64,000 nucleotides of DNA, taken from Asticcacaulis taihuensis (lineage in GTDB: Bacteria; Pseudomonadota; Alphaproteobacteria; Caulobacterales; Caulobacteraceae). Positions within the stretch are counted from its first letter, which is position 1, and every line of letters starts with the position of its first letter. The stretch is taken from contig NZ_FMTS01000005.1 of NCBI RefSeq assembly GCF_900100255.1, positions 186,001 to 250,000 on the forward strand. The letters run 5' to 3'. Made by a program: the position numbers and the translations under genes. Below, one piece after another: positions 1-64,000 of this stretch. The notes under the pieces are model-generated. The model searched no databases. It was not told where the DNA came from and was given only the letters and a program-made list of their open reading frames with translations.

Positions 1-789
1 GGTCTCAAAATAACTCAGCAGGCGGCCGGGATCGGGCTTGAACTGCGGGCGGTTGAGCACATGGAACTGGATGGCCGGCCAGTCATTAAGTGCATTATAG
101 ATCAGCGAGGGCAGGAGGCCCAGCAGGGCCACGCCGGCGGTGATCCAGACGCCCGGCTTCGTCCATAATTTGCGCCCCTGCGCATTGGCCAGCATGAAGA
201 CGACGACAGCCAGGCCCGGTGCCAGGAAACGGAAATGCACCAGCAGGCCCACCGCCGCGCAGACGCCGGTCAACACCCACCACTTGACCTGATCCTGCTG
301 GATGGCGCGGATCAGGCAGCCGAGCATCAGGGCCATCAGCACCTGCAGTGCGCCTTCGGGATAGAAGACTGTGCCGTTGAGCGACAGGGGCGGCAGGAGC
401 AGGGCGATCATCGCCGCCCACAACGCGTTGCGGTGACTGACCAGCGGCGTGGCCATGAAATAGACGGCAAACGGCATCATCGTGGCGATGATCAGCGAGA
501 CGATCCGCAAGGGCAGGACGTGCCAGCCGAAGATCGCTGTCACCAGCCGCGCCAGCCAGGGGAAGCCGGCGGGAATATCGGGATAGCCAAGATCGAGATA
601 GGCGCCAGAGACGACGAAATGGCCTTCTTCCCAGATCACATGGCTGATCAGGGCGACATAGAATTTCCAGGCCAGCAGGATCGCGCCCAGTATGAAGGTG
701 GCGCGGATCAGGCTTTTGTCATCGCCCAGGAAAGGCTTTTGCGGCGCCAGCGGCGGGCGCTCACTATTCAGATCGTAGAATTCGGCCAT
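1..789 (-). CDS. GT39-type membrane glycosyltransferase (partial, C-terminal part outside window)
   Basis: The reading frame is open from an ATG at 789 down to base 1, giving 263 residues, and continues beyond the window, so the C-terminus is missing. After a short polar N-terminus there are several hydrophobic spans of membrane length, including a segment ending in the motif IWEEGHFVVSG, where an acidic residue in the first periplasmic loop is typical of ArnT/PMT-like GT-C enzymes. A later stretch reads NGTVFYPEGALQ. This pattern fits the dolichyl-phosphate-mannose-protein mannosyltransferase-like family (GT39/PMT_2), integral inner-membrane enzymes that transfer sugars from a polyprenyl-phosphate donor. 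The acceptor and sugar cannot be told. Overlapping frames on both strands are weaker and are treated as shadows. Confidence 0.7.
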   Translation of the reverse strand, partial: MAEFYDLNSERPPLAPQKPFLGDDKSLIRATFILGAILLAWKFYVALISHVIWEEGHFVVSGAYLDLGYPDIPAGFPWLARLVTAIFGWHVLPLRIVSLIIATMMPFAVYFMATPLVSHRNALWAAMIALLLPPLSLNGTVFYPEGALQVLMALMLGCLIRAIQQDQVKWWVLTGVCAAVGLLVHFRFLAPGLAVVVFMLANAQGRKLWTKPGVWITAGVALLGLLPSLIYNALNDWPAIQFHVLNRPQFKPDPGRLLSYFET

Positions 790-847
790 GTGGTCTCCCC
801 AGTCAGTCCCGACTTATAGCGGGCCTTAGGGAACGGGGTAAAGCCCC

Positions 848-1162
848 CTAAGCTTCGACCCGTTCGCGTGTGGCGCTGGAGACGGTGTAATCGGCGGCGA
901 CCCGGACATCGCGCAGGTGGCGCACCTGGCGGATCGATTCCTCGTAAAGCGGATGAGCCTTGTAGGCGCGGAAGTCCTCGATCGTATTGAATTCGCCATA
1001 AACGATGACGTCGATCTCGTTGGCGATCTGGTCGATCTTTTCGTTATAGGCCACTTCCAGCAGGGCGGCGTGCTCGATCTGGGTCAGGACGGACAGGCCG
1101 CGATAAATGGCCTCACGATCCGCTTCATTCGGGCTGGAAAACATAACAATGTGACGGATCAT
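848..1162 (-). CDS. Dabb (stress-responsive A/B barrel) domain protein
   Basis: A 104-residue soluble protein beginning MIRHIVMFS, the usual first beta strand of Dabb proteins. It continues with a predicted helix (EADREAIYRGLSVL), a central strand (IDVIVYGEF) and the late YKAHPLYEE motif, where the conserved His of the family sits. The length equals that of the family, so the gene is complete. Dabb proteins form dimeric ferredoxin-like barrels. Some are stress-induced in plants and some bacterial members act as cyclases or small-molecule binding proteins, so no specific reaction can be assigned. It stands alone between a membrane glycosyltransferase and a MerC-like gene on the same strand. 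Confidence 0.8.
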   Translation of the reverse strand: MIRHIVMFSSPNEADREAIYRGLSVLTQIEHAALLEVAYNEKIDQIANEIDVIVYGEFNTIEDFRAYKAHPLYEESIRQVRHLRDVRVAADYTVSSATRERVEA

Positions 1163-1271
1163 GACAATTCTTTAGGCAGGCTTTTCGTAACAAATCGAAC
1201 GACCCCGTTCCCTTAAACCGTGAGGCTTATCCGTCAAGCGCCGATTTGCCGCACGCTTCTGTTCGGGTGCG

Positions 1272-1685
1272 TTATTCCCCGGCCAATCCTTCAGCGTGGC
1301 CGCAGGCGTGGTCATGGACATGAACCGGGCGATGATAGAGATAGTTGCAGGTATGACCGGCAGCGATCAGCATGGCGCCGATCACGCTCATGGCCACTTC
1401 CACATCGCTGAGCGCGGGGATAAAGGCGGCGAGGGCCAGCAGGATCAGGCCGGAGACGATGGGGGCGGAAATCTGCCATTTGCGCCAGACGTGTGAGGCG
1501 CGAATGGCCCACAGGCTGATCGGCGCGGCGGTCAGCACCAGGGCGGCATGGACCCAGCTTCCGGTAAAGGGGGTCAGGACCGGCAGCAGCACAACCAGGA
1601 ACGGCAGGGCCAGGCAATGCACCACGCACAGGGCGGAAAGCGCCAGCGAGGCGATATCGAGCCATTTTTTCTTCAGGTCAGGCAT
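1272..1685 (-). CDS. MerC-domain inner-membrane protein
   Basis: A 137-residue protein with four hydrophobic segments. The first contains a Cys-Val-Val-His-Cys motif at about residues 20-24, which corresponds to the metal-binding cysteine pair in the first helix of MerC mercuric-ion uptake proteins. The fourth is followed by a His-rich tail (HRPVHVHDHACGHAEG). No other mer gene is nearby, so mercury resistance is unlikely to be its job. The His-rich tail and the Zur-like dyad about 50 bp upstream of the start (1734-1746) suggest a role in zinc or another transition metal; that role is inference. The start at 1685 is followed at once by the basic segment before helix 1. Confidence 0.75.
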   Translation of the reverse strand: MPDLKKKWLDIASLALSALCVVHCLALPFLVVLLPVLTPFTGSWVHAALVLTAAPISLWAIRASHVWRKWQISAPIVSGLILLALAAFIPALSDVEVAMSVIGAMLIAAGHTCNYLYHRPVHVHDHACGHAEGLAGE

Positions 1686-1733
1686 GGTCAGTGTTACCGT
1701 GGGCCGGCGGAAACGCCGTGGTCATGCAAATAT

Positions 1734-1746
1734 GTTATATTGTAAC
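1734..1746. promoter_or_regulatory. Zur/Fur-type operator candidate
   Basis: The 13-bp sequence gttatattgtaac is an imperfect dyad whose outer arms GTTA and TAAC are perfectly inverted, set in an AT-rich stretch between the divergent MerC-like (start 1685) and DNA glycosylase (start 1790) genes. It resembles the AT-rich GTTATA-type Zur boxes described in alphaproteobacteria. Which of the two genes it serves is not certain; the MerC-like gene is the better fit. Confidence 0.4.
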
Positions 1747-1789
1747 TTTTTGCAAGGGTGGGCCCGAAATATAATTATGAGGAGGGGAT

Positions 1790-2449
1790 ATGATCGCCTT
1801 TGCCGAGATTGAAAAACGGGCTGTTGAACGCAAAGGGAATCTGGTGCCGCTGCTGCATAATCCCCTGTCGGCAAAGGAAATCGCCGCCATTCCCGATGAC
1901 CGTTGGCTGTCGCAGATGACGCGCTGCATTTTCGAGGCCGGGTTCAACTGGGATCTGATCGACAAACGCTGGCCGCAGTTTGAAACGGCCTTTGAAAACT
2001 TCGACATTACCCGCTGGGTCTTTATGTCGGACGACGATCTCGACCATCTGCTGAAGACGCCGGGCCTGGTGGCCAATGCGCAGAAGATCCATTCGGTCGG
2101 CGAAAATGCCCGCTTCATTTCCGATATCGGCCAGACGCACGGCTCGGCCGGCGCCTGGTTCGCGGACTGGCCGGCCGGGCGCTATATGGAGCTGTGCCTG
2201 GAACTGAAGGCGCGTGGGTCACGGCTTGGCGGTATAACCGGCCAGCGCATGATGCGGCGCATGGGTGTCGATGCCCTGATCCTGACCCCGACCGTGGTGA
2301 AGGCGCTGAATCACTGGAGCGTAATCGACAGCGAGCCGACCTCGAAAAAAGCTTTTCTCGGTTTGCAGACCATATTGGATGAATGGCGCGCTGAAACTGG
2401 ACATGGCCTGAACCATATCAGCCAGATTTTGGCCTGGTCGATCGACTGA
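1790..2449 (+). CDS. DNA-3-methyladenine glycosylase I-like protein (Tag family)
   Basis: A 219-residue protein preceded by a strong ribosome binding site (GAGGAGGGG, about 1780). It resembles the Tag-like branch of helix-hairpin-helix DNA glycosylases: the N-terminal part has [20 protein letters not shown] followed by a [12 protein letters not shown] segment, as in Tag proteins, and the C-terminal half has [16 protein letters not shown], the position of the HhH-like DNA-binding turn. Such enzymes excise 3-methyladenine from alkylated DNA. The zinc-binding Cys/His set of E. coli Tag is not evident, so this is a divergent member and its substrate range is open. It is divergently transcribed from the MerC-like gene and stands apart from the mannoside operon that follows. 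Confidence 0.7.
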
Positions 2450-2540
2450 GCAGGATACCAAAGTAAGACCTTGCGTATTTAATAAATCAATTTTAGTTAT
2501 TGCGCCAATCCGGACAACACGGACATCGGGAGACGAGATT

Positions 2541-3731
2541 ATGGTGAACGCGCAACAGCGGCTGGCGGACCTGCGCGCCGAATATGAGGCCCTGATTGCG
2601 GAAGCCAATGCCCCGCAGCCGCGCAGCAACGGCATCTATCAGCGCTGGCAAAATCCGGTTGTTACAGCCGCCCATGTGCCGCTGGAATGGCGTTACGACT
2701 TCAACCCTGAGACCAATCCGTTCATGATGGAGCGGATGGGCATCAACGCCACTTTCAACGCCGGGGCGATGAAGTGGCAGGGGAAGTACATCGTTATGGT
2801 GCGCGTCGAGGGCGATGACCGAAAATCGTTCTTCGCCGTCGCCGAGAGCGCCACGGGCATCGATGGCTTCCGCTTCTGGCCGAAACCGGTGGTGCTGCCA
2901 CAGACAGAAGATCCCGACACCAATGTCTATGATATGCGCCTGACGCAGCACGCCGACGGCTGGATTTACGGCCTCTTCTGTACCGAGCGCAAGGACTTGA
3001 CCCAGCCGGATGACCTGTCGGCGGCGACGGCGCAGTGCGGCATTGCCCGCACGAAGGATCTGATCACCTGGGAGCGCCTGCCGGACCTGATCACCCATTC
3101 CGGCCAGCAACGCAATGTGGTGCTGCATCCCGAATTCATCGACGGCAAGTACGCCCTCTATACCCGCCCGCAGGATGGCTTTATCTCTGTCGGTTCCGGC
3201 GGCGGCATCGGTTGGGGCCTGACCGATGATATGACAAACGCGGTGATCGACCGTGAAGTGATCGTCGACAACAAGGTCTACCACACCATCAAGGAGATCA
3301 AGAACGGCCAGGGACCGGCGCCGATCAAAACGCCGGAAGGCTGGCTGCATCTGGCGCATGGTGTGCGCAATACGGCGGCGGGCCTGCGCTATGTGCTTTA
3401 CATGTTCATGACGGCGCTCGACGAACCCTGGAAGATCATCCATGCGCCGGGCGGGCACTTCATAGCGCCACAAGGAGCGGAGCGTGTCGGTGACGTGTCG
3501 AACGTCACCTTCGCCAACGGCTGGATCGCCGATGAGGACGGCAAGGTCTTCATCTATTACGCCTCGTCGGACACCCGCCTGCATGTGGCGACCTCGACCG
3601 TTGCGCAACTGGTCGATTACTGCCAGAACACCCCGGCTGATCCGCTGACCTCCGCGGCCTGCGTGCAGCAGCGTATCGATCTGATTGCCAAAAATGAGGC
3701 ATACAATGCTGCCTACACGGCGGCCAAATGA
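2541..3731 (+). CDS. 4-O-beta-D-mannosyl-D-glucose phosphorylase (GH130_1)
   Basis: A 396-residue cytoplasmic enzyme that fits subfamily 1 of GH130, which phosphorolyses beta-1,4-mannosyl-glucose to mannose 1-phosphate and glucose. Seen in the sequence: [17 protein letters not shown] near residue 65, the motif [10 protein letters not shown] with Asp131, which aligns in number with the known general acid of the Bacteroides enzyme, and a late [17 protein letters not shown] segment typical of the subfamily. The length matches the family. The start at 2541 has GGGAGACGAG upstream. The stop overlaps the start of the epimerase by four bases (ATGA), so the two are translationally coupled. Together they convert mannobiose to usable sugars. 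Confidence 0.9.
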
Positions 3732-4894
3732 AGCTGCGCGAAGACGCCCGTGCCGAAGGTCTGCGCCTACTCGACTGGTGGGCCAGCCATCTGGTCGATG
3801 ACTGCGGCGGCTTTTACGGCGAGGTCGATGCCGATGACCGGCCGGTGCCCGAGGCATCGAAAAGTATCATCCTCAATACACGCCTGCTGTGGTTTTTCAG
3901 CGCCATGGCGGGAAAGGGTGATGCGCGTGCGGCGGGGCTGGCCCGGCGTGCGGCGGACTATATCCGGACCTATTTCCATGATGCCGAACAGGGTGGCCTC
4001 TACTGGTTGCTGAAGGCGGACGGCCGCCCCGAAGACACCCGCAAGCAGGCCTATGCCCAAGCATTTGCGGTCTATGCCTTTGCCGAATATTATCACGCCA
4101 CCGGCGATGCGGCCGCGCTCACCTTTGCGCGCGACCTTCAGGCCCTGATCGAGGCGAAATACTGGGACTCCGAACGCGGTGGCTATATCGAAGCGCTTAA
4201 TCGCGCGTGGAATCCGCCGGCGGATCAGCGCCTGTCCGACAAAGACCTCGATGCGCCCAAGACCATGAACACGCACCTGCATGTGCTGGAAGCCTATAGC
4301 CGGCTGCATGGGGTAGCGCCGACAGAGGACACGCGCGCGGCCCTGTATCGTATTCTCACCGTGTTTCTCGATCGCTTTGTTGCACCAGATGGCCATCTGC
4401 GATTGTTCTTCGATATGGCGTGGAACGACCTGACGCTGTCGATCTCCTATGGTCACGATATCGAGGCCAGTTGGCTGATCTGGGAAGCGGCAGAAGCACT
4501 CGACGATAAGGCCCTGCTCGAACGCGCCCGGCCTATCGTGCTGGCCCTGGCCGGGACCGCGCGCCGCGAAGGCATGAGTGAGGGCGGCGCATTCAGCTAC
4601 GAAAAGAGCTTCGACGGCCATACCGATCCCGACGGTGAATGGTGGGAGCAGGCGGAAGCCCTGGTCGGTTTCGTCAATGCCTGGCAGATGACCGGCGAGG
4701 CGAACTGGCTGGAGGCCGCCGAAAAGGTCTGGGCCTATACGAAGACGCAATATGGCGCGGGCGGGGTGTCCGAATGGACCTGGTACGCCGCCTCAGCGTC
4801 AAAAGATAAGATCTATAAGGCGGGCCAATGGAAATGCCCGTATCATAACGGACGGGCGATGATTGAAGTGGCCCGCCAGTTGAGGAAGACCTAA
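3728..4894 (+). CDS. Cellobiose/mannobiose 2-epimerase (AGE superfamily)
   Basis: A 388-residue (alpha/alpha)6-barrel enzyme. Cellobiose 2-epimerases invert C2 of the reducing sugar, turning beta-1,4-mannobiose into mannosyl-glucose, which is the substrate of the phosphorylase encoded just upstream. The three catalytic histidines of the family can be placed: [10 protein letters not shown] (His183/His185), [10 protein letters not shown] (His243) and [11 protein letters not shown] (His373), nearly the same numbering as in the Ruminococcus enzyme. Its ATG overlaps the phosphorylase stop codon. The linkage with a GH130_1 gene is the textbook arrangement of the mannobiose pathway and separates this protein from N-acylglucosamine 2-epimerases and from sulfoquinovose-type isomerases. 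Confidence 0.9.
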
Positions 4895-4902
4895 ATCCCT
4901 TG

Positions 4903-5027
4903 ATCCTCCCCTGCGATAGCGGAGGAGGTGGCCAGTTTGTCTGGCCGGAGGGGGCATACTGACGGCGGGGTTTGCCCCCTCCGTCAGCGACTACGCGCTG
5001 ACACCTCCCCCGTAAACAGGGGAGGAT
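4903..5027. repeat. Intergenic repeat, family A, copy 1
   Basis: A hairpin-rich element with outer arms cctcccctgcg and caggggagga, inner arms ggagggggca and tgccccctcc, and a small hairpin gccagtttgtctggc. The same layout recurs at 15355-15500 and 21356-21498. It lies between the epimerase and symporter genes on the same strand, where it may attenuate or process the transcript. Confidence 0.8.
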
Positions 5028-5050
5028 AAGAGAATAAAAGGGGCAAGGAA

Positions 5051-6943
5051 ATGAACTTACAACCAATCGACCTCGCCATCGTCGCCGGCTATCTCTTGCT
5101 GACCGTCGGGCTCGGTTTCTGGGTGGCGAAGCTCGCTTCCGGCAGCATCCAGGGCTATTTCCTGGCGGGCAACAAGCTGCCGTGGTGGGTGCTGGGGCTG
5201 TCAAACGCGTCAGGGATGTTCGATGTCGCCGGCACCATGTGGATGGTCGGGCTGCTGGTGGTGTACGGCCTGAAATCGGTCTTCATCCCGTGGCTGTGGC
5301 CTGTGTTCAACCAGGTCTTCCTGATGGCCTTTCTGGCGATCTGGCTCCGGCGTTCCGGCAAGCTGACTGGCGCCGAATGGATCAGCTTCCGTTTCGGTGA
5401 GGATTTCGGTGCCCGCGCCTCGCACCTGATCAATGTCGTCTTCGCCCTGATCATGGTGGTGGGGATGCTGGCCTTCGGATTCCTGGGGATTGGCAAGCTG
5501 GCGGCCGAGTTCATCCCCTACAGGTTTTCCGCCGATCCGATGATCAATGACAAGATCTACGGCCTGATCGTCGTGGCCCTGACCACGGTCTATTCGGTCA
5601 AGGGCGGCATGTATTCCGTGGTCATGACCGAAATCCTGCAATTCTTCATCAAGCTGGTTGTCTGCATCGCTATCGCCTGGATCGCCATGTCGCTGGTGAC
5701 GCCCGAGATGATCCGCGCCGTGGTGCCGGCCGGCTGGCACGACATCCTGTTCGGCTGGAAGCTTGATCTCGACTGGGCCGGCCTGGCGCGCTCGGCGGCG
5801 CCGGACCAGAAGGTGGTGGCCGATACGGCCGTCTCGGTGATCTCGAAGGAGGGCTATTCGGCCTTCGGCATCTTCTTCATTCTGATGACGTTTCAGGGCG
5901 TACTCAAGGCCATGTCCGGGCCGGCGCCGAACTATGACATGCAGCGCCTGCTGTCGGCCAAATCGCCCACCGAAGCGGCCAAGATTTCCGGCTTCGTCAA
6001 TGTGGTGCTGCTGTTCCCGCGCTACCTGATGATTGCCGGCATGGCGGTGCTGGCCCTGTGCTTTATCGGCCCGCAATGGACGCATATGCAGGCGGTCGCC
6101 GCGGCGTCCGGCCAGAGCTTTACCGGCGATATCGATTCCATCCTTCCATGGGTGATCCGCAACTACATGCCGCCGGGCCTGATGGGGCTGGCGCTGGCGG
6201 GGATGCTGTCGGCCTTCATGGCCACCTATTCGGCCTCGCTCAATGCGGCGCCAGCCTATGTGGTCAATGATATCTACCGCAAATATATCCGCCCCGATGC
6301 GCCGCAGAAGCGACTGGTTCATCTGAGCTATGCCACCTCCCTGACCTTTGCGGTGCTGGGGGCGCTGATCGGCTGGCAACTGACCTCGATCGACGGGATT
6401 GTCGGCTGGATCACCACGGGTCTTTATGGCGGCTATACGGTCGCCAATGTCATCAAGTGGTACTGGTGGCGGCTGAATGGCACCGGCTATGCGGCGAGCA
6501 TGGCGCTGGGCGTGGCCGTGGCGATGTGGATGGCGGTGTGGAAAGACCCGGTGACCGGTCAGGCGATCAATGCGCTGTCGGCCTTTCCGTGGCTGCTGCT
6601 GGCCTGTCTGGCTGCGGCGGTGATCGGTTCGTATGTGACTAAGCCGACCGATATGGCGACGCTTAAGCTGTTCTATAAAAAGACTCGCCCCTGGGGTTTC
6701 TGGAAGCCGGTGCTGGAGGCCCTGCGCACCGATGAGCCCGAGGTTCAGCCTAATCGTGACTTCTGGCGCGACATGTTCAACTCGCTGACCGGCGTGGTGT
6801 GGCAGACGGCGATCACCGCCTCGGCCATCTTCCTGATCATCCGTGAGATGGATCGCTTCTGGCTGTCGCTGGGGCTGGTGGTGCTGTGCTCGGTGGTGAT
6901 GAAGTTCACCTGGTGGGATAAGCTGCGGGACGAACCGGCGTAG
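5051..6943 (+). CDS. Sodium:solute symporter (SSS family), probable mannoside transporter
   Basis: A 630-residue polytopic membrane protein with about 13-15 hydrophobic spans. The N-terminus (PIDLAIVAGYLLLTVGLGFWVA) and the following GYFLAGNKLPWW motif are the signature opening of SSS transporters; GMFDVAGTMWMVG and the central GLALAGMLSAFMATYSASLN segment, which carries the sodium-site serines, are also characteristic. Long SSS proteins of this kind accompany glycoside catabolic genes in Caulobacterales and Bacteroidetes. By position, behind the phosphorylase and epimerase, it probably imports mannobiose or mannosyl-glucose with sodium; the substrate is inference. A ribosome binding site (GGGGCAAGGAA) precedes the ATG. 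A family A repeat separates it from the epimerase gene, so the three genes may be one transcription unit. Confidence 0.88.
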   Translation: MNLQPIDLAIVAGYLLLTVGLGFWVAKLASGSIQGYFLAGNKLPWWVLGLSNASGMFDVAGTMWMVGLLVVYGLKSVFIPWLWPVFNQVFLMAFLAIWLRRSGKLTGAEWISFRFGEDFGARASHLINVVFALIMVVGMLAFGFLGIGKLAAEFIPYRFSADPMINDKIYGLIVVALTTVYSVKGGMYSVVMTEILQFFIKLVVCIAIAWIAMSLVTPEMIRAVVPAGWHDILFGWKLDLDWAGLARSAAPDQKVVADTAVSVISKEGYSAFGIFFILMTFQGVLKAMSGPAPNYDMQRLLSAKSPTEAAKISGFVNVVLLFPRYLMIAGMAVLALCFIGPQWTHMQAVAAASGQSFTGDIDSILPWVIRNYMPPGLMGLALAGMLSAFMATYSASLNAAPAYVVNDIYRKYIRPDAPQKRLVHLSYATSLTFAVLGALIGWQLTSIDGIVGWITTGLYGGYTVANVIKWYWWRLNGTGYAASMALGVAVAMWMAVWKDPVTGQAINALSAFPWLLLACLAAAVIGSYVTKPTDMATLKLFYKKTRPWGFWKPVLEALRTDEPEVQPNRDFWRDMFNSLTGVVWQTAITASAIFLIIREMDRFWLSLGLVVLCSVVMKFTWWDKLRDEPA

Positions 6944-6951
6944 TTTTGGAA

Positions 6952-7098
6952 AGTAAGATACCCCACCACCATCTTCGCTTACGCTCGATGGTCCCCCTCC
7001 CCGGCATAGCCGGGGAGGTATAAGAAAAAACATACCTCCCCAACTTTGTTGGGGAGGGGAACCGCGTCCGCAGGGCGGGGCGGTGGGGTTTCTTGCTT
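6952..7098. repeat. Intergenic repeat, family B, copy 1
   Basis: Outer arms agataccccaccacc and cggtggggtttctt enclose two hairpins, ccccggcatagccgggg and ccccaactttgttgggg. The same design recurs at 19381-19546 and 42148-42323. It fills the gap between the symporter and the oxidoreductase gene and would extend that ORF artificially at its N-terminus. Confidence 0.8.
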
Positions 7099-7162
7099 CA
7101 CTTCTCTTGCATCAAACTGTAACCGAATTACATACAGTGGGCGTCATTCAGGAGTGCCCGCT

Positions 7163-7846
7163 GTGAAAATCGAAATCTGGTCCGATGTCATCTGTCCGTT
7201 CTGCTATATCGGCAAGGCGGAGCTCGAAACCGCGCTGAAACAGTGGGGCGGCGAGGCCGATATCAGTCACCGGTCCTTTCGTCTGTCGCCCGGCCAGACG
7301 GTGATCCCCACCGACCTGATGTTGCAGCAGAAATACGGCATGAGTCCGCAGCAGGTAAGTGCCAATCAGGCGCAGGTCACGGCGCGCGCGGCACAGGCGG
7401 GGCTCGAGTTTCATCTCGATGGCACACTGGCCGGCGATACCACCGATGCCCACCGCCTGATCGCTTTGGCGCAGGGCCACGGCAAGCAGACCGAGGCGGT
7501 CGACCGGCTTTACCGCGCCTATTTCACCGATGGCCGCAATATCTTCGACCGCGCCGTGCTGCATGAGATCGGCGCGGAGCTTGGCTTGGCCGCCGCGGAT
7601 ATCGATGCGGCTTTCACCTCGTCCGATATCGATATGTCCATCGCGCTCGATCAGCGCCAGGCGCAGGTCTACGGCGTGCACGGCGTGCCTTTTGTGGTGG
7701 TGGATGGCAAATATGCCGTTTCGGGTGCCCAGCCGGTGGCCGCTTTTCTGCAGACGCTTCAGGCCGCGGAGACCGAAGCGAAAAAGAATCCGGTCGTTGA
7801 AGGCGATGCCTGTGGGCATAGATGGCTGCGATCCCGCATAAAATAA
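7163..7846 (+). CDS. FrnE-like DsbA-family oxidoreductase
   Basis: A 227-residue thioredoxin-fold protein starting at GTG 7163, eight bases after an AGGAG box. An upstream ATG at 7046 is in frame but would read through a family B repeat, so it is rejected. The protein opens VKIEIWSDVICPFCYIGK, with a CPFC redox motif directly after the first strand and no signal peptide, as in cytoplasmic FrnE proteins. The cis-proline strand of the fold is visible as GVHGVPFVVVDGKYAVSGAQP. FrnE homologues act as disulfide oxidoreductases or isomerases, in Deinococcus with a role in oxidative stress. The downstream ABC exporter follows on the same strand after 87 bases. Confidence 0.88.
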   Translation: MKIEIWSDVICPFCYIGKAELETALKQWGGEADISHRSFRLSPGQTVIPTDLMLQQKYGMSPQQVSANQAQVTARAAQAGLEFHLDGTLAGDTTDAHRLIALAQGHGKQTEAVDRLYRAYFTDGRNIFDRAVLHEIGAELGLAAADIDAAFTSSDIDMSIALDQRQAQVYGVHGVPFVVVDGKYAVSGAQPVAAFLQTLQAAETEAKKNPVVEGDACGHRWLRSRIK

Positions 7847-7933
7847 ATGTGGCGAGTCAATTGGCGAACGGGGAGGCGCGGCCTATATAGCCGTTTATCC
7901 TCCATTCCGAGCCCAGTCGAAAGCGACCGCCTG

Positions 7934-9805
7934 ATGAGTCCTCCCAATTTGCAGAATACCCCGATGCCGAAGCCAAAAGCCAAGGTATCGGAGACGATCG
8001 CCTTTCTGAAGCCATACCTCTGGCCGTCCGATCGCGCCGACCTGAAAATTCAGGTGATCTGGGCATTGCTCGCCATGCTGGTCGGCAAGCTGTTGACGGT
8101 GATCACGCCCTATCTGTTCAAATGGGGCGTCAATGCTCTGGGGCCGCACGCGCCGCAAGTGCAGAATCCGGGCTTCTGGAGCCTGATCCTGGCCATGCCG
8201 CTGCTGATGGTCATCGGCTATGGCATTTCCCGTATCTTGTTCAATGTGTTCAACAATATCCGTGACGCCATGTTTGCGGCGGTCGGCCAGCACGCTGTGC
8301 GCGGCCTGGCCAACCGCGCCTTCGTCCATCTGCATAATCTGAGCCTGCGCTTCCATCTTCAGCGCCGCACCGGCGGGCTGTCGCGCGTTATCGAACGCGG
8401 AAAGGCGGGGATCGAGACCATCATCCGCCTGACTATGATGGTAGGCATCCCGACGATTGTCGAATTTGTCCTGACCGCTGTCATCATCGCTTTTCAGTTT
8501 AGCTGGATCTATGTCGTCGTCGTGGCCGCCACGGTTTTCGTCTATGTCTGGTTCTCGATCATCGCCTCCAACTGGCGGATCAGCATCCGCAAGGACATGA
8601 ACGAGGCGGACTCGGATTCGATGTCCAAGGCGGTCGATTCCCTGCTGAATTTCGAGACCGTCAAATATTTCGGTAACGAGGCGCACGAGTCGGCGCGTTA
8701 TGACCGCGCCACTGCCATGTATGAAAAGGCGGCCATTCGCACCTATACCTCCCTGGCCTGGCTCAATATCGGCCAGACGGTGATCTTCGGCATCGGCATG
8801 ACCATCGTCATGGTGCTGTCGGCCTGGGAAGTGTCGCAAGGCAAGCAGTCGATCGGCCACCTGGTCATGATCAATGCCTATATGATGCAACTCTCCATCC
8901 CGCTGAACTTTATCGGTACGCTCTACCGCGAAATCTCGACCGGCCTGATCGACATGGAAGCCATGTTCAAGCTGCTGGACGAACCCGCCGAAGTCACCGA
9001 CAAGGCCGATGCGCCGGACCTGGTGGTCAGCGATGGCAAGGTGGCGTTCAAGGACGTGATCTTCTCCTATGATCCGGACCGAGAAATCCTGAAGGGCGTT
9101 TCGTTCGAGATTCCGGCCGGCAAAACGGTCGCTGTCGTCGGACCTTCCGGTGCCGGCAAATCCACCCTGTCGCGCCTGTTGTTCCGCTTCTATGATGTGA
9201 AGGGCGGCTCTATCGAGATCGATGGCCAGGATATACGTGAGGTCAACCAGGCCTCCTTGCGCAAGGCCATCGGCATGGTGCCGCAGGATACGGTGCTGTT
9301 TAACGATACAGTGGGCTATAATATCGGTTATGGCCGCTATGGCGCCTCGCGCGAGGAGATCGAGGACGCCGCCGAGGCCGCCCAGATCGCCGGCTTTATC
9401 AGCACCTTGCCGAAGGGCTATGAGACTGAAGTCGGTGAGCGCGGCCTGAAGCTCTCCGGCGGGGAAAAGCAGCGTGTGGCCATCGCTCGTACCCTTCTGA
9501 AAGCGCCGCCGATCCTGATCCTTGATGAGGCGACCTCGGCGCTCGATACCCACACCGAGCGCGAGATCCAGGCATCGCTCGATGACGTGTCTAAGAACCG
9601 CACGACACTGGTCATTGCCCACCGCCTGTCAACCGTCGTTGGCGCAGATGAAATCCTGGTGCTCAAGGATGGCGTGGTGGCCGAGCGCGGCAAGCATTCC
9701 GACCTGATGAAGCTGAACGGCATCTATCACTCGATGTGGGAACGTCAGCGCGCCGCCGATGCCGCCCGCGAGACGCTTGCCAAAGTGGTTGCGGAAGTCG
9801 AATAG
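7934..9805 (+). CDS. Atm1/HMT1-type ABC exporter (fused membrane and ATPase domains)
   Basis: A 623-residue half-transporter. About six membrane spans (residues 45-330) are followed by one nucleotide-binding domain. Walker A GPSGAGKST, the signature LSGGEKQRVAIART, Walker B ILILDEATSALD and a final His switch VIAHRLSTV are all present. The segment KYFGNEAHE in the coupling region is shared by Atm1, HMT1 and ABCB6/7 proteins. Bacterial Atm1 proteins export glutathione-linked compounds and metals or haem-related conjugates and protect against metal stress. The chosen start is ATG 7934 (MSPPNLQNTP); the longer frame to 7847 would abut the previous stop codon and adds an unlikely basic tail. No strong ribosome binding site is seen, so the start may be the next ATG at 7964. 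Confidence 0.88.
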   Translation: MSPPNLQNTPMPKPKAKVSETIAFLKPYLWPSDRADLKIQVIWALLAMLVGKLLTVITPYLFKWGVNALGPHAPQVQNPGFWSLILAMPLLMVIGYGISRILFNVFNNIRDAMFAAVGQHAVRGLANRAFVHLHNLSLRFHLQRRTGGLSRVIERGKAGIETIIRLTMMVGIPTIVEFVLTAVIIAFQFSWIYVVVVAATVFVYVWFSIIASNWRISIRKDMNEADSDSMSKAVDSLLNFETVKYFGNEAHESARYDRATAMYEKAAIRTYTSLAWLNIGQTVIFGIGMTIVMVLSAWEVSQGKQSIGHLVMINAYMMQLSIPLNFIGTLYREISTGLIDMEAMFKLLDEPAEVTDKADAPDLVVSDGKVAFKDVIFSYDPDREILKGVSFEIPAGKTVAVVGPSGAGKSTLSRLLFRFYDVKGGSIEIDGQDIREVNQASLRKAIGMVPQDTVLFNDTVGYNIGYGRYGASREEIEDAAEAAQIAGFISTLPKGYETEVGERGLKLSGGEKQRVAIARTLLKAPPILILDEATSALDTHTEREIQASLDDVSKNRTTLVIAHRLSTVVGADEILVLKDGVVAERGKHSDLMKLNGIYHSMWERQRAADAARETLAKVVAEVE

Positions 9806-9893
9806 CGCTTTCCTGGCGCTTGCACCACGCTACCGCTATCGCCGGGAAGTGAGGCGTGGATTTCCCGCTTCGCGGGAAGGCGAAATGGTCAAT

Positions 9894-9935
9894 AAAAAAA
9901 GCCCCTCGCGCCAGATGGTGCGAGGGGCTTTTTTT
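9894..9935. terminator. Bidirectional rho-independent terminator
   Basis: An A-run, the arm agcccctcgc, a short loop, the arm gcgaggggct and a T-run form a strong stem that works on either strand. It separates the convergent ABC exporter (ending 9805) and small lipoprotein gene (ending 9951). A second small hairpin (ttcccgc/gcgggaa, 9862-9878) lies just upstream. Confidence 0.92.
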
Positions 9936-9950
9936 GCTTATTGCGGCAGC

Positions 9951-10172
9951 TTACATCGAAGACGAAGTGGTCGTCGTTGTGGTCGTGGTCGACATGGCGG
10001 CATCCGACATGGCGGCGTCGGAGGCCGGGGCCATGGTGTCTACGGCCGGCGAGGTAACCTCGGTCGAGGTTTCGGTTGTGGTGGTCGTGTCGGCCGGCTT
10101 CGAGCAGGCGGCAACGGAAAGCGAAGCCGCAGCGACGGCGGCGATAGCGATGAACTTGAACGTATTGCGCAT
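9951..10172 (-). CDS. Small threonine-rich lipoprotein
   Basis: A 73-residue protein with a lipoprotein signal peptide: basic start MRNTFKF, a hydrophobic alanine-rich core and the lipobox LSVAAC, so Cys23 would be lipidated. The mature part is about 50 residues long, low-complexity, made of Thr runs (KPADTTTTTETSTEV), Ala-Ser-Met-Asp repeats and a second run of eight Thr before a Ser tail. No fold or function can be assigned. The frame is backed by the signal peptide, by GAAGGAAT as ribosome binding site upstream, and by the terminator immediately downstream. It may be an outer-membrane spacer or entericidin-like protein, but no defined family is recognised. Confidence 0.8.
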   Translation of the reverse strand: MRNTFKFIAIAAVAAASLSVAACSKPADTTTTTETSTEVTSPAVDTMAPASDAAMSDAAMSTTTTTTTTSSSM

Positions 10173-10286
10173 GATTGTGATTCCTTCTCACCAAGACGTG
10201 AAGGACTATGGCGAAGGGGGCATATGGAAGCGCTGTGGCTGCGGGGCAGATTCCATAAAAATCTCATAAAGAGATTTTACGCACGG

Positions 10287-11078
10287 TTACTGCGCCACCC
10301 AGCCACCGTCGATGCTGAGGGGCGCGCCATTGATCGCCTTGCCGGCATCCGAACACAGGAAGACGGCAAGCGCTGTGATGTCCTCGACCGTGACAAATTC
10401 GCCGGTCGGTTGGGCGGCCAGGATGACGTCCTTGATCACCTGCTCGCGCGTCATGTTGCGTGCCTTCATGGTGTCCGGGATCTGCTTGTCGACCAGCGGT
10501 GTGTGGACATAGCCGGGGCAGATAGCGTTGGCAGTAATACCAAAGGTGGCGCCTTCGAGCGCAATTGTCTTGGTAAAGCCGAGCAGGCCGTGCTTGGCGG
10601 CGACATAGGCCGACTTGAACGGCGATGCCACCAGCGCATGGGCCGAGGCGATGTTGACGATGCGGCCCCACTTCTTCGCCTTCATGCCGGGGAAGGCGAG
10701 GCGCGTGGTGTGGAAGCTGGAGGTCAGGTTGAGGCCGATAATGGCGTCCCACTTTTCCGGCGGGAAATCCTCGATCGGCGAAACGAACTGGATGCCGGCA
10801 TTGTTGACAAGGATATCGACCCCGCCGAGATTGTCGTTGATGTCCTTGAACAGTGCTTCAATCTGGTCGGCCTTTGTCAGGTCGGCGCCGTTGAACCTCA
10901 CCTCAACGCCGTGTTCGGCCGCCAGATCAGCGCGGACCTTTTCGATCTCGGCGGCGTCGCCGAAACCGTTGAGCATGATCTTCGCCCCCTGCGCCGCCAG
11001 CCCCTTCGCTATCGCCAGCCCGATACCGCTGGTGGAGCCTGTGATGAGGGCGGTCTTGCCGGAGAGAGCTTGAGACAT
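10287..11078 (-). CDS. bdhA: 3-hydroxybutyrate dehydrogenase
   Basis: A 263-residue short-chain dehydrogenase that oxidises (R)-3-hydroxybutyrate to acetoacetate with NAD, a step in use of polyhydroxybutyrate. Seen: the cofactor motif TGSTSGIGLAIAKG near residue 13, NNAGIQFVSPIEDFP, which is typical of this enzyme, the catalytic Ser-x12-Tyr-x3-Lys arrangement (Ser in IVNIASAHAL, YVAAKHGLLG), and the C-terminus SIDGGWVAQ, almost invariant in bacterial BDH. The start at 11078 is chosen for its AAAGGAAT ribosome binding site; a longer frame to 11162 overlaps the upstream gene. Only four bases separate it from the phasin stop codon, so the two form an operon. The symbol follows rhizobial usage. 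Confidence 0.9.
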   Translation of the reverse strand: MSQALSGKTALITGSTSGIGLAIAKGLAAQGAKIMLNGFGDAAEIEKVRADLAAEHGVEVRFNGADLTKADQIEALFKDINDNLGGVDILVNNAGIQFVSPIEDFPPEKWDAIIGLNLTSSFHTTRLAFPGMKAKKWGRIVNIASAHALVASPFKSAYVAAKHGLLGFTKTIALEGATFGITANAICPGYVHTPLVDKQIPDTMKARNMTREQVIKDVILAAQPTGEFVTVEDITALAVFLCSDAGKAINGAPLSIDGGWVAQ

Positions 11079-11082
11079 GAGC

Positions 11083-11433
11083 TTATTCCTTTGGCTTTTT
11101 GGGGGAGGAGTCTTGTGCGTGTGAGGCGACATTGAGCGCCTGCTTGCCGCATTGTTCGACAAAGGTCATGGTCGCACGAGTCTGGTCCTGGCCGTATTTC
11201 AGGCAGGTGGCGGCCCAGCGCTTCTGCAGTTCGGCCATGCTGGCGGGATCATGCTTTGCGGATGCCTCGTTCATCAGGGCGATGGCTTCCTGGGTGAAGG
11301 CGGCGGTATCTTCGGCATAACGATGGGAGGTGGTGCTGATCATCTCGATCAGGTTGATCAGGCTGCGCGCGGCGCGCTGCTGCTGGTCAGCCATCAGGCG
11401 CAGGCCATTCTCAAAGGACGAGGGGGTGGTCAT
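11083..11433 (-). CDS. Phasin family protein
   Basis: A 116-residue helical protein (start 11433, ribosome binding site GGAGGAG) without signal peptide. It is rich in Ala, Gln and Glu, with amphipathic helices such as ADQQQRAARSLINLIEMI and a C-terminal TFVEQCGKQALNVASHAQ. These features match short phasins, which coat polyhydroxyalkanoate granules and control their number and size. It lies first in an operon with bdhA, whose product uses the monomer released from those granules; the context is the strongest argument for the assignment. A slightly longer in-frame start at 11469 exists but has no ribosome binding site. Confidence 0.78.
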   Translation of the reverse strand: MTTPSSFENGLRLMADQQQRAARSLINLIEMISTTSHRYAEDTAAFTQEAIALMNEASAKHDPASMAELQKRWAATCLKYGQDQTRATMTFVEQCGKQALNVASHAQDSSPKKPKE

Positions 11434-11542
11434 GTCCGCTGTCTCCTCCGTAAGGCGGTATATTCTCAACCAAATAACGCAAAACTATGGCGGTTTTCGC
11501 ACAGTTGCGCAAATGCAAAACAACTGATGGGAAAGCGCTGTC

Positions 11543-11938
11543 TTAATTTAAAAGAATGGTGCCCAGAAGAACCTTGGCGCCCTTGCGGCCGAGGATCGCA
11601 TCCGTGGCGGACTGGAGCTGCATGGCGATAAAGTCGGTATTGACCATGGCGGTCGAATTGAGCGTGCCGGCATAGGCTTGCAGGCGAGCGACATAGGCAT
11701 CCTGGAGGCGCGGCTGATAGAGCTTGATCTGTTCGACCAGCTTGGCGTCTTCGCAATAGAGGCCCATGTCGACACTGAGCGTGCCGTGCCGCCGGCGGCT
11801 GGCCTCGGTAAAGACATTGATTGTCTTGAACTGCGTATAGTTTTCGCCGCCGCCCTTTTTCTTGGGTTCGGAAGCAAAGGCGACCGGTGCGATAAGACCG
11901 GTTGCGGCGGCAAGGGCGAGGAACTGTCTGCGGATCAT
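11543..11938 (-). CDS. Exported protein of unknown function (possible Tat signal; weak FliL-like look)
   Basis: A 131-residue protein with an N-terminal export signal MIRRQFLALAAATGLI cleaved near AFASEP. The RRQFLAL stretch fits a short twin-arginine signal, though Sec export is equally possible. The mature protein has a lysine/glycine-rich linker, then strand and helix patterns (TLSVDMGLYCEDAKLVEQI, RLQDAYVARLQAYA). The order strand, pair of helices and a C-terminal strand recalls the periplasmic domain of FliL, but this is a weak impression. It is divergent from the response regulator operon at 12089, with a shared 150-base promoter region holding a palindrome and a CtrA-like sequence. Function unknown. 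Confidence 0.7.
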   Translation of the reverse strand: MIRRQFLALAAATGLIAPVAFASEPKKKGGGENYTQFKTINVFTEASRRRHGTLSVDMGLYCEDAKLVEQIKLYQPRLQDAYVARLQAYAGTLNSTAMVNTDFIAMQLQSATDAILGRKGAKVLLGTILLN

Positions 11939-11961
11939 TTCAGCAGTCTAACCCAGTGGCG

Positions 11962-12000
11962 TTAAGGTCCGGTTTATGTGAGGTAAATATGAAATTTACC
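11962..12000. promoter_or_regulatory. Divergent promoter region: palindrome and CtrA-like sequence
   Basis: The perfect inverted repeat ggtaaat-N5-atttacc occupies 11982-12000, and a TTAA-N7-TTTA sequence (one mismatch from the CtrA consensus TTAA-N7-TTAA) lies at 11962-11976. Both sit between the exported-protein gene (start 11938, leftward) and the response regulator operon (start 12089, rightward). Binding by any regulator is inference. Confidence 0.35.
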
Positions 12001-12088
12001 ATAAATTCAATGATATAAGTCAACTCAGAATTAAGGGATTCCCGGTATTTTTGATAAAGGCAAAGGGCGACGGACAAATTTCAACCTC

Positions 12089-12988
12089 ATGAACCTGCTT
12101 CATTCACAGACCCAGCGCCTGTTGCGAAAGGTCAACTGTCCGGCGGTCAGTCTGCTGATCGTTGAGGACAACGATGCCTCGCGCCGCCTGGTGATCGAGT
12201 TGCTGCGCGCCGCCGGCTTCGTCAATCTGAGCTTCGCCCGAAACGCCGAAGAGGCGCTCGATCATCTGCAGAACCAGGCGCCGGACCTCATGTTGCTGGA
12301 CTGGAACCTGCCGGGCATGTCGGGCCTGGAACTGGTGACCCTGATCCGCGCGGCGGCGCACCGGCCGGACGTGCGCATCCCTGATCCGGCCCTGCCGGTG
12401 GTCATGCTGACGGCTCGCCAGCGCGCTAATGATGTGGCGCTGGCGCGCGATGCGGGGATCAGTGAATTTGTCGTCAAGCCGTTTTCCACCAGCTCCCTGC
12501 TTAAGGCCATATCATCGGCCCTGACCCGGAAGCGCCCTGCGCTGATGGAGGCCGTCTCGCCCGAGCGCCGCCGGCGCAAGGCGCAACTGTTTCCGGGCCT
12601 GCTGCGGCGGCCGGAGGGCGGGGCAAAGCACACGCCCGCGGAAGCCGGACTTCAGACCTTGCGCGGCCTTATGGGCGCCGGCGGCCGGGTGCCGGAGATC
12701 GACCATATCAATCAGGTCGTCAGGCATCTGATGGAGAATCAGGCCCAGGCGCACGCCTTTCACCGGCACCTCGTCGAACAGGCGACCCAGTCCCTGAACG
12801 AGTATGTGAAGCTGGCCGGCAGAACCGCCGATACCGAGGTCATTGACGTGCATCTCGATGCGCTCATACGTCTGAACGAGACGCCTCACGCTGATGACGA
12901 TGAGGCCCTGAATATCGTCCGCCACCTCAAGGTGCTTGTCACCAAACGCAAAACCAGCCGCAGGCTTGCTTCCAGGGTTACCCAATGA
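12089..12988 (+). CDS. Response regulator with long helical C-terminal output region
   Basis: A 299-residue protein. Residues about 20-145 form a CheY-type receiver: acidic pair in LLIVEDND, phospho-acceptor Asp71 in LMLLDWNLPGMSG, Thr108 (MLTA) and Lys130 (FVVKPF). An Arg-rich linker (ERRRRKAQ) leads to a mostly helical region of about 130 residues that I do not recognise. It has no helix-turn-helix, GGDEF, EAL or HD-GYP motif, so output is probably by protein contact. The stop codon overlaps the start of the next gene (ATGA at 12985), which couples it to two paralogous proteins of unknown family. These are its most likely partners. Confidence 0.85.
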   Translation: MNLLHSQTQRLLRKVNCPAVSLLIVEDNDASRRLVIELLRAAGFVNLSFARNAEEALDHLQNQAPDLMLLDWNLPGMSGLELVTLIRAAAHRPDVRIPDPALPVVMLTARQRANDVALARDAGISEFVVKPFSTSSLLKAISSALTRKRPALMEAVSPERRRRKAQLFPGLLRRPEGGAKHTPAEAGLQTLRGLMGAGGRVPEIDHINQVVRHLMENQAQAHAFHRHLVEQATQSLNEYVKLAGRTADTEVIDVHLDALIRLNETPHADDDEALNIVRHLKVLVTKRKTSRRLASRVTQ

Positions 12989-14151
12989 ACGCTTTCACCA
13001 CTCTGGACAGCCGCACAACCCTCAACAACACCCTGTCGAACCGGGATGTGCGCAGCCTCGCCAATCTCGGCGAGACGGCCTCGACAAGCCGTGTCCTCAA
13101 CCTGTCGGCGGTCCACGTCAATTCCGCGCACGAGAAGGACTACCAGTTGCGGCCGTTCTTCCGCGATTCGCAGATGAACAAGGCCATACTGGTCAAGCAT
13201 ACGCTGCGCGCCAATGAACGCGAGCTTTTCGGCCGTTATCGCCGCACGGCCACCAAGATCATCCTGCCCTTCGATGCGACGGACCTCAAGCTGGGCGGGC
13301 GCTCGATCCTGGTCAACCAGGTCGGTTTCGACGCCTTCTGCCGTGGCTATTTCGGCGATGACATCAATGCCAATACCGATGTGCAGACCTTACGTCTGCT
13401 CGATCAGTTGCCCTCGGTCGATCCCTTCCTGGTGCGCGAGCACCTGTCGCGCCATGGCCACAAGCCGGGCGCCTGTTATCTGAAGATTTCACCCTACGAC
13501 ATCCAGCGCATGATCGGTTTCGCCAACGAAGAGATAGAGCGGCTGGTGCGCACGGCCTTTTCCGGTTCGATCGGCGGGTCGGCCATCAAGCTGGCCGGCA
13601 AGATTCTCGCTAATGAACTCGATTCCGAACTGTGGCCGCTGAAAGCGACCTTGCGCATGGCGGATGATGAGTTCTCCGATGGTATCTTCTCCTGGCGCGG
13701 CTTCCTGTATTTCAAATGGCGCCACATCGAGTTGCAGGACGAAATGCGCAAGGTGCTGGAGGGGCTCTCCACCTACCAGCCTATCGGCGCCTGCGATGAC
13801 GGCACGCGCGACTACCTGAAAGAGGTGCGCCCGCGCCTGGCCAGCCGGATCGTCAATGCCGTCGCCAGCGTCGGCCGGACGCTCAATGTCTATGACCGGG
13901 CCTATCATGCCCTCGTGCATGGCGAAAATCCCGGTCCGTTCCGCCGCTTCCTGCTTGATGGGCCGAGCCTGTTTTTTGAGCTGGGGGAAAGTATCGGCAT
14001 TCTCAGCCACATCGCCTCCTTCTGGAGCTACCGGATGGGTCAGTCGATGATGACCCAGCGCCTGACGCCGTTTGAATATGGTGACATCCTGATGGATTTT
14101 GAAGAGTCGCTGTCGGTCGTCTCGCTGGATGACGAAGAGGGCGCCGGATGA
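12985..14151 (+). CDS. Unrecognised cytoplasmic protein, first of a tandem paralogous pair
   Basis: A 388-residue protein without signal peptide, membrane span or any motif I can name. Its start overlaps the response regulator stop by four bases, and its own stop overlaps the next start in the same way. It aligns over nearly its whole length with the following protein. Shared blocks are RSLANL near residue 23, KHTLRANERELF, RRTATKIILPFDATDLKLGG, LPSVDPFLVREHL, WRGFLYFKWRHIELQ, YDRAYHAL and ELGESIGILSHIASFWSYRM. The many invariant aromatic, Arg and Asp residues point to a folded, conserved domain and not a low-complexity protein. A signalling adaptor or effector acting with the response regulator is a guess from context only. 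Confidence 0.8.
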   Translation: MNAFTTLDSRTTLNNTLSNRDVRSLANLGETASTSRVLNLSAVHVNSAHEKDYQLRPFFRDSQMNKAILVKHTLRANERELFGRYRRTATKIILPFDATDLKLGGRSILVNQVGFDAFCRGYFGDDINANTDVQTLRLLDQLPSVDPFLVREHLSRHGHKPGACYLKISPYDIQRMIGFANEEIERLVRTAFSGSIGGSAIKLAGKILANELDSELWPLKATLRMADDEFSDGIFSWRGFLYFKWRHIELQDEMRKVLEGLSTYQPIGACDDGTRDYLKEVRPRLASRIVNAVASVGRTLNVYDRAYHALVHGENPGPFRRFLLDGPSLFFELGESIGILSHIASFWSYRMGQSMMTQRLTPFEYGDILMDFEESLSVVSLDDEEGAG

Positions 14152-15344
14152 TCGGCACCAGTCTCGCCTTCACAGACGGTCTGAACCGCGCCGCCACGGA
14201 CAGCGACTTTACCTCCACGCGCGAGGTGCGCAATCTCGCCAATCTGAACCGCACCTGGTCGTCCTGCCGGGTGCTCAATCTCGCCAAGATCTATACGGCC
14301 TATAAGGACAATGAGGACTATCTCGCCAAGCCCCTGTTTGAGCACTCGGCGCTCAATCGCGCCCTGATCCTCAAGCACACCTTGCGGCTCGACGAACGCG
14401 ATCTCTTTCCGGGCGGGCGCCGCACGGTCACCAAGGTCATCCTGCCCTACGACCCCTATGACCTGCGCCTGGGCGGCCGGTCGTTCTTCGTGCGCCAGAC
14501 CCAGTACGAACCGATGATGCGCACCTATCTCGGCATCGAGGACATGGGCAAGAACCGGGATGCGAAAATCCTGCGCTGCATCGACGAACTGCCGTCGCTC
14601 GATCCCTTCCTGCTGCGCGAGCACCTCGACAAGGCTGGCTGCAATCCCTCCGGGGTCTATTTCCAGATTTCGCCGCAGGACCTGAAGGCCATGACCGCCT
14701 TTACGGCGCGCGAAATCGAGAACCTGGTCAATGTGGCGCTGGGGCAGGGCAAGAACAGCAAGGGCGCCACCCGGCTGGGCAACAAGATCCTGTCGGACAA
14801 TCTCAGCAAGACCCTGGCGCCTCTGCAAATGACCCTGCAGATGAGCGACGAGGAGTTCCAGGAAGGCATTATGTGCTGGCGCGGTTTCCTCTATTACAAA
14901 TGGTGTCACGTCGAATTGCAAAGCGGCCTGCGCGACGTTCTGGGCGGGCTGGGCAGTTACCGAACCTCAGGCAGCTATGACGAGGCCATGCGGGGGTATC
15001 TGAAAAAGGCGCGGCCGCGTATCGCAAAGGCGGTGGTCGAGATCATCAATGACGCCCGCGATACGCTCGATCACTATGATCAGGTCTATCACGCCCTGGC
15101 GGTGCGGCGCGATCCGGAGCCCTTCCGGCAATTCCTGCTGTTCGGCTCGGAACTGTTCATCGAACTGGGCCACAAGATCGGCATTCTGAACCATATCTCG
15201 TCGTTCTGGAAATACCGCATGGCGCGGCTTAACCGCAAGGGCGCGAAGCCGCTTCAGGATATCGAATTCGCCGACATGCTCGTGGATTTCGAGGCCAGCC
15301 TGTTCAACAATCTGAAGAAAGATCCCATGCGTCAGCGGGCGTAG
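14148..15344 (+). CDS. Unrecognised cytoplasmic protein, second of a tandem paralogous pair
   Basis: A 398-residue soluble protein paralogous to the preceding one and coupled to it through an ATGA overlap. Corresponding blocks are RNLANLNRTWSS, LKHTLRLDERDLF, RRTVTKVILPYDPYDLRLGG, LPSLDPFLLREHL, YFQISPQDLKAMTAF, WRGFLYYKWCHVELQ, YDQVYHAL and ELGHKIGILNHISSFWKYRM. I estimate 40-50 % identity by eye. Divergence is greatest in the N-terminal 80 residues and the C-terminal 40. Retention of two such copies behind one response regulator suggests a hetero-oligomer or two outputs. No known domain is recognised. A family A repeat lies directly downstream and probably serves as the end of the transcription unit. 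Confidence 0.8.
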   Translation: MIGTSLAFTDGLNRAATDSDFTSTREVRNLANLNRTWSSCRVLNLAKIYTAYKDNEDYLAKPLFEHSALNRALILKHTLRLDERDLFPGGRRTVTKVILPYDPYDLRLGGRSFFVRQTQYEPMMRTYLGIEDMGKNRDAKILRCIDELPSLDPFLLREHLDKAGCNPSGVYFQISPQDLKAMTAFTAREIENLVNVALGQGKNSKGATRLGNKILSDNLSKTLAPLQMTLQMSDEEFQEGIMCWRGFLYYKWCHVELQSGLRDVLGGLGSYRTSGSYDEAMRGYLKKARPRIAKAVVEIINDARDTLDHYDQVYHALAVRRDPEPFRQFLLFGSELFIELGHKIGILNHISSFWKYRMARLNRKGAKPLQDIEFADMLVDFEASLFNNLKKDPMRQRA

Positions 15345-15354
15345 GACTACTTTC

Positions 15355-15500
15355 TCCTCCCCTGCGAAGCGGGGGAGGTGTCGAGCAAGCGCAGCGCGTC
15401 GAGACGGAGGGGGCATGACGGCGCGTGGTTGCCCCCTCCGTCAGCGACACCGGCTCTGCGAGCCTCGCGCTGCCACCTCCCCCGCTTCGCAAGGGAGGAG
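15355..15500. repeat. Intergenic repeat, family A, copy 2
   Basis: Outer arms cctcccctgcgaagcggggg and caagggaggaga-type ends with inner arms ggagggggca and tgccccctcc. It lies between convergent genes (the second paralog and the prolyl oligopeptidase) and could end transcription from both sides, though it has no T-run. Confidence 0.8.
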
Positions 15501-15505
15501 ATATC

Positions 15506-17680
15506 TTACTTATCCATCAGCTTCTGCATGAAGTAGGTGTAGTCGATGGCATAACGACGAGCGCGTTCCGGCAGGTTGGAGGCCGCCGCGTGGCCGCCTT
15601 CGGTGTTCTCATAATAGTAGAACGGCAGGCCCATTTCTTCAAAGAGGGCCGCCATCTTCCGGGCATGGACCGGGCCGACGCGATCGTCCTTGGTCGAGGT
15701 CTCGAACAGCGGTTCCGGATAGGCGACACCGGCTTTCACATTGTGATAGGGCGAGATGCCGCGCAGGAAGGCGCCTTCGACCGGATCGTTCGGATCGCCA
15801 TATTCGCCCTGCCAGGAAGCGCCGGCCGACATCTTGGTATAGTTGACCATATCGAGCAGCGGCACCTGCACATCGACCGCGTTCCACAGGTCCGGGCGCT
15901 GGGTAAGCTGCACGCCCATCAAAAGCCCGCCATTGGAACCGCCCATGATGCCGAGGTGGCGCGGCGTGGTGATCTTTTTGGCGATCAGATCCTCGGCCAC
16001 GGCCTGGAAGTCATTATAGATATTCTGGCGCTTGGTCTTCAGGCCGGCTTCGTGCCAGGCGGGGCCGAATTCGCCGCCGCCGCGGATATTGGCCAGCACG
16101 AAGGCGCCGCCCTTTTCCAGCCACAGCTTGCCGATGGTGCCGGAATAGTAGGGCGTCGAAGAGACTTCGAAACCACCATAGGCATTGAGGATGGTCGGCG
16201 TCGTTCCGTCGAGCGGGATGTCCTTCCGCGCGATCAGGAAATAAGGCACCTTCGTGCCGTCCTTCGAGATGGCCCAGAATTGCTGCACCTGCAAGCCATC
16301 GGCATTGAAGCGCGCGGGCGAGGTCTTGATCTGCTCCACCGTACCGGCCGCCGCATCGACATTGAGCAGTGTGTTGGGGATCAGGAAGGAGGAGACGCTG
16401 ACCAGGACGCGGTCGCTCTGGTCGTCGGTCGAGACGATATCGAGCGCCGAATTGGCCGGCAGGTCAAGCTTCTTCGCCGACCATTTACTGCCGCTGTAGT
16501 CATAGCTCCACACCTCGCCGGTGACGTTGGACAACAGCGACAGGATCAAGCGATCTTTCGTCTGGCTGATGCTCTCTACCGACTGATGGGCGTCCGGCTG
16601 GAAGAGCAGGGTGGGCTCCAGGTGCGACGGATCGGTCAGTGCCTTCGCCAGATCGAACACCAGCACGGCGCCGGTCTTGAAAACCGTGCCCTTGGCCGAG
16701 GTCCAGTCCTCTTTCAGGCTGTAGATCGCCTGCCCCTTCATATAGCCATTGAAGTTCGACGATGTCGGCAGGGGCAGTTCGACCGCCTTGTCACCGGCGT
16801 AGAAAAGCTGCTGGCTATGGAAGAAATCGAGGCCGCGATAGGCATAATCCATGACATATGTGCCATCAACATCGCGCAGCACGGTGCGGCCGGCGCTGAC
16901 GTCTTGCTTGGTGCCGCGATAGATTTCGACTGCCTGGTCGAGCGGCTGGCCGCGCTTCAACACCTTGGTGATGTAGGCGTAAGAGGATTCAGTAACATCA
17001 CCCGGCGTCCACTCGCGCGTGACATAGAGCGTATCGGCATCGCGCCAGGTGACGCTCTGCTTGCCTTCGGGCAGTCCGAAACCGCCGATGATGAAGCTTT
17101 TCGTCGTGATATCGAACTCGCGCACGATTGTGGCGTCCTTGCCGCCGTCGGATAACTCGATCAGGCAGCGCGTATAGTCCGGCGCCAGGCAGTTGGCGCC
17201 TTCATAGACCCAGTTCTTGCCTTCGGCCTTGGAGAGCGCGTCGATATCGAGGATGGTGTCCCACTGCGGCGTGGCGGACTTGTAAGACTCCCAGGTCGTC
17301 TGGCGCCAGATGCCGTGGGTGTGGTCGCTATCCTGCCAGAAGTTCTGCACCAGACCCTTGTGGGCGAAGGTCGGGTAGGCGATGCGGTCGGTGGCCTGGA
17401 GGATAGCGAGGGCCTCCGCCTGATTCTGCGCAAAACGCGGGTCTTTGGAAAGTTTGTCGATGGTGGTCTGGTTATGCGCCAGCACCCATTTCATGGCCTC
17501 GGCGCCATCGATCTCATCGAGGAAGGCGCGCGGATCGGGCGCATCTTTCGGCGCGGTATTGGGATTGTCGGCGACGGCCTTGGCAACTGTGGTCATGGTC
17601 TCTGCGTGCAGGGTAAAGGGAGACAGGGGCAGCGCAAACAGCGCCGTTGTCACACATAGCGATTTCAGGGAAATTTGCAT
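15506..17680 (-). CDS. Prolyl oligopeptidase family serine peptidase (S9), exported
   Basis: A 724-residue enzyme with a Sec signal peptide (MQISLKSLCVTTALFALPL, cleavage near HAET), so it acts in the periplasm or outside. The N-terminal 400 residues form the beta-propeller that limits access to large substrates. The C-terminal alpha/beta hydrolase domain carries the S9 nucleophile motif LGIMGGSNGGLLMG, then an Asp in STKDDRVGPVHARK and the catalytic His in NTEGGHAAA. The length agrees with the family. These peptidases cleave short peptides after proline; exported members in Caulobacterales and Xanthomonadales are thought to help use peptides. It is convergent with the paralogous pair and has its own upstream region. 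Confidence 0.9.
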   Translation of the reverse strand: MQISLKSLCVTTALFALPLSPFTLHAETMTTVAKAVADNPNTAPKDAPDPRAFLDEIDGAEAMKWVLAHNQTTIDKLSKDPRFAQNQAEALAILQATDRIAYPTFAHKGLVQNFWQDSDHTHGIWRQTTWESYKSATPQWDTILDIDALSKAEGKNWVYEGANCLAPDYTRCLIELSDGGKDATIVREFDITTKSFIIGGFGLPEGKQSVTWRDADTLYVTREWTPGDVTESSYAYITKVLKRGQPLDQAVEIYRGTKQDVSAGRTVLRDVDGTYVMDYAYRGLDFFHSQQLFYAGDKAVELPLPTSSNFNGYMKGQAIYSLKEDWTSAKGTVFKTGAVLVFDLAKALTDPSHLEPTLLFQPDAHQSVESISQTKDRLILSLLSNVTGEVWSYDYSGSKWSAKKLDLPANSALDIVSTDDQSDRVLVSVSSFLIPNTLLNVDAAAGTVEQIKTSPARFNADGLQVQQFWAISKDGTKVPYFLIARKDIPLDGTTPTILNAYGGFEVSSTPYYSGTIGKLWLEKGGAFVLANIRGGGEFGPAWHEAGLKTKRQNIYNDFQAVAEDLIAKKITTPRHLGIMGGSNGGLLMGVQLTQRPDLWNAVDVQVPLLDMVNYTKMSAGASWQGEYGDPNDPVEGAFLRGISPYHNVKAGVAYPEPLFETSTKDDRVGPVHARKMAALFEEMGLPFYYYENTEGGHAAASNLPERARRYAIDYTYFMQKLMDK

Positions 17681-17851
17681 CGGGAGGAGCCACCTTTTTC
17701 AGACGCTTAAGATTGCGAATGAAACTAGCGGCTTTCCGCAACTTGGCAAGCTTGGGCAAGATTACAAAAGAGTCATGATCGCCTTTGAAAAAGTACTTTA
17801 CAAAATAAAGTTCTTTAGTCATTTATGCTGACACCTTCAAAGGAGCCGTTC

Positions 17852-18445
17852 ATGTCCACCCTGTCCCTTACCAACGAAACGTCATTCGATGCTTCCCAGC
17901 CGGCCGTCATGGAAGGCGGCATGACCTTCTGGGCGGGCCTGAGCTTCGGCACGGCCAGCTTCGTGCAGTATCTCATTCTCTCCGGTCATATCACCCTGCC
18001 GCATCCGGCCCTGATGGGCGTGCTGTGGATGGCGGCTGCTATTGCCTTTGTGCTGTTCGGGATCGTCTTCAAGGTCGGCAGCGACCGCCTGATGCTGCAA
18101 CAGCCGGCGGTCCGGCGTTTTCGCGCGGTCTGGGGTACGCTGATCCTCGGCGCCGCCGTAGTGATTGCCGCCCTGATGATCATGATGGTCAAGTTCGGTG
18201 CCGCCGCTAATGCCAGCTTCATCATCTCGCCGATCGCCCTGTCGGTCTATGGCGTCGGCTGGCGCGTGGCGGGGGTGATGACCGGCAAATCGTGGCCGAA
18301 ATGGCTGTCGCTGGGGGCTTTCGGCACGGCGATCGGCCTGGCGCTGCTGGCTGGGCGGCCCGAACAGTCGCTGGCCTATGCCGCCGCCCTTTTTGTCTTT
18401 GCCATTCTGCCTGGCCTGTCGCTGCTGCTGCGTCCCGTTAACTGA
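17852..18445 (+). CDS. Polytopic membrane protein, first of a paralogous pair
   Basis: A 197-residue protein with six hydrophobic spans. The start at 17852 follows an AAAGGAG ribosome binding site; an earlier in-frame ATG at 17825 lacks one. The segment MTFWAGLSFGTASFVQYLI near residue 28 matches LFWAGLLYGLAAIGQY of the next protein, and the last two spans also correspond, so the pair arose by duplication. No transport or enzyme motif is seen. It leads an operon that ends in a winged-helix regulator, an arrangement common for small membrane proteins with a cognate regulator. Function unknown. Confidence 0.8.
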   Translation: MSTLSLTNETSFDASQPAVMEGGMTFWAGLSFGTASFVQYLILSGHITLPHPALMGVLWMAAAIAFVLFGIVFKVGSDRLMLQQPAVRRFRAVWGTLILGAAVVIAALMIMMVKFGAAANASFIISPIALSVYGVGWRVAGVMTGKSWPKWLSLGAFGTAIGLALLAGRPEQSLAYAAALFVFAILPGLSLLLRPVN

Positions 18446-18466
18446 TCCGAACAAGGAATAACCCCC

Positions 18467-19066
18467 ATGTCCAACCTGCAATCCGATATCGATTACATGA
18501 AATCCCTGGCCGAGGCCGGTGGCAAGGGGCCGCTCAGAAACGGCGCCACCCTCTTTTGGGCCGGTCTGCTCTATGGCCTCGCCGCTATCGGTCAATATGC
18601 CATGATCGTGGGTTGGCTGCCGAAATCCGGCGCGGTCTCGGCTTTTATCTGGTTCGGCGCCAGTATCATCTTCGGCATCATTGCCACGGTCTTCTGTTTT
18701 GACCGCCTGCGCATAAAGGGATCGGTCAGTAATCGCGCCACGGCCTCAGCCTGGTCGGCGGTCGGCCTGGGGATCGTCGCCTTTCTGATCAGCGTGGCGG
18801 TGATTGCCAATATCTACCAGAATTTCGAGCCGCTCTCCTATCTGATCGCCCCGGTGATCCTGCTGTTTTACGGCATGGGCTGGTGGGTCAGCGCCCAGAT
18901 GTCGGGCCTGGGCTGGCTGAAACTGATCAGCCTGGGCAGTTTTGTCGCGGCGCCTGCGGTTTCCTGCCTGGCCGGGCAGCCGGTCCAGATGCTGGCCTAT
19001 GCCGGCTGCCTGTTTCTCTTCGCCATGGTGCCGGGCCTCGTGCTGATGCGCGCTGAAAAGGCGTAA
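18467..19066 (+). CDS. Polytopic membrane protein, second of a paralogous pair
   Basis: A 199-residue protein with six hydrophobic spans and a polar N-terminus of about 25 residues. The start has a good ribosome binding site (AAGGAATAA). It begins 21 bases after the preceding gene and ends four bases before the winged-helix gene, so the three are one operon. Similar topology and shared motifs with the upstream neighbour, including the WAG-x-YG-x-A-x-QY turn in span 1 and the G-x-GW-x-V segment (GMGWWVSAQMSGLGW versus GVGWRVAGVMTGKSW), show common ancestry. It may form a heteromeric complex with that neighbour. No function can be named. Confidence 0.8.
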   Translation: MSNLQSDIDYMKSLAEAGGKGPLRNGATLFWAGLLYGLAAIGQYAMIVGWLPKSGAVSAFIWFGASIIFGIIATVFCFDRLRIKGSVSNRATASAWSAVGLGIVAFLISVAVIANIYQNFEPLSYLIAPVILLFYGMGWWVSAQMSGLGWLKLISLGSFVAAPAVSCLAGQPVQMLAYAGCLFLFAMVPGLVLMRAEKA

Positions 19067-19070
19067 GGCT

Positions 19071-19379
19071 ATGGGTGACGATTTCAATATCGAGGCCATT
19101 GATGACGTCATCCATGGCCGCCTGCGACTAGGCGTCATGGCTTTTTTGTCGACGGCTGGTTCGGCGGATTTTCCCCTGCTGAAAAGCCGGCTCCAGGCAA
19201 CGGACGGCAATCTGTCGGTGCAGTTGCGCAAGCTTGAAGAGGCGGGCTATGTGCTGATCGAGAAGGCGTTTGTCGGCAAGAAACCCCAGACTACCGTGAC
19301 CCTGACCGATACGGGACGCGCCGCCTATATCGGCTATCTCGACGCCATGCGAAAGCTGATCGCGGATTCGGAAGCATAA
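19071..19379 (+). CDS. Winged-helix transcriptional regulator (MarR-like, HTH_27 type)
   Basis: A 102-residue protein made of little more than one winged helix. It opens with IDDVIHGRLRLGVMAFL, then the helix-turn-helix in FPLLKSRLQATDGNLSVQLRKLEEAGYV and the beta wing EKAFVGKKPQTTVTLTDTG. These features are typical of the short winged-helix family in which the recognition helix contains NLSVQLRKLEEAGY. It lies four bases after the second membrane gene. Such regulators often control their own operon, so it probably senses the same condition as the two membrane proteins; the ligand is unknown. A family B repeat follows immediately. Confidence 0.87.
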   Translation: MGDDFNIEAIDDVIHGRLRLGVMAFLSTAGSADFPLLKSRLQATDGNLSVQLRKLEEAGYVLIEKAFVGKKPQTTVTLTDTGRAAYIGYLDAMRKLIADSEA

Positions 19380-19380
19380 G

Positions 19381-19546
19381 AAAGATACCCCACCACCACG
19401 CCATGAAGAATGGCGCGGTCCCCCTCCCCACCATAGGTGGGGAGGTATAAAAAAGAAGATGGGCATATACCTTACACCTCCCCGCTTGTCGGGGAGGGGA
19501 CCGCACGACCGCAGGGAGATGCGGTGGTGGGGTATCTTGCTTTCTT
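19381..19546. repeat. Intergenic repeat, family B, copy 2
   Basis: The clearest copy of family B: outer arms agataccccaccacc and ggtggtggggtatct are nearly perfect inverts, and they enclose the hairpins ctccccaccataggtgggga and ctccccgcttgtcgggga. It starts right after the winged-helix stop codon and ends about 70 bases before phhA. Confidence 0.85.
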
Positions 19547-19615
19547 TCCCTCACGAAAAAATCATTTCATTGGAAACCAGTTTGGCGCTACACTTCCAAA
19601 AAAGAGGAGGCGCCA

Positions 19616-20479
19616 ATGTTGGATGAAAAGCATGGGATCGTGGGCGGTTATGTGCCCGAGCGCGCCGACTGGACCATCGATCAGGACTGGCACCTCTATA
19701 CGGCCGAAGAACACGCCACCTGGAAGACGCTCTATGAGCGCCAGATGAAGCTGATCCCCCGCCGCGCTTCGCAGCACTATCTCGACGGCCTGTCCGATCT
19801 GCCGATCACCGCTGACGCCATTCCCGATTTCGAGCGCCTCTCCGATGTTCTGGAAAAGCGCACCGGCTGGCGCGTGGTGGCCGTGCCGGGCATGGTGCCG
19901 AACGATGTCTTCTTCACCCACATGGCCAATCGTCGCTTCCCGGCCGGGCAGTTTATCCGCAAATCCCACCAGCTCGACTATCTGCAGGAACCGGACGTTT
20001 TCCACGATATTTTCGGCCACGTGCCGATGATGGTCAATCCGGTGATGGCCGACTTCATGCAGGCCTATGGCGAAGGCGGTCTCAAGGCCATGCGGCTGGG
20101 TGAACTGGACCGCATCGCGCGGCTATACTGGTATACGGTCGAATTCGGCCTGATCGCAGAAAACAACGATGTGCGCATCTTCGGTGGCGGCATATTATCC
20201 TCCTTTACCGAAACCCGGTTTGCGCTGGAAAGCCCTTCGCCCAACCGCATCGGCTTCGATCTGGAGCGTGTCATGCGCACGGATTACCGTATCGACGAAT
20301 TCCAGGAGACCTATTTCGTCATGCCGTCGATCGATACCCTGTTCGACATGGCCAATACCGATTTCGGCCCGATCTATGAGCGTCTGAAATCCGTTCGGGA
20401 TTACGGCCTGGCCGAAGTCCTGCCAACCGATCATATCTATACGCGCGGCACGGGGGAATATCACCGGGCGCTGGCCTAG
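19616..20479 (+). CDS. phhA: Phenylalanine 4-hydroxylase
   Basis: A 287-residue iron- and pterin-dependent enzyme that converts L-phenylalanine to L-tyrosine, the first step of phenylalanine catabolism. The ligands of the non-haem iron are visible: two His in DVFHDIFGHVPM and Glu in YWYTVEFGLI. The opening DYVPERADWTIDQDW-like segment (here GYVPERADWTIDQDWHLYTA) and the RKSHQLDYLQEPD motif are typical of the bacterial single-domain form, and the length agrees. A strong GAGGAGG ribosome binding site supports the start. The partner dehydratase that recycles the pterin cofactor is encoded about 3 kb downstream at 23523. Confidence 0.95.
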   Translation: MLDEKHGIVGGYVPERADWTIDQDWHLYTAEEHATWKTLYERQMKLIPRRASQHYLDGLSDLPITADAIPDFERLSDVLEKRTGWRVVAVPGMVPNDVFFTHMANRRFPAGQFIRKSHQLDYLQEPDVFHDIFGHVPMMVNPVMADFMQAYGEGGLKAMRLGELDRIARLYWYTVEFGLIAENNDVRIFGGGILSSFTETRFALESPSPNRIGFDLERVMRTDYRIDEFQETYFVMPSIDTLFDMANTDFGPIYERLKSVRDYGLAEVLPTDHIYTRGTGEYHRALA

Positions 20480-20532
20480 ATTTGACAGCGCGTCGCGCCC
20501 GTGGTCTGTGGTTGCAAAACGGGAGCAAACAC

Positions 20533-21348
20533 ATGTCCATCCATCGTCGTCACTTGCTGGCCGGCTTTTCAGCGCTCGGCCTTGTCGGCCTGTCCGCCAA
20601 TGCGGCCGCGCTCAAACAGCCCTATCAGAAGATCGGCCTTCAGCTTTACACCGTGCGCGATGCCTTTTCCGCCGATCCGGCCGGCACCCTGCAAAAGGTT
20701 AAGGCGCTGGGCTATGATTATATTGAAACCATATCGTATGGCGGCATGGCGCCGGCGGCGCTCAAGGCAAAGCTGGCGGAGATCGGCCTGACCGCGCCGT
20801 CAGCTCATATCGGCCTTAATGATTGGCAAACCCGCCCGGAAGCCGCGCTGGATGACCTTGCCGCGCTGGGCGCCGACTATGCCGTGCTGGCCTGGATGCC
20901 GCCGGAAGACCGCAAGGACTGGAAGGTGCTCGGCGAAAAAATGAACACATGGGGGGCGCTGGCGAAAGCGCGAAGCTTAAGCTTCGCCTATCACAATCAC
21001 GATTTCGAATTCACCAAAACCGCCGAGGGCGAGATGCCCTATCATCTGCTGCTGGAAAATACCGATCCGGCCCTGGTGAACTTCGAGCTCGATTGCTATT
21101 GGGCCAGTTTCGCCGGTCATGATCCGCTGCATATCCTGCAAAAACATGGCGACCGCATCCGGCTGCTGCACCTGAAGGATAAGGCGGCGGATGGTTCGAT
21201 GGCGCCGGTCGGCGAGGGCACGATCGATTTCGCCGCCATATTGGCGAAGGCCAATGACCTCGGCATCAAATACGGCTTTGTCGAGCATGACAATCCGGCC
21301 GATCCGTGGGCGAGTATCGCCACGAGTATCCAGAATTTGAAGGGTTGA
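20533..21348 (+). CDS. Tat-exported sugar phosphate isomerase/epimerase-like TIM barrel
   Basis: A 271-residue protein starting at ATG 20533 (GGGAG box upstream) with a twin-arginine signal peptide IHRRHLLAGFSALGLVGL cleaved near ANAAA, so it is folded before export. The mature part starts QKIGLQLYTVRDAF, the first strand of the AP endonuclease 2/xylose isomerase-like TIM barrel. Metal ligands fit YHNHDFEF, NFELDCYWA, LLHLKDKA and GFVEHDNPAD, in the order of the family. Periplasmic members of this kind, common in Caulobacterales and Bacteroidetes, are thought to act in sugar processing; the substrate is not evident. It lies 53 bases downstream of phhA, but a functional link is doubtful. Confidence 0.85.
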   Translation: MSIHRRHLLAGFSALGLVGLSANAAALKQPYQKIGLQLYTVRDAFSADPAGTLQKVKALGYDYIETISYGGMAPAALKAKLAEIGLTAPSAHIGLNDWQTRPEAALDDLAALGADYAVLAWMPPEDRKDWKVLGEKMNTWGALAKARSLSFAYHNHDFEFTKTAEGEMPYHLLLENTDPALVNFELDCYWASFAGHDPLHILQKHGDRIRLLHLKDKAADGSMAPVGEGTIDFAAILAKANDLGIKYGFVEHDNPADPWASIATSIQNLKG

Positions 21349-21355
21349 TCCTTTT

Positions 21356-21498
21356 ATCCTCCCCTGCGATGGCGGGGGAGGTGCCACGGCTTGTCCGTGG
21401 CGGAGGGGGCAATTCCACTGTCCGTTTGCCCCCTCCGTCAGCGACACCGGCTCTGCGAGCCTCGCGCTGCCACCTCCCCCGCTATCGCAGGGGAGGAG
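21356..21498. repeat. Intergenic repeat, family A, copy 3
   Basis: Arms cctcccctgcgatggcgggg and ccgctatcgcaggggagga, inner arms ggagggggca and tgccccctcc, and a central hairpin ccacggcttgtccgtgg. It sits between convergent genes, eight bases after the isomerase stop and ten before the GH2 stop. Confidence 0.85.
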
Positions 21499-21507
21499 AA
21501 GCAGGAG

Positions 21508-23400
21508 TTACTTCTCCCCCGCTTTCTTCTGGTAATAATCACCCAGCACGAAAAACGCCTGCTTGCGTTGACCGGTTTCGGAGAGAAGCCCCTTGCGGTT
21601 CCAGCCCTGCTGCCAGGTATTCTGCCGGCGCGGTGAACGGAAGTCCTTTAAGATCCACGGCGACATCCCGGCCAGGAAGGGAATATGGTCGGCCATTTCC
21701 AGCGTCGCCTTGTAATAGCTTGCCTGATAATCCTCGCTGAAACGGTGCTGCTGAGCCGGATCGTGGTAACCGTATTTGGCCCCGGCGCCGAATTCGGAGA
21801 AGATCATCGGCTTGTCATAATCCGAATGCCAGACCGTCTTGCGGACATCTTCCAGCGTGCCGTTTCCGTACCAGCCGTTATAGGTATTGATGCCGATGAC
21901 ATCGAGATAGGCGGCCAGCGGATCCTTGATCGAAATGTCATTGGGGCCGTTGGAGGTGGCAGTGTTCAAAGCCGCCGAAATCAGACGCGAACCATCAAGA
22001 TCGTGCGCTTCCTGCGCCAGGGTGCCGAGGAAGTGATTGCGCGCGTCTGATATCGGGGTTTCGTTGCCCACGCTCCAGATGACGACGGCGGCGCGGTTGC
22101 GGTCACGCAGAATGTTTTCGGCGATCATTTTCTGTGCCGCCTGGAGCGTTTCCGGTCGGGTGAAATTGGCGCTCCAGTAGACCGGGATTTCGCTCCAGAC
22201 CAGGAGGCCCAGTTCATCGGCCATGCGGGTCGTGACTTCGGAATGCGGATAATGCGCCAGCCTGACAAAATTGCCGTGCAGGCCGGTTTTAATCTCGGTC
22301 AGCAGGGCGCGCGAGGCTTCCGGCGTGATGCGGCGTGACGGATCGGGACCGAACTCCTCCTCATGCAGGGAGATGCCGCGCAGGAAAAGCGGCTTGCCAT
22401 TGAGGATGATCTGGCTGCCCTTCACCTCTATGGTGCGAAAGCCGATGCGGTCGCTTAAGGAATCGGCACCCGCGGTTACTCTGACATCGTAGAGGGTCGG
22501 CGTGTCGGGTGACCAGCGTTTCAGCCCGGCCGGCGCCTTGGCCGACAGGCTGACGCGGCCATCGGCGCCGGTGGTGCCCTTCAGCATCAGTTTCAGCGCC
22601 GGTACACTGACCTCCACGGCCTGATCGGCCTTATCAGCGCCCTCAAGCGCCACATCGGCGGCGATGCGGCCATCCTTAGTCAGGCGGATGAAATCGTCGT
22701 CGATATAGGTCTGTGGCGTGGTGACGAGCGTGACATCGCGGGTGATGCCGCCATAGGTTTCCCAGTCGGTGACCGTCGGCGGAATGGTGTCGGGCGTGCG
22801 CGTCGAATCGACCGCGACAACGAGATTGTTATCCTTAGCGCGCAGTTTATCCGTCACGTCGAAGGCGAAAGGGGTAAAGCCGCCTTCGTGCTCGCCGATG
22901 ACCTGACCGTTGAGATAGACCGTCGCGCGGTAATCCGCCGCGCCGAAGCGCAGGAAGATACGCTTGCCATCCGCTGCGGGCGCATCGAAGCGCTTCTGAT
23001 ACCACATCAGGCCGTTATAATAACGTAGCTGCGGATCGTAGCCGATCCACGAACCGGGGATATCGGCCAGCGGCGCGCGGCCCAGGTCGTATTCGTAAAG
23101 CGCGTTGGGATTGTCACGCGATGCCTGCTCGACATTGATATCGGCCCCGCGGGTCTGGCTGACCTTGAAAGGTCGGCCGAGAAAATCGGCCTGGCCATCG
23201 CGGTAGGGATCGACACTGTAATGCCAGGGGCCGGACAGCGAGACGCCCTCACGCCGATCGGCATTCACAAGCACATAGGCTGGCACCAGAGCGGCATAGG
23301 CGGCATTGTCGGCGGGGCTGGCCGGTGCGGCATAAAGCGGTGTTGCCGCAAGCATCAAGGTTGCGATAATGGATGCAAAAACGGGCCGGTTGCGGCGCAT
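21508..23400 (-). CDS. Exported glycoside hydrolase family 2 (beta-glucuronidase-like)
   Basis: A 630-residue enzyme with a Sec signal (RRNRPVFASIIATLMLAATP, cleavage near LYAAPA); the start at 23400 has GAGGAAAT upstream. Domain order follows GH2: sugar-binding jelly roll (residues 55-230, with WYQKRFD and NGQVIGEHEGGFTPF), immunoglobulin-like domain, and a TIM barrel from about 330. In the barrel, FVRLAHYPHSE is the family signature, the acid/base Glu lies in VVIWSVGNETP and the nucleophile Glu in PMIFSEFGAGAKYG. This closely follows beta-glucuronidases, which remove beta-glucuronic acid from oligosaccharides, though galactosidase or other specificity cannot be excluded. It acts in the periplasm, apart from other sugar genes. 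Confidence 0.87.
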   Translation of the reverse strand: MRRNRPVFASIIATLMLAATPLYAAPASPADNAAYAALVPAYVLVNADRREGVSLSGPWHYSVDPYRDGQADFLGRPFKVSQTRGADINVEQASRDNPNALYEYDLGRAPLADIPGSWIGYDPQLRYYNGLMWYQKRFDAPAADGKRIFLRFGAADYRATVYLNGQVIGEHEGGFTPFAFDVTDKLRAKDNNLVVAVDSTRTPDTIPPTVTDWETYGGITRDVTLVTTPQTYIDDDFIRLTKDGRIAADVALEGADKADQAVEVSVPALKLMLKGTTGADGRVSLSAKAPAGLKRWSPDTPTLYDVRVTAGADSLSDRIGFRTIEVKGSQIILNGKPLFLRGISLHEEEFGPDPSRRITPEASRALLTEIKTGLHGNFVRLAHYPHSEVTTRMADELGLLVWSEIPVYWSANFTRPETLQAAQKMIAENILRDRNRAAVVIWSVGNETPISDARNHFLGTLAQEAHDLDGSRLISAALNTATSNGPNDISIKDPLAAYLDVIGINTYNGWYGNGTLEDVRKTVWHSDYDKPMIFSEFGAGAKYGYHDPAQQHRFSEDYQASYYKATLEMADHIPFLAGMSPWILKDFRSPRRQNTWQQGWNRKGLLSETGQRKQAFFVLGDYYQKKAGEK

Positions 23401-23522
23401 GACGATTTCCTCACCTGTTGTTTTGACCAAGGCTATCCGCTTAAGACACCGGTGGCAAGGTGCCGCAGAATTGACTTGCCGCGACGCTTGTCAAATGCCG
23501 CGCCGACGCGCAAGATGTCGTT

Positions 23523-23819
23523 ATGCGCCCTCTACTTTCGACTGATGACCTATCCGCCCTGCCGCAGGATTTGCCCGACTGGACGCTGGAAGACGGCGGA
23601 AAGGCGATTTCGCGTCATCTTAAATTCGCCGACTTCAAACAGGCATTCGCCTTCATGACGCGGGTCGCTGCAGAGGCCGACCGCATGGATCACCATCCGG
23701 AATGGTCCAATGTCTATAATACCGTCTCGATCCGCCTGACCACGCACGATTCCGGTGGGCTGACCAAAAGCGATATTAAGCTGGCCCGGCTGATCGACCA
23801 GGCAGCGTCAGGCGTATAA
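23523..23819 (+). CDS. phhB: 4a-hydroxytetrahydrobiopterin dehydratase (pterin-4a-carbinolamine dehydratase)
   Basis: A 98-residue enzyme that dehydrates the pterin carbinolamine made by phenylalanine hydroxylase, allowing cofactor recycling. The signature [18 protein letters not shown] (residues 56-73) contains the catalytic histidines, followed by [16 protein letters not shown], and the length is standard. There is no clear ribosome binding site at the ATG. The gene is near phhA but separated from it by the isomerase-like gene and the opposite-strand GH2 gene, so the two are not co-transcribed. Confidence 0.95.
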
Positions 23820-23938
23820 GCTACTCACGCATTTAATTTTTATTTTTCTGCCCGTAGTTCTGGTTCTACCCATTAGTTAGTGATCCCCTGTCTTCAGGGG
23901 TCCGGCGGCGTCTATATTTAGAGGATCACGGAATACCC

Positions 23939-24634
23939 ATGCTCGAAAAGAAAAACACCATTCTGATCGTTGATGACGAAGAAGAAATCCGCAAGATGCT
24001 CAGCATCTTTCTCGATGCGGCGGATTTCAAGGTGTGCGAATGCGATTCAGGCAAGCAGGCCCTGCGCATGAGCGCTTCGGTTCGTCCCGATCTTATCCTG
24101 CTTGACTTAGGTTTGCCCGATATCGACGGCAAGGAAGTCATCACCAAGATCCGCGAATGGTCGAATGTGCCGATCGTCGTGTTGACCGCCCGCTCGGAAG
24201 ATGCCGACGCGGCACCGGCGCTCAATACCGGCGCCGATGACTATGTCACCAAGCCGTTCTCGGCCGAAGTCCTGCTGGCCCGCATCAATGCCAATCTGCG
24301 CAAGTCGGCGGTGAAGGAAGTCGGCGATCCGGAAATCGTGCATGGTCCGATCCGCATGGACCTGGTGCGCCATGAGGTCTTCATCGATGACGAGCGTATC
24401 GGCTTCACCCCCAAGGAATATGACCTGCTGCGCTTCTTCCTGGTCAATCGCGGCCGGATGCTGACGCACAAGCAGATCCTGAAGGAAGTCTGGGGGCCGG
24501 CTCACCTGGAGGATACGCAGTATCTGCGCGTCTATATCGGCCAGGTGCGCGACAAGCTGGAGACCCGTCCGGGCCTGGGCAAGTCGATCGTGTCGGAATC
24601 CGGTATCGGTTACCGCATGGATATGGTCAGCTAA
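23939..24634 (+). CDS. OmpR/PhoB-family response regulator, KdpE-like
   Basis: A 231-residue DNA-binding regulator. The receiver (residues 5-120) has DD in LIVDDEEE, phospho-acceptor Asp56 in LILLDLGLPDIDG, VVLTARS and YVTKPFSAEVLLARI. The winged helix (135-230) has FTPKEYDLLRFFLVNRGRML and the recognition segment LRVYIGQVRDKLE, then GIGYRM. The DGKEVI and LRVYIGQLR-like parts are typical of KdpE. No kdpFABC genes are in view. A KdpD-like kinase without sensor domain is encoded on the other strand at 25097 and is the likely partner. A hairpin (cccctgtcttcagggg, 23885-23900) lies in the leader. A strong terminator follows. Confidence 0.88.
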   Translation: MLEKKNTILIVDDEEEIRKMLSIFLDAADFKVCECDSGKQALRMSASVRPDLILLDLGLPDIDGKEVITKIREWSNVPIVVLTARSEDADAAPALNTGADDYVTKPFSAEVLLARINANLRKSAVKEVGDPEIVHGPIRMDLVRHEVFIDDERIGFTPKEYDLLRFFLVNRGRMLTHKQILKEVWGPAHLEDTQYLRVYIGQVRDKLETRPGLGKSIVSESGIGYRMDMVS

Positions 24635-24659
24635 GTCCTCGCGTACAGCCCGCATAGAA

Positions 24660-24691
24660 ATCCGGCAGGGTATGTCCCTGCCGGATTTTTT
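24660..24691 (+). terminator. Rho-independent terminator
   Basis: Perfect 11-bp stem atccggcaggg/ccctgccggat with a five-base loop and a run of six T. It ends the KdpE-like gene 26 bases after its stop codon. Confidence 0.95.
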
Positions 24692-24832
24692 ATGTCCGCT
24701 TTCCGAAACAATGGCGCATTTATTCCATCCTTATCTTCTAATCGTGGGTTGTCTTTGTATATTTATGGCCGGTCGCATACCGTAAACTTAATTATCTGCG
24801 CCATTCAGGGCGGGGTTGTATAGGAGAACGCT

Positions 24833-25015
24833 ATGCTTAACTGGATTGTCACTTTCTTTATTCTGGCCGTCATCGCGGCCTTCTTTGGTTTCACGGGCCT
24901 GGCCGGCACCTTTGCCGAAATTGCCAAGTTCATTGCCGTAATCTTTGTGGTTCTGTTTGTGGCCAGCCTGGTCTACCGCATGATTACCGGCCGCAGTGCC
25001 AATCCACCGCTATAG
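24833..25015 (+). CDS. DUF1328 small membrane protein (YtjA-like)
   Basis: A 60-residue protein of two membrane helices, FILAVIAAFFGFTGLAGTFA and AKFIAVIFVVLFVASLVY, joined by a short turn. This is the exact layout of DUF1328 proteins, which begin MLxWxxxFFxxAxxAAxFGF. They are widespread in Proteobacteria, usually near stress genes, and their function is not known. The start is fixed by AGGAGAACGCT upstream and a terminator closes the gene, so it is a single-gene unit. The 198-base leader has no motif I can assign. Confidence 0.92.
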   Translation: MLNWIVTFFILAVIAAFFGFTGLAGTFAEIAKFIAVIFVVLFVASLVYRMITGRSANPPL

Positions 25016-25043
25016 CTTACCCGGTTGGGAAGTGCTGATCCTG

Positions 25044-25076
25044 AAAAAACCGGCCCTGTAATGGGGCCGGTTTTTT
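25044..25076. terminator. Bidirectional rho-independent terminator
   Basis: An A-run, stem ccggccc/gggccgg and a T-run. It lies between the convergent DUF1328 gene and the kinase gene and can end both transcripts. Confidence 0.92.
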
Positions 25077-25096
25077 CGTGGCTGTCCGTGATCTTC

Positions 25097-25840
25097 CTAC
25101 GCCTTCTTGTTGGCGTACCAAAGGGTGAAGATGGCGCCGCCTTCGGGGTGGTTATGCAGTTCGATGCGGCCGTCGAGCAGGCGCATGATGTACTGACTGA
25201 TGGTCAGGCCAAGGCCGGTTGAGGCATTCTGCTGGTCGGTCTTTTGCAGGCGGGTATATTTGTCAAAGACCGCCGCCTGTTTTTCAAGGGGGATGCCTTC
25301 GCCATGGTCGCGGATACGAACAAAACCTTCGCCGTTTTCCAGGCCGTATTCGACCTCGATCACCGGATTGGCGGTCTTGCGGCCGCCGAACTTGAAAGCA
25401 TTGTGGAGCACCAGGCCGATGGCGCGGCTGCCGAGCATCGGATCGGTCACCAGGTCATCGGCGGACCCGATGGCGGTAATCTTGATTTCGCCCTTTGTCT
25501 TGAGCGGGCCTAAGCGCGCCAGGCTGTCATTGATCATCTGGCTTAAGCGGGCGCTCTCAAAGCGCGGCCTGACGGCGTCGGCCTCGAACTTGGCCATATC
25601 GAGAATATTTGTGATGAAGTGATCGAGGCGGAAGGCTTCGGTCAGGGCCGAGCTGATCAGCGATCTGCGCTTCTCTTCGCTCAGCTTGTCATAAAGCATG
25701 GTCATGACCTCCAGCGAGCCGATAATGGTGGCCAGCGGGGTTTTCAGGTCATGTGATACCGACGAAAGCATTTGGCGATGCAGGTATTCACGAATCTCGT
25801 CATGTGTCGGGGAGCTTATATCTTCGGGCTTCATAGCCAT
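25097..25840 (-). CDS. Soluble KdpD-like histidine kinase without sensor domain
   Basis: A 247-residue protein that consists only of a transmitter. The HisKA box is MLSSVSHDLKTPLATIIGSL with His30, very like KdpD; the ATPase part has the N box LHNAFKFGG, G1 IRDHGEGIPLEKQ and G2 STGLGLTISQYIM. There is no membrane span, PAS, GAF or KdpD/Usp input domain, so it must take its signal from a partner protein. The KdpE-like regulator at 23939 is a likely target, because the HisKA type fits and the genes are 460 bases apart, convergent with only the DUF1328 gene between. The gene appears complete (start MAMKPEDI), not truncated by a frameshift. Confidence 0.85.
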   Translation of the reverse strand: MAMKPEDISSPTHDEIREYLHRQMLSSVSHDLKTPLATIIGSLEVMTMLYDKLSEEKRRSLISSALTEAFRLDHFITNILDMAKFEADAVRPRFESARLSQMINDSLARLGPLKTKGEIKITAIGSADDLVTDPMLGSRAIGLVLHNAFKFGGRKTANPVIEVEYGLENGEGFVRIRDHGEGIPLEKQAAVFDKYTRLQKTDQQNASTGLGLTISQYIMRLLDGRIELHNHPEGGAIFTLWYANKKA

Positions 25841-25900
25841 TTCTTACCAACAATGTACAGGTTGCGCAAACAGACTTGAGCAGTATTAAAGGAAGGGCGC

Positions 25901-25934
25901 AAAGAAAGGGAGCAAGGCCTTACACCTTGCTCCC
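25901..25934 (-). terminator. Rho-independent terminator for the small-gene operon
   Basis: On the minus strand gggagcaagg and ccttgctccc form a 10-bp stem followed by tttcttt. It lies 58 bases after the stop of the 26-residue ORF. A second inverted repeat, ccgaagcct/aggcttcgg (25942-25979), lies between them. Confidence 0.85.
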
Positions 25935-25991
25935 TCAGGAACCGAAGCCTGTCAGCCAGGGGAAAAACTGAGGCTTCGGCAATGACGGAGA

Positions 25992-26072
25992 TCAGCGCAT
26001 CACGCCAAACAGATAGAGCAGAAGAATGACGGGGATGGGCACCCCTACGAGCCACAGCAATATGCCTTTCAT
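25992..26072 (-). CDS. Very small membrane protein (26 residues)
   Basis: An ATG with AAGGAT six bases upstream opens a 26-codon frame whose product is one hydrophobic helix: MKGILLWLVGVPIPVILLL followed by YLFGVMR. The central V-P-I-P kink and flanking basic residues look designed, not random. The start is four bases after the stop codon of the 120-residue gene upstream (26076), and a terminator follows, so it fits as the last gene of a small operon. Proteins of this pattern occur near stress genes in several Proteobacteria as far as I recall, but I cannot name a family. Function unknown. Confidence 0.65.
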   Translation of the reverse strand: MKGILLWLVGVPIPVILLLYLFGVMR

Positions 26073-26075
26073 GCC

Positions 26076-26438
26076 TTATCCTTTTTGGTCCTGTGCGTTT
26101 TGTGCTTTTTGTTTGTCGGCTTTGGCCTTCAGGTCGGTCGAGGTTTCCGACACCGCGCTGGATGTGACCTTGCCGGTCTTTGACAGTGCCGAGGAAGCGG
26201 CCTGGCCGGTATCCTTCAGCGCATCGCCGACCTTGTCTATATTGTCCTTGTCGGTGGCTTCATCGGCCGCCTTGCTGACCACTGCGGGCAGCGCATCGAC
26301 CGCCTTGCCGACCTGATCGCCGGCGGTCACGACATGCGTCTTGTTATAATACCAGACGCCGGCGACCGCGACGATCAGCAGAAGAATGATGATCAGGACA
26401 AACCGGCCGAAACCGGAACCGCGGGTATATTCCGTCAT
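26076..26438 (-). CDS. Single-span membrane protein with Lys/Ala/Asp-rich periplasmic tail
   Basis: A 120-residue protein. After a short N-terminus (MTEYTRGSGFGR) there is one strong membrane helix FVLIIILLLIVAVAGVWYY, then about 85 residues of charged, helix-forming sequence with repeated AxDKxxxxVxxAL patterns (DQVGKAVDALPAVVSKAADE, NIDKVGDALKDTGQA), ending in Lys and Gln. The tail recalls LEA-like or YtxH-like stress proteins, which are also extended and charged, but I see no defined family. It starts three bases after the stop of the upstream 55-residue gene, so it is translationally coupled to it. Confidence 0.75.
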   Translation of the reverse strand: MTEYTRGSGFGRFVLIIILLLIVAVAGVWYYNKTHVVTAGDQVGKAVDALPAVVSKAADEATDKDNIDKVGDALKDTGQAASSALSKTGKVTSSAVSETSTDLKAKADKQKAQNAQDQKG

Positions 26439-26441
26439 CGA

Positions 26442-26609
26442 TCAATCATTCCAGGTATCAGCGATATGAGCATAGATGGCCAGTTCGCCGAAATCCTCAT
26501 CAATGTCGAACAGCTCGGGAATATCGTCCTCGAAATATTCGCCATCGATGCTGACCTGACGGACCGGCGTGGGTTTCGGTGCGGGGAAGGGAATGATCTG
26601 TGCGTTCAT
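26442..26609 (-). CDS. Small acidic protein of unknown function
   Basis: A 55-residue protein starting at 26609, where AAGGAGACAGTC gives a good ribosome binding site. The N-terminal part (MNAQIIPFPAPKPTPVRQ) is proline-rich; the IIPFP motif at a protein start is often seen in small alphaproteobacterial proteins. The rest is strongly acidic (GEYFEDDIPELFDIDEDFGE). There is no membrane span. It lies between a 210-residue gene and a membrane protein gene in the same operon. No family can be named. Confidence 0.72.
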   Translation of the reverse strand: MNAQIIPFPAPKPTPVRQVSIDGEYFEDDIPELFDIDEDFGELAIYAHIADTWND

Positions 26610-26632
26610 GACTGTCTCCTTCATCGGGAAAA

Positions 26633-27265
26633 TTACATCTTAGGGTCCATGACCGGCGGGATTTCCGACGGCAGTTCCGGATTGCCGTCCGGCGCCGGCG
26701 GATCGTATTCCGGTGCATTGTCCGGCGGCGGCGTTGTGTCCGGGGTAGCGGGTTCGACTTCAGGGTCACCGGCAGAAGCGAAGGTTTCCTCGACCGCTGG
26801 AATAAGACTACTGATACGGCGTAGCGCCTTCGACATTTCCTCGACGCGGCGTTCCTGGTCGGTCGAGGGGGCAAGATTGCCGCCTTCACCTTCGAAGCGC
26901 AGGAAATCATCCAGCGACAGGGCCAGTTCCTTTTGCGCCTCGATCAGGGTGTCATAGCCGACTTCACTGATCTTCTGCGCGGCGTCGAGGCCCTTGAGAT
27001 AGGTGGTGGTCCAGTCATTCAACCTAGCCACCTGGAGCTTGACATCGGTCTTGAGCCGGGCGGCATCGCAGCCGGACAGAAGCCGCTTGAGGTCATGCGA
27101 CATCTTCTGAACGGATTCGATATGATCGTGGTCATAGAGCGCGGAAAGGGCCTGCGGATTCAGGGCCGCGCTGCCGGCCGGCGCGCGTTTGACCTCGCTT
27201 GCGGTCACACCCTGGCTGGTTGGGCTGGTGCGGACAGAATTGTCGCGGACGTGTGTGTCGGGCAT
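26633..27265 (-). CDS. Hypothetical helical protein with proline-rich tail
   Basis: A 210-residue soluble protein starting at ATG 27265, six bases after AGGAGG; a GTG two codons upstream would touch that box. Residues 45-150 are helical (HIESVQKMSHDLKRLLSG, WTTTYLKGLDAAQKISEVG), and the KMSHDLKRLL stretch loosely recalls a HisKA helix, but no ATPase domain follows. The C-terminal 45 residues are low-complexity Pro/Asp/Glu (PATPDTTPPPDNAPEYDPP). It leads the operon of small genes running left to 25992. Function unknown. Confidence 0.72.
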   Translation of the reverse strand: MPDTHVRDNSVRTSPTSQGVTASEVKRAPAGSAALNPQALSALYDHDHIESVQKMSHDLKRLLSGCDAARLKTDVKLQVARLNDWTTTYLKGLDAAQKISEVGYDTLIEAQKELALSLDDFLRFEGEGGNLAPSTDQERRVEEMSKALRRISSLIPAVEETFASAGDPEVEPATPDTTPPPDNAPEYDPPAPDGNPELPSEIPPVMDPKM

Positions 27266-27369
27266 GGCCACCTCCTCCTGGCAATAAGGTTGGAGGTCAG
27301 CCTAACCCTAAAGCCTGCAAGGGCTCAGTGCCTAAGCTTCGCATTGCGGATAAGGGAGCGGTAAAGGGC

Positions 27370-29004
27370 TCAGGCCGGCTGGCGCGCGGGAATGGCGCCG
27401 AGCTTCTGCGCCAATATGCCGGGCAGGACGGGCTTGGAGATATAGTCGTCCATGCCGGCCGCCAGGCAGCGTTCGCGGTCACCGGCCAGGGCATGGGCCG
27501 TGACACCGATAATGGTATGGCGCGGGTCTCCGGCCTTTTCGCCTTCGCGGATATGGCGGGTGGTATCGAGGCCGTCCATGCCGTGCATCTGCACGTCCAT
27601 CAGGATGGCGTGGAAGGGCGGGGAGGTCTCGATCAGGTCCAGCGCCTCGCGCCCGGATGTGGCGGCGACCGTTTCATAACCCAGTTCATCAAGCATCAGG
27701 TTGAGGACCATGATATTGGGTTCGTAGTCCTCAACGATCAACACGGTCGGCTTTGCGCCTGCCGCCGTGACCGGTGCCTGGTAAGCTGTGGCGGGCTCGG
27801 CGGCGTTTTCCGGTGCGGCCGTCTCCGGGTCAGGCGCGCACGGCAGGTCGAGGGTAACGGTAAAGCTTGAGCCGGTGCCCGGATCGCTCTCGACCACGAC
27901 ATCGCCGCCCATCAGTTGCACCAGCGAGCGGGCGATAGAAAGGCCAAGGCCCGATCCGCCGAAGCGTCGCGTAATGCTTTCATCGGCCTGGGTGAATTTC
28001 TCGAATATCAGTGGCAACTTGTCGGCCGGGATGCCGATGCCGCTGTCATGGACGCGGATCATCAGCCCGCAGGTTTCGCCGTCAGACGGCCGGACATGCG
28101 CCTCGATGGCAATTTCGCCGCTGTCGGTGAACTTCAGCGCATTGCTGACCAGGTTCATCAAGACCTGCTGGAGCCGCGAACGGTCGCCGAGCATCCATTG
28201 ACCCGCCGATTCATCCTCGACGCGCAAGGAGAGGCCCTTGCGCTCTATATCCGGCTCGAACATGACGCGGATATCGTGAAGGATGGCCGAGACCTGAAAA
28301 GGAATGCTTTCCAGTTCGATATGGTCGTCCTCGATGCGGCTGATATCGAGCAGGTCGTTGATCAGCTTGAGCAGCAAATCGGCATTGGTGCGTAGGGTCT
28401 CGACGATCTTCTGCTGGTGATCGTCCAGTGCCGTATGTGACAGAACCGTAGCCAGACCCGTCACCACGTTCATAGGCGTGCGGATTTCGTGGCTCATGGT
28501 GGCCAGGAAACGGCTCTTGGCCTGGTTGGCGGCTTCCGCGCGTTCCTTGGCCAGTTTAAGCTCGACGCTTTGCTGCGCATTTTCGCGCAACAACCGTTCC
28601 TTGGTGAAGGCGGCCACCATGATGGCCGGCAGCAGGTCGAGATAGGTCTGGTTGACGTCCTTCACCGCATAGTCGGCCGCGCCCTTTTCCAGCGCTTCCA
28701 GGGCAATGCGCTCGTCGCCGCCGGCGGTCAGGATAACGGCGGGCGGCACGACGGCCAGTTGGGTCAGGCGGTCGAGCATCTGCAGGCCGCTCATGCCCGG
28801 CAGGTTGTAATCGACCAGCAGCAGATCGAAATCACGCTGATTCAGCAGCGCCAGCGCTTCCTCGGCGGTGACGACGGTCTCTACCTTCAGCCCGATCCGT
28901 TCCATGCGCTTTTGCAGCAGGCGCGCCAGCGCCGCATCGTCCTCGACATAGAGGATATTCTGCATCGCGGGGTGCGTTGTCTTGGAAACGGGCGTTTCAG
29001 GCAT
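27370..29004 (-). CDS. Soluble hybrid histidine kinase: receiver-HisKA-ATPase-receiver
   Basis: A 544-residue cytoplasmic protein. An N-terminal receiver (residues 16-130; Asp65 in [13 protein letters not shown], Lys115) precedes HisKA with His172 in [14 protein letters not shown]. The ATPase domain contains [26 protein letters not shown] and [16 protein letters not shown]. After an Ala/Pro linker a C-terminal receiver (about 420-540) has [12 protein letters not shown] and [11 protein letters not shown]. With no sensor of its own, it is probably activated by phosphorylation of its N-terminal receiver. It lies 13 bases downstream of the CheY-like gene at 29018 and in the same operon as the CHASE3 kinase, which suggests a phosphorelay. 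Confidence 0.9.
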
Positions 29005-29017
29005 GGTTCAGGCACAC

Positions 29018-29464
29018 TCAGGGACGGGTATGTGGGACGCGAACTATGGTCAGCATAAGGCCAAGCTTCTGTATGGCCTCGGAAAAATCGTTATAACCCA
29101 CCGGCTTGGTCATGAAGGCGTTGCAGCCGAGCGCATAGCAGCGATCGATGTCGCGCGGATTGTCGGTGGTGGTCAGTACAATGACCGGAATGCGCCGGGT
29201 GGTTTCGTCGGTCTTGAGGCGGCCAAGGATTTCAAATCCGTCGACATCCGGCAGGTTGAGATCAAGGACGACAACCGTCCGGTCGAGCGGCTGGGTATGG
29301 GCGTCGCTGCCGAAGAAATAGGTCAGGGCCTCGTGACCGTCCCGCAGGCGGGTGATCGGGTTGAGCACGCCGGCGCGCTGGAGATTGCGGTTGATCAGGT
29401 TGGCGTGGCCTTCGTCGTCCTCGATCAGGACCACTGAAAAGGGCTGGGTAAAGGTACTGATCAT
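29018..29464 (-). CDS. CheY-like response regulator (Rcp1 type)
   Basis: A 148-residue single-domain receiver with VVLIEDDEGHANLI, phospho-acceptor Asp68 in VVVLDLNLPDVDG, IVLTTTDNPRDI and FMTKPVGYNDF. The insertion before the Asp (YFFGSDAHTQPLD) and the DIDRCYALGCNAF stretch are typical of Rcp1-like regulators, which commonly pair with phytochromes or PAS kinases. Its start overlaps the stop of the CHASE3/PAS kinase (ATGA at 29461-29464), which makes that kinase its probable partner. It has no output domain, so it acts through protein contact or as a relay to the next hybrid kinase. Confidence 0.92.
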   Translation of the reverse strand: MISTFTQPFSVVLIEDDEGHANLINRNLQRAGVLNPITRLRDGHEALTYFFGSDAHTQPLDRTVVVLDLNLPDVDGFEILGRLKTDETTRRIPVIVLTTTDNPRDIDRCYALGCNAFMTKPVGYNDFSEAIQKLGLMLTIVRVPHTRP

Positions 29465-31308
29465 GCCGCGTCCTCACCCTTTATCGTCTGGTCATTGGAG
29501 GCGGTCACTGGCATCCGCTTCGGCAGGCTGACATGGAAGGCTGTGCCGACACCTAATTGGGAGTCAAACCAGATGGCGCCGTTCATCTTGCGCAGGGTGG
29601 CCTTCACGAAAGCCATGCCTAAACCTAAGCCGCGCACATCGCCGGTATTGCGGGCGCGGCGGAAGATATTGAAAACACGGTCGGAATCCTCGGCATCGAT
29701 GCCCCGGCCATTATCGCGGAGCGTGAAGATATAGTCGCGGCTCGTCTCCTGGCACGACATCTCGATGCGCCCCGGCTCGCCGGGCTTAAGATATTTGACG
29801 GCGTTATCGAGCAGGTTGGAAAAGACCTGTTCGAGCGCGATCGGATCGGTGATCAGTTTCGGCAGGGGTTTGACATTGACCTCGACCGCCTTGCTGCTGA
29901 TCTCGTAGCTCTGGGCGCCCAGGCATTTGTCGAAGACGGCCTGGGCATCGACCAGTTCATCCCGGTAGACGAACTTGCCGATGCGCGACAAGTCGAGAAT
30001 GGCGGTGGTCAGGGTATCCATGCGATCGACGGCATTGCCGATGAAACCCAGGGCTTCCGGGATGTCCTTGCGCAGGATATGCTCCAGTCGCGCCCAGGCT
30101 TCCGCGCCCAGCTTTTTCTGCTGCGGTTCGAGCAGGTCGTCCACCTCCTGCACGGCCAGGGCCAGTTCATGCGAGAAGCCCTTGAGATTGACCAGGGGCG
30201 AACGCATGTCGTGCGATGTGATGTAGGTGAAGGCTTCCATGTCGTTATTGAGCTGGCGCAGTTCTTCCTCGCGGTTTTTCTGCTCGGTGATGTCGGTATG
30301 GGTGCCGATCATGGTGCGGATCTGGCCGAACTTGTCCCAGGCGCCGACGCCGCGCGCCATCATCCAGCGCCAGGTGCCGTCCTTGTGTTTCAGGCGGAAG
30401 ATGTTGTTGTAGGTCGGGGTCTGCTTGATGATGTAGTCGTGGCGCACCTGCATGTAGGCGTCGAAGTCGTCCGGATGGACCAGGGCGCTGAAGGTGTGCA
30501 TGTCCGTATCCAGCTCGTCTTCGCCGTAGCCGAGCATGGCCTTGAATTCTTTGGACATATATATGGTTTCATTGATGAAGTTCAGCTCGAAGACGCCATC
30601 GTTTGTGCCGTTCATCACGGAGCGGAAACGCGCTTCGGCACCTTCGTTGAGCGCCCGGATATCTTCGTTTTCACTTTCTAGGCGGATGATCAGGATGGTG
30701 CCGCACAGAACGATACCGACACCGAGGATCGTGCCGATGACAAGAATATAGAAGAAGTTGGTCTTGCGCGGCTCGACCAGGTCGCGGCGGGTCTTCACGC
30801 TGGCCAGACGGTGGGCGATGCTGGCTTCGATGATGGTCTCCACCTCGTCCATCTGGGCACGCTGTATGCTGAGGGCGTTCTGGCTGACCTGCCCGCGGCC
30901 ATGCGCGTGCATGTAGTTCATCTGCGATTCCAGCAGCTTCTGCAGGCTGTCCACGCGATCCAGCAGGCTGTTGGTTTCAGCGAAGGCGTTGGATTCGTAA
31001 TAGGTGGCCTGGCGCAGGGCCATGATCTCGCCAGGCAGGCGGTCCGAGGCAATTTCATAGGGTTTCAGGTAGGTCTTGTCGCCGGTCAGCACATATCCGC
31101 GCACCCCGGTTTCCATATCGACAATATCCATCAATATGTTCTTGGTGCGCCGGATGTTTTCGTACTCATAACGCATGTAATCATTCAGGTTTTGCGACTT
31201 CTGGTACTGGTCGTAGATGACGAGGCTGAAGGCGCACAGCGCTATCGAAATGACGCTGAAAAATGCCAGATACAGGTGTTTGACATTGAGTCCCCACGGC
31301 ATTTTCAT
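29461..31308 (-). CDS. Membrane histidine kinase: CHASE3-PAS-HisKA-ATPase
   Basis: A protein of about 615 residues. A first membrane span (LYLAFFSVISIALCAFSLVI) is followed by a CHASE3 domain in the periplasm (MRYEYENIRRTKNILMDIVD, METGVRGYVLTGDKTYLKPY, the usual signature), a second span (FFYILVIGTILGVGIVLCG) and a PAS domain (MNGTNDGVFELNF to GTHTDITEQ). The kinase core has ITSHDMRSPLVNLKGFSHEL, an N box LEQVFSNLLDNAVKY, and G boxes DNGRGID and GLGLGMAFVK. CHASE3 binds unknown extracellular signals. The start is uncertain: ATG 31308 puts the span at a normal distance, while a GTG at 31386 with a GAGAGAG box would add 26 residues. Confidence 0.88.
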   Translation of the reverse strand: MKMPWGLNVKHLYLAFFSVISIALCAFSLVIYDQYQKSQNLNDYMRYEYENIRRTKNILMDIVDMETGVRGYVLTGDKTYLKPYEIASDRLPGEIMALRQATYYESNAFAETNSLLDRVDSLQKLLESQMNYMHAHGRGQVSQNALSIQRAQMDEVETIIEASIAHRLASVKTRRDLVEPRKTNFFYILVIGTILGVGIVLCGTILIIRLESENEDIRALNEGAEARFRSVMNGTNDGVFELNFINETIYMSKEFKAMLGYGEDELDTDMHTFSALVHPDDFDAYMQVRHDYIIKQTPTYNNIFRLKHKDGTWRWMMARGVGAWDKFGQIRTMIGTHTDITEQKNREEELRQLNNDMEAFTYITSHDMRSPLVNLKGFSHELALAVQEVDDLLEPQQKKLGAEAWARLEHILRKDIPEALGFIGNAVDRMDTLTTAILDLSRIGKFVYRDELVDAQAVFDKCLGAQSYEISSKAVEVNVKPLPKLITDPIALEQVFSNLLDNAVKYLKPGEPGRIEMSCQETSRDYIFTLRDNGRGIDAEDSDRVFNIFRRARNTGDVRGLGLGMAFVKATLRKMNGAIWFDSQLGVGTAFHVSLPKRMPVTASNDQTIKGEDAA

Positions 31309-31499
31309 CAGGATCGGCCAAACCCCCTGCGGCGCAGTAATCAACCCCTTGTCGGGATTGGTAAAACCCGCGGTTTTTACACGCACAAACTCTCTCTCGT
31401 GATCACGCTAATGCACGAGCGGTAATAGGGCAATAAGCGAGGATGGGGATAATATAAAGAAGGCGTAAGGACGATATGCGAGAAAATAGCCAAAAATCG

Positions 31500-31949
31500 T
31501 CACAGTGAACTGGATTTTGGGGGCTTCTGTGCCCTGGCATTCGATTTGTCACGCGATCTGCGCAGGCCGGACCAAAAGGCGCCGGCCACATCGCCGACCT
31601 TGTTTATGACGGGCGCGACGATCGGTGCCTGGCTTTGAAAAATCTGTTCGACATCACTGCGCACCCGGCCGAAAAGCGCGGCGGCTGCCCACCCGGATGC
31701 CCCCAGAATGACAAGTGTCAGGGCCGTCGTGGAGAGCGTGGCCGCCACAACGCCAATGCCGGCCGCCACGAGCTGCAGGTAAATCACATACAGCAGGCCG
31801 GCGATCATGAGGGCGGATAGAATGATGCCGAACAGACCCATGAGTGTTGCCAGCATCAGGTTGGAAACAGCACTCATGACATGGGTTTTCGAGTCGTTGA
31901 GCTTCTTCGTCGCCGACAGAAGGTCAAAGATTCGCGTGACCCAGAACAT
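31500..31949 (-). CDS. Membrane protein with two helices (holin-superfamily-like architecture)
   Basis: A 149-residue protein. An amphipathic N-terminus (FWVTRIFDLLSATKKLNDSK) is followed by two long hydrophobic spans (about residues 35-60 and 65-95, separated by AAGIGVVAA) and a charged tail ending SRDKSNARAQKPPK. The layout is like the phage_holin_3_6/DUF1469 proteins (YqjE-like), which often accompany DUF883 (YqjD) genes; the DUF883-like gene is the next one upstream at 31997. The similarity is by architecture only, so the family is tentative. GGAGG lies about 11 bases before the start, further than usual. Confidence 0.65.
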   Translation of the reverse strand: MFWVTRIFDLLSATKKLNDSKTHVMSAVSNLMLATLMGLFGIILSALMIAGLLYVIYLQLVAAGIGVVAATLSTTALTLVILGASGWAAAALFGRVRSDVEQIFQSQAPIVAPVINKVGDVAGAFWSGLRRSRDKSNARAQKPPKSSSL

Positions 31950-31996
31950 GAGCGGGAATACCTCCTGAAGCTGACAATCTGTATCCGGATGAAATC

Positions 31997-32323
31997 TTAA
32001 CGGCGGGTCAGTAGGGCGCCCAGGATGAAGCCGGCACCAAGCGCGATGGCGGACGAGCGGACCGGATTGGTCTTGATCTCGGTTTCGATGCGGTGCGTCG
32101 CATTCTTGCTGCCATCGAGCGTGCGGTCGAACAGGCCGCGAACCTTCTGGCCCGCTTCGTTGGCATAGCCGCTGACATCATTCAGGATGTCGTGGCCGCG
32201 GTCATTCAGATCACGGGCAGCTTCGCGGGCATTATTCGAGGCTTCGCGGGCGCTGCTGCGGATGTCATGTTCGGCCAGGCTCTTGGTGACATTGGCGGCG
32301 GCCTTGGTGGCGGAAGACAGCAT
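31997..32323 (-). CDS. DUF883/ElaB-YqjD-like membrane-anchored protein
   Basis: A 108-residue protein starting at ATG 32323 (AGGAG seven bases upstream). Most of it is charged helix (SSAREASNNAREAARDLN, SGYANEAGQKVRGLFDRTL). It ends in KTNPVRSSAIALGAGFILGA and a short Leu-Thr-Arg-Arg tail: one C-terminal membrane helix of glycine-zipper type ending in Arg-Arg. This is the hallmark of ElaB/YqjD/DUF883 proteins, which in E. coli are stationary-phase proteins tying ribosomes to the membrane. It precedes the YqjE-like gene on the same strand, as in the E. coli yqjCDEK cluster, and it is divergent from the CsbD gene. Confidence 0.8.
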   Translation of the reverse strand: MLSSATKAAANVTKSLAEHDIRSSAREASNNAREAARDLNDRGHDILNDVSGYANEAGQKVRGLFDRTLDGSKNATHRIETEIKTNPVRSSAIALGAGFILGALLTRR

Positions 32324-32696
32324 GGGGTAATCTCCTGACTGAGTGTAACCGGAAAGTCCGGCGTTACAGATATTTCGGGGAGGAAGAATGGGGGTCACGT
32401 TCACATCAGGCTTGTCTGAAACCCAGGGGCTGGGGGGGCGGAGAAGGGCTTGAGAGAAGCGGATGTGAACGTGATGATTGAAGACTAAAGGCCGGGCTTT
32501 AAGGAAGCCATGTGCAGGCGGACAGCCATAAATAAAGAAACCATAAACGGGCTTAGTGCCGTAAAGCGACTTACGTCATTCTTACCGGTAATCAGGCGCT
32601 CCGGTGCATCAATTTTACGGGCGAAACCCTATGGTCATGATGACTGCGGAGATGTCCGCGGCATTGATTTTAAAATTGATTTAAAGGAGAAGCCAC
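32324..32696. other. Gene-free intergenic region between DUF883-like and CsbD genes
   Basis: The 373 bases between the divergent DUF883-like and CsbD genes hold no ORF with support. They contain a long-range inverted repeat at 32395-32474 (listed separately), a small hairpin ccggaaagtccgg (32350-32362) and an AT-rich stretch before the CsbD ribosome binding site (AAAGGAG, about 32684). I searched by eye for the EcfG promoter pattern GGAAC-N16/17-CGTT and did not find a convincing match. Confidence 0.6.
32395..32474. repeat. Pair of 13-bp inverted arms, candidate operator pair
   Basis: The arm tcacgttcacatc (32395-32407) recurs perfectly inverted as gatgtgaacgtga (32462-32474), with 54 bases between. 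The centres are about 67 bp apart, roughly six helical turns, which would suit a looping regulator that controls both divergent stress genes. No regulator is known to me for this sequence. Confidence 0.5.
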
Positions 32697-32885
32697 ATGA
32701 CAGTTAAGGCCAGTATCAAGGAAACCACGGGGGCCGCCGAAGAAGAACTGGGTGAAGCCCTGGGTGATGCCAAAATGGCCGACAAGGGCCGCCAGTTGCG
32801 CAATGAAGGCCGTGTTGAAAACGGCAAAACGCCGAAGACGACGGTCCCCGGTACGCAGAAGGAAAAGCACCATATGGGCTCCTGA
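32697..32885 (+). CDS. CsbD family stress protein
   Basis: A 62-residue hydrophilic protein starting MTVKASIKETTGAAEEELGE, the usual CsbD opening in which a helix of K-x3-G-x3-E pattern follows the start. It continues with ALGDAKMADKGRQLRNEGRV and a polar tail. Proteins of this family are abundant in general stress responses (sigma-B in Bacillus, other systems in Proteobacteria), with no known reaction. AAAGGAG precedes the ATG and a strong terminator follows, so it is a single-gene unit. It faces the DUF883-like gene across a 373-base region, which supports shared stress control. Confidence 0.85.
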   Translation: MTVKASIKETTGAAEEELGEALGDAKMADKGRQLRNEGRVENGKTPKTTVPGTQKEKHHMGS

Positions 32886-32903
32886 GCCCGGAAGGTATGA
32901 TCT

Positions 32904-32940
32904 GAAAAGACCTCTCCCGGATGCCGGAAGAGGTCTTTTC
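32904..32940. terminator. Bidirectional rho-independent terminator
   Basis: A perfect 12-bp stem gaaaagacctct/agaggtcttttc with a 13-base loop; the A/T ends make it work from both sides. It separates the convergent CsbD and GH130 genes. Confidence 0.92.
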
Positions 32941-32945
32941 TATGT

Positions 32946-34259
32946 TTATTCGGCGGCATCCCTCTGTGCGGCGGCATCATAGCCCAGGTGCGCCAGCAGA
33001 TCCTTTATCTTGATCGAGGCGAAGTGGATCGATGAGTCGGCCACACCATAGGGCATGAATATCCATTCGCCGCAGCGCAGGGCGCCGCAGGTATAGATGA
33101 CGTTAGGCACATAGCCTTCACGATTGTCTTCGGAAGGCGACAATAAAGCCTCCTTTGAGCGCGCCAGGACGATGCGCGGGTCATTCTTGTCCAGCAGGGC
33201 GGCGCCAAGCGAATAGCGCCTGACAGGCCCGACGCCGTGGGTCAGCACCAGCCAGCCCTCATCCAGTTCGATCGGCGAACCGCAATTCCCCATCTGGATC
33301 AGTTCCCACGGCGCCTCCGGCCCCAGGATCTTGTCGCCATTGTTCCAGGTGTATTTATCGTCGCTCTCAAGATAGAAGATGCTCTCGTGATCGAGCCGTC
33401 CGACCGCCGCCCAGCGGCCGTTGATCTTGCGCGGAAAGAAGCCCAGTCCTTTGTGCTGCGAGGCGGCGCCGCGAAACGGCGTCAGGCGGAACGAGCGGAA
33501 ATCTGAGGTTTCAAAGCATTCGCAGGCAATTTCACGGCCGTTATAGGCCGTATAGGTGCCCATGATGGCCGAGGCGCCGTTTTCATCGATGAACTTGACC
33601 ATGCGCAGGTCTTCCAGGCCGTTGGTCTGCGAGCGCGTTACCGGAAACAGCACGGTTTCGGAAATCGGGCACGCCTGATGGCCATGAACGGTGATGGCGC
33701 CGTCAAGCGGCGCATTGCCAAGAGGCTTGGCGGCGACGGCAAAATCGGCTTCCGGCTTCAGTTCCATCGTGCCGTCCTTGTAAAAGGTGCCTTCGCGGAA
33801 GGAGATGGTCGAGATATGGCCTTCGCCGACCGTGCGCGTCGACATGATGAAATTGGTGCCGCCATTGGCATTGCTCTGGTCGGGATGCACCACCACGCTG
33901 GGGTTCATGACCGCGGCCGCCTGATAGCTGTATTCATGGCAGAAATAGGCACCGATCAGGGCCATATGGTCCTCGTCCAGGTGCTCCATGCCGCCCTGCA
34001 TGGCCTGCATGGCCTTGAAGCGATCCAGGAAGATACCGCGCGTCTGCCAGTGCCGGCCGGTAAAGTCGCGGTTGACGATTTCAAGCTCCTCCCTGACTGT
34101 ATCGGGCGACATGGCCGAGATCGCATTGCAGATGCGGGTGACGCGAGACATCGCCCCCATGGCGCTGTCTCGCGGATTGACGGAAATCGAAAACGGCAGG
34201 ATGACGACGCGGTCCGGATTGGAGCGCAGCATTGTCGGGCTGATCAGCATGTCGGTCAT
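32946..34259 (-). CDS. GH130 family glycosidase/phosphorylase, second type
   Basis: A 437-residue cytoplasmic protein of the GH130 five-bladed propeller family, distinct from the GH130_1 enzyme at 2541. Recognisable parts are NGLEDLRMVKF (with the catalytic-site Asp of the family), GTYTAYNGREI, FFPRKINGRWAAVGRLD, ESIFYLESDDKYTWN, IQMGNCGSPIELDEGWLVLT and VPNVIYTCGA. The 100-residue N-terminal extension (ILPFSISVNPRDSAMGAMSR) is helical and typical of a branch found beside glycosyltransferases. It may cleave or phosphorolyse beta-mannosides, including beta-1,2-linked ones, but the substrate is not shown by the sequence. It follows the two-domain GT4 gene after 90 bases on the same strand and probably works on the same glycan. 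Confidence 0.85.
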   Translation of the reverse strand: MTDMLISPTMLRSNPDRVVILPFSISVNPRDSAMGAMSRVTRICNAISAMSPDTVREELEIVNRDFTGRHWQTRGIFLDRFKAMQAMQGGMEHLDEDHMALIGAYFCHEYSYQAAAVMNPSVVVHPDQSNANGGTNFIMSTRTVGEGHISTISFREGTFYKDGTMELKPEADFAVAAKPLGNAPLDGAITVHGHQACPISETVLFPVTRSQTNGLEDLRMVKFIDENGASAIMGTYTAYNGREIACECFETSDFRSFRLTPFRGAASQHKGLGFFPRKINGRWAAVGRLDHESIFYLESDDKYTWNNGDKILGPEAPWELIQMGNCGSPIELDEGWLVLTHGVGPVRRYSLGAALLDKNDPRIVLARSKEALLSPSEDNREGYVPNVIYTCGALRCGEWIFMPYGVADSSIHFASIKIKDLLAHLGYDAAAQRDAAE

Positions 34260-34349
34260 TTTGTAACCCCTCAGATGGGCAGTTTAAGCAACGCAGATGG
34301 CGGGGCGCCTGCGCGACCCGCCTGACTTGTGATATCTGTATCCAGCGGA

Positions 34350-36653
34350 CTACAGGTCAGCCTTCAGGGCCGCCCAGCTCATCGGATACGAGAGGATGGA
34401 TTCCGCGCCCTGGTTGAAATTGAGGCCGTTGGGATTGAGGCCGTCATAGCAGCCGCCTTCGCCATCGAGCAGCGACAGGCCGGCGGTGTTTTCGCCATGG
34501 AACCAGGCAAAGGCGCGCAGGGCTTCTTCCCGCCACGAATGGTCGCCGGTAATACGCCAGGCGCTTAAAGATGCGTCGATTGTGGCCAGAACCTCCAGCG
34601 GCTGCTGGTCGTAGAGTGGGTGATCCGGGCCGTCGTCGGAGAATTTGGAATTGGGGATCGGCACGAAGACGCCATCCCTTATCTGCTTTTTCATCAGCCA
34701 TTTTTGCGCCGTCAGGCCGTCTTCAACCATGTCCGGCTCGGCCAGGAAGGCGCCGCCCAGAATGAGCCCCTCACTGATGCGCGCATTGTCATAGGCCAGG
34801 TCAGGTTCGAACCACTCGTGCCCGGCACGCGCATGAGCTTTGAAGCGCTGGTGCAGATCGCGCGTGAAATACCGGACAAGCACCTGCATTTCCTGGCCAT
34901 CGCCGAACACGCCGAAGGCGCGGACCAGCGACTTGATCATGACGGCGCGCGACCGCAGGCTGGTCCAGCTTTCGACCTTTGGCAGGATCTGCGTGCCGAG
35001 ATCGCAGGCCCACCGCCTCAGGTCTTCCGGCAGGCCAGAGCGGGCGACATCGACCAGAGCTTCGCAGGAGCGGGCATTGCAGTCATCAAAACCGCCGTCA
35101 TCGAGCCAGTCGCGGCCATAGGACATGAAATTACGGAAACTTTCGCCATTCCAGGCGTGATTCAGGAAGGCGGCATACCGATAAGCCAGCGAGACCTGCC
35201 CGGCGGTCAGTGGCATGAGGCGCGACTGCCGGGCCACCAGGGAAAGCGCGCGGGCATTGTCATCGGCACAATAACCATGCTGGCGATCCGGCAGGCGGTA
35301 CTTGCCATGCTGGAAAATGCCGCAGTCGTCGGTCATGCGTTCGATAGCGGCCCAGGATGGCGGCGCCGGCAGGGCGGCGGCATGGCGCTTCGGGGCTTCA
35401 TAATGGGCCACGTCATCGGTGGCGCGGGCGACATAGGCGCCGGCCACGGCGGACCAGCGCGAGGGCTGGGCGGCCAAATAGGCGCGCATCGACATGTCCG
35501 CGCGGATCTTGTCGGAGGCCAGCAGTTTGGTAATCGCTTCGGCGAACGCCTTAGTGTCATGGAAGTCGCACAGGATGCCGACGCCATCGGCCAGAGCCTC
35601 CACCGCGTGCCAGTAGGGCGTCGAAACTGTCGGGCGGCCGAGCGCCAGGGCATAGGACAGTGTACCTGAGGTGATCTGGGTTTCGGTCAGATAGGGCGTG
35701 ACATAGACATCCGTCGCCTGAAGAATATCGATCAGGTCGTTGTCGCTGATAAAGCGGTTGATGAAGCGGATATTGTCCTCGACGCCCAGTTCGCGCGCCA
35801 TGGCTTTCAGGCCGTCGCGGTATTTCTCGCCTTCGTGCCTGACCAGGTGAGGATGCGTGGCGCCGATAACGAGATAAACCACGTCAGGGCAGGTCTTGCG
35901 GATGTCCGGCAGGGCGGCGATGACCGTTTCAATACCCTTATTGGGAGACAACAGGCCAAAAGTGGTCAGGGTCTTCTTGCCGGCCAGGTGCAGGTGTGGC
36001 TTGAATTCGGCGGTATCGCGCAGAGGCCGAGACGGCGCGCCGTGCGGGACGATGCTGATCTGCTCCGGTTTGACGCCATAGACGCGCTGGAGGATATCAG
36101 CGCCTTTCTGTGCCATGGTGACCAGGGTCGAGGACAGGCGGATCAGCGCCTGCATGACCCGCTTCTGTTCGTCGTTCGGCTTTTCCAGGATCGTGTGCAG
36201 GGTGGTGACGATCGGGAAATTGACGCGCTCCAGGCATTCGATCAGATGGGCGCCGGACGGGCCGCCATAGATGCCGAATTCATGCTGTACGAAAAGCACC
36301 TGCGTGCCGTCGGCATTGAGTGTTTCGGCGAGATCGCGGTAGGCGGCGATGTCATCCTGCGGAATCTGGTGCGTGACTTCGAGCGGATAATCGTAGGTCG
36401 CGCCGGGATCATTCATGGCGATGACGTCCCAGTCGGTATTCGGCAGGGCCTTGCTCAGGCAGGCATACATGTCACGGGTAAAGGTGGCCAGGCCGCACTG
36501 GCGCGGCGGGAAATTGCCGATGATCGCGGCTTTGGACAGGACGACATCTTTGCCCGACAGGCTGTCATTCAGCGTCGTGGCGATGCTTTGCGGCAAACCT
36601 TCCGTTTCAACTTCGGCATCATGGGCAATTTCGAAACTGTTGGCCTGCAGCAT
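34350..36653 (-). CDS. Two-domain glycosyltransferase (GT4 plus alpha/alpha-toroid C-terminal domain)
   Basis: A 767-residue cytoplasmic protein. Residues 40-400 are a GT-B glycosyltransferase of family 4: NFPPRQCGLATFTRDMY, VLFVQHEFGIYGG, FGLLSPNKGIETVIAA and, near the donor site, TPYLTETQITSGTLSYALAL with Glu. Residues 430-767 are helical with repeated aromatic/glycine motifs (HGYCADDNARALSLVARQ, GGFDDCNARSCEALVDVA, GHEWFEPDLAYDNARISEGL, CYDGLNPNGLNFNQGAES), as in six-helical-barrel glycoside-processing domains. Such fusions are usually encoded next to a GH130 gene, as here. A synthase with a built-in trimming or binding domain is a reasonable inference. The product, perhaps a storage or stress mannan, is unknown. 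Confidence 0.85.
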   Translation of the reverse strand: MLQANSFEIAHDAEVETEGLPQSIATTLNDSLSGKDVVLSKAAIIGNFPPRQCGLATFTRDMYACLSKALPNTDWDVIAMNDPGATYDYPLEVTHQIPQDDIAAYRDLAETLNADGTQVLFVQHEFGIYGGPSGAHLIECLERVNFPIVTTLHTILEKPNDEQKRVMQALIRLSSTLVTMAQKGADILQRVYGVKPEQISIVPHGAPSRPLRDTAEFKPHLHLAGKKTLTTFGLLSPNKGIETVIAALPDIRKTCPDVVYLVIGATHPHLVRHEGEKYRDGLKAMARELGVEDNIRFINRFISDNDLIDILQATDVYVTPYLTETQITSGTLSYALALGRPTVSTPYWHAVEALADGVGILCDFHDTKAFAEAITKLLASDKIRADMSMRAYLAAQPSRWSAVAGAYVARATDDVAHYEAPKRHAAALPAPPSWAAIERMTDDCGIFQHGKYRLPDRQHGYCADDNARALSLVARQSRLMPLTAGQVSLAYRYAAFLNHAWNGESFRNFMSYGRDWLDDGGFDDCNARSCEALVDVARSGLPEDLRRWACDLGTQILPKVESWTSLRSRAVMIKSLVRAFGVFGDGQEMQVLVRYFTRDLHQRFKAHARAGHEWFEPDLAYDNARISEGLILGGAFLAEPDMVEDGLTAQKWLMKKQIRDGVFVPIPNSKFSDDGPDHPLYDQQPLEVLATIDASLSAWRITGDHSWREEALRAFAWFHGENTAGLSLLDGEGGCYDGLNPNGLNFNQGAESILSYPMSWAALKADL

Positions 36654-36853
36654 GTCCGGGCTCCGCGAAGATGAAAGGCGCCCAGCAGAAAAGTCACAGA
36701 TAAACCGTCTGAAAGAACCTTTGCGGGCATCGATGGAATGAAGGCGGCGGGGCTGATATTACCTCGCTTCTGATTGACAGTGGCGGTTCGGCTGTAAAGA
36801 TTCAGTATGATTCACGGTGCGGCGCAATAAACGGCCTGTCACACTTGCGTGAC

Positions 36854-37570
36854 TCAGGCGGCGCGAACAGGTGTGAAAAAGCTGTTGGCGGTCAGTCGGC
36901 CGGTGCGGGGATTATCGGTCAGGCGGGCGCCATCGAACAGGGCGCAGTGAAGCACGTGGCTGCAATAAATCACCAGACGGTTGAATTTTGGCGCGACTGT
37001 TTCCAGCAGTTCGTAATTGGGCGTATCTGGCCCGGTATAACCGGTCAGGCGGTCACCCAGGGCGTCCAGTTCGCTGGCAACCATCGCCATATAGGCTTCG
37101 CGGCGGGTACGGTCGATCGATTCAAAGCCTGTGGGTATGTGCCGGAAAAAGCCGGTGCCGCCGGCCTGGTCACGGCCGAGATAATGCACCATGGCCAGGC
37201 AGCGCGGATCGGGCTGGTCATAATGCGGAATCTTTTGCAGCGGCTGCATTTCCTCGGCGGGCAGGGTCGACAGCGCGAAGAAGGCGCGGGAGAGCAGCCG
37301 GCCGTCACCGATGTCGAAAGCGCGCATCAGGCTGGGACGCAGGATCGGCAGCAGGGTTTGAAGATAGGCCGGTGGCAGCGGCGCGTTGAGGCCGGGATAG
37401 AAGGTGGCCTCCGGTGCCGAAAAGGAGGTTTGCGCGGCGGCTTCAACCAACTGTTCCGGGTTGAGCAGAACATCGTCTATGACGATGAGCGGGTGCAATT
37501 CTTCGCCATAATGGCGAAGTTGCACGCGGGCGGCGGGATTGATCTGGATAACGAGATCGGCAGCAGACAT
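36854..37570 (-). CDS. DUF6445 family protein
   Basis: A 238-residue protein starting at ATG 37570 (AGGATC upstream); a longer frame to 37714 reads through non-coding-looking sequence. The N-terminal strand pair (LHPLIVIDDVLLNPEQLVEA) and a centre KIPHYDQPDPRCLAMVHYLG, followed by TGFFRH and, near the end, KFNRLVIYCSHVLHCALF, resemble the DUF6445 family. Its double-stranded beta-helix-like pattern with His/Asp suggests a 2-oxoglutarate-type fold. Genes of this family often accompany tryptophan halogenases, SapC and TonB receptors for saccharides in Caulobacterales, none of which is here. Enzymatic activity is not established. Confidence 0.75.
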   Translation of the reverse strand: MSAADLVIQINPAARVQLRHYGEELHPLIVIDDVLLNPEQLVEAAAQTSFSAPEATFYPGLNAPLPPAYLQTLLPILRPSLMRAFDIGDGRLLSRAFFALSTLPAEEMQPLQKIPHYDQPDPRCLAMVHYLGRDQAGGTGFFRHIPTGFESIDRTRREAYMAMVASELDALGDRLTGYTGPDTPNYELLETVAPKFNRLVIYCSHVLHCALFDGARLTDNPRTGRLTANSFFTPVRAA

Positions 37571-37802
37571 GCCCGATCCTAGCGCAGATTCCACGACTCT
37601 GCCCGTGATTTTTGAAGTGATTTTTAATGCACGAAATTTTGAACGGCAAAAATGCTGCGTCGCAATATGGATGCTTGACGCGGATAACGGCCGCTGACAG
37701 GTTTCAACTCCCAATGTGCAGATTAAATGTCACAACCAGATGACATACTGCCGTCATTACCGAGGCCAGACCCTTAACCTCAGATGCTCACAGGAGCCGC
37801 CA

Positions 37803-38642
37803 ATGACCAGTAGCCATTTTGTCACCACGCCCGATGGGGCCGAGATATATTTCAAGGACTGGGGGGCGAAAGAGGCGCCCGTCATCATGTTCCACCACGG
37901 CTGGCCCCTGTCATCGGACGATTGGGACACCCAGATGCTGTATTTCCTGGGCAAGGGTTTCCGCGTCGTCGCTCACGACCGCCGCGGCCATGGCCGGTCT
38001 TCGCAGATCAGTGAAGGTCACGACATGGATCATTACGCCGCCGACGCCAATGCCGTGGTCGAACATCTCGACCTGAAGAACGCTGTCCATATCGGTCACT
38101 CGACCGGCGGCGGCCAGGTGGCGCGCTATGTGGCGAAATTCGGGGGAAATGGCCGGGTTTCCAAGGCCGTGCTGATCAGCGCCGTCACGCCGATCATGCT
38201 GAAGACCGAGGCCTTCCCGCTGGGCTCGCCGATCGATGTTTTTGACGGCCTGCGCGAACAGACGGCCAGTAATCGCACCCAGTTTTACAAGGATCTGCCC
38301 ATTCCCTTCTATGGCTTCAACCGCGACGGCGCAAAACCGATCGATGGCGTGATCGACAACTGGTGGCGTCAGGGCATGATGGGTAGTGCCAAGGCGCACT
38401 ATGAAGGCATCAAGGCATTCTCCGAAACCGACCTGAGCGGTGACCTCAAGGCGATCGACGTGCCGGTGCTGATCATGCACGGTGATGACGACCAGATCGT
38501 GCCTTACAAGGCGGCCGCTCTGGAAGCCGTCAAGCTGGTCAAGCACGGCGCGCTGAAAATCTACGAGGGCTTTCCGCACGGCATGTGTACCACCCATGCC
38601 GATGTGATTAATCCGGACCTGCTGGCCTTTATCCAGTCTTGA
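37803..38642 (+). CDS. Alpha/beta hydrolase, non-haem chloroperoxidase/esterase type
   Basis: A 279-residue protein starting at ATG 37803 (CAGGAGCC box). The fold is complete: FHHGWPLSSDDWDTQM (oxyanion hole), VVAHDRRGHGRS, nucleophile elbow HIGHSTGGGQVAR with Ser, acid residue in VLIMHGDDDQIVPY and His in YEGFPHGMCTTH. The GHSTGGG elbow and the HDRRGHGRS stretch are characteristic of cofactor-free haloperoxidases, which act mainly as esterases or perhydrolases. There is no signal peptide. It stands alone, ended by a terminator at 38653. Confidence 0.93.
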   Translation: MTSSHFVTTPDGAEIYFKDWGAKEAPVIMFHHGWPLSSDDWDTQMLYFLGKGFRVVAHDRRGHGRSSQISEGHDMDHYAADANAVVEHLDLKNAVHIGHSTGGGQVARYVAKFGGNGRVSKAVLISAVTPIMLKTEAFPLGSPIDVFDGLREQTASNRTQFYKDLPIPFYGFNRDGAKPIDGVIDNWWRQGMMGSAKAHYEGIKAFSETDLSGDLKAIDVPVLIMHGDDDQIVPYKAAALEAVKLVKHGALKIYEGFPHGMCTTHADVINPDLLAFIQS

Positions 38643-38652
38643 TCTGATATCG

Positions 38653-38682
38653 CCGCCGGTCTTCTTTGAGACCGGCGGTTTT
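38653..38682 (+). terminator. Rho-independent terminator
   Basis: A 10-bp stem ccgccggtct/agaccggcgg with a six-base loop and four T, eleven bases after the hydrolase stop codon. Confidence 0.88.
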
Positions 38683-38729
38683 CATGTGCCGTTCAGCGCC
38701 TGATACAGCGTTGACTGACGCTCTACGCC

Positions 38730-39734
38730 TTAACGGGAAACGGCTTCCCAGCGTCCTGAAGTCTCCGAACGGAACAGGGCGTCGATGATCCGCATATTGA
38801 TGCGGGCGTCCTCAATGCCATAGGGTAGAGGGCTTTCGCCGCGCACGGCGGAGGTAAAGGCTTCGCCCATCAGGGTATACTGGTTCGATGGTTGCAGGGT
38901 ATGCGTCACCGCCGTGGCGCCATTGAAGCTCTGGCCGTCATCGACCGTGATGACCTGCGGGGCATCGGGCGGCTGGTTGAAGGGGATGGACAGTGACAGG
39001 CGCGCCTTGTCGCCCATGATGGTGACGCCTTGGCCGGGGGTAAGCGCGGTCGAAACGGCGAAGGTCAGTTGGCGCCCCTCACCGAAATCGAGCAGGCCGG
39101 AGGTGATGGTATCTGTGCCGAAGGTCGCATCCCTGCTGATCAGAGCCATGACGCGCACCGGCTCGGCCTCGAAAAAGAAGCGTCCGGCGACAATCGGATA
39201 ACAACCGATGTCCATCAGGCCGCCGCCGCCCCATTCCACCTTGTTGCGGATATTATTGGCGTCCATGTTGTTGTAGCTGAACCACGACTGGATTATTTTC
39301 GGCGCGCCGATGGCGCCTTCGCGGATCAGCCGGCGCGCCTCCAGCCATTGCAGCGAATGGCGCACCATAAAGGCTTCCATAATGTGAACCTTGTGGCTCA
39401 CCTCGGCCAGTTGGTCGAGCTCGGCAGCATTGAGCGCCATTGGTTTTTCGCACAGCACATGCTTGCCGGCCCTCGCGGCGGCAAGTGTCATGGGCACATG
39501 CAGGTGGTTGGGCAGGGGATTGTAGATGACCTCGATCTCCGGATCGGCCAGCAGGTCTTCATAGGATCCGTAGGCCGCTTCCAGGCCGAGTGTTTCGACA
39601 GCGCTTTTTGCAGCGTCGAAATTGCGTGACGCCAGCCCCTTCACGCGGATCAGGTCACTCTGCATCAGCGCCGGGATGACCTTGTTGACACCGATCTTTG
39701 CCGTGCTCAGCACGCCCCATACGGTCTTTTGCAT
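38730..39734 (-). CDS. Gfo/Idh/MocA family oxidoreductase
   Basis: A 334-residue NAD(P)-dependent dehydrogenase of unassigned sugar or polyol substrate. The Rossmann domain starts WGVLSTAKIGVNKVIPAL and includes YNPLPNHLHVP and the conserved GKHVLCEKPMALN, whose EKP lysine is the family hallmark. The C-terminal sheet domain has a GGGGLMDIGCYPI motif, where the catalytic Asp/His region of the family lies. There is no Tat or Sec signal. Its ATG directly abuts the stop codon of the DUF72 gene upstream (TAGATG), so the two are co-translated. Confidence 0.92.
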   Translation of the reverse strand: MQKTVWGVLSTAKIGVNKVIPALMQSDLIRVKGLASRNFDAAKSAVETLGLEAAYGSYEDLLADPEIEVIYNPLPNHLHVPMTLAAARAGKHVLCEKPMALNAAELDQLAEVSHKVHIMEAFMVRHSLQWLEARRLIREGAIGAPKIIQSWFSYNNMDANNIRNKVEWGGGGLMDIGCYPIVAGRFFFEAEPVRVMALISRDATFGTDTITSGLLDFGEGRQLTFAVSTALTPGQGVTIMGDKARLSLSIPFNQPPDAPQVITVDDGQSFNGATAVTHTLQPSNQYTLMGEAFTSAVRGESPLPYGIEDARINMRIIDALFRSETSGRWEAVSR

Positions 39735-40520
39735 CTATTTCAGTCTCTCGATGAGCGCCATGGCAGCGGCGGGATTCAGCACCTTATGGCCGCTGATCAC
39801 ATACAGGAAGACGTCGTGAGGCTTCGGCGACTGTTTTTCACCATAGGTGGCCAGATCGCCGGGCACCTGGCCCTCGGCGAGCGTGCGGGCGCGATAGGCC
39901 CATTCATCCAGCGCCTGTTCGCTATAGCCTTTTTCATGCTGGTCGCTTGTGCCCATGATGCGGACATAGGCGAAATCGGCGGTCAGGTCGGCGATGACCG
40001 GGAAATCGCTGTCGGCGCCGGTGATAATGGCCACATTATAGTGTCGCGCCAAATCGACAAATGCCCTGCACTGGAACGTCGGATGACGCACCTCGACGGC
40101 ATGGCGCAGGCGAACGCCATCCTGCTCCGGCGGCAGCAGCTTGAAGAAGTTCTCGAAATCGGCAGGATCAAATTTCTTGGTGGCCATGAACTGCCAATTG
40201 ATCGGCCCCAGCTTCTCCTTCAGTTCGGTAATGCCGCTAGCCAGAAAGCGCTCGACCGACTCCTTCGATTCGGCCAGGTTCTTGCGGTTGGTGGCGTAGC
40301 GAGTGCCCTTGACAGAGAAGACAAAATTATCCGGCGTCTCCGCCCGCCATTTCTGGAACGAGGACGGCTTCTGTGCGCCGTAATAGGTGCCGTTGATCTC
40401 GATCGAGGTCAGCTTGGAGGATGCATATTCAAGCTCGCGTTTCTGCGCCAGGCCCTCGGGATAGAAGGGGCCGCGCCAGTCTTCATAGGTCCAGCCGCCG
40501 ATACCGACATAGATGGTCAT
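39735..40520 (-). CDS. DUF72 family protein (YecE-like)
   Basis: A 261-residue TIM-barrel-like protein. Its start MTIYVGIGGWTYEDWRGPFY, then LEYASSKLTSIEINGTYYG, KGTRYATNRKNL and LRHAVEVRHPTF are the conserved segments of DUF72, and the C-terminus has TADFAYVRIMG with the late Arg. A GGGAGA ribosome binding site fixes the start. The biochemical role of the family is unknown, though a metal-dependent nuclease-like or sugar enzyme has been proposed on structural grounds. It is the first gene of a two-gene operon with the Gfo/Idh/MocA gene. Confidence 0.92.
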   Translation of the reverse strand: MTIYVGIGGWTYEDWRGPFYPEGLAQKRELEYASSKLTSIEINGTYYGAQKPSSFQKWRAETPDNFVFSVKGTRYATNRKNLAESKESVERFLASGITELKEKLGPINWQFMATKKFDPADFENFFKLLPPEQDGVRLRHAVEVRHPTFQCRAFVDLARHYNVAIITGADSDFPVIADLTADFAYVRIMGTSDQHEKGYSEQALDEWAYRARTLAEGQVPGDLATYGEKQSPKPHDVFLYVISGHKVLNPAAAMALIERLK

Positions 40521-40531
40521 GCGTGTCTCCC

Positions 40532-40921
40532 TTACATAAAAAATTTTGCTGCGTCATAATTCGCAATTCTATTTGCCAGTTGGTGTGGCGAAGTACCCGA
40601 TTGATTTGCCAAGTCAGGCAGTGCTCCGGCAGCCAGAAGTAGCTCTATTGTTTCACCCGCACCTCGATAGTTAAATACAGCTCGAAAGAGAGCGGTATTG
40701 CCGAAACTATCCTGAATATTGCAAGAAGCGCCACTTTCCAACAACATGCCAATTGATTTCGCATCTTGATTTTGGGCAGCGAAGTGTAAAGCGGTCCAAC
40801 CCTCCCGATCTACAGCATCTACCGCTACACCTGCTGTTATTAAATCGCGCACCTTTGAGTGATCCTGATCAATAACGGCTTCGTGCAGCTCGGTCCTCCT
40901 GACCGCGTCCTTGATGCTCAT
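40532..40921 (-). CDS. Ankyrin repeat protein
   Basis: A 129-residue protein built of about three ankyrin repeats: DREGWTALHFAAQNQDAKSI, then DSFGNTALFRAVFNYRGAGE and QSGTSPHQLANRIANYDAAK, with the TALHFA and LLESGA signatures. There is no signal peptide. Base composition is clearly more AT-rich than its neighbours and codon use differs (many ATT, AAT, GCA codons), which points to recent acquisition. It lies 11 bases from the start of the DUF72 gene on the same strand and divergent from dinB. Ankyrin proteins of this size include immunity proteins of toxin systems and regulators of catalase; neither a toxin nor a catalase gene is adjacent, so the role is open. Confidence 0.85.
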   Translation of the reverse strand: MSIKDAVRRTELHEAVIDQDHSKVRDLITAGVAVDAVDREGWTALHFAAQNQDAKSIGMLLESGASCNIQDSFGNTALFRAVFNYRGAGETIELLLAAGALPDLANQSGTSPHQLANRIANYDAAKFFM

Positions 40922-41016
40922 ATGATTACCCGATCCGTTTCCCTTGCTGACATGTTCTGATGTGGTGCCAAACTATGCTATAAAAAGCCAATCTAAAATG
41001 TGGCAGTATTTTACAT

Positions 41017-41031
41017 GTTCACTTTATGTTC
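41017..41031 (+). promoter_or_regulatory. SOS (LexA) box of dinB
   Basis: An exact GTTC-N7-GTTC direct repeat, the LexA operator of alphaproteobacteria, lies 19 bases before the chosen dinB start codon. It also overlaps an in-frame ATG at 41026, which argues against that codon being the start. Confidence 0.85.
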
Positions 41032-41049
41032 TTGTTGTGGCAAGAGTCA

Positions 41050-42147
41050 ATGATTATGGATAGTGACCTTCCAGAAATGCGGCAAAGAAAGATCATCCAT
41101 ATCGATATGGATGCCTTTTTCGCGTCGGTGGAACAGCGTGATCATCCGGAGCTGCGCGGCAAGCCGGTGGCCGTGGGCGGCGGCTCCGAACGCGGAGTCG
41201 TGGCGGCGGCCAGTTACGAGGCGCGCAAGTATGGCGTCCATTCGGCCATGCCGTCGGTTACTGCCAAACGCAAATGCCCGGACCTGATTTTCGTGCGGCA
41301 TCGCTTCGATGTCTACAAGCAGGTGTCGCGTCAGATCCGGGATATTTTCGAGGACTACACGCCGCTGGTCGAGCCGCTGTCGCTCGATGAAGCCTATCTC
41401 GATGTCACCGAAAACCGCAAGGGCATGGCCTCCGCCACGGAAATCGCGGAGGAGATCCGCGCCCGCATCTGGGAGACGACGCAACTGACCGCCTCGGCTG
41501 GCGTTTCCTACAACAAGTTCCTGGCCAAGCTGGCCTCGGATCAGAACAAGCCCAACGGCCTGTTCGTCATCAAGCCGGCCATGGGGCCGGTATTTGCCGC
41601 CTCATTGCCGGTCAAGAAATTCCACGGCATCGGCCCGGCGACGGCAGCCAAGATGAACCGGCTGGGCCTCTATACGGGCGAGGATATCCGCAACCAGACG
41701 CTTGATTTCCTGGAGCAGCATTTCGGCGTGTCGGGGCGGTATTACTACGGCATTTCGCGCGGCATCGATCACCGCCAGGTCAGGCCCGACCGCGAGCGCA
41801 AGTCGATCGGCGCCGAGAACACCTTCTTTACCGACACGACTGATTTCGATACGGCCTGGGGGTTTCTCGATCCGTTGATCGACAAGGTGTGGCGCTATGT
41901 CGAGGCCAATGACATCAAGGGGCGGACGGTCACGCTCAAGGTCAAGTTTTCCGATTTTCGCATCATTACCCGCAGCCGGTCAGGACTTGTGCCTGTGATG
42001 AGCAAGCCCGAACTGACAGGGTATGTGCGGGCGTTGCTCGAAGGCGTATTTCCGGTGTCGAAGGGCATACGGCTTCTGGGAGTTACACTTTCATCTCTGG
42101 GAGAGAGAGCGGAAAACGAAACTGAACAATTAAGCTTGTCGCTCTAA
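41050..42147 (+). CDS. dinB: DNA polymerase IV (Y family), SOS-regulated
   Basis: A 365-residue translesion polymerase. The catalytic acidic residues are seen in IIHIDMDAFFASVEQRD and LSLDEAYLDVT; the palm motif SAGVSYNKFLAKLASDQNKP and the helix-hairpin-helix FHGIGPATAAKMNRLGL follow, then the little-finger domain with ERKSIGAENTFFTDT. The tail lacks an obvious beta-clamp QLxLF motif but ends TEQLSLSL, which is close to that consensus. The start at 41050 is chosen because the upstream ATG lies in the LexA box; 41056 is also possible. Its GTTC-N7-GTTC operator shows direct SOS control. It copies past damaged bases at the cost of accuracy. Confidence 0.95.
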   Translation: MIMDSDLPEMRQRKIIHIDMDAFFASVEQRDHPELRGKPVAVGGGSERGVVAAASYEARKYGVHSAMPSVTAKRKCPDLIFVRHRFDVYKQVSRQIRDIFEDYTPLVEPLSLDEAYLDVTENRKGMASATEIAEEIRARIWETTQLTASAGVSYNKFLAKLASDQNKPNGLFVIKPAMGPVFAASLPVKKFHGIGPATAAKMNRLGLYTGEDIRNQTLDFLEQHFGVSGRYYYGISRGIDHRQVRPDRERKSIGAENTFFTDTTDFDTAWGFLDPLIDKVWRYVEANDIKGRTVTLKVKFSDFRIITRSRSGLVPVMSKPELTGYVRALLEGVFPVSKGIRLLGVTLSSLGERAENETEQLSLSL

Positions 42148-42323
42148 ATAAGATACCCCACCACCGCGTCTCCCTACGGTCGTGCGGTCCCCGGCACCGG
42201 CCGCCCGGCTTCCCAACAAGTTGGGGAGGTATAAAAAGATAAATGCGACCTTCTTATACCTCCCCGGCTATGCCGGGGAGGGGGACCACGAGCGCAGCGA
42301 AGTGGTGGTGGGGTTTCTTACTT
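42148..42323. repeat. Intergenic repeat, family B, copy 3
   Basis: It begins with agataccccaccaccg, ends with ggtggtggtggggtttctta, and has internal arms cccaacaagttgggg and ccccggctatgccgggg. It starts at the dinB stop codon and ends about 60 bases before moaA. Confidence 0.82.
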
Positions 42324-42381
42324 CTCCTACTACCCATTTCCTCAGCTTGTTATTTGGACGATGCGCGACTAGATTAACCTC

Positions 42382-43404
42382 ATGTCTTCGCGTCCCGCAT
42401 TGATCGATGGATTTGGCCGCCGCCTCAGCTATGTGCGGCTGTCGGTGACGGATCGCTGCGACCTGCGCTGCACCTATTGCATGAGCGAGCACCAGACCTT
42501 CCTGCCGCGCAAGGACCTGCTCAGTTTTGAGGAAATGGAGCGCCTCAGCCTGTTCCTTATCGACAGTGGCGTCGAGCGCCTGCGCATTACCGGCGGCGAG
42601 CCTTTGGTACGCAAGGGGGTGCTGGAGTTTATCACCCGGTTGGGTGAGCAGGTGCATGAGGGGCGCCTGAAGGAACTCACACTGACGACCAACGGCACCT
42701 TGCTTGAGGGCGCCGCGCCGGTTCTGGCCGAAGCGGGGGTAAAGCGCATCAATGTGTCGTGTGACAGCCTGAATCCGGAAGTCTATCGCCGCATCACCCG
42801 CGGCGGCGATCTCGGCAAGGTGCTGGCGGGCATTGAAGCGGCGCAAGGCGAGGGCATACATATCAAGCTCAATGTCGTCGCCCTGGCCGAGGATAACCGC
42901 GCCGAGATTCCCGATATCATCCGCTTCGCCCATAAGCGCGGTATGGATGTGTCCCTGATTGAGACCATGCCGCTGGGCGATGAGATTTCAGGCCGCGAGG
43001 CGCAGTTCGTGTCGCTGAAGGATGTGCTGTCGAGCCTACGCAGTTTCTGGCAGGTCGAGGGCGTCAGCGACACGACCGGCGGACCGGCGCGATATTATCG
43101 CATCGCGGAAACAGGGGGCAAACTCGGCCTGATTACGCCGCTCAGCCATAATTTCTGTGATACCTGCAATCGCGTGCGCATCACCTGCACCGGCCAGCTC
43201 TATATGTGCCTGGGCCAGGACGACCACGTCGATCTTCGCGCGGCCCTGCGTGAGGATGCCACGAATGGCGGCCTTGAGGCGGCGCTGGCGCAAGCTTTGG
43301 CGCATAAGCCAAAAGCGCATGATTTTTTCATTGCCGAGGCCGGGCTGGCGCAACCGGAACGTCCGCACGCACCGGCGCGGACGATGTCGCTTACAGGTGG
43401 TTGA
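42382..43404 (+). CDS. moaA: GTP 3',8-cyclase (molybdenum cofactor biosynthesis)
   Basis: A 340-residue radical SAM enzyme that starts molybdopterin synthesis by converting GTP to 3',8-cyclo-GTP. The N-terminal 4Fe-4S cluster motif is CDLRCTYCMSE (C-x3-C-x2-C), followed by RITGGEPLVRKG, which binds SAM. The C-terminal cluster that holds GTP has NFCDTCNRVRITCTG and a later Cys in LYMCLGQ. The C-terminus SLTGG is the conserved Gly-Gly tail. The last 14 bases overlap the end of mobA on the other strand. No moaC, moaE or moeA gene is in the window. Confidence 0.95.
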   Translation: MSSRPALIDGFGRRLSYVRLSVTDRCDLRCTYCMSEHQTFLPRKDLLSFEEMERLSLFLIDSGVERLRITGGEPLVRKGVLEFITRLGEQVHEGRLKELTLTTNGTLLEGAAPVLAEAGVKRINVSCDSLNPEVYRRITRGGDLGKVLAGIEAAQGEGIHIKLNVVALAEDNRAEIPDIIRFAHKRGMDVSLIETMPLGDEISGREAQFVSLKDVLSSLRSFWQVEGVSDTTGGPARYYRIAETGGKLGLITPLSHNFCDTCNRVRITCTGQLYMCLGQDDHVDLRAALREDATNGGLEAALAQALAHKPKAHDFFIAEAGLAQPERPHAPARTMSLTGG

Positions 43405-43951
43405 TATTGGCAAAGGCCGCGTCGTCAGACACGGCAATTGTATGGACATCCTGGCTGGCCAGGAAGCGCATAACCGCCAGTCCGCCCTCGGCTTTTTGCA
43501 GAGCCTCGCGCAGGGCATCGGCGACCGACACCCGCCACAGGGCGCACAGTGGATAGTCTCGTACACCCTTGAAATAAACCACGTCGGCGGGCGGGGCCGC
43601 CAGAAGCTGCGCTACCATGTCTTCCGGCAGGTCGGGCATGTCGCAGGGCGCGGTGATGACCTGTGTTTCACCCGCCGCTCTTGCCATTTCCAGTGCGCTC
43701 AGGACGCCCGTCAGCGGGCCCAGCTCGACCAATGCCGGGTCATCGAAGATCAGCGAAAGGCCAAGGCATGACAGGGGCAGGACGAGGGGGGTGCCCTTTG
43801 CGCCGGCATTTATGACGAGGCCGTTCACCTGCGGTTTGAGGCGGGCGATCATGGTTTCGATCAGGGTAGAACGGCCATAGGGCGCAAAGGGCTTATTACC
43901 GCCCATGCGTTTGCCTTTGCCGCCGGCCAGGAGTACCAGTTGTGGTGTCAT
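43391..43951 (-). CDS. mobA: Molybdenum cofactor guanylyltransferase
   Basis: A 186-residue enzyme that joins GMP from GTP to molybdopterin, giving the guanine dinucleotide cofactor of the DMSO-reductase family. It starts VLLAGGKGKRMGGNKPFAPY, the nucleotide-binding loop of MobA (LAGGxxxRMGxxK), and contains VITAPCDMPDLPEDMV with the metal-binding Asp. Its length matches the family. The C-terminal end (FANINHL) is the usual 'NINTPEDL'-like motif in short form, which supports the annotation and hints that the protein ends slightly early. It converges with moaA and overlaps it by 14 bases. Confidence 0.93.
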   Translation of the reverse strand: MTPQLVLLAGGKGKRMGGNKPFAPYGRSTLIETMIARLKPQVNGLVINAGAKGTPLVLPLSCLGLSLIFDDPALVELGPLTGVLSALEMARAAGETQVITAPCDMPDLPEDMVAQLLAAPPADVVYFKGVRDYPLCALWRVSVADALREALQKAEGGLAVMRFLASQDVHTIAVSDDAAFANINHL

Positions 43952-44167
43952 GATATGTCAGTTTAAAGCCGGGGCGGCAGGTGTAAAGGCCGGGTTTTGA
44001 GTCTAACTGCCTGAATTATAACTCTCCTTATGGGTTTTTTATAAGGCGTATCTGGCTCCTTATTGGATGCTTATGCGGGCGCCCTATAGGGTTTTTGACA
44101 ATCGGATGAACGGCCAGGCAGTCCGCCTGACCGCCAAGGGGCATGGCACAGGGGGCATGGAAGACGA

Positions 44168-47100
44168 ATGAACAGAGGCAAGGCCGGGCGTTTGGGCAAA
44201 CAATTCAGAATGGACCTGAGCGTATCGCTTGGCTTGTCCGTGGTCGCCATGTTTTTTTTCATCAGCGGGATTATTTCATACGTCAATATTCAGACCCTGA
44301 ACCGCGACAGCGAGCAGATCGCCCATACCCATGAAGTCCTGCTGGGGCTGAACAATGTGCTGTCCACGATGAAGGATGCCGAGACCGGCCAGCGCGGCTT
44401 TGTCATCACCGGCCAGGAAAGCTATCTTGAGCCCTATAACGAGGCCCTGACCGGCATCGATGAGCAGATCCAGCGCATCGAGCAACTGACTCGTGACAAT
44501 CCGGATCAGCAGCGCCGCATCGCCCCTCTGAAATCGCACATTGCCGCCAAGCTCCAGGAGTTGAGCACGGTCATCGAGATGCGCCGCAGCGAAGGTGTGC
44601 AGGCCGCCATGGCGCGTGTGGCCACCAATCGCGGCAAGGAAGACATGGATGCCATCAGGGCCCAGGTCGCTTTGATGCAGACGACGGAAAGTAATCTGCG
44701 CCAGGTGCGTGTCGCAGAGATGGATGCCGCCTATGACACGGCGGTCGCCAGTATTTCGGTCACCGCCCTGATCGGTGTCCTGCTATCAATCGTCATTACT
44801 ATCATGATCAGTCGCGCCTCGGCCATGCGCCGCCGGGAGGAATGGTTGCAGGCCGGCCAAGTCGGGCTGTCCGCGGCCATGATGGGCGAGCAGAGGCTGG
44901 ATCAACTGGGCCACAGCATTCTGGCCTTCCTGTCGGACTATGCCCATGCCAGTGCCGGCGCCTTCTACGCCCTGACCGACGGCGCCTATAAGCGCAGCGC
45001 AACTGTGGGCGTGCCGGAGCAGGCGCCGGTGCCGGTGACGTTCACGGCGAAGGACGGCCTGCTCGGCCAGGCCGTCAGCGAAGGCAAGGCGATCATGCTG
45101 CGAGACCTGCCCGCCACGGATGAGAACCATCATCTCTCGGTCGGTGCCGCGCTGGGTCAATGGCGCCCGCGTCACCTGCTGGTGGCGCCGGCGAAGTCGG
45201 AACGCCGGGTGGATGCGGTCATCGAACTGGGCTTCGTGGAGCCCGTTTCCGACCTGACGCTTGATTTGATGGCGCGGGTCTCCGAATCCATCAGCATCGC
45301 CGTGCAAACCGCCAACTACCGTGCCAACCTGCAAAACCTGCTGGAAGAAACCCAGCGCCAGTCTGAGGAACTGCAAAGCCAGGGCGAGGAACTGCGCGTC
45401 AATAACGAGGAACTGGAAGAGCAGGGGCGCGCGCTCAAGGAATCGCACTTCCGCCTCGAACAGCAGCAGGCCGAGCTGGAACAGACCAATTCCCAACTGG
45501 AAGAACAGACTGCCGCCCTTGAACGCCAAAAGGATGACCTGGCCCGTTCGACGAAGGAGATCGAGGCCAAGGCGCGCGAACTGGAGCAGGCCAGCCGCTA
45601 CAAATCCGACTTTCTGGCCAATATGTCGCACGAACTGCGCACCCCGCTCAATTCGTCGCTGATCCTGGCCAAGCTGCTGGGGGATAATCCGGACGGCAAC
45701 CTGACCGAGGAGCAGGTCAAGTTCGCCCAGACCATCCAGTCGTCCGGCAATGACCTGCTGGCCCTGATCAATGATATTCTCGACCTGTCGAAGATCGAGG
45801 CCGGCCAGATGGAAATCCGCGCCGAAAGCCTGTCCCTGGCGCGGCTGGTGAAAGACATGCAGCGCACCTTCGAGCCGATCGCGGCGCAAAAGGGGTTGGC
45901 CTTCAATGTGAAGATTGCCAGGGGATTGCCGGACACCATCGAAACCGATCGCCAGCGCCTGGAGCAGGTCTTGAAGAACCTGCTGTCGAACGCCTTCAAG
46001 TTCACCGAAAAGGGTTCGGTCGAACTGGCCCTGTCGAAGGACGGAGACGACCAGGTGGTCATGGCGGTCACCGATACCGGCATCGGCATTTCCTCGGACC
46101 ACCAGGCCGCGATATTCGAAGCCTTCAGGCAGGCGGACGGCACGATCAGCCGTAAATACGGCGGCACCGGCCTCGGCCTGTCGATCTCGCGTGAACTGAC
46201 CCGCCTGCTTGGTGGCGCCATCGCCCTGAAAAGCACGCCGGGCAAGGGCTCGACCTTCGCCCTGAACCTGCCGCTGGCCTATGATCCGGGGCATGTCTCC
46301 ACCGCTCTGATCACGCCCCTCCTGACCGGTGCGCATGAGCCTGACGATCATGCCCTGGCCGAAACCGCGCCGCCCGTCATCAAGGGCAAGGCGGTGAGGA
46401 AGCCCTTGCCGCCCGGCCGCGTGCAGGACGACCGCGACCGGCTCGATCCGAAACGCCGCACCATACTGGTGGTGGAGGATGATGTGTCCTTTGCCGGCAT
46501 CCTCTATGAGCTGGCGCATGGCCAGGAGTTTCAGTGCCTCGTCGCCACCTCGGCCGAGGAAGCACTCGACATGGTGCAGCAATATACCCCGGCCGCCGTG
46601 GTGCTCGATATCGGCCTGCCGGATCATTCCGGTCTGTCCGTGCTCGATCGCCTGAAGCGCGATACCCGCACGCGTCACATTCCGGTCCATGTCGTTTCCG
46701 GCTCGGATTACCAGCATACGGCCCTGTCGCTGGGCGCCGTCGGCTACATGCTGAAACCGGTCAAGCGCGATGAACTGGTCGATGCCTTCAAGTCGCTGGA
46801 AAACCGCCTGAGCCAGCAGATGCGTCGGGTGCTGATTGTCGAAGACGATGAGGTCCAGCGCGACAGTGTGTCCCGACTGCTGAAATCGAACGACACGGAA
46901 ACCATCGCGGTAGGCACTGCGGCGGAATGCCTTGACCTGCTCAAGAGTCAGACCTTCGACTGCATGGTGCTCGATCTCACCCTGCCGGACGCCACCGGCT
47001 ATTCGCTGCTGGAAACCCTGTCTCAGGAAGACGCCTATGCCTTCCCGCCGGTCATCGTCTATACCGGCCGCGACCTCTCTTACGATGACGAGCAGAAGCT

Positions 47101-47647
47101 GCGCCGTTATTCGTCCTCCATCATCATCAAGGGCGCCAAGTCGCCGGAGCGCCTGCTCGATGAGGTGACTCTTTTCCTGCATCAGGTGGTCTCCGAGCTG
47201 TCTCCGGAACAGCAGACCCTGCTGAAAAAGGCCAAGAACCGCGACGCCATGCTGGAGGGCCGCCGCATTCTGGTGGTCGAGGATGATGTGCGCAATGTCT
47301 ATGCCGTCACCAATATCTTCGAGCCCCTGGGCGCCATCGTTTCGATCGCCCGCAATGGCCGCGAGGCGCTCGACCTGCTGGAAAAGACCAATGACCGCAA
47401 GGACAGCGACAGCGCCATAGACCTGGTGCTGATGGACGTGATGATGCCGGAAATGGACGGCCTGACCGCCACGCGCGAAATCCGCAAGCGCAAGGACTGG
47501 GCCAAATTGCCGGTCATCATGCTGACGGCCAAGGCGATGAAGGACGACCAGGAGCGCTGCCTCGATGCCGGCGCCAATGATTACATGGCCAAGCCGCTCG
47601 ATGTCGAAAAGCTTATTTCACTGGTGCGGGTATGGATGCCGAGGTAA
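44168..47647 (+). CDS. Large hybrid histidine kinase: CHASE3-GAF-HisKA-ATPase-three receivers
   Basis: A 1159-residue membrane protein. A first span (LSVVAMFFFISGIISYVN) is followed by CHASE3 (DAETGQRGFVITGQESYLEP), a second span near 195-215, GAF (about 240-385), and a long coiled coil rich in Glu/Gln (ELQSQGEELRVNNEELEEQG). HisKA has FLANMSHELRTPLNSSL, and the ATPase has LKNLLSNAFKFTE, TDTGIGIS and GGTGLGLSISREL. Three receivers follow, with VVEDDVSFA/VVLDIGLPDHSG, IVEDDEVQ/MVLDLTLPDAT and VVEDDVRNV/LMDVMMPEMDG. The last contains MLTAKAMKDDQ. It starts an operon with cheR-, cheB- and two further signalling genes; its stop overlaps the cheR start by 16 bases. It probably sends phosphate to several partners. 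Confidence 0.92.
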   Translation: MNRGKAGRLGKQFRMDLSVSLGLSVVAMFFFISGIISYVNIQTLNRDSEQIAHTHEVLLGLNNVLSTMKDAETGQRGFVITGQESYLEPYNEALTGIDEQIQRIEQLTRDNPDQQRRIAPLKSHIAAKLQELSTVIEMRRSEGVQAAMARVATNRGKEDMDAIRAQVALMQTTESNLRQVRVAEMDAAYDTAVASISVTALIGVLLSIVITIMISRASAMRRREEWLQAGQVGLSAAMMGEQRLDQLGHSILAFLSDYAHASAGAFYALTDGAYKRSATVGVPEQAPVPVTFTAKDGLLGQAVSEGKAIMLRDLPATDENHHLSVGAALGQWRPRHLLVAPAKSERRVDAVIELGFVEPVSDLTLDLMARVSESISIAVQTANYRANLQNLLEETQRQSEELQSQGEELRVNNEELEEQGRALKESHFRLEQQQAELEQTNSQLEEQTAALERQKDDLARSTKEIEAKARELEQASRYKSDFLANMSHELRTPLNSSLILAKLLGDNPDGNLTEEQVKFAQTIQSSGNDLLALINDILDLSKIEAGQMEIRAESLSLARLVKDMQRTFEPIAAQKGLAFNVKIARGLPDTIETDRQRLEQVLKNLLSNAFKFTEKGSVELALSKDGDDQVVMAVTDTGIGISSDHQAAIFEAFRQADGTISRKYGGTGLGLSISRELTRLLGGAIALKSTPGKGSTFALNLPLAYDPGHVSTALITPLLTGAHEPDDHALAETAPPVIKGKAVRKPLPPGRVQDDRDRLDPKRRTILVVEDDVSFAGILYELAHGQEFQCLVATSAEEALDMVQQYTPAAVVLDIGLPDHSGLSVLDRLKRDTRTRHIPVHVVSGSDYQHTALSLGAVGYMLKPVKRDELVDAFKSLENRLSQQMRRVLIVEDDEVQRDSVSRLLKSNDTETIAVGTAAECLDLLKSQTFDCMVLDLTLPDATGYSLLETLSQEDAYAFPPVIVYTGRDLSYDDEQKLRRYSSSIIIKGAKSPERLLDEVTLFLHQVVSELSPEQQTLLKKAKNRDAMLEGRRILVVEDDVRNVYAVTNIFEPLGAIVSIARNGREALDLLEKTNDRKDSDSAIDLVLMDVMMPEMDGLTATREIRKRKDWAKLPVIMLTAKAMKDDQERCLDAGANDYMAKPLDVEKLISLVRVWMPR

Positions 47648-48492
47648 CAGACGTGACCCCCGTTGGGAACGTGAAAACGGAAGATATCGAAATCCGGCTG
47701 CTGCTGGAGGCGATTTTCCGCAGGTATCACTATGATTTCCGCGGCTATGCCATGGCATCGGTCAAGCGTCGCCTGATCCAGGCGCGCGAACATTTCCACT
47801 GCCAGACCTTCTCCGCCCTGCAGGATCTGATCCTGCATGATCCCGGCATGATGACGGCCATGCTGCCCTACCTGACGGTACAGGTCTCCGAACTGTTCCG
47901 TGACCCGCTCTATTTCAAGGCCGTCCGCGAAAAGGTGGTGCCGCACCTGAAGACGTACCCGTCGCTCAAGGTATGGATCGCCGGATGCAGCACCGGCGAG
48001 GAGCTTTATTCCTTCGCTATTCTGTTCCGCGAGGAGGGGCTGTTCGACCGCACCCTGTTCTACGCCACCGATATCAATCACGACGCGCTGAAAAAGGCCG
48101 AGGCCGGCGTCTACAGTCTCGACCGCATCAAGCTGTTCACCGAGAACCATCGCCTCTCTGGCGGCAAGGGGTCGCTGTCGGACTATTACAATGCCGCCTA
48201 TGGCGCGGCGTCGTTCGATAAATCCTTGCGCAAAAATGTCGTCTTTTCGGATCACAGCCTGGCCACCGATGCGGTCTTTGCGGAGACCCAGATGGTCTCC
48301 TGCCGCAACGTGCTGATCTATTTCGATCGGGAATTGCAGGACCGCGCCATCAGCCTCTTCAAAGGCTCGCTGACGCGCAAGGGCTTTCTCGGCCTGGGCT
48401 CCAAGGAGACCCTGCGCTTTTCCTCAAGCGCCGACGCCTTCAGCGATTTCGCCCATGACGAGCGCATCTATCAGAAGCGGGATGGGACATGA
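47632..48492 (+). CDS. CheR-type protein-glutamate methyltransferase
   Basis: A 286-residue SAM-dependent methyltransferase. The N-terminal helical part has YHYDFRGYAMASVKRRLIQA, the CheR_N pattern, and the Rossmann part has VWIAGCSTGEELYSFAI (SAM site), FYATDINHDALKKAEAG and VSCRNVLIYF. CheR methylates glutamates on chemoreceptors. No receptor gene lies in this operon, so the target may instead be a signalling complex with the large hybrid kinase, as in related kinase-CheR-CheB clusters of non-flagellar pathways. The start ATG lies within the kinase gene, so its translation is coupled. Its stop overlaps the CheB start (ATGA). Confidence 0.92.
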   Translation: MDAEVTDVTPVGNVKTEDIEIRLLLEAIFRRYHYDFRGYAMASVKRRLIQAREHFHCQTFSALQDLILHDPGMMTAMLPYLTVQVSELFRDPLYFKAVREKVVPHLKTYPSLKVWIAGCSTGEELYSFAILFREEGLFDRTLFYATDINHDALKKAEAGVYSLDRIKLFTENHRLSGGKGSLSDYYNAAYGAASFDKSLRKNVVFSDHSLATDAVFAETQMVSCRNVLIYFDRELQDRAISLFKGSLTRKGFLGLGSKETLRFSSSADAFSDFAHDERIYQKRDGT

Positions 48493-49094
48493 GCATATCT
48501 GCCAGAAGTCAGCCCTCATCCAGGGAAGCGGCACCGCAGGCGGTGGTGATCGGCGTATCGGCCGGCGGCCTTAACGCGTTGTCGGCCATCCTGCCGCAAC
48601 TGCCTGCCGATTATCCCCTGCCGGTCATGATCGTCATCCATCTGCCGCCGGACCGCAATAGCGTGGTCGCCGAACTGTTTGATGAAAAATGCGCCCTGAC
48701 CGTGCGCGAAGCCGAGGACAAGGAAGATATCCTGCCGGGACATGTCTATTTCGCCCCGCCCGACTACCATCTGCTGGTCGAGGCCGATCATCGCCTGTCG
48801 CTCTCTTCGGAGGAGCCGGTGCTGTTCTCGCGGCCATCGGTCGATGTGCTGTTCGAGACAGCGGCTGATGTCTATGGCGAGGGCCTGATCGGGGTCATCC
48901 TGACCGGCGCCAACCCGGACGGTGCGGCGGGCCTCAAGGCGGTGATGGCCGCCGGCGGCCGGGGACTGGTCCAGCGGCCTGATCTGTCCTATGCCAGCGC
49001 CATGCCGGAAGCCGCGCTCGAATTCAGCCCCCAGGCCGAGGCCCTGAGCCTGGAGCAGATCGCCGAAAAGCTTCGGGAGGCGGTCTCAATATGA
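48489..49094 (+). CDS. CheB-type methylesterase domain protein without receiver
   Basis: A 201-residue protein consisting of the catalytic domain of CheB alone. The catalytic Ser24 is in VIGVSAGGLNAL, the His51 in MIVIHLPPDRNS and the Asp in VILTGANPDGAAGL, as in classical CheB, which removes methyl groups from receptor glutamates. There is no N-terminal receiver or linker, so control by phosphorylation must come through partner proteins. It overlaps the CheR gene before it and the hybrid kinase gene after it by four bases each, forming a tightly coupled unit. Confidence 0.92.
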   Translation: MSISARSQPSSREAAPQAVVIGVSAGGLNALSAILPQLPADYPLPVMIVIHLPPDRNSVVAELFDEKCALTVREAEDKEDILPGHVYFAPPDYHLLVEADHRLSLSSEEPVLFSRPSVDVLFETAADVYGEGLIGVILTGANPDGAAGLKAVMAAGGRGLVQRPDLSYASAMPEAALEFSPQAEALSLEQIAEKLREAVSI

Positions 49095-50722
49095 ACCCCG
49101 CCCATATTCCCGTACCGATCCTGATCGTCGATGATCTGCCGGAAAACCTGCTGTCGCTTGAGGCCGTGCTGCGCCGCGACGGGCTGGAATTCATCAAGGC
49201 ACGCTCCGGCACCGAGGCGCTGGAAATCCTGCTGCGTCAGGAAGTGGCGCTCGCCCTGCTGGATGTCCAGATGCCGGAGATGGACGGTTTTGAGTTGGCC
49301 GAGACCATGCGCGGGTCTGAGCGCACACGGCGCATCCCGATCATCTTCCTGACGGCCGGCGTCACCGACCGGGCGCGGCGCTTCCGCGGCTATGAGGCCG
49401 GCGCGGTGGATTTTCTCGAAAAACCGATCGAGGCAGATATCCTGCGCTCCAAGGTCGCTGTCTTTTCCGAACTTTACCTGCAGCGTCGCCAACTGGCCGT
49501 TCAGCGCGACAACCTGAAAGCCTTCGCCGAGGAAAACCTGCGCCTGCTGAAGGAAAGCCGGGAAAACGCCCAGGCGCTGAAGGAGGCTGATATCCGCAAG
49601 GATGAATTCCTGGCCACCCTGGCGCATGAGCTGCGCAATCCGCTGGCGCCGATCCGCAACGGTCTGCAGATCCTGCGCATGGCCCCGGAAGGCCCGCGGG
49701 CCGAGGAGGTGCGTGGCATGATGGATCGCCAGCTCACCCATATGGTGCGCCTGATAGATGACCTGCTTGATGTTTCCCGCGTCTCGCGCGGCCGTATCGA
49801 TCTGCGCAAGGCCAGGATGAGTCTCCAGTCAGCCGTTCAATCGGCGCTGGAAACCTCGCGGCCGCTGATCGAGGATAACCGGCACAATCTGATCCTCGAT
49901 ATTCCCGAAACACCGCTGTGGGTGGAGGGCGACCTGACGCGCCTGGCGCAGGTCGTATCGAACCTGCTCAATAATGCCGCCAAATATACGCCACCCGGCG
50001 GTGAAATCCGGCTGACGATGCGTGAACATGACGGTCAGGCCGATATAGAGGTCGCCGATAATGGCCTGGGTATCGATCCCGACATGCTGCCGCGGGTCTT
50101 CGAGCTGTTCACCCAGGCCGACCGTCATCTCGATCGCTCGCAGGGGGGATTAGGTATCGGCCTGGCGCTGGTCAGCAAGCTGGTGGAGATGCACGGCGGC
50201 ACCAGCCGCGCGGTCAGCGAAGGCGCCGGCAAGGGCAGTACCTTTACGATCAGCCTGCCCCTGTCCGATACGCATGGGGAATTCGCTGGTGAGGGGTTGC
50301 AGAAAAAACAGACAAGGGACGCTGCGCCCCTCAAGGTGCTGATCGTCGATGACAATGTCGATTCCGCCCAGACCAGTCTGTGGATGCTTGACCTGATGGG
50401 GCACAGGGGTATGGTGGCGCACGAGGGCGTCCGCGCCCTTGAGATGGCCCGTGAGCAGACACCCGATGTCGTGCTGCTGGATATCGGAATGCCGGGCATG
50501 GATGGCTATGAGGTCTGCCGGCAACTCCGGCAGATGCCCGAAATGAAAAACAAAACCGTGATCGCCCAGACCGGATGGGGCCAGGAAAGTGATCGCCAGA
50601 AGGCGTTTGCGGCCGGTTTCGACCATCATATCACCAAGCCGGTGAGTCTTGACCTGCTGACGCAATTGTTGGCGGATATACGTCTCACCGCAGCAAAAGC
50701 CGGAGACCCGCAACATGGCTGA
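49091..50722 (+). CDS. Soluble hybrid histidine kinase: receiver-HisKA-ATPase-receiver
   Basis: A 543-residue cytoplasmic protein. The N-terminal receiver has ILIVDDLPENLL and Asp58 in ALLDVQMPEMDGFE. A coiled-coil linker leads to HisKA with FLATLAHELRNPLAPIRNGL, an ATPase domain (VVSNLLNNAAKYTPPGG, VADNGLGIDPDML, GGLGIGLALVSKLVEMHGG) and a C-terminal receiver (VLIVDDNVDSAQ, VLLDIGMPGMDG, HITKPVSLD). The HELRNPLAPI box is the type often found with CheB/CheR genes. It has no sensor domain and would receive phosphate from the large upstream kinase through its first receiver. The stop overlaps the start of the final response regulator gene. Confidence 0.92.
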   Translation: MNPAHIPVPILIVDDLPENLLSLEAVLRRDGLEFIKARSGTEALEILLRQEVALALLDVQMPEMDGFELAETMRGSERTRRIPIIFLTAGVTDRARRFRGYEAGAVDFLEKPIEADILRSKVAVFSELYLQRRQLAVQRDNLKAFAEENLRLLKESRENAQALKEADIRKDEFLATLAHELRNPLAPIRNGLQILRMAPEGPRAEEVRGMMDRQLTHMVRLIDDLLDVSRVSRGRIDLRKARMSLQSAVQSALETSRPLIEDNRHNLILDIPETPLWVEGDLTRLAQVVSNLLNNAAKYTPPGGEIRLTMREHDGQADIEVADNGLGIDPDMLPRVFELFTQADRHLDRSQGGLGIGLALVSKLVEMHGGTSRAVSEGAGKGSTFTISLPLSDTHGEFAGEGLQKKQTRDAAPLKVLIVDDNVDSAQTSLWMLDLMGHRGMVAHEGVRALEMAREQTPDVVLLDIGMPGMDGYEVCRQLRQMPEMKNKTVIAQTGWGQESDRQKAFAAGFDHHITKPVSLDLLTQLLADIRLTAAKAGDPQHG

Positions 50723-51122
50723 CGGACCAGGTAAGGCAAATAACGGGAATGGGCCCATGCGCATCATGATCGTCGAGGACAACGAGGCCCTGGCGCAGAC
50801 CACCGGCTGGCTGGTCGAGATGATCGGCTATGATTACCGGCTGGCGGCCAATGGCCCGGAGGCCATCGCCACCTATCCGGAGTACAGGCCGGATGTCTTC
50901 ATGATCGATATCGGCTTGCCGGGCATGAATGGCTACGACCTGTGCCGTGAGCTGAAGTCACGCCCGGATATCGGCAAGGCCATCTTCATCGCCCAGACCG
51001 GATGGGGCGAAGCCGAGCATCGCCGAATGACGGCGGAAGCTGGTTTCGATCATCATCTGGTCAAGCCGCTCTATCTCGAAACGCTGGAAGCCGTGCTCGG
51101 CGAAATCGCCAAAGCCAAGTAA
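50715..51122 (+). CDS. Single-domain response regulator (CheY-like)
   Basis: A 135-residue receiver with IMIVEDNEALAQTTG, phospho-acceptor Asp65 in VFMIDIGLPGMNGYDLCRE, the KAIFIAQTGWGEAEHRR segment and HHLVKPLYLETLE. It closely resembles the C-terminal receiver of the preceding kinase (the QTGWGQ/QTGWGE and HHITKP/HHLVKP pairs), so it is likely a duplicate of that domain. The N-terminal 14 residues are a non-conserved Gly/Asn tail, and an internal ATG at 50757 (MRIMIVED) is an equally good start. It is the last gene of the operon and a likely final target of the relay. Confidence 0.9.
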   Translation: MADGPGKANNGNGPMRIMIVEDNEALAQTTGWLVEMIGYDYRLAANGPEAIATYPEYRPDVFMIDIGLPGMNGYDLCRELKSRPDIGKAIFIAQTGWGEAEHRRMTAEAGFDHHLVKPLYLETLEAVLGEIAKAK

Positions 51123-51160
51123 ATCTCCATCCTTGGCCGATTAGTACGCAGTCTACGCTT

Positions 51161-51180
51161 GCAGGTACAAGTGTACCTGC
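51161..51180. other. Short perfect hairpin between convergent genes
   Basis: The arms gcaggtac and gtacctgc are exact inverts around a four-base loop. It lies in the 126-base gap between two convergent genes, 39 bases after one and 69 before the other. It has no T-run, so it may be a weak terminator or a protein-binding site. Confidence 0.5.
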
Positions 51181-51248
51181 GGCGCTTGCCGGCTACTACT
51201 CGACTCAAGGCTGAAAATTTACCACGCAGTGCGGAAGAAAGTAAAAAG

Positions 51249-52493
51249 TTAGCCGATCCTGATCTGAAAATGGAAACAGGCGCCGCCGAGCGGATCGGGA
51301 CGATGTGCCTGTGGCGAGGCCAGCACAAGCGCGCTGCCGTGGCCGGCGATAATCTGCTTCGCCAGGCTGAGGCCGACGCCGGTACCGGTCGCCTTGGTGG
51401 AATAAAAGGGCATGAAGACCTGGTCGGCATTTTCCGCCGGAATGCCCTTGCCGGAGTCCTCGATCTCGAACAGCACGGCCTCGCCATCGCGTTTCAGCCG
51501 CAGGCGGACGCGCGGATCTGGCTTTTCCAGCGCCGCCTGAGCCCCATTATTGAGCAGGTTGGAAACCCCCAGCCACATCTGGTCCTCGTCCATCATCAGC
51601 GACAGGTCACTATCGGCGATATCGGTCTCGAAGCGGACGCCCTTGTCGCCCCATTGCGCGGCAAAACTCTCACACAGCACTTCGAGCCAAAGGTTCAGGC
51701 CGCAAGACCGGATGACCGGCGGCGGCAGGCGCGTCAGGGCGCGGTAGGCGTTGATGAAATCGGTCAGGCCCTCCGTGCGCGCCACCACCCGCTCCAGCGC
51801 CTTCACAGCCGCGGCGCGAGACTCCGGCGTGTCGTCGCCCAGCAGATCGAGTGCGCTCTTGCTCATCGAGGCCACCGGCGTCAGGGCGTTCATCAGTTCG
51901 TGGTTCAGCACCTTCAGCAGGTCGCGCAGGGCATTGGCCTCGGCGGCGCGGACATCGGCCGAGATATCGGTCAGAACGGCGAGATGCGACAGATGATCCG
52001 CCTCTTCCATTTCGGCGATATGAACCGCGAAGGTCTGGCCTTTCCATTTGATCTGTGACGCCATGCCGGCGAGGCCCAGTGGGGCGGCTCCGGACGTATC
52101 GCCCAGAAGCGCCCGACGCGCCGCCACCGGCAGGGCGTAGGAGACATCGAACAGATTGCGCGCCGCCCGGTTGACGGCGATCAACTGGCCGTTATCCGGT
52201 TGCAGCAGGAGCGGGGAAGGCGTCTGGTCGAGCAATACCTGCAGACGCCGGCGGCTGAGTTCAGCGGTGAAGATGGCACCCGGCTGGGTGCGTTTCAGCA
52301 GATCGCGGCCGAGGACAAGCGCGCTGTGACTGAGGCCGAGCCAGGCGAGGGTTATGGCTCCCAGTCCGCAGACCAGCGCGCTGGCATAAAGGCCGCGCGT
52401 CAGGGCCAGCCACCCGAAGGCGCCCAGAACGAAGACGCCTGCCTGTGCTGTCAGGGGCCAGACAACCGGCGGTATGGCGCGTTTAAAGACCAT
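51249..52493 (-). CDS. Membrane-bound sensor histidine kinase with variant HisKA box
   Basis: A 414-residue protein with two N-terminal spans (PPVVWPLTAQAGVFVLGAFG, and SALVCGLGAITLAWLGL), a PAS-like part (about 85-180, LLLQPDNGQLIAVNRAARNL) and a kinase core. The phospho-acceptor box reads LLKVLNHELMNALTPVASM with His198, the NxxxP-like version found in NtrY-type and other AtoS-like kinases. The ATPase has MWLGVSNLLNNGAQAA, IEDSGKGIP and GTGVGLSLAKQIIAGHGSAL. The gene overlaps the end of the upstream response regulator gene by 11 bases, so regulator and kinase are one operon. They are divergent from the efflux genes they probably control. Confidence 0.88.
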   Translation of the reverse strand: MVFKRAIPPVVWPLTAQAGVFVLGAFGWLALTRGLYASALVCGLGAITLAWLGLSHSALVLGRDLLKRTQPGAIFTAELSRRRLQVLLDQTPSPLLLQPDNGQLIAVNRAARNLFDVSYALPVAARRALLGDTSGAAPLGLAGMASQIKWKGQTFAVHIAEMEEADHLSHLAVLTDISADVRAAEANALRDLLKVLNHELMNALTPVASMSKSALDLLGDDTPESRAAAVKALERVVARTEGLTDFINAYRALTRLPPPVIRSCGLNLWLEVLCESFAAQWGDKGVRFETDIADSDLSLMMDEDQMWLGVSNLLNNGAQAALEKPDPRVRLRLKRDGEAVLFEIEDSGKGIPAENADQVFMPFYSTKATGTGVGLSLAKQIIAGHGSALVLASPQAHRPDPLGGACFHFQIRIG

Positions 52494-53040
52494 GCTTTTC
52501 CATCCGCCGGTAAAGCGCCGCCCGCGTCACGCCCAGATCCTTCGCCGCCTGCGAGATATTGAACTGATGGCGGTTGAGGGCTTCGCGGATCAGTTCCTTC
52601 TCGGAGCGTTCCAGGTTCAGGTCCTGCGGGGGCGGCGGCGCGGCGACAACGCGCGGTGCTTCCAGCGCGGCCCGGATCGAGGCAATGAAGCGGTCATTGT
52701 TCCACGGTTTGACGACGAAATCCTGCGCCCCCATGCGCATGGCCTGGATGGCGATGGTCATGCCGGAATGGCCGGTTACGACGACTACGGGCAGGGCGGG
52801 GGTCAGCGCCATCTGTTCGGCGAGGAATTTCAGGCCCGCCTCGCCGGAGGTATCGCCGCGCCTGTAGTTGAGGTCGAGCAGCAGGATATCGACCGGCGTC
52901 ACCGCCAGTTTTTCACGCGCCTCTTCGGGGGTCTGCGCCTTGACCAGGGTGAAGCCGTGGCGCAACAAAACCAGCTCCGCCGCATCGAGAACATCGGCGT
53001 CGTCATCGAGAAACAGGGCGGTCAGAGGCGGCTTGATCAT
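52483..53040 (-). CDS. Response regulator with Fis-type DNA-binding domain, no AAA+ domain
   Basis: A 185-residue regulator. The receiver (residues 6-125) has LFLDDDADVLDA, Asp56 in ILLLDLNYRRGDTSGEAG, VVVTGHSG and FVVKPWNNDRF. A Pro/Ala linker joins a C-terminal Fis helix-turn-helix: KELIREALNRHQFNISQAAK then DLGVTRAALYRRMEKHG. The DLNYRRGDTSG loop and HTH match the NtrC-like family, but the sigma-54-activating ATPase domain is absent, as in PrrA/ActR and related short regulators, so it cannot activate sigma-54 directly. The start at 53040 is preferred to a TTG at 53070. It is divergent from the efflux operon at 53158 and probably controls it. Confidence 0.9.
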   Translation of the reverse strand: MIKPPLTALFLDDDADVLDAAELVLLRHGFTLVKAQTPEEAREKLAVTPVDILLLDLNYRRGDTSGEAGLKFLAEQMALTPALPVVVVTGHSGMTIAIQAMRMGAQDFVVKPWNNDRFIASIRAALEAPRVVAAPPPPQDLNLERSEKELIREALNRHQFNISQAAKDLGVTRAALYRRMEKHGL

Positions 53041-53157
53041 GTTCGGAATCGGACACTTTGCGGCGGGCAATTTCGGGAGTATGGGGTGAAAAATGCTGAA
53101 AAGTCAAATAAAAATAGTGGTTTATGCCTATTGAAAAACCTGTGTTAGCTTCTTACC

Positions 53158-54447
53158 ATGCCCGATACACCTGTTAAATCCGCCCGCGCCGACCGCATCA
53201 TCGCCAAAACGTGGTGGCGGCGCCGCCCGTTCCAGATCGGCCTGGCCGCCGGTATGGTGGTAGTGGTTACCCTAGGCGCTTTCGCCCTGTTGCCACCGTC
53301 CAATACCGTCACGGTCGCCGCCGACAGCCTCGATACGGGCGAGGTCACCCGCGCCGCCTTTCAGGACTATGTCGCCCTGCGCGCCGCCGTCGAGCCGCTG
53401 GATATCACCTACATCACCGCCGAGACCAGTGGCCGGGTGATCAGCGTCGCGGCATCGGACGGCATCATGGTCACGCCTGGCCAGCCGCTGGCCATGCTGG
53501 GCAATCCGGACCTGACGCTTCAGGTCTCGTCACGCGAGGCCGATATCTCCGCCCGCCTCAGCGATACCAATAACCAGTTGATGAACCTGCAGACCCAGCA
53601 GCAGGCGAATGAGCAGGCCGTGGCCGATGTCGCCTATGCCCTGCACAGGGCCGAGGAAGAGTTGTCCAAGCGCCAGATGCTGCGCGAGCATGGCGTCTAT
53701 AACGATGCCGCTGTCCAGACCTATGTCGATGAAGTCGCCTACCAGAAGCAGCGCCTCGCGGGCCTGAAAAGCCAGCAGGCGCAGCAATCGCAATTCTATA
53801 TCAGCCAGCGCCAGCAGATTCTCGCCAGCGCCAGTGACCTGCGTCAGAGCCGCGATGAGGTCCGCCGCGGACTGAACGCGCTCAATCTCACGGCGCCGGT
53901 GGCCGGCCGCCTGACCGATTTCAATCTGAAGCCCGGCCAGGCCGTGAAGATTGGCGATCCGCTGGGTGAGGTCGATTCCGAAGGCACTTACAAACTGAAG
54001 GCAGAGGTCGATGAATTCTATCTCAGCCGCCTGTCGGTGGGGCTGAAGGCCACGACCAGTGTGCATGGCCAGGAGACCCCCGTGCATATCAGCAAGGTCT
54101 TTCCGCAGGTCAATAATGGCCGGATCACCGTCGAACTCGAATTCGACCGGATGCCCGCCGACCTCAAGCGCGGCGAAACCGTCGATGTCCGCCTGTCGCT
54201 CGGCGCCACCGAAATGGCGCTTCTGGCGCCCTCCGGCTCCTGGCTGAATGACACCGGCGGCGCGTCGATTTTCGTCCTGAACAGCAGCGGTGACAAGGCC
54301 AGCCGCCGTGCCGTCACTGTTGGCCGCCGCAATCCGGAATATGTCGAAATTCTTTCCGGCCTCAAACCCGGTGACCGCGTCGTCACCGGCGGCACCCAGA
54401 ATCTCATCAAGGCCCAACACCTTCGTCTTACCAAGAGCGCCAAATGA
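53158..54447 (+). CDS. Periplasmic adaptor protein of an ABC efflux system (HlyD/MacA-like)
   Basis: A 429-residue membrane-fusion protein. A basic N-terminus and one span (FQIGLAAGMVVVVTLGAFAL, about residues 25-45) anchor it in the inner membrane. The lipoyl-like half motif TAETSGRVISVAASDGIMVTPG and its partner LTAPVAGRLTDFNLKPGQAV enclose a long coiled coil (LSDTNNQLMNLQTQQQANEQ, KQRLAGLKSQQAQQSQ). The C-terminal barrel contains KRGETVDVRLSLG. Such adaptors link a MacB-type permease to an outer-membrane channel; no TolC gene is nearby. It shares an ATGA overlap with the ATPase gene. Confidence 0.88.
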   Translation: MPDTPVKSARADRIIAKTWWRRRPFQIGLAAGMVVVVTLGAFALLPPSNTVTVAADSLDTGEVTRAAFQDYVALRAAVEPLDITYITAETSGRVISVAASDGIMVTPGQPLAMLGNPDLTLQVSSREADISARLSDTNNQLMNLQTQQQANEQAVADVAYALHRAEEELSKRQMLREHGVYNDAAVQTYVDEVAYQKQRLAGLKSQQAQQSQFYISQRQQILASASDLRQSRDEVRRGLNALNLTAPVAGRLTDFNLKPGQAVKIGDPLGEVDSEGTYKLKAEVDEFYLSRLSVGLKATTSVHGQETPVHISKVFPQVNNGRITVELEFDRMPADLKRGETVDVRLSLGATEMALLAPSGSWLNDTGGASIFVLNSSGDKASRRAVTVGRRNPEYVEILSGLKPGDRVVTGGTQNLIKAQHLRLTKSAK

Positions 54448-55133
54448 CCAACCTGATCGAACTCCAGAATATCACCCGCCTCTATCGCTCGGACGAGGTC
54501 GAGACCACGGCGCTGCATAATATCTCGCTGCATATCAAACGTGGCGAATTCGTCGCCATCATGGGGCCTTCGGGCTGCGGGAAATCGACCCTGCTGAATA
54601 TCCTCGGCACCATCGACCGCCCGACCGCCGGCGCGTATCTCTTTGATGGTGCCGACCTGGCGAAGATGAGCGAGAAAAACCTGGCGAAGCACCGCGCCCG
54701 CCACCTGGGCTTCATCTTCCAGAGCTTCAACTTGGTCGATGACCTGACCATCTACGAAAATATCGAACTGGGCCTGCTCTATCGTGGCGGCATCAAGGGC
54801 GGCCGCCGTCAGGCGATCGAAGGCGCCATGGACAAGGTCGGCATCGCCCACCGTGCCCGCCACTTTCCGCACCAGCTTTCCGGCGGCCAGCAGCAGCGCG
54901 CCGCCATTGCCCGCGCCATTGTGGGCCAGCCTGACCTGATCCTAGCCGATGAGCCGACGGGCAATCTCGATACCGAAAACGGCGCGCAGGTGATGGAGAT
55001 TTTGAAGAGTCTGAACAAGGCAGGCGCCACCATCATCATGGTCACTCACTCGCAAAGCCATGCTGATCAGGCCAGCCGCCAGGTCGATATCCTCGACGGC
55101 CAACTGGTCGCCTCTGTGGCCCAAGTTCTTTAG
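54444..55133 (+). CDS. ABC transporter ATP-binding protein (MacB/LolD type)
   Basis: A 229-residue ATPase. Walker A is [15 protein letters not shown], the Q loop [12 protein letters not shown], the signature [17 protein letters not shown], Walker [13 protein letters not shown] and the His switch IIMVTHSQ. The [18 protein letters not shown] segment is typical of the MacB/LolD/FtsE group that drives mechanotransmission permeases. It starts within the adaptor stop codon and ends 12 bases before the permease gene, so all three are one operon. It would bind the cytoplasmic face of the FtsX-like permease. Confidence 0.94.
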
Positions 55134-55145
55134 GAAGGTGTTGTA

Positions 55146-57593
55146 ATGCTGCGCTCCGCCTTCACCGCCTTTTTCCGATCGTTTATCCGCCATCCGCTCT
55201 ATGCCCTGCTCAACCTGCTGGGCCTGAGCTTCGGCATCGCCGTCTTCATCACGCTCAGCCTGTTTTACCGCTTTGAAACCAGTTACGAAAACTGGAGTCC
55301 GGAACGGCCGCATATCTACGAAATGGGTACGCGCTATCATTTCCCCGGCATGACCGAGGATGTTTTCATGAGCGCCATGGGCGGCCTAACCGAAGAAATC
55401 AAAACGGCCTATCCGCAGATCGAGAGCACCCGCGACTGGAGCAATCCGGTGATCGTCCACAAGGGCGCCGAAGTCTATAACGAGCAGATCGAACTGGTTG
55501 ACGGAAACTTCCTGACTTTTTTCGGCGTGCCCATGCTCTATGGCGACGCGGCGACGGCGCTGGCCGATCCGTCGAAAGTGGTGCTGAGTGTCAGTATGGC
55601 GCGTAAATATTTCGGCACGGTCAACGCCGTCGGGCGCATCATGACCCTGAATGACGAGGAGGGGCTGAAGACCTACACGGTCAGCGCCATCATCGCCGAC
55701 CTGCCGAAAAATACCGACACCAAGCTGGACATGCTGCGCCTGCTGACGCCGCAACGCACGGCGATGGAGCCCTATACCTGGCATAATTGGGGCTCAGGCC
55801 AACTGGAAGCCTATTTCAGGTTTAAAACTCCGGCGGACGCCAGTGCCTTTGCACGACAATTGCCGGCCTTCACCGACCGTCAGATTGGCCAGAAATTCGG
55901 CACCGATGTCACGCCGCACAAGATCCTCGAACTGGTTCTGGTGCCATGGGCCGACAAACATCTGATCGATCCAAAGCTGAAAGCGGCCATTATCTCGCTG
56001 GGTGTGGTCGGTATCGTCGCCCTGGTTCTGGCCCTGATCAACTATGTCAACCTGGCGACGGCGCGGGCGGGCCTGCGGGCACGCGAGGTGGCCGTGCGCA
56101 AGACACTGGGCGCGCCGCCCGCCACCCTGCGGCTACAATTCCTTGTCGAAGCTCTGTTGACCATGCTTCTGGCTTTTTTGGTGGCGCTGTCGCTCGTCGA
56201 ACTGAGCCTGCCGCTCATCAACAGCGCCGGCGGCCTGTTCCTCAAGCTCGATTACCAGACAGATATCACTTGGCTTTTGAGCGTGCTGGGTATTGTGCTG
56301 GCGGCAGGCCTGTTGGCAGCCCTTTATCCGGCCTTTGCCCTGGCGGCGTTCAAACCGGCGCAGGTCCTGGCGTCCAGCCGCACGCCGGGGGGCGGCCGCA
56401 TGGCGGGATTTTTGCGCGTCGGCCTGGCCATGGTGCAGTTCGCCGCCGTGGCCGTGGCCTTTGTCCTGATCATGGGCTTCATGCTGCAAATTCAGCATAT
56501 CCAGAATGCAGACATCGGCTTCCAGCGTGACAACCTGATGATCGTTCAGTCGATACGCGACAATGCCGTCAGCCAGGCGCAGCGCGAAAGCTTTATCGCC
56601 GCTGCCCGCACCTTGCCCGGCGTCAGCCACGCTGCCATAGCCAATGCGATTCCCGGTGACCAAAGCACAAGCAACAGCTCGAATATCGTCCGCCCCGGTC
56701 AGGTCGATAGCCCGACCCTGTCGCCAACGGTGAACTGGTCGATTGTCGGTGAGGATTACTTCCAACTGCTTGGCGCAAAGGTTCTGGTTGGTCGCGTTTT
56801 CGACGCGCAGCGTGGCGAGGACCAGAAGTGGGCCGACGACGGCGCGGGAGACAAAAGCCGTGTCTACAGCGTCGTCATCAGCCGCCGTGCCGCGAAAGAC
56901 ATGGGCTTCGCTTCGCCGCAGGCTGCGCTGAACCAGCCCGCCAGGTTCAATGACCATCAGGTGCGCATCATCGGTGTCGTTGAGGACATGCGCTTCTACA
57001 ATCCGAACCAGCCTATCCCGCCGAAGCTTTACCTGTTCGATGTTCACGCCTCTTATGCGGTCGTCGGCATGGTGCGCTATCAGGGCCTGTCCGAGCCGAA
57101 GATGCGCGAGCAACTCCGCAAGCTGTGGCGTCAGATCGCGCCGGACGTGCCGTTCGACGTCACGAGTGCGGCCGACAATCTCGACACCTATTACAAGCCC
57201 GAACGCGACCGCACGCACCTGTTCACCATCGGTGCCGGGATCGCCGCCCTCATCGGCTGTATCGGCCTCTACGGCATGGCGGCCTTCAATACCGGACGGC
57301 GCGTGCGCGAAATCGGCGTACGCAAGGTACTGGGGGCCTCGGCCGGACAGGTGGTCGGCTTGCTGCTGGTGCAGTTCCTGCTGCCGGTGGCCCTGGCCAG
57401 CCTGATCGCCTGGCCGCTGGGCTGGCTGGCCCTGCAACGCTGGCTGATGCAGTTCGATGACGCCATCGCCATGCCGCTGTGGATCTTCCCGGTGGCATCA
57501 GTGGTGGCGCTGCTGATCGCCCTGGTGACGGTGGCGGGCGTGGCCTTCGGTGCCGCCCGCACCGAACCAGGAAAGGCGCTGCGTCACGAGTGA
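55146..57593 (+). CDS. MacB/FtsX-type ABC transporter permease (two-repeat form)
   Basis: An 815-residue membrane protein with two MacB periplasmic core domains and two FtsX domains, about eight spans. The first span is YALLNLLGLSFGIAVFITLS; the first FtsX part has NYVNLATARAGLRAREVAVR and KTLGAPPATLRLQFLVEALL. A fifth span begins the second half (VGLAMVQFAAVAVAFVLIMG), and the last FtsX part has GLYGMAAFNTGRRVREIGVR and KVLGASAGQVVGLLL. The repeated 'VREIGVRKxLGA' motif shows internal duplication. This type usually exports peptides or antimicrobial compounds, or moves lipids, in partnership with an adaptor. The gene abuts the convergent Rieske oxygenase gene with no intergenic base. AGGAAGG precedes the start. 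Confidence 0.92.
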   Translation: MLRSAFTAFFRSFIRHPLYALLNLLGLSFGIAVFITLSLFYRFETSYENWSPERPHIYEMGTRYHFPGMTEDVFMSAMGGLTEEIKTAYPQIESTRDWSNPVIVHKGAEVYNEQIELVDGNFLTFFGVPMLYGDAATALADPSKVVLSVSMARKYFGTVNAVGRIMTLNDEEGLKTYTVSAIIADLPKNTDTKLDMLRLLTPQRTAMEPYTWHNWGSGQLEAYFRFKTPADASAFARQLPAFTDRQIGQKFGTDVTPHKILELVLVPWADKHLIDPKLKAAIISLGVVGIVALVLALINYVNLATARAGLRAREVAVRKTLGAPPATLRLQFLVEALLTMLLAFLVALSLVELSLPLINSAGGLFLKLDYQTDITWLLSVLGIVLAAGLLAALYPAFALAAFKPAQVLASSRTPGGGRMAGFLRVGLAMVQFAAVAVAFVLIMGFMLQIQHIQNADIGFQRDNLMIVQSIRDNAVSQAQRESFIAAARTLPGVSHAAIANAIPGDQSTSNSSNIVRPGQVDSPTLSPTVNWSIVGEDYFQLLGAKVLVGRVFDAQRGEDQKWADDGAGDKSRVYSVVISRRAAKDMGFASPQAALNQPARFNDHQVRIIGVVEDMRFYNPNQPIPPKLYLFDVHASYAVVGMVRYQGLSEPKMREQLRKLWRQIAPDVPFDVTSAADNLDTYYKPERDRTHLFTIGAGIAALIGCIGLYGMAAFNTGRRVREIGVRKVLGASAGQVVGLLLVQFLLPVALASLIAWPLGWLALQRWLMQFDDAIAMPLWIFPVASVVALLIALVTVAGVAFGAARTEPGKALRHE

Positions 57594-58628
57594 TCAGTCG
57601 ATCAGCGGCGCGACCCAATTCTGGAATGCCGCAACGGCCGTCTCATGCTTCGGCGAGAGACGGCCGGTGTCGTAGACGCCGGCGTCAAGGTTTTGCTGCA
57701 CCTTCTCGGCGATCCATTTGTCTTCGGCCGTCACCTGATCGGACATGGCGATAGTGGCATCCGGCACCGGTTCGCCGTCGGGCGTCAGGTAGAGATAATC
57801 GAGTTGGGTCTGCTTATGCCCCACTGGCGACATACGCTCGATCATCAGGCCGCGATTATAGACATTGATGCCGATATTGGGCCACACCCAGCCCCACAGG
57901 CCGTCATAGACCGCGCCTGATTTCGGTGGGGCGTCGTGCAGCACCGCGTGGCCTTCCACCGTCACCTTGTACTGTTCCGAGATGATCTCCGCATCTAACG
58001 AAGGGTGCATGGCCGGCACATGATAGCCTTCGAGATAGTTCTCCACATAGGTCTTCCAGTTGCAATCGAGCAGGTGGGTGCGGCGCAAGCCCACCTTCAG
58101 GTTCGACCAGTCGGTATCCTTCAGCCGCGCATCGAGCGGCGCCATTTGGGCCTGAAAATCGGGCAGGTTTTCACCGATGCCGGCAAACACCAAACCGCGC
58201 CAGACTTGCAGCTTGATCGGATAGAGACCGTATTCGCGCGGGTCGAAATCGGAGGCCGCGCCGAAGTCACGAGCGGCGCGCAGGCGGCCGTCCAGCGTAT
58301 AGCGCCAGCCATGATACTGGCAGGTAAGATAGCCGTCACAGGTGCCTGACTCTTCGCGCGTCAGCGGTCCGGCGCGGTGGCGGCAGACATTGTGAAAGGC
58401 GCGTAAAGTCCCGTCATCGCCACGCACGATGACCACGGGATAGCCGGCAAGGATATCCGCCCGCCAGTCACACGGCTTGGCCAGGGCGCTTTCATGTGTC
58501 AGGAACTGCCAGTGATCGGCAAAGACCCGCTGGCGCTCGATCGGCCAGAATGCCGGATCGACATACCATTTTGCCGGGGCCGTAACAGGCGAGCTGGTTT
58601 TCGCGGGGCTGTCGGCGGTGTCCATCAT
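57594..58628 (-). CDS. Rieske-type ring-hydroxylating oxygenase, alpha subunit
   Basis: A 344-residue protein starting at ATG 58628, six bases after AAAAGGAC and overlapping the permease stop codon. The Rieske 2Fe-2S site is visible as FHNVCRHRAGPL and CQYHGWRY (C-x-H and C-x2-H), and the mononuclear iron site as NYLEGYHVPAMHPSLDAE, with two His and the bridging Asp/Glu. The 407-residue reading frame is longer but would run into the permease gene. No reductase, ferredoxin or beta-subunit gene is in view. It shares an operon with an amino-acid permease, so an amino-acid-related or betaine-like substrate seems more likely than a polycyclic aromatic one; this is inference. CntA- or GbcA-like enzymes are possible. 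Confidence 0.85.
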   Translation of the reverse strand: MMDTADSPAKTSSPVTAPAKWYVDPAFWPIERQRVFADHWQFLTHESALAKPCDWRADILAGYPVVIVRGDDGTLRAFHNVCRHRAGPLTREESGTCDGYLTCQYHGWRYTLDGRLRAARDFGAASDFDPREYGLYPIKLQVWRGLVFAGIGENLPDFQAQMAPLDARLKDTDWSNLKVGLRRTHLLDCNWKTYVENYLEGYHVPAMHPSLDAEIISEQYKVTVEGHAVLHDAPPKSGAVYDGLWGWVWPNIGINVYNRGLMIERMSPVGHKQTQLDYLYLTPDGEPVPDATIAMSDQVTAEDKWIAEKVQQNLDAGVYDTGRLSPKHETAVAAFQNWVAPLID

Positions 58629-60028
58629 TTTTGTCCTTTTGTGCGCAATATGTGCGCGCCATAAATCAGGGCGCCGACAGTGATCATCACCGTGGAGGCC
58701 CCCAGCAGTTTCAGGAAAGCCATCAGCGGGTGCGGTTCTTCCGGACTCGGCACCAGGCTGCCCGCAATAGCGCTCAGCACCATGACGGTGCCCAGAAGCG
58801 CCAGAAAGAGTGCCCAAGGCTTGCCGCCCGGCGTGCGAAAATCCAGCCTGCCGTCATTGCGTTTCTGCACAATCCAGTAGGCGGCGAACATCCACAGATA
58901 GGGGATCATGAAGGTGATGACGCCCATGGCGACGACGAAATCATAGGCGCCGGCCACGGTCGAGCCCAGGGCGCTCAGGGCCAGTACGGCGATGGTCAGC
59001 AATGCCTGTATCCAGATGGCGACGACCGGCGCGCCAGTCCTCGGATCGAGGCGGCCCACCGCCGGGGGCAGCATCCGGTCGACGCCGACGGCGAAGGGCA
59101 GGCGCGCCGCCGCGCCGAACCAGGCGCTCAAGCCGCCCAGCAGGGATAAGCCGATGATCAGCAGAAAGGCGGGTTGCGCCGCCGCCAGATGCAGTTTGTC
59201 CAGCGCTGCGCCAATCGCCTCGGGCAGGCCGCCCAGCCGCGAGGCCAGGCTCTGCGGCACGATCATCAGCATGGCACCGGTGCCGATGGCATAGCCCAGG
59301 GTCTGCAATATGGCCAGCAGGCCCAGCGCCCGCACGACCGTTTTGACGCCGCCCTTCACCTCATTGCGCATCAGGGCCACGCCCTCGACGCCGGCATAGG
59401 CGAACAACATGCTCGACCACAGGATGGCGCCATTGGCATTGAGCGGCGGCAGGTAGCTGGCAGCGGCGAAGTCGGTGGCGGAACCATCGCGGCCGCTCAG
59501 GTAAAATCCGGTGGCGATGATAAAGACAAGCAGCGAAATCGACATGGCGGCGCCGATCACTGGCAGCCATTTGCCGACACCGAAGCCTCGCGCGTGCATC
59601 AGCGCCACGAGGATGACCAGCAGGGACGTGGCGGCGAAAGCGCCCGACGGCTGCGCGAATATCAAGCCCAGCGGAGCGCCCCAGCCAGTGGCGACCAGGG
59701 ACCGTCCGAACAGATTGACGATGAAGAACAGCAGGCTGGCGAAATAGGGCAGGTTGCACGCCCAGTATAACCAGCCGCACAGGAAGCCGGCGAAGGGGCC
59801 TTGCGTCTCGCGCGTCCAGGCATAGATGGCGCCCTCTTCGGGAAAGCGCGCGGAAAGCTCCAAAGTGGCCGTCAGCAGCGGAATGAGAAACAGGATGGCG
59901 GCGGCGATCCAGATCGGCAGGGCCACCGGTCCGGTCGCTGCGCCCGTGGCCAGCCAGCGGATGCTGAAATTCATCGCGGCGGCATAGAGGGTAATGCCGA
60001 GGAGACCCGTTTTTTTCGCCGTTGTCAT
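58625..60028 (-). CDS. Amino-acid permease (APC superfamily)
   Basis: A 467-residue protein with about 12 membrane spans. The N-terminus (KKTGLLGITLYAAAMNFSIR) and the FPEEGAIYAWTRETQGPFAG stretch in the second and third spans correspond to the substrate site of APC transporters, and SSMLFAYAGVEGVALMRNEV is the typical sixth-span bend. The substrate cannot be predicted. The last codon overlaps the first of the oxygenase gene, so the two are co-translated; the permease probably imports what the oxygenase modifies. The MOSC gene upstream is 49 bases away and may belong to the same transcription unit. Confidence 0.9.
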   Translation of the reverse strand: MTTAKKTGLLGITLYAAAMNFSIRWLATGAATGPVALPIWIAAAILFLIPLLTATLELSARFPEEGAIYAWTRETQGPFAGFLCGWLYWACNLPYFASLLFFIVNLFGRSLVATGWGAPLGLIFAQPSGAFAATSLLVILVALMHARGFGVGKWLPVIGAAMSISLLVFIIATGFYLSGRDGSATDFAAASYLPPLNANGAILWSSMLFAYAGVEGVALMRNEVKGGVKTVVRALGLLAILQTLGYAIGTGAMLMIVPQSLASRLGGLPEAIGAALDKLHLAAAQPAFLLIIGLSLLGGLSAWFGAAARLPFAVGVDRMLPPAVGRLDPRTGAPVVAIWIQALLTIAVLALSALGSTVAGAYDFVVAMGVITFMIPYLWMFAAYWIVQKRNDGRLDFRTPGGKPWALFLALLGTVMVLSAIAGSLVPSPEEPHPLMAFLKLLGASTVMITVGALIYGAHILRTKGQK

Positions 60029-60077
60029 GATGCCGTCCCCGCGCCTTAAGGATGATTGCGCCGGTAACGGATAATCG

Positions 60078-60566
60078 TCAAGCCACCGTCAGATGATCGC
60101 CCAATCTGACCAAGCCGCTTTTCAGCACCCGCGCCGTTATGCCGCCGTGGCCGCGCACGGCATTGTAACCGCCAGTGCCGAAGGTTTCCTCCATGCGCGA
60201 ACAGGGATGGCATTCACCGGTCATTTCCAGCAGGGCTTCGCCCAGCCGGAAGCGCTTGTCCTTCAGGGCCAGCAGGTTAAGGCCGCGAATGACGATATTG
60301 CGGCGGAGTTGTTCGGGCGTCACCTTTTGATCGAGGTAGCTGGCTATGGCGGCGATATCTTCGCTCTGGATCAGCGTGACGTGGCGCGTGCCGCGTTTCG
60401 GGTTGCTGTAATGATCGCCGATCACGCCGGCCTGCGTATCCAGAACCACGCTGTCGACCACGCTGACCGGCCCGCGCCTGATGGGACGCACGCCCATCCA
60501 ATCGACCACGCCCGGCCGCATCCGTGCGTTCAGCAGTTCGGCCAGCGGTGATTTCGGATTGAGCAT
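60078..60566 (-). CDS. MOSC domain protein
   Basis: A 162-residue protein of the MOSC fold, which binds sulphurated metal or molybdenum cofactors. Seen: IQSEDIAAIASYLDQKVTPE, RRNIVIRGLNLLALKDKRFR and MTGECHPCSRMEETFGTGGY, with the conserved Cys, then GHGGITARVLKSGLVRLGD. This short form resembles YiiM. It may help detoxify or use N-hydroxylated compounds together with a partner, or deliver sulfur; no such partner is adjacent. moaA and mobA are 17 kb away. It lies 49 bases upstream of the permease gene and 31 bases downstream of the response regulator gene, all on the same strand. Confidence 0.9.
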   Translation of the reverse strand: MLNPKSPLAELLNARMRPGVVDWMGVRPIRRGPVSVVDSVVLDTQAGVIGDHYSNPKRGTRHVTLIQSEDIAAIASYLDQKVTPEQLRRNIVIRGLNLLALKDKRFRLGEALLEMTGECHPCSRMEETFGTGGYNAVRGHGGITARVLKSGLVRLGDHLTVA

Positions 60567-60597
60567 GACATCAGACTATCCCGCCTCCGGTATAGTA

Positions 60598-61245
60598 TCA
60601 ATGATTGGGCGTTAGTTTTTCCGCCTCGCCCATATCGGCGTGGACGCGCGTCAGGGCCATTGAGGCCGCCGCGATCCGGTTCAGGCTTTCGCTGATCTGC
60701 GGCAGGGCGCTGTGTGTTTCGATGACCTGCGCCGATTCCAGGATATCGTTCAGCGGGCCGGTGATCTTCTGGCGTGACAGGCGCAGGATTCGGTCCTTGA
60801 GTTCATTGACCTTTTTCAGGGCCTCCAGTTGTCCGCGCACCTGTCCTTCGGCGCGGGCATTGCGCAGCACATAGGCCAGTTGGTGCGACAGCAACCGCCA
60901 GTTCAGCGGCTTGACGACGAAGGACGTAGCGCCCAGAGCAAAGGCGCGATCGACCGCCACCATGTCCTCGCGGCCGGTCACCACCACGATCGGCAGGTGC
61001 TTCAATTGCTCGTCCCAACGGATGCGTTCGATCAGTTCGAAACCATCCAGGCGCGGCATGTCGAGATCGACCAGGGCAATATCGATGCCGCCCTGGTTCA
61101 GCCGTTCGAGCGCCACCAGGCCATCTTCCGCCACCTCGACCTCGACTGTTGGCGTTGCCAGGTGAACCATGGCGAATTCACGCAGGATGGGATCATCGTC
61201 GGCCACCAGAACGCGGGCAGATTCAAATTCAACAAAATGGGTCAT
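60598..61245 (-). CDS. Response regulator with helical C-terminal extension
   Basis: A 215-residue protein. The receiver has VLVADDDPILREF, phospho-acceptor Asp60 in IALVDLDMPRLDGFE, IVVVTGRED and SFVVKPLNWRLL. The C-terminal 80 residues form helices (EALKKVNELKDRILRLSRQK) with RQKITGPLNDILESAQVIE, which recalls a degenerate HisKA-like dimer helix without the His. No DNA-binding domain is seen. Its start overlaps the stop of the TadG-like gene by four bases (ATGA), so it is co-translated with a pilus-type protein. Control of pilus or surface behaviour by protein contact is a guess. Confidence 0.87.
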   Translation of the reverse strand: MTHFVEFESARVLVADDDPILREFAMVHLATPTVEVEVAEDGLVALERLNQGGIDIALVDLDMPRLDGFELIERIRWDEQLKHLPIVVVTGREDMVAVDRAFALGATSFVVKPLNWRLLSHQLAYVLRNARAEGQVRGQLEALKKVNELKDRILRLSRQKITGPLNDILESAQVIETHSALPQISESLNRIAAASMALTRVHADMGEAEKLTPNH

Positions 61246-62489
61246 GAGGATAATTTGGGTGCGGATTTCATCGGGCCTACGCCTTCGGGTACGGGCACCC
61301 CCGAACCGGTATAGTTGCTGTTGATGGTCAGGACCGGATTTTGCCGCAAGGTCAGGGTCTTGGCGACGATGACGCTCCAGGCGGAATCCTGCGCCACATT
61401 GCCCGGCGTATCGACAACCAGATGGGCGTTGGGAATATAGATGGTGCCGAGCAACTGGCTGACATTGCCTGAGGCGATGCTGAACGTGCCAAGATTGTCA
61501 CGCGAGGTGGCGATCAGGAAGCCGGCATTGGGGCCGCTCTTGCGCGCCGTCAGGCGAACCGTGGCGTTTTTCGAGAAGTTGAACACATTGCCAACGCCGA
61601 AGACCAGCGACACATCGTCTCCGCGCAGTGTCGAATTGTCGGTCATGATCAGCGGCGCCAGGAAATAGTGATCGCCGGGCTGCAAAAAGAGCGTTCCATT
61701 GCCGATGACAGTGATCGGCAGGCAGTGCAGGCCGGGCGGCAGGCTCATCGTGCCGGAGCCGAGCTGTATGGGGAGCAGGGGGCCTTTGAGCAGGTTGCAC
61801 GGCGTCTTGCTGCCCAGGTCCATGGCGGCAAACGGATCATCTATGGGCAGGGCGCCGGAATGGCCGGTGGGCTCCACCGGGCCGGACACGGAGCCCACCG
61901 CCTGGGCGGCCTCGGCCTGGATCAGTGCGCTGCTGGCCACCCTGATATCGGCATTGGCATGAACGGCGCAGCCGGTGGCGCGAATGCGTGCGGAGCCCTG
62001 CACCTGGATGCCGCCGGCTTTTGCCGTTTGCAGGATGCACAGAGGCACGCGCTGCACGTTTTCAGCCGTGGCGGTGGCGGCCAGGGCTTGATCGCCGAAG
62101 TTCATGAAACCGATCAGCGGTTTGTGTTCGGCGGTTCCGGTGACCGTCACCGAACCGGCGCGCTTATCTACCGTTGCGGTGAAGGTGGGCGTTGTCGTCT
62201 TGCCGCCGGTGCCACTTGTTTCGATTGATTGTTGAGCAACGGTTATGGCTGTCTGTGTGACCTGGGCGGAACCGACCGTGGCGACCGCAAGCTGCCCCGC
62301 GCCGGCCAGGGCCCCGGCATCGGCGGCGGCCTGAAGGCCTGAACGCGCGCTGGTCATGTCGGTGATTTCGAGAACGCCGGTCACGGCCAGTATGACAGGC
62401 ACGGCGGAAAGCGCCGCGATCACGCTGACATTGCCGCCGATTTGCCGGCAGGCCCAGGTCAGATAGGTTTGAAGTCTCAGCCGGCCCAT
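61242..62489 (-). CDS. TadG-like pilus assembly/surface protein
   Basis: A 415-residue protein. Residues 18-45 (GGNVSVIAALSAVPVILAVT and the following SARSGLQAAADAGALAGA) give the TadE/TadG signature: one membrane span after a short Arg-rich start, then an alanine helix. The rest is exported and rich in short strands with Thr, Asn and Gly (PITVIGNGTLFLQPGDHYFL, NVFNFSKNATVRLTARKSG), like a right-handed beta-helix. It lacks the von Willebrand A domain of some TadG proteins and no other tad gene is present. A CtrA-like sequence lies about 40 bases upstream (62526-62540). It is translationally coupled to the response regulator. Confidence 0.8.
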   Translation of the reverse strand: MGRLRLQTYLTWACRQIGGNVSVIAALSAVPVILAVTGVLEITDMTSARSGLQAAADAGALAGAGQLAVATVGSAQVTQTAITVAQQSIETSGTGGKTTTPTFTATVDKRAGSVTVTGTAEHKPLIGFMNFGDQALAATATAENVQRVPLCILQTAKAGGIQVQGSARIRATGCAVHANADIRVASSALIQAEAAQAVGSVSGPVEPTGHSGALPIDDPFAAMDLGSKTPCNLLKGPLLPIQLGSGTMSLPPGLHCLPITVIGNGTLFLQPGDHYFLAPLIMTDNSTLRGDDVSLVFGVGNVFNFSKNATVRLTARKSGPNAGFLIATSRDNLGTFSIASGNVSQLLGTIYIPNAHLVVDTPGNVAQDSAWSVIVAKTLTLRQNPVLTINSNYTGSGVPVPEGVGPMKSAPKLSS

Positions 62490-62525
62490 GGATTTGTCCT
62501 TAGTCTAAACCATGGCAGTGAGATT

Positions 62526-62540
62526 TTAAGATTTGCTTAT
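62526..62540. promoter_or_regulatory. CtrA-like sequence upstream of the TadG-like gene
   Basis: TTAA-N7-TTAT matches the CtrA consensus TTAA-N7-TTAA with one mismatch. It lies 37-51 bases before the TadG-like start, at a plausible promoter distance. CtrA controls pilus genes in Caulobacter; binding here is inference. Confidence 0.3.
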
Positions 62541-62638
62541 TAGACTTGGTTTACGACGCAATGTAGACAAGACTATCGCAAAGGTTGTGCGCGCTTAAGC
62601 TCATTTCGTTTTATGTATAGAGGGTGAATAAACGCGCA

Positions 62639-64000
<1,362 letters not shown>

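Follow-up and report, generated by a model that had tools for sequence, protein, structure and literature searches.

A three-gene operon of Asticcacaulis taihuensis, located in a window of 64,000 nucleotides (the whole stretch of DNA that was analysed), encodes a CheY-like response regulator (RR) followed by two paralogous proteins of a family that is undescribed in Pfam, NCBIfam, PHROG, PADLOC, PDB and viral models. We favor, with about even confidence, a Cle-type signalling module as the reading of this operon: when the cell decides between a motile and a surface-bound state, the RR would work directly with the two paralogs. The observations behind this view are the gene order, its conservation, the Cle-type features of the RR, the neighbourhood of CleD and the co-occurrence of the genes across genomes. 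The features of the locus are given below.

11543-11938, minus strand: divergent gene for a secreted-looking protein of 131 aa without a Pfam match, single copy in the genome and the divergent neighbour in 15 of 16 sister loci
11939-12088, no strand: divergent intergenic/promoter region in which a motif scan found two near-CtrA sites, at 11962-11976 (TTAAGGTCCGGTTTA) and 12020-12034 (TCAACTCAGAATTAA)
12089-12988, plus strand: RR of 299 aa, CheY-like and apparently Cle-type (Pfam Response_reg, E=2e-25; Foldseek 5chy, E=1e-9)
12149-12514, plus strand: receiver domain of the RR, residues 21-142; its phospho-site is complete (E26 D27, D71, T108, K130) and the alpha-4 arginine (R120) is present, from invariant alignment columns and alignment with CheY
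12527-12622, plus strand: ARR-like arginine-rich stretch of the RR, residues ~147-178 (RKRPALMEAVSPERRRRKAQLFPGLLRRPEGG), its first half eroded in the window strain and its arginines kept (profile E=0.0011)
12635-12982, plus strand: helical C-terminal region of the RR, residues 183-298 (AlphaFold2 model m71ebc23f903c)
12985-14151, plus strand: paralog A, 388 aa, of the undescribed family (the CC3101 family) (AlphaFold2 pLDDT 85.8, pTM 0.81; no Foldseek match at E<=0.001)
14148-15344, plus strand: paralog B, 398 aa, of the same family, 47% identical to paralog A and in its own clade across the genus

All three genes are on the plus strand in head-to-tail order, and their coordinates bear out the original prediction of a trio joined by ATGA overlaps, one between the RR and paralog A and one between paralog A and paralog B. 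The predicted alignment of the two paralogs over nearly their full length was recovered by BLASTP (47% identity over 379 positions, E=3e-123), and the motif blocks read from it are present, several of their residues being conserved family-wide. A third paralog, which is solitary and 63% identical to paralog A, is encoded elsewhere in the genome of the window strain.

The clear receiver expected in the first gene is seen in the Pfam match, in the closest PDB sequences, which are CheY, and in the fold (5chy). The trio RR and CheY have the receiver fold and the phospho-site in common, and the site is complete and invariant in 17 aligned trio RRs of Asticcacaulis. The trio RR differs from CheY in its ~150 extra C-terminal residues, which comprise the ARR-like stretch and the helices, and in having no che genes beside it. 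This tail had been predicted to be helical and without a known motif; the first part of the prediction holds for residues 183-298 of the AlphaFold2 model whereas the second fails, as the ARR-like stretch precedes the helices.

The definition of the ARR was taken from PMC5677366 (Nesper et al. 2017), where it is the peptide with which Cle proteins of Caulobacter bind c-di-GMP. Alignment with relatives gives the pattern (Y/F)xGP(D/C)RR ... (Y/F)xGxxRR for the tails of the Asticcacaulis trio RRs. Among the 17 RRs the first copy contains GPDRR (7), GPCRR (9) or, in the window alone, SPERR, so that the window RR reads AVSPERRR at the position of YVGPDRRR. The complete window version, SPERRR...FPGLLRR, was found at profile E=0.0011 in its own genome, and its first copy has neither the aromatic residue nor the glycine. 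The second copy is degenerate in the trio RRs, with G170 and R174 invariant among the 17, as are R160 and R161. Three arginines are important in CleD according to PMC5677366, R113, R156 and R169; they correspond to R120, R161 and R174 of the window RR, all of which are present. It is because of the ARR-like stretch and these arginines that the trio RR is classed, from its sequence, as Cle-type in layout, and the presence of the arginines favors the Cle module. The start of the tail looks like the c-di-GMP-binding ARR of Cle proteins, clearly so in sister species and in eroded form in the window strain. Since the first half is eroded, c-di-GMP binding by the window RR is doubtful, and the erosion weakens the case for the Cle module.

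It is possible, although we put it forward tentatively, that the Asticcacaulis module is simply phosphorylation-driven through Asp71, c-di-GMP binding by the ARR remnant having been lost. This is a variant of the Cle module, and both can hold in part. The invariant phospho-site of the 17 trio RRs agrees with such a variant, as the residue matching D71 is a Glu in CleD (E70, PMC5677366), and so does the erosion of the first ARR half in the window and in two further loci (L004 and L015). Against the variant, [YF]xGP[DC]RR is retained in every aligned trio RR but that of the window (16 of 17), and R160, R161 and R174 are invariant.

The linkage of regulator and paralogs, on which the original prediction turned, is kept across Asticcacaulis and recurs in Caulobacter, where the RR is another one (CleD). 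Each of the 16 related Asticcacaulis loci has paralog A after the RR, mostly with an overlap of 4 bp, and 15 of them have paralog B next. A and B form separate clades in the tree, each running through Asticcacaulis, and are old duplicates that have each been retained across the genus. This adjacency and retention favor the Cle module. In Caulobacter, a family gene is directly upstream of cleD on the same strand in all eight loci that carry the genus label, with purA before the family gene, and in some loci a hybrid kinase is placed between the family gene and cleD. The count of eight is by genus label; a Fisher test on the cleD group was set aside as circular because the loci had been chosen for cleD adjacency. 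Additionally, an ARR-type RR adjoins a family gene in two f16 genomes (L148, L150) and is convergent with one in another genome (G020, L214). These neighbours, together with the position upstream of cleD, favor the Cle module, as do two loci with chemotaxis-type or c-di-GMP-type genes. In Asticcacaulis sp. AC466 (L050:2479-8222) genes for a PAS-type chemoreceptor (MCPsignal 4e-29) and a GGDEF-EAL protein (EAL 4e-52) precede, in the same orientation, a further tandem pair of family genes, and in G193 (L156:147-7473) a family member comes directly after cheR and cheB in a cluster that also contains co-oriented CheA-like and CheY-like genes.

CleD (CC3100) and the other Cle proteins of C. crescentus, as described in PMC5677366, resemble the trio RR in having a CheY receiver, then an arginine-rich stretch and then a further C-terminal region. 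CleD also resembles it in the alpha-4 arginine and in an adjoining gene from the CC3101 family. The differences, apart from the Glu in CleD and the phospho-Asp (D71) in the trio RR, are in the tails, in the separate clades and in the weak ARR of the window strain; the CleD locus has one family gene upstream of CleD whereas the trio RR has two paralogs downstream. The assignment of the trio RR as a CleD orthologue was rejected, as a CleD clade with 100/100 support contains no trio RRs and synteny agrees. The CleD orthologue of the window strain is found between purA and rpoH (C8:1225713), inside that clade. As the trio RR is not a CleD orthologue, the ARR regulators beside genes of the CC3101 family are of more than one kind, and this lack of orthology among the RRs concerned favors the Cle module.

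The genome of the window strain has five clear ARR regulators, the CleD orthologue included. In the orthologue (G000:C8:1225713, L193), which is not accompanied by a family gene, the ARR is truncated (YVGPDRRRFNSGFGGATTRPPEN); in Asticcacaulis AC402 (L058) a family gene is retained between purA and the CleD orthologue. Another ARR-type RR of the window genome (L194, G000:C10:113661) adjoins an EAL-domain gene of c-di-GMP phosphodiesterase type (EAL E=1.5e-38), and in a further genome three ARR-type RRs are present inside ~12 kb (L259, G365:C3:220000-232000).

The order of the genes in Caulobacter and f16, where the family gene comes before the RR, would also suit a role of the paralogs upstream of the RR, in which they are not its output and instead control where or when a Cle-type RR is active, as scaffolds, phosphatase-like proteins or anchors. 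We consider this rather unlikely. A hybrid kinase adjoins the family gene in some loci (L074, L233, L237), and an output protein may be superfluous since CleD itself binds FliM (PMC5677366). On the other side, neither a catalytic signature nor a known fold was recognised in the paralogs, and the kinase linkage is marginal overall (p=0.034, uncorrected, for a histidine kinase beside solitary family members).

Most family members outside the Asticcacaulis and Caulobacter groups are solitary, often with several in a genome. A Cle partner in cis is therefore not obligatory, and this is the chief weakness of the Cle module. It also leaves room for a family whose function in Alphaproteobacteria is separate and for the most part independent of Cle, and for which the linkage to Cle-type RRs would be a local accident in a few lineages; we regard this as unlikely. 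Outside the two main groups a receiver gene is beside family members in 9 of 127 cases against a background of 29 of 946 (3%), a weak excess (p=0.036); this test and that for kinases are both uncorrected and were not relied on. A short gene that overlaps a family gene in L164 and is PilZ-like by eye gave no Pfam match. A local accident sits poorly, however, with non-orthologous ARR regulators adjoining the family in several lineages and in differing gene orders, with the gene overlap retained across Asticcacaulis and with a strong co-occurrence of the family and the ARR across genomes, within flagellated ones too.

This co-occurrence was determined by searching for FliM and ARR proteins in the same 385 alphaproteobacterial genomes as the family, with genomes treated as independent and phylogeny uncorrected, so that the significance of all three tests is overstated. 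ARR proteins were found in 31 of 41 family-bearing genomes and 66 of 344 others (odds ratio 13, p=6e-13), and FliM in 36 of 41 and 177 of 344 (p=4e-6). Among the genomes with FliM, 28 of 36 family-bearing ones had the ARR against 56 of 177 others (p=4e-7), and the association of the family with the ARR is stronger than that with FliM. The ARR profile included family-linked sequences, which may favor the association slightly. The co-occurrence with ARR and FliM favors the Cle module; it is weakened by the uncorrected phylogeny, by the ten of 41 family-bearing genomes below the ARR threshold and by the five without a FliM match. No FliM match was obtained in three genomes (G386, G460, G521) that carry both the family and ARR proteins.

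The paralogs had been predicted to belong to an unrecognised family, and this is upheld by family profiles, for which 75 close and 47 diverse members were used. Neither single sequences nor deep alignments gave a significant match in Pfam, NCBIfam, PHROGs, PADLOC or PDB sequences; scattered, weak matches to FdsD, CUE and apolipoprotein helices were rejected as chance or low complexity. The confident AlphaFold2 model of paralog A has a small N-terminal alpha/beta part, which extends to ~residue 125, and a long bundle of helices at residues 227-386, and the best Foldseek hits of this model were at E=0.36 in the PDB and E=0.21 among viral models. The profile and structure searches together gave no confident known enzyme or phage family. 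A varying copy number and tandem duplicates might suggest a phage, defence or other mobile-element family, which we consider very improbable, as there is no consistent PHROG, PADLOC or viral-structure match and the locus is fixed and conserved genus-wide.

The paralogs are ~40-45% identical to the Caulobacter members over ~360 residues, and their homology with the protein beside cleD extends over the whole length. Since CleD is CC3100 and the family gene adjoins it, we infer that this gene is CC3101, a hypothetical protein for which PMC2241609 gives no function and a range limited to Caulobacter and related genera. CC3101 differs from paralogs A and B in being single copy, and its family spans a wider range than PMC2241609 states, with members in 41 of 385 alphaproteobacterial genomes and in 104 of 149 Caulobacteraceae genomes, at 1 to 12 copies per genome and commonly in tandem pairs. 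A phylum-wide search found the family in 11 of 399 genomes, ten of them Alphaproteobacteria and one a 57%-complete genome outside the class, and the family is nearly confined to Alphaproteobacteria. A Brevundimonas-type member on a contig labelled Bordetella (L083) is probably a binning or labelling error.

Near-CtrA sites, scored as at most one mismatch to TTAA-N7-TTAA, are present in 16 of 16 trio promoters against 3 of 62 other intergenic regions of the same loci, or 2 of 25 when these are A+T-matched. As the 16 promoter regions are orthologous and not independent, this enrichment is suggestive of a putative control of the trio by CtrA. The near-CtrA sites favor the Cle module, and it is weakened by the promoters of Caulobacter cleD/CC3101, in which no near-CtrA site was found; control of the cleD-type locus by CtrA was rejected on this ground. 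The membership of the divergent 131-aa protein in the module is uncertain.

In the Cle module as we picture it, phosphorylation of the RR, c-di-GMP binding by it, or both would alter the surface formed by its receiver, ARR and tail. The altered surface would recruit or release paralogs A and B through direct contact, and the pair, possibly a hetero-oligomer, would help to pass the signal on to a target during the swimmer-to-sessile change. The most likely target would be either the motor of the flagellum or the machinery for surface attachment at the pole, with the signal flowing from the RR outward. The literature weakens this picture, as CleD binds the flagellar motor itself and CC3101 is not named as a CleD partner in the available parts of PMC5677366 and PMC7534056.

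The Cle class is already known, and what appears to be new here is a Cle-type RR with an intact phosphorylation site. As this RR retains the site, two inputs could meet in one protein. A broader proposal, which we advance with considerable reserve as a possible one, is that receiver/c-di-GMP output proteins include a new class, the CC3101 family, which has a novel fold and serves several kinds of Cle-type regulators across Alphaproteobacteria, including non-flagellated ones (G386, G460, G521). If this were true, Cle signalling would have a branch that bypasses the flagellar switch. Through Cle proteins, flagellar behaviour and surface attachment are linked to c-di-GMP, and the available parts of the literature cited name no conserved partner besides the motor. 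The CC3101 family is a candidate for such a partner, and because CleD is a well-studied regulator and a member adjoins it in Caulobacter crescentus, for which mutants and assays are available, its role is testable there. A large unnamed alphaproteobacterial protein family would in this way gain its first functional lead.

Follow-up and report, generated by a model that had tools for sequence, protein, structure and literature searches.

Two adjacent genes lie on the reverse strand of a 64,000-nucleotide stretch (the window) of the genome of Asticcacaulis taihuensis, a bacterium of soil and water. One encodes a protein that joins a GT-B glycosyltransferase to a helical toroid, the other a GH130 protein of the phosphorylase type. 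We propose, with about even confidence, that they form a two-gene cytoplasmic module that builds and recycles an intracellular mannose-based glycan, a β-mannan fed by GDP-mannose and probably β-1,2-linked. We found no description in the literature of such a mannan-making and recycling pathway in bacteria.

A conserved and linked gene pair

The upstream gene (34350..36653, − strand) encodes the GT/toroid protein of 767 aa, identified by its open reading frame, Pfam glycosyltransferase matches and orthologs in 25/25 Asticcacaulis genomes. The downstream gene (32946..34259, − strand) encodes the 437-aa GH130 protein, identified by its open reading frame, its Pfam match and its nearest solved relatives. 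A gap of exactly 90 bp (34260..34349, − strand) separates them, with a Shine-Dalgarno-like GAGGGG before the GH130 ATG, and in many orthologous loci the two genes overlap or almost touch. The reading frames and Pfam matches agree with an earlier note on this DNA, which had described a 767-residue protein followed after 90 bases by a 437-residue GH130. When the window is compared with its nearest relative, synonymous codon changes outnumber non-synonymous ones in both genes (GH130, 107 versus 9; GT, 205 versus 75), and the pair of reading frames is therefore not due to chance; both genes are under purifying selection. A hydrophobic N-terminus was looked for and not found.

The pair is present in all 25 Asticcacaulis genomes, is patchy in Sphingomonadales, Rhizobiales and Gammaproteobacteria, and is also carried on Deinococcus and Ilyobacter plasmids. 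Among 398-399 Pseudomonadota genomes, the GT was found in 19, the GH130 in 18 and both in 17 (P about 1e-26). Among 51 locus records with a length of 7 kb or more, which include some from the same species, 50 have the genes linked, and the single exception ends at a contig edge. This conservation across phyla strongly supports the earlier proposal that the two genes are one functional unit.

The GH130 described earlier as a different, GH130_1 enzyme at position 2541 of the window (2541-3731) is clearly that (E 6e-180 to BfMGP). It adjoins a cellobiose 2-epimerase-like gene, and we ruled out that the GH130 of the pair is its duplicate.

The GH130 protein resembles β-1,2-mannoside phosphorylases

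The Glyco_hydro_130 model (PF04041) matches residues 200-422 of the GH130 protein at 95.7 bits (cut-off 26). The best solved matches are β-1,2-mannoside phosphorylases (Teth514_1788, 153 bits; Teth514_1789, 150 bits; Lin0857, 141 bits), with Uhgb_MS also among the nearest relatives, and these matches to solved five-bladed β-propellers are by sequence; with a structure model at pLDDT 39, we dropped an assignment by fold. The protein scores far below the NCBIfam equivalogs for β-1,2-mannobiose phosphorylase (NF050092, 129.8 versus 550 bits; NF052550, 112.4 versus 450 bits), and in a tree it falls in a separate clade (support 100/100) whose sister relation to Lin0857/Uhgb_MS is weakly supported (80/80). 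NF050092 also names the short companion GH130s of some orthologous loci, but we rejected the name as proof of β-1,2 specificity because those of Ilyobacter and the gamma-proteobacteria have Arg at the marker position described below.

Active-site positions point to a β-1,2-specific phosphorylase. The predicted catalytic acid, D217 in the motif GLED (33609..33611, − strand), is invariant in the alignment and equivalent by motif to Asp142 of BT3780 (PMC4599007). The invariant K270 (33450..33452, − strand) aligns with the Lys of Teth514_1788, Teth514_1789, Lin0857 and Uhgb_MS, and is the putative counterpart of BT3780 Lys199, the residue that typifies β-1,2-mannoside GH130 enzymes (PMC4599007); β-1,4 enzymes have Arg here. 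R288 and H341 (33237..33398, − strand), each conserved in at least 90% of sequences, align with the phosphate-site Arg/His of known phosphorylases and complete with K270 a basic phosphate site, at which GH130 hydrolases have Glu (PMC4599007). Both the clade and these residues disfavor β-1,4-mannosyl-glucose as the substrate, the outcome that the earlier note had set against its own proposal.

While the catalytic Asp, the Lys typical of β-1,2 enzymes and the basic residues of the phosphate site all align with those of Teth514_1788, Teth514_1789 and Lin0857, the protein differs from them in its separate clade, its obligate GT/toroid partner and an N-terminus longer by ~117 residues. This extension (residues 1-117; 33909..34259, − strand) is conserved in the clade, with R39, H70, L101 and G103 invariant. 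The extension noted earlier is thus borne out in length and conserved positions, but its helicity comes from the low-confidence model (pLDDT 39).

A GT4-like transferase with a non-canonical active site, fused to a toroid-like domain

Residues about 40-415 of the GT/toroid protein (35409..36536, − strand) form a GT4-like GT-B half, delimited by PF00534, PF13692 and PF13439 matches, Foldseek and conservation; residues 1-36 are poorly conserved. Glycos_transf_1 (PF00534) matches residues 216-392 at 80.3 bits (cut-off 26.4), and a Foldseek search with a modest model returns MshA, BshA and PimA at E 1e-10 to 3e-12, placing the protein in GT4 by both sequence and fold similarity. It has the GT-B fold and Pfam GT4/GT1 domains in common with these retaining enzymes, but differs from them in its C-terminal toroid and in key residues. 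Where GT4 has EX7E, alignment to MshA and PimA gives Q326-x7-Y334 (35652..35678, − strand). Across 45 homologs the Gln is invariant, the second position is Tyr or Phe, and a conserved acid is found at neither position, even allowing for alignment gaps. The MshA Arg that precedes the conserved Lys is Leu in this GT. The companion GT4 of some orthologous loci, in contrast, retains EPFGLSVVE and GRxHPDKG. The transferase is not an ordinary GT4, EX7E having been exchanged for an invariant Gln-x7-Tyr/Phe, although this loss could also reflect altered or lost catalysis.

The C-terminal domain (residues 416-767; 34353..35408, − strand) is defined by alignment, a profile match and its fusion to the GT half, which is seen in every case in a 299-genome Pseudomonadota sample. 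It matches no Pfam family and carries the invariant motifs HGYCxDDN, WFE, YDN, DQQ, DG and NxGxES. The AlphaFold model of this half is all-helical, with helices mostly at pLDDT 80-90, and its sole solved relative by profile is the uncharacterized Yersinia protein YPO2471 (PDB 7tem, E 1.2e-16); together these support, but do not prove, the (α/α)-toroid fold suggested earlier. YPO2471 and the toroid have DDxAR, Y-N, FDG and N-x-N-x-GAES motifs in common, but YPO2471 is free-standing, lacks a GT fusion and is annotated as exported.

Mannose-supply and stress genes around orthologous pairs, and the lack of GlgA

Orthologous operons contain genes for a mannose-6-P isomerase-like protein, a phosphomannomutase and a mannose-1-P guanylyltransferase (GMP), the last matched above its curated cut-off (397 and 396 bits) and also by PF22640. 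The isomerase-like gene is the commonest partner, adjoining the GT in 9 loci; the pBAR3 locus has both phosphomannomutase and isomerase-like genes, and a gamma-proteobacterial companion GT4 carries on the same chain the cupin domain of a mannose-6-P isomerase (PF01050, 117 bits). No mannose gene adjoins the pair in Asticcacaulis itself; a GMP gene lies elsewhere in this genome. The mannoside guessed at in the earlier note has thereby gained support from the mannose-supply genes of orthologous operons.

Stress genes (GroES/GroEL, Hsp20, DnaK/GrpE, universal stress protein and Dps) lie near orthologous loci. In Sphingomonas melonis, the published EcfG regulon includes adjacent genes labeled 'Glycosyltransferase' and 'Glycosidases' (#1750/#1751); as this label may mean GH13, we set it aside as evidence. 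A loose EcfG-type motif was found in 6/90 regions upstream of the GT, at inconsistent positions, and none was found in the window; control of the GT by this stress sigma factor was therefore dropped. GlgA, counting only matches over the curated cut-off, is missing in 24/25 Asticcacaulis genomes, although all 25 carry the pair; the absence of glycogen is a weak correlate.

A proposed cycle and its alternatives

In the proposed cycle, whose donor, linkage, inversion, toroid role, physiology and product we infer, Fru6P would be converted through Man6P and Man1P to GDP-Man; the genes for these steps share the operon in relatives, whereas in this genome they lie elsewhere. From there the GT half would move mannose from GDP-Man to a growing oligo- or polysaccharide, which the toroid on the same chain may bind or trim. 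The GH130 would phosphorolyse terminal β-mannosyl residues, most likely β-1,2, to α-Man1P, regaining sugar phosphate without ATP. GT4 enzymes, including others with this fold, retain configuration and GH130 phosphorylases cut β-mannosides. The linkage cleaved by the GH130 is thus beyond the reach of an ordinary GT4, a point that the earlier note passed over, as it did the altered motif; if both act on the same bond, an inverting GT would be needed. A synthase and turnover enzyme for one glycan, as first suggested, is plausible, but a canonical retaining GT4 using GDP-α-Man would yield α-mannosides that GH130 leaves uncut. The loss of the EX7E acids makes inversion possible, not proven, and reopens without settling whether the GT makes the bond that is the GH130 substrate.

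The likeness of the GT-B half to the retaining MshA, BshA and PimA would also fit an α-mannosyltransferase that makes a primer or α-backbone, with the GH130 adding or removing β-1,2-mannose caps with Man1P as both synthase and phosphorylase. Phosphorylase reactions are reversible, and Uhgb_MS, near the clade, puts β-1,2-mannose on α-1,2-mannobiose (PMC8950772). As residues typical of retaining GT4 are missing in 45/45 homologs, we regard this division as doubtful. A small soluble mannoside, such as a compatible solute or mannosylated metabolite made by the GT and phosphorolysed by the GH130, would suit the stress-island context, the AGE-family epimerase after the pair in Rhizobium daejeonense, and a toroid whose many invariant acids and aromatics resemble an active site and might perform a second step, e.g. 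hydrolysis or epimerisation. It appears unlikely, given that two GH130 enzymes stand side by side in Ilyobacter and gamma-proteobacterial loci and that such pairs in Thermoanaerobacter serve different oligomannan chain lengths (PMC4264767).

Chiku et al. interpreted a similar Thermoanaerobacter cluster, with two GH130, a mannose-1-P guanylyltransferase, a GT4, an ABC transporter and a GH5, as salvage of imported β-1,2-mannan (PMC4264767). The pair might likewise handle imported β-mannosides while the GT uses GDP-Man for an envelope glycan, but we think this very improbable: the commonest partner is an isomerase-like gene starting from Fru6P, and the annotated loci show neither a conserved sugar importer nor a conserved secreted hydrolase alongside the pair, the one exception being the sugar ABC transporter close by in Devosia. 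The Thermoanaerobacter cluster also differs in its ABC transporter and GH5, and a toroid fusion is not mentioned there.

The recycled intracellular mannan resembles, in its proposed logic, the mannogen of Leishmania, an intracellular β-1,2-mannan for which GDP-Man is the donor and from which an enzyme with a GH130-like fold recovers Man1P. In Leishmania both tasks fall to the propeller of GT108 mannosyltransferase-phosphorylases (PMC8950772), whereas here the synthase would be the GT-B/toroid protein. The glycan plausibly serves, comparably to mannogen, as a carbon reserve or as a protectant in stress or starvation. A full bacterial mannogen, in which an inverting GT4-fold synthase with a new toroid and a new GH130 subfamily maintain an intracellular β-1,2-mannan reserve that spreads horizontally on stress-tolerance plasmids and substitutes for glycogen where GlgA is lacking, is an extension we offer tentatively.

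An endogenous substrate of bacterial GH130 β-1,2-mannoside phosphorylases has so far been lacking in the literature, and Chiku et al. did not find the source of 1,2-β-oligomannan in Thermoanaerobacter (PMC4264767). With an intracellular β-1,2-mannan reserve known from Leishmania, the pair provides a candidate synthase for such a substrate in bacteria. It also offers a toroid domain new to Pfam, a carbohydrate module that travels with heat-shock genes on plasmids, and a natural test of whether stereochemistry may change in a GT4-fold enzyme.

Gene pair and distribution

The earlier note had described two open reading frames separated by a 90-base gap, and the sequence bears this out: on the minus strand, a 767-residue glycosyltransferase (GT; 34350-36653), in which a GT4-like half is fused to a C-terminal helical toroid, is followed by a 437-residue GH130 protein (32946-34259). 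Pfam places GT domains in the first frame and GH130 in the second, all above curated cut-offs. Compared with the closest relative, locus L005 (GT identity 90%), changed codons are mostly synonymous (107 synonymous versus 9 non-synonymous for GH130; 205 versus 75 for the GT), which indicates that both are real genes. Sequence inspection revealed no hydrophobic N-terminus in either protein, making a cytoplasmic location most likely for both. A DUF6445 gene (36854-37714; PF20043, 240 bits) lies immediately upstream of the GT and holds this position in several Asticcacaulis species.

Both genes are present in all Asticcacaulis genomes tested (25/25). Across Pseudomonadota, the GT occurs in 19 of 399 genomes and the pair-type GH130 in 18 of 398, with co-occurrence in 17 (hypergeometric P ~1e-26, genome relatedness not removed). 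The GT-only cases are incomplete genomes with matches near contig ends, and the sole GH130-only match is a fragment. Of 51 locus records that are 7 kb or longer, 50 have the GH130 close to the GT: in 45 it follows the GT on the same strand within 600 bases, in three it precedes the GT on that strand, and in one it is on the opposite strand. Searches of plasmids extend the list of carriers to Rhizobiaceae, Devosia, Sphingomonadaceae, Deinococcus and Ilyobacter, and thus the unit moves between phyla.

GH130 proteins

The best solved-structure profile matches of the paired GH130 are Teth514_1788, Teth514_1789, Lin0857 and Uhgb_MS, all of which act on beta-1,2-mannosides (names from PMC8950772). 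In a catalytic-region tree, it and its orthologs form their own clade (100/100), separate from all characterised enzymes tested and weakly linked to Lin0857/Uhgb_MS (80/80). Its invariant K270 aligns with the beta-1,2 specificity marker, Lys199 of BT3780 (PMC4599007), a position occupied by Arg in beta-1,4 enzymes; the mapping runs through neighbouring residues in the Teth514 and Lin0857 columns, as BT3780 itself is not in the alignment. Because positions that are basic in GH130 phosphorylases are also basic here (R288, H341), the protein is predicted to be a phosphorylase and not a hydrolase.

A different GH130_1 noted at 2541 was likewise found: 2541-3731 encodes a plain GH130_1 adjoining a cellobiose 2-epimerase-like gene. 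The 2541-4894 segment, comprising this GH130_1 (of the beta-mannosyl-glucose phosphorylase type, matching BfMGP at E 6e-180), an SSF symporter and an AGE-family protein nearest to the cellobiose 2-epimerase EpiA, is a standard mannan-oligosaccharide catabolic set, a plant-mannan pathway apart from the pair. The genome's third GH130 (L091:9098-10216; G000:C9:154615-155364; 372 residues) has a long branch and carries NKD where the beta-1,2 marker residue is expected; inspection by eye of the surrounding frames listed picked out no mannose-pathway gene. A stand-alone relative of the paired GH130 on an Asticcacaulis plasmid (L067:11992-13293) has Phe in place of the phosphate-site His (LFFGVG) and is possibly a hydrolase or non-catalytic paralogue. 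Another stand-alone long GH130 lies within a copper/metal-resistance stretch of plasmid pISP0 (L070:11959-13269); judging by almost equal scores, several Sphingobium, Rhizorhabdus and Novosphingobium plasmids appear to carry this gene too.

Toroid

No Pfam family matched the C-terminal 352 residues of the GT, and the single solved relative is 7tem (E 1.2e-16), for which our literature search found no paper. The 28 invariant columns among 37 diverse members are rich in acids and aromatics, and resemble a scaffold less than they do a catalytic or sugar-binding pocket. In a sample of 299 Pseudomonadota genomes, the toroid always occurred together with the GT half. In one Asticcacaulis genome (G013) the two are separate frames split by a stop (L103:8384-10719), reflecting either gene fission or sequence error.

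Mannose supply

On Sphingomonas bisphenolicum plasmid pBAR3, genes for GroES, GroEL, mannose-1-P guanylyltransferase, mannose-6-P isomerase, GT, GH130 and phosphomannomutase are consecutive. The guanylyltransferases of pBAR3 and a second plasmid, pNXO2, score 397 and 396 bits against TIGR01479 (curated cut-off 373). An isomerase-like gene, often overlapping the GT by a few bases, is linked to it in nine loci (L066, L071, L079, L080, L082, L083, L084, L086, L113); since these proteins score 50 to 70 bits against TIGR00218, under the cut-off of 116, the name is an annotation backed by a partial match. At a gamma-proteobacterial locus the adjoining GT4 carries a fused cupin domain of the mannose-6-P isomerase type (PF01050, 117 bits), and a HAD-IIB protein of the pNXO2 island matches the eukaryotic phosphomannomutase model (35.3 versus cut-off 22.4). 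Ilyobacter and gamma loci have the order GT4, short GH130, long GH130, GT/toroid. A guanylyltransferase gene is also present elsewhere in the A. taihuensis genome. Gene order thus points to mannose and, through the guanylyltransferase, GDP-Man as the substrate supply.

Stereochemistry

Both the sequence of the GT half and its predicted fold (mean model pLDDT 68) are similar to those of MshA and PimA. The GT4 EX7E motif is absent: 45 divergent homologs all have Gln326 in its first position and Tyr/Phe334 in its second, and no conserved acid was found at either even when the alignment was shifted by HMMER-allowed gaps. MshA has Arg before the conserved Lys, whereas the GT has an invariant Leu. 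The companion GT4 of the same clusters, serving as an internal control, retains an EX7E-type motif and this Arg. Two toroid-less homologs of the GT half in Sphingomonadaceae (L089:9140-10402, L090:8518-10356) keep the QxTSGTL motif and lie near BON and universal stress genes.

The motif loss matters because GT4 enzymes retain configuration, whereas GH130 phosphorylases invert at the beta-mannoside; the bond cleaved by GH130 is one that no standard GT4 could form from GDP-alpha-Man. Either the GT inverts, or the two proteins act on different bonds of one glycan. As the residues lost are those associated with retention, an inverting GT is slightly favoured over action on different bonds.

Physiology

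The open (non-subscription) literature searched yielded no earlier description of the pair in bacteria; a similar Thermoanaerobacter cluster was read as salvage (PMC4264767), and mannogen is known from Leishmania (PMC8950772). No stress sigma factor motif was found upstream of the GT. On several plasmids the unit lies among genes for GroES/GroEL, Hsp20, DnaK/GrpE, universal stress protein and Dps, and glycogen synthase scoring over the cut-off is absent from 24 of 25 Asticcacaulis genomes. Both observations fit, without proving, a reserve or protectant as the product of the pair.
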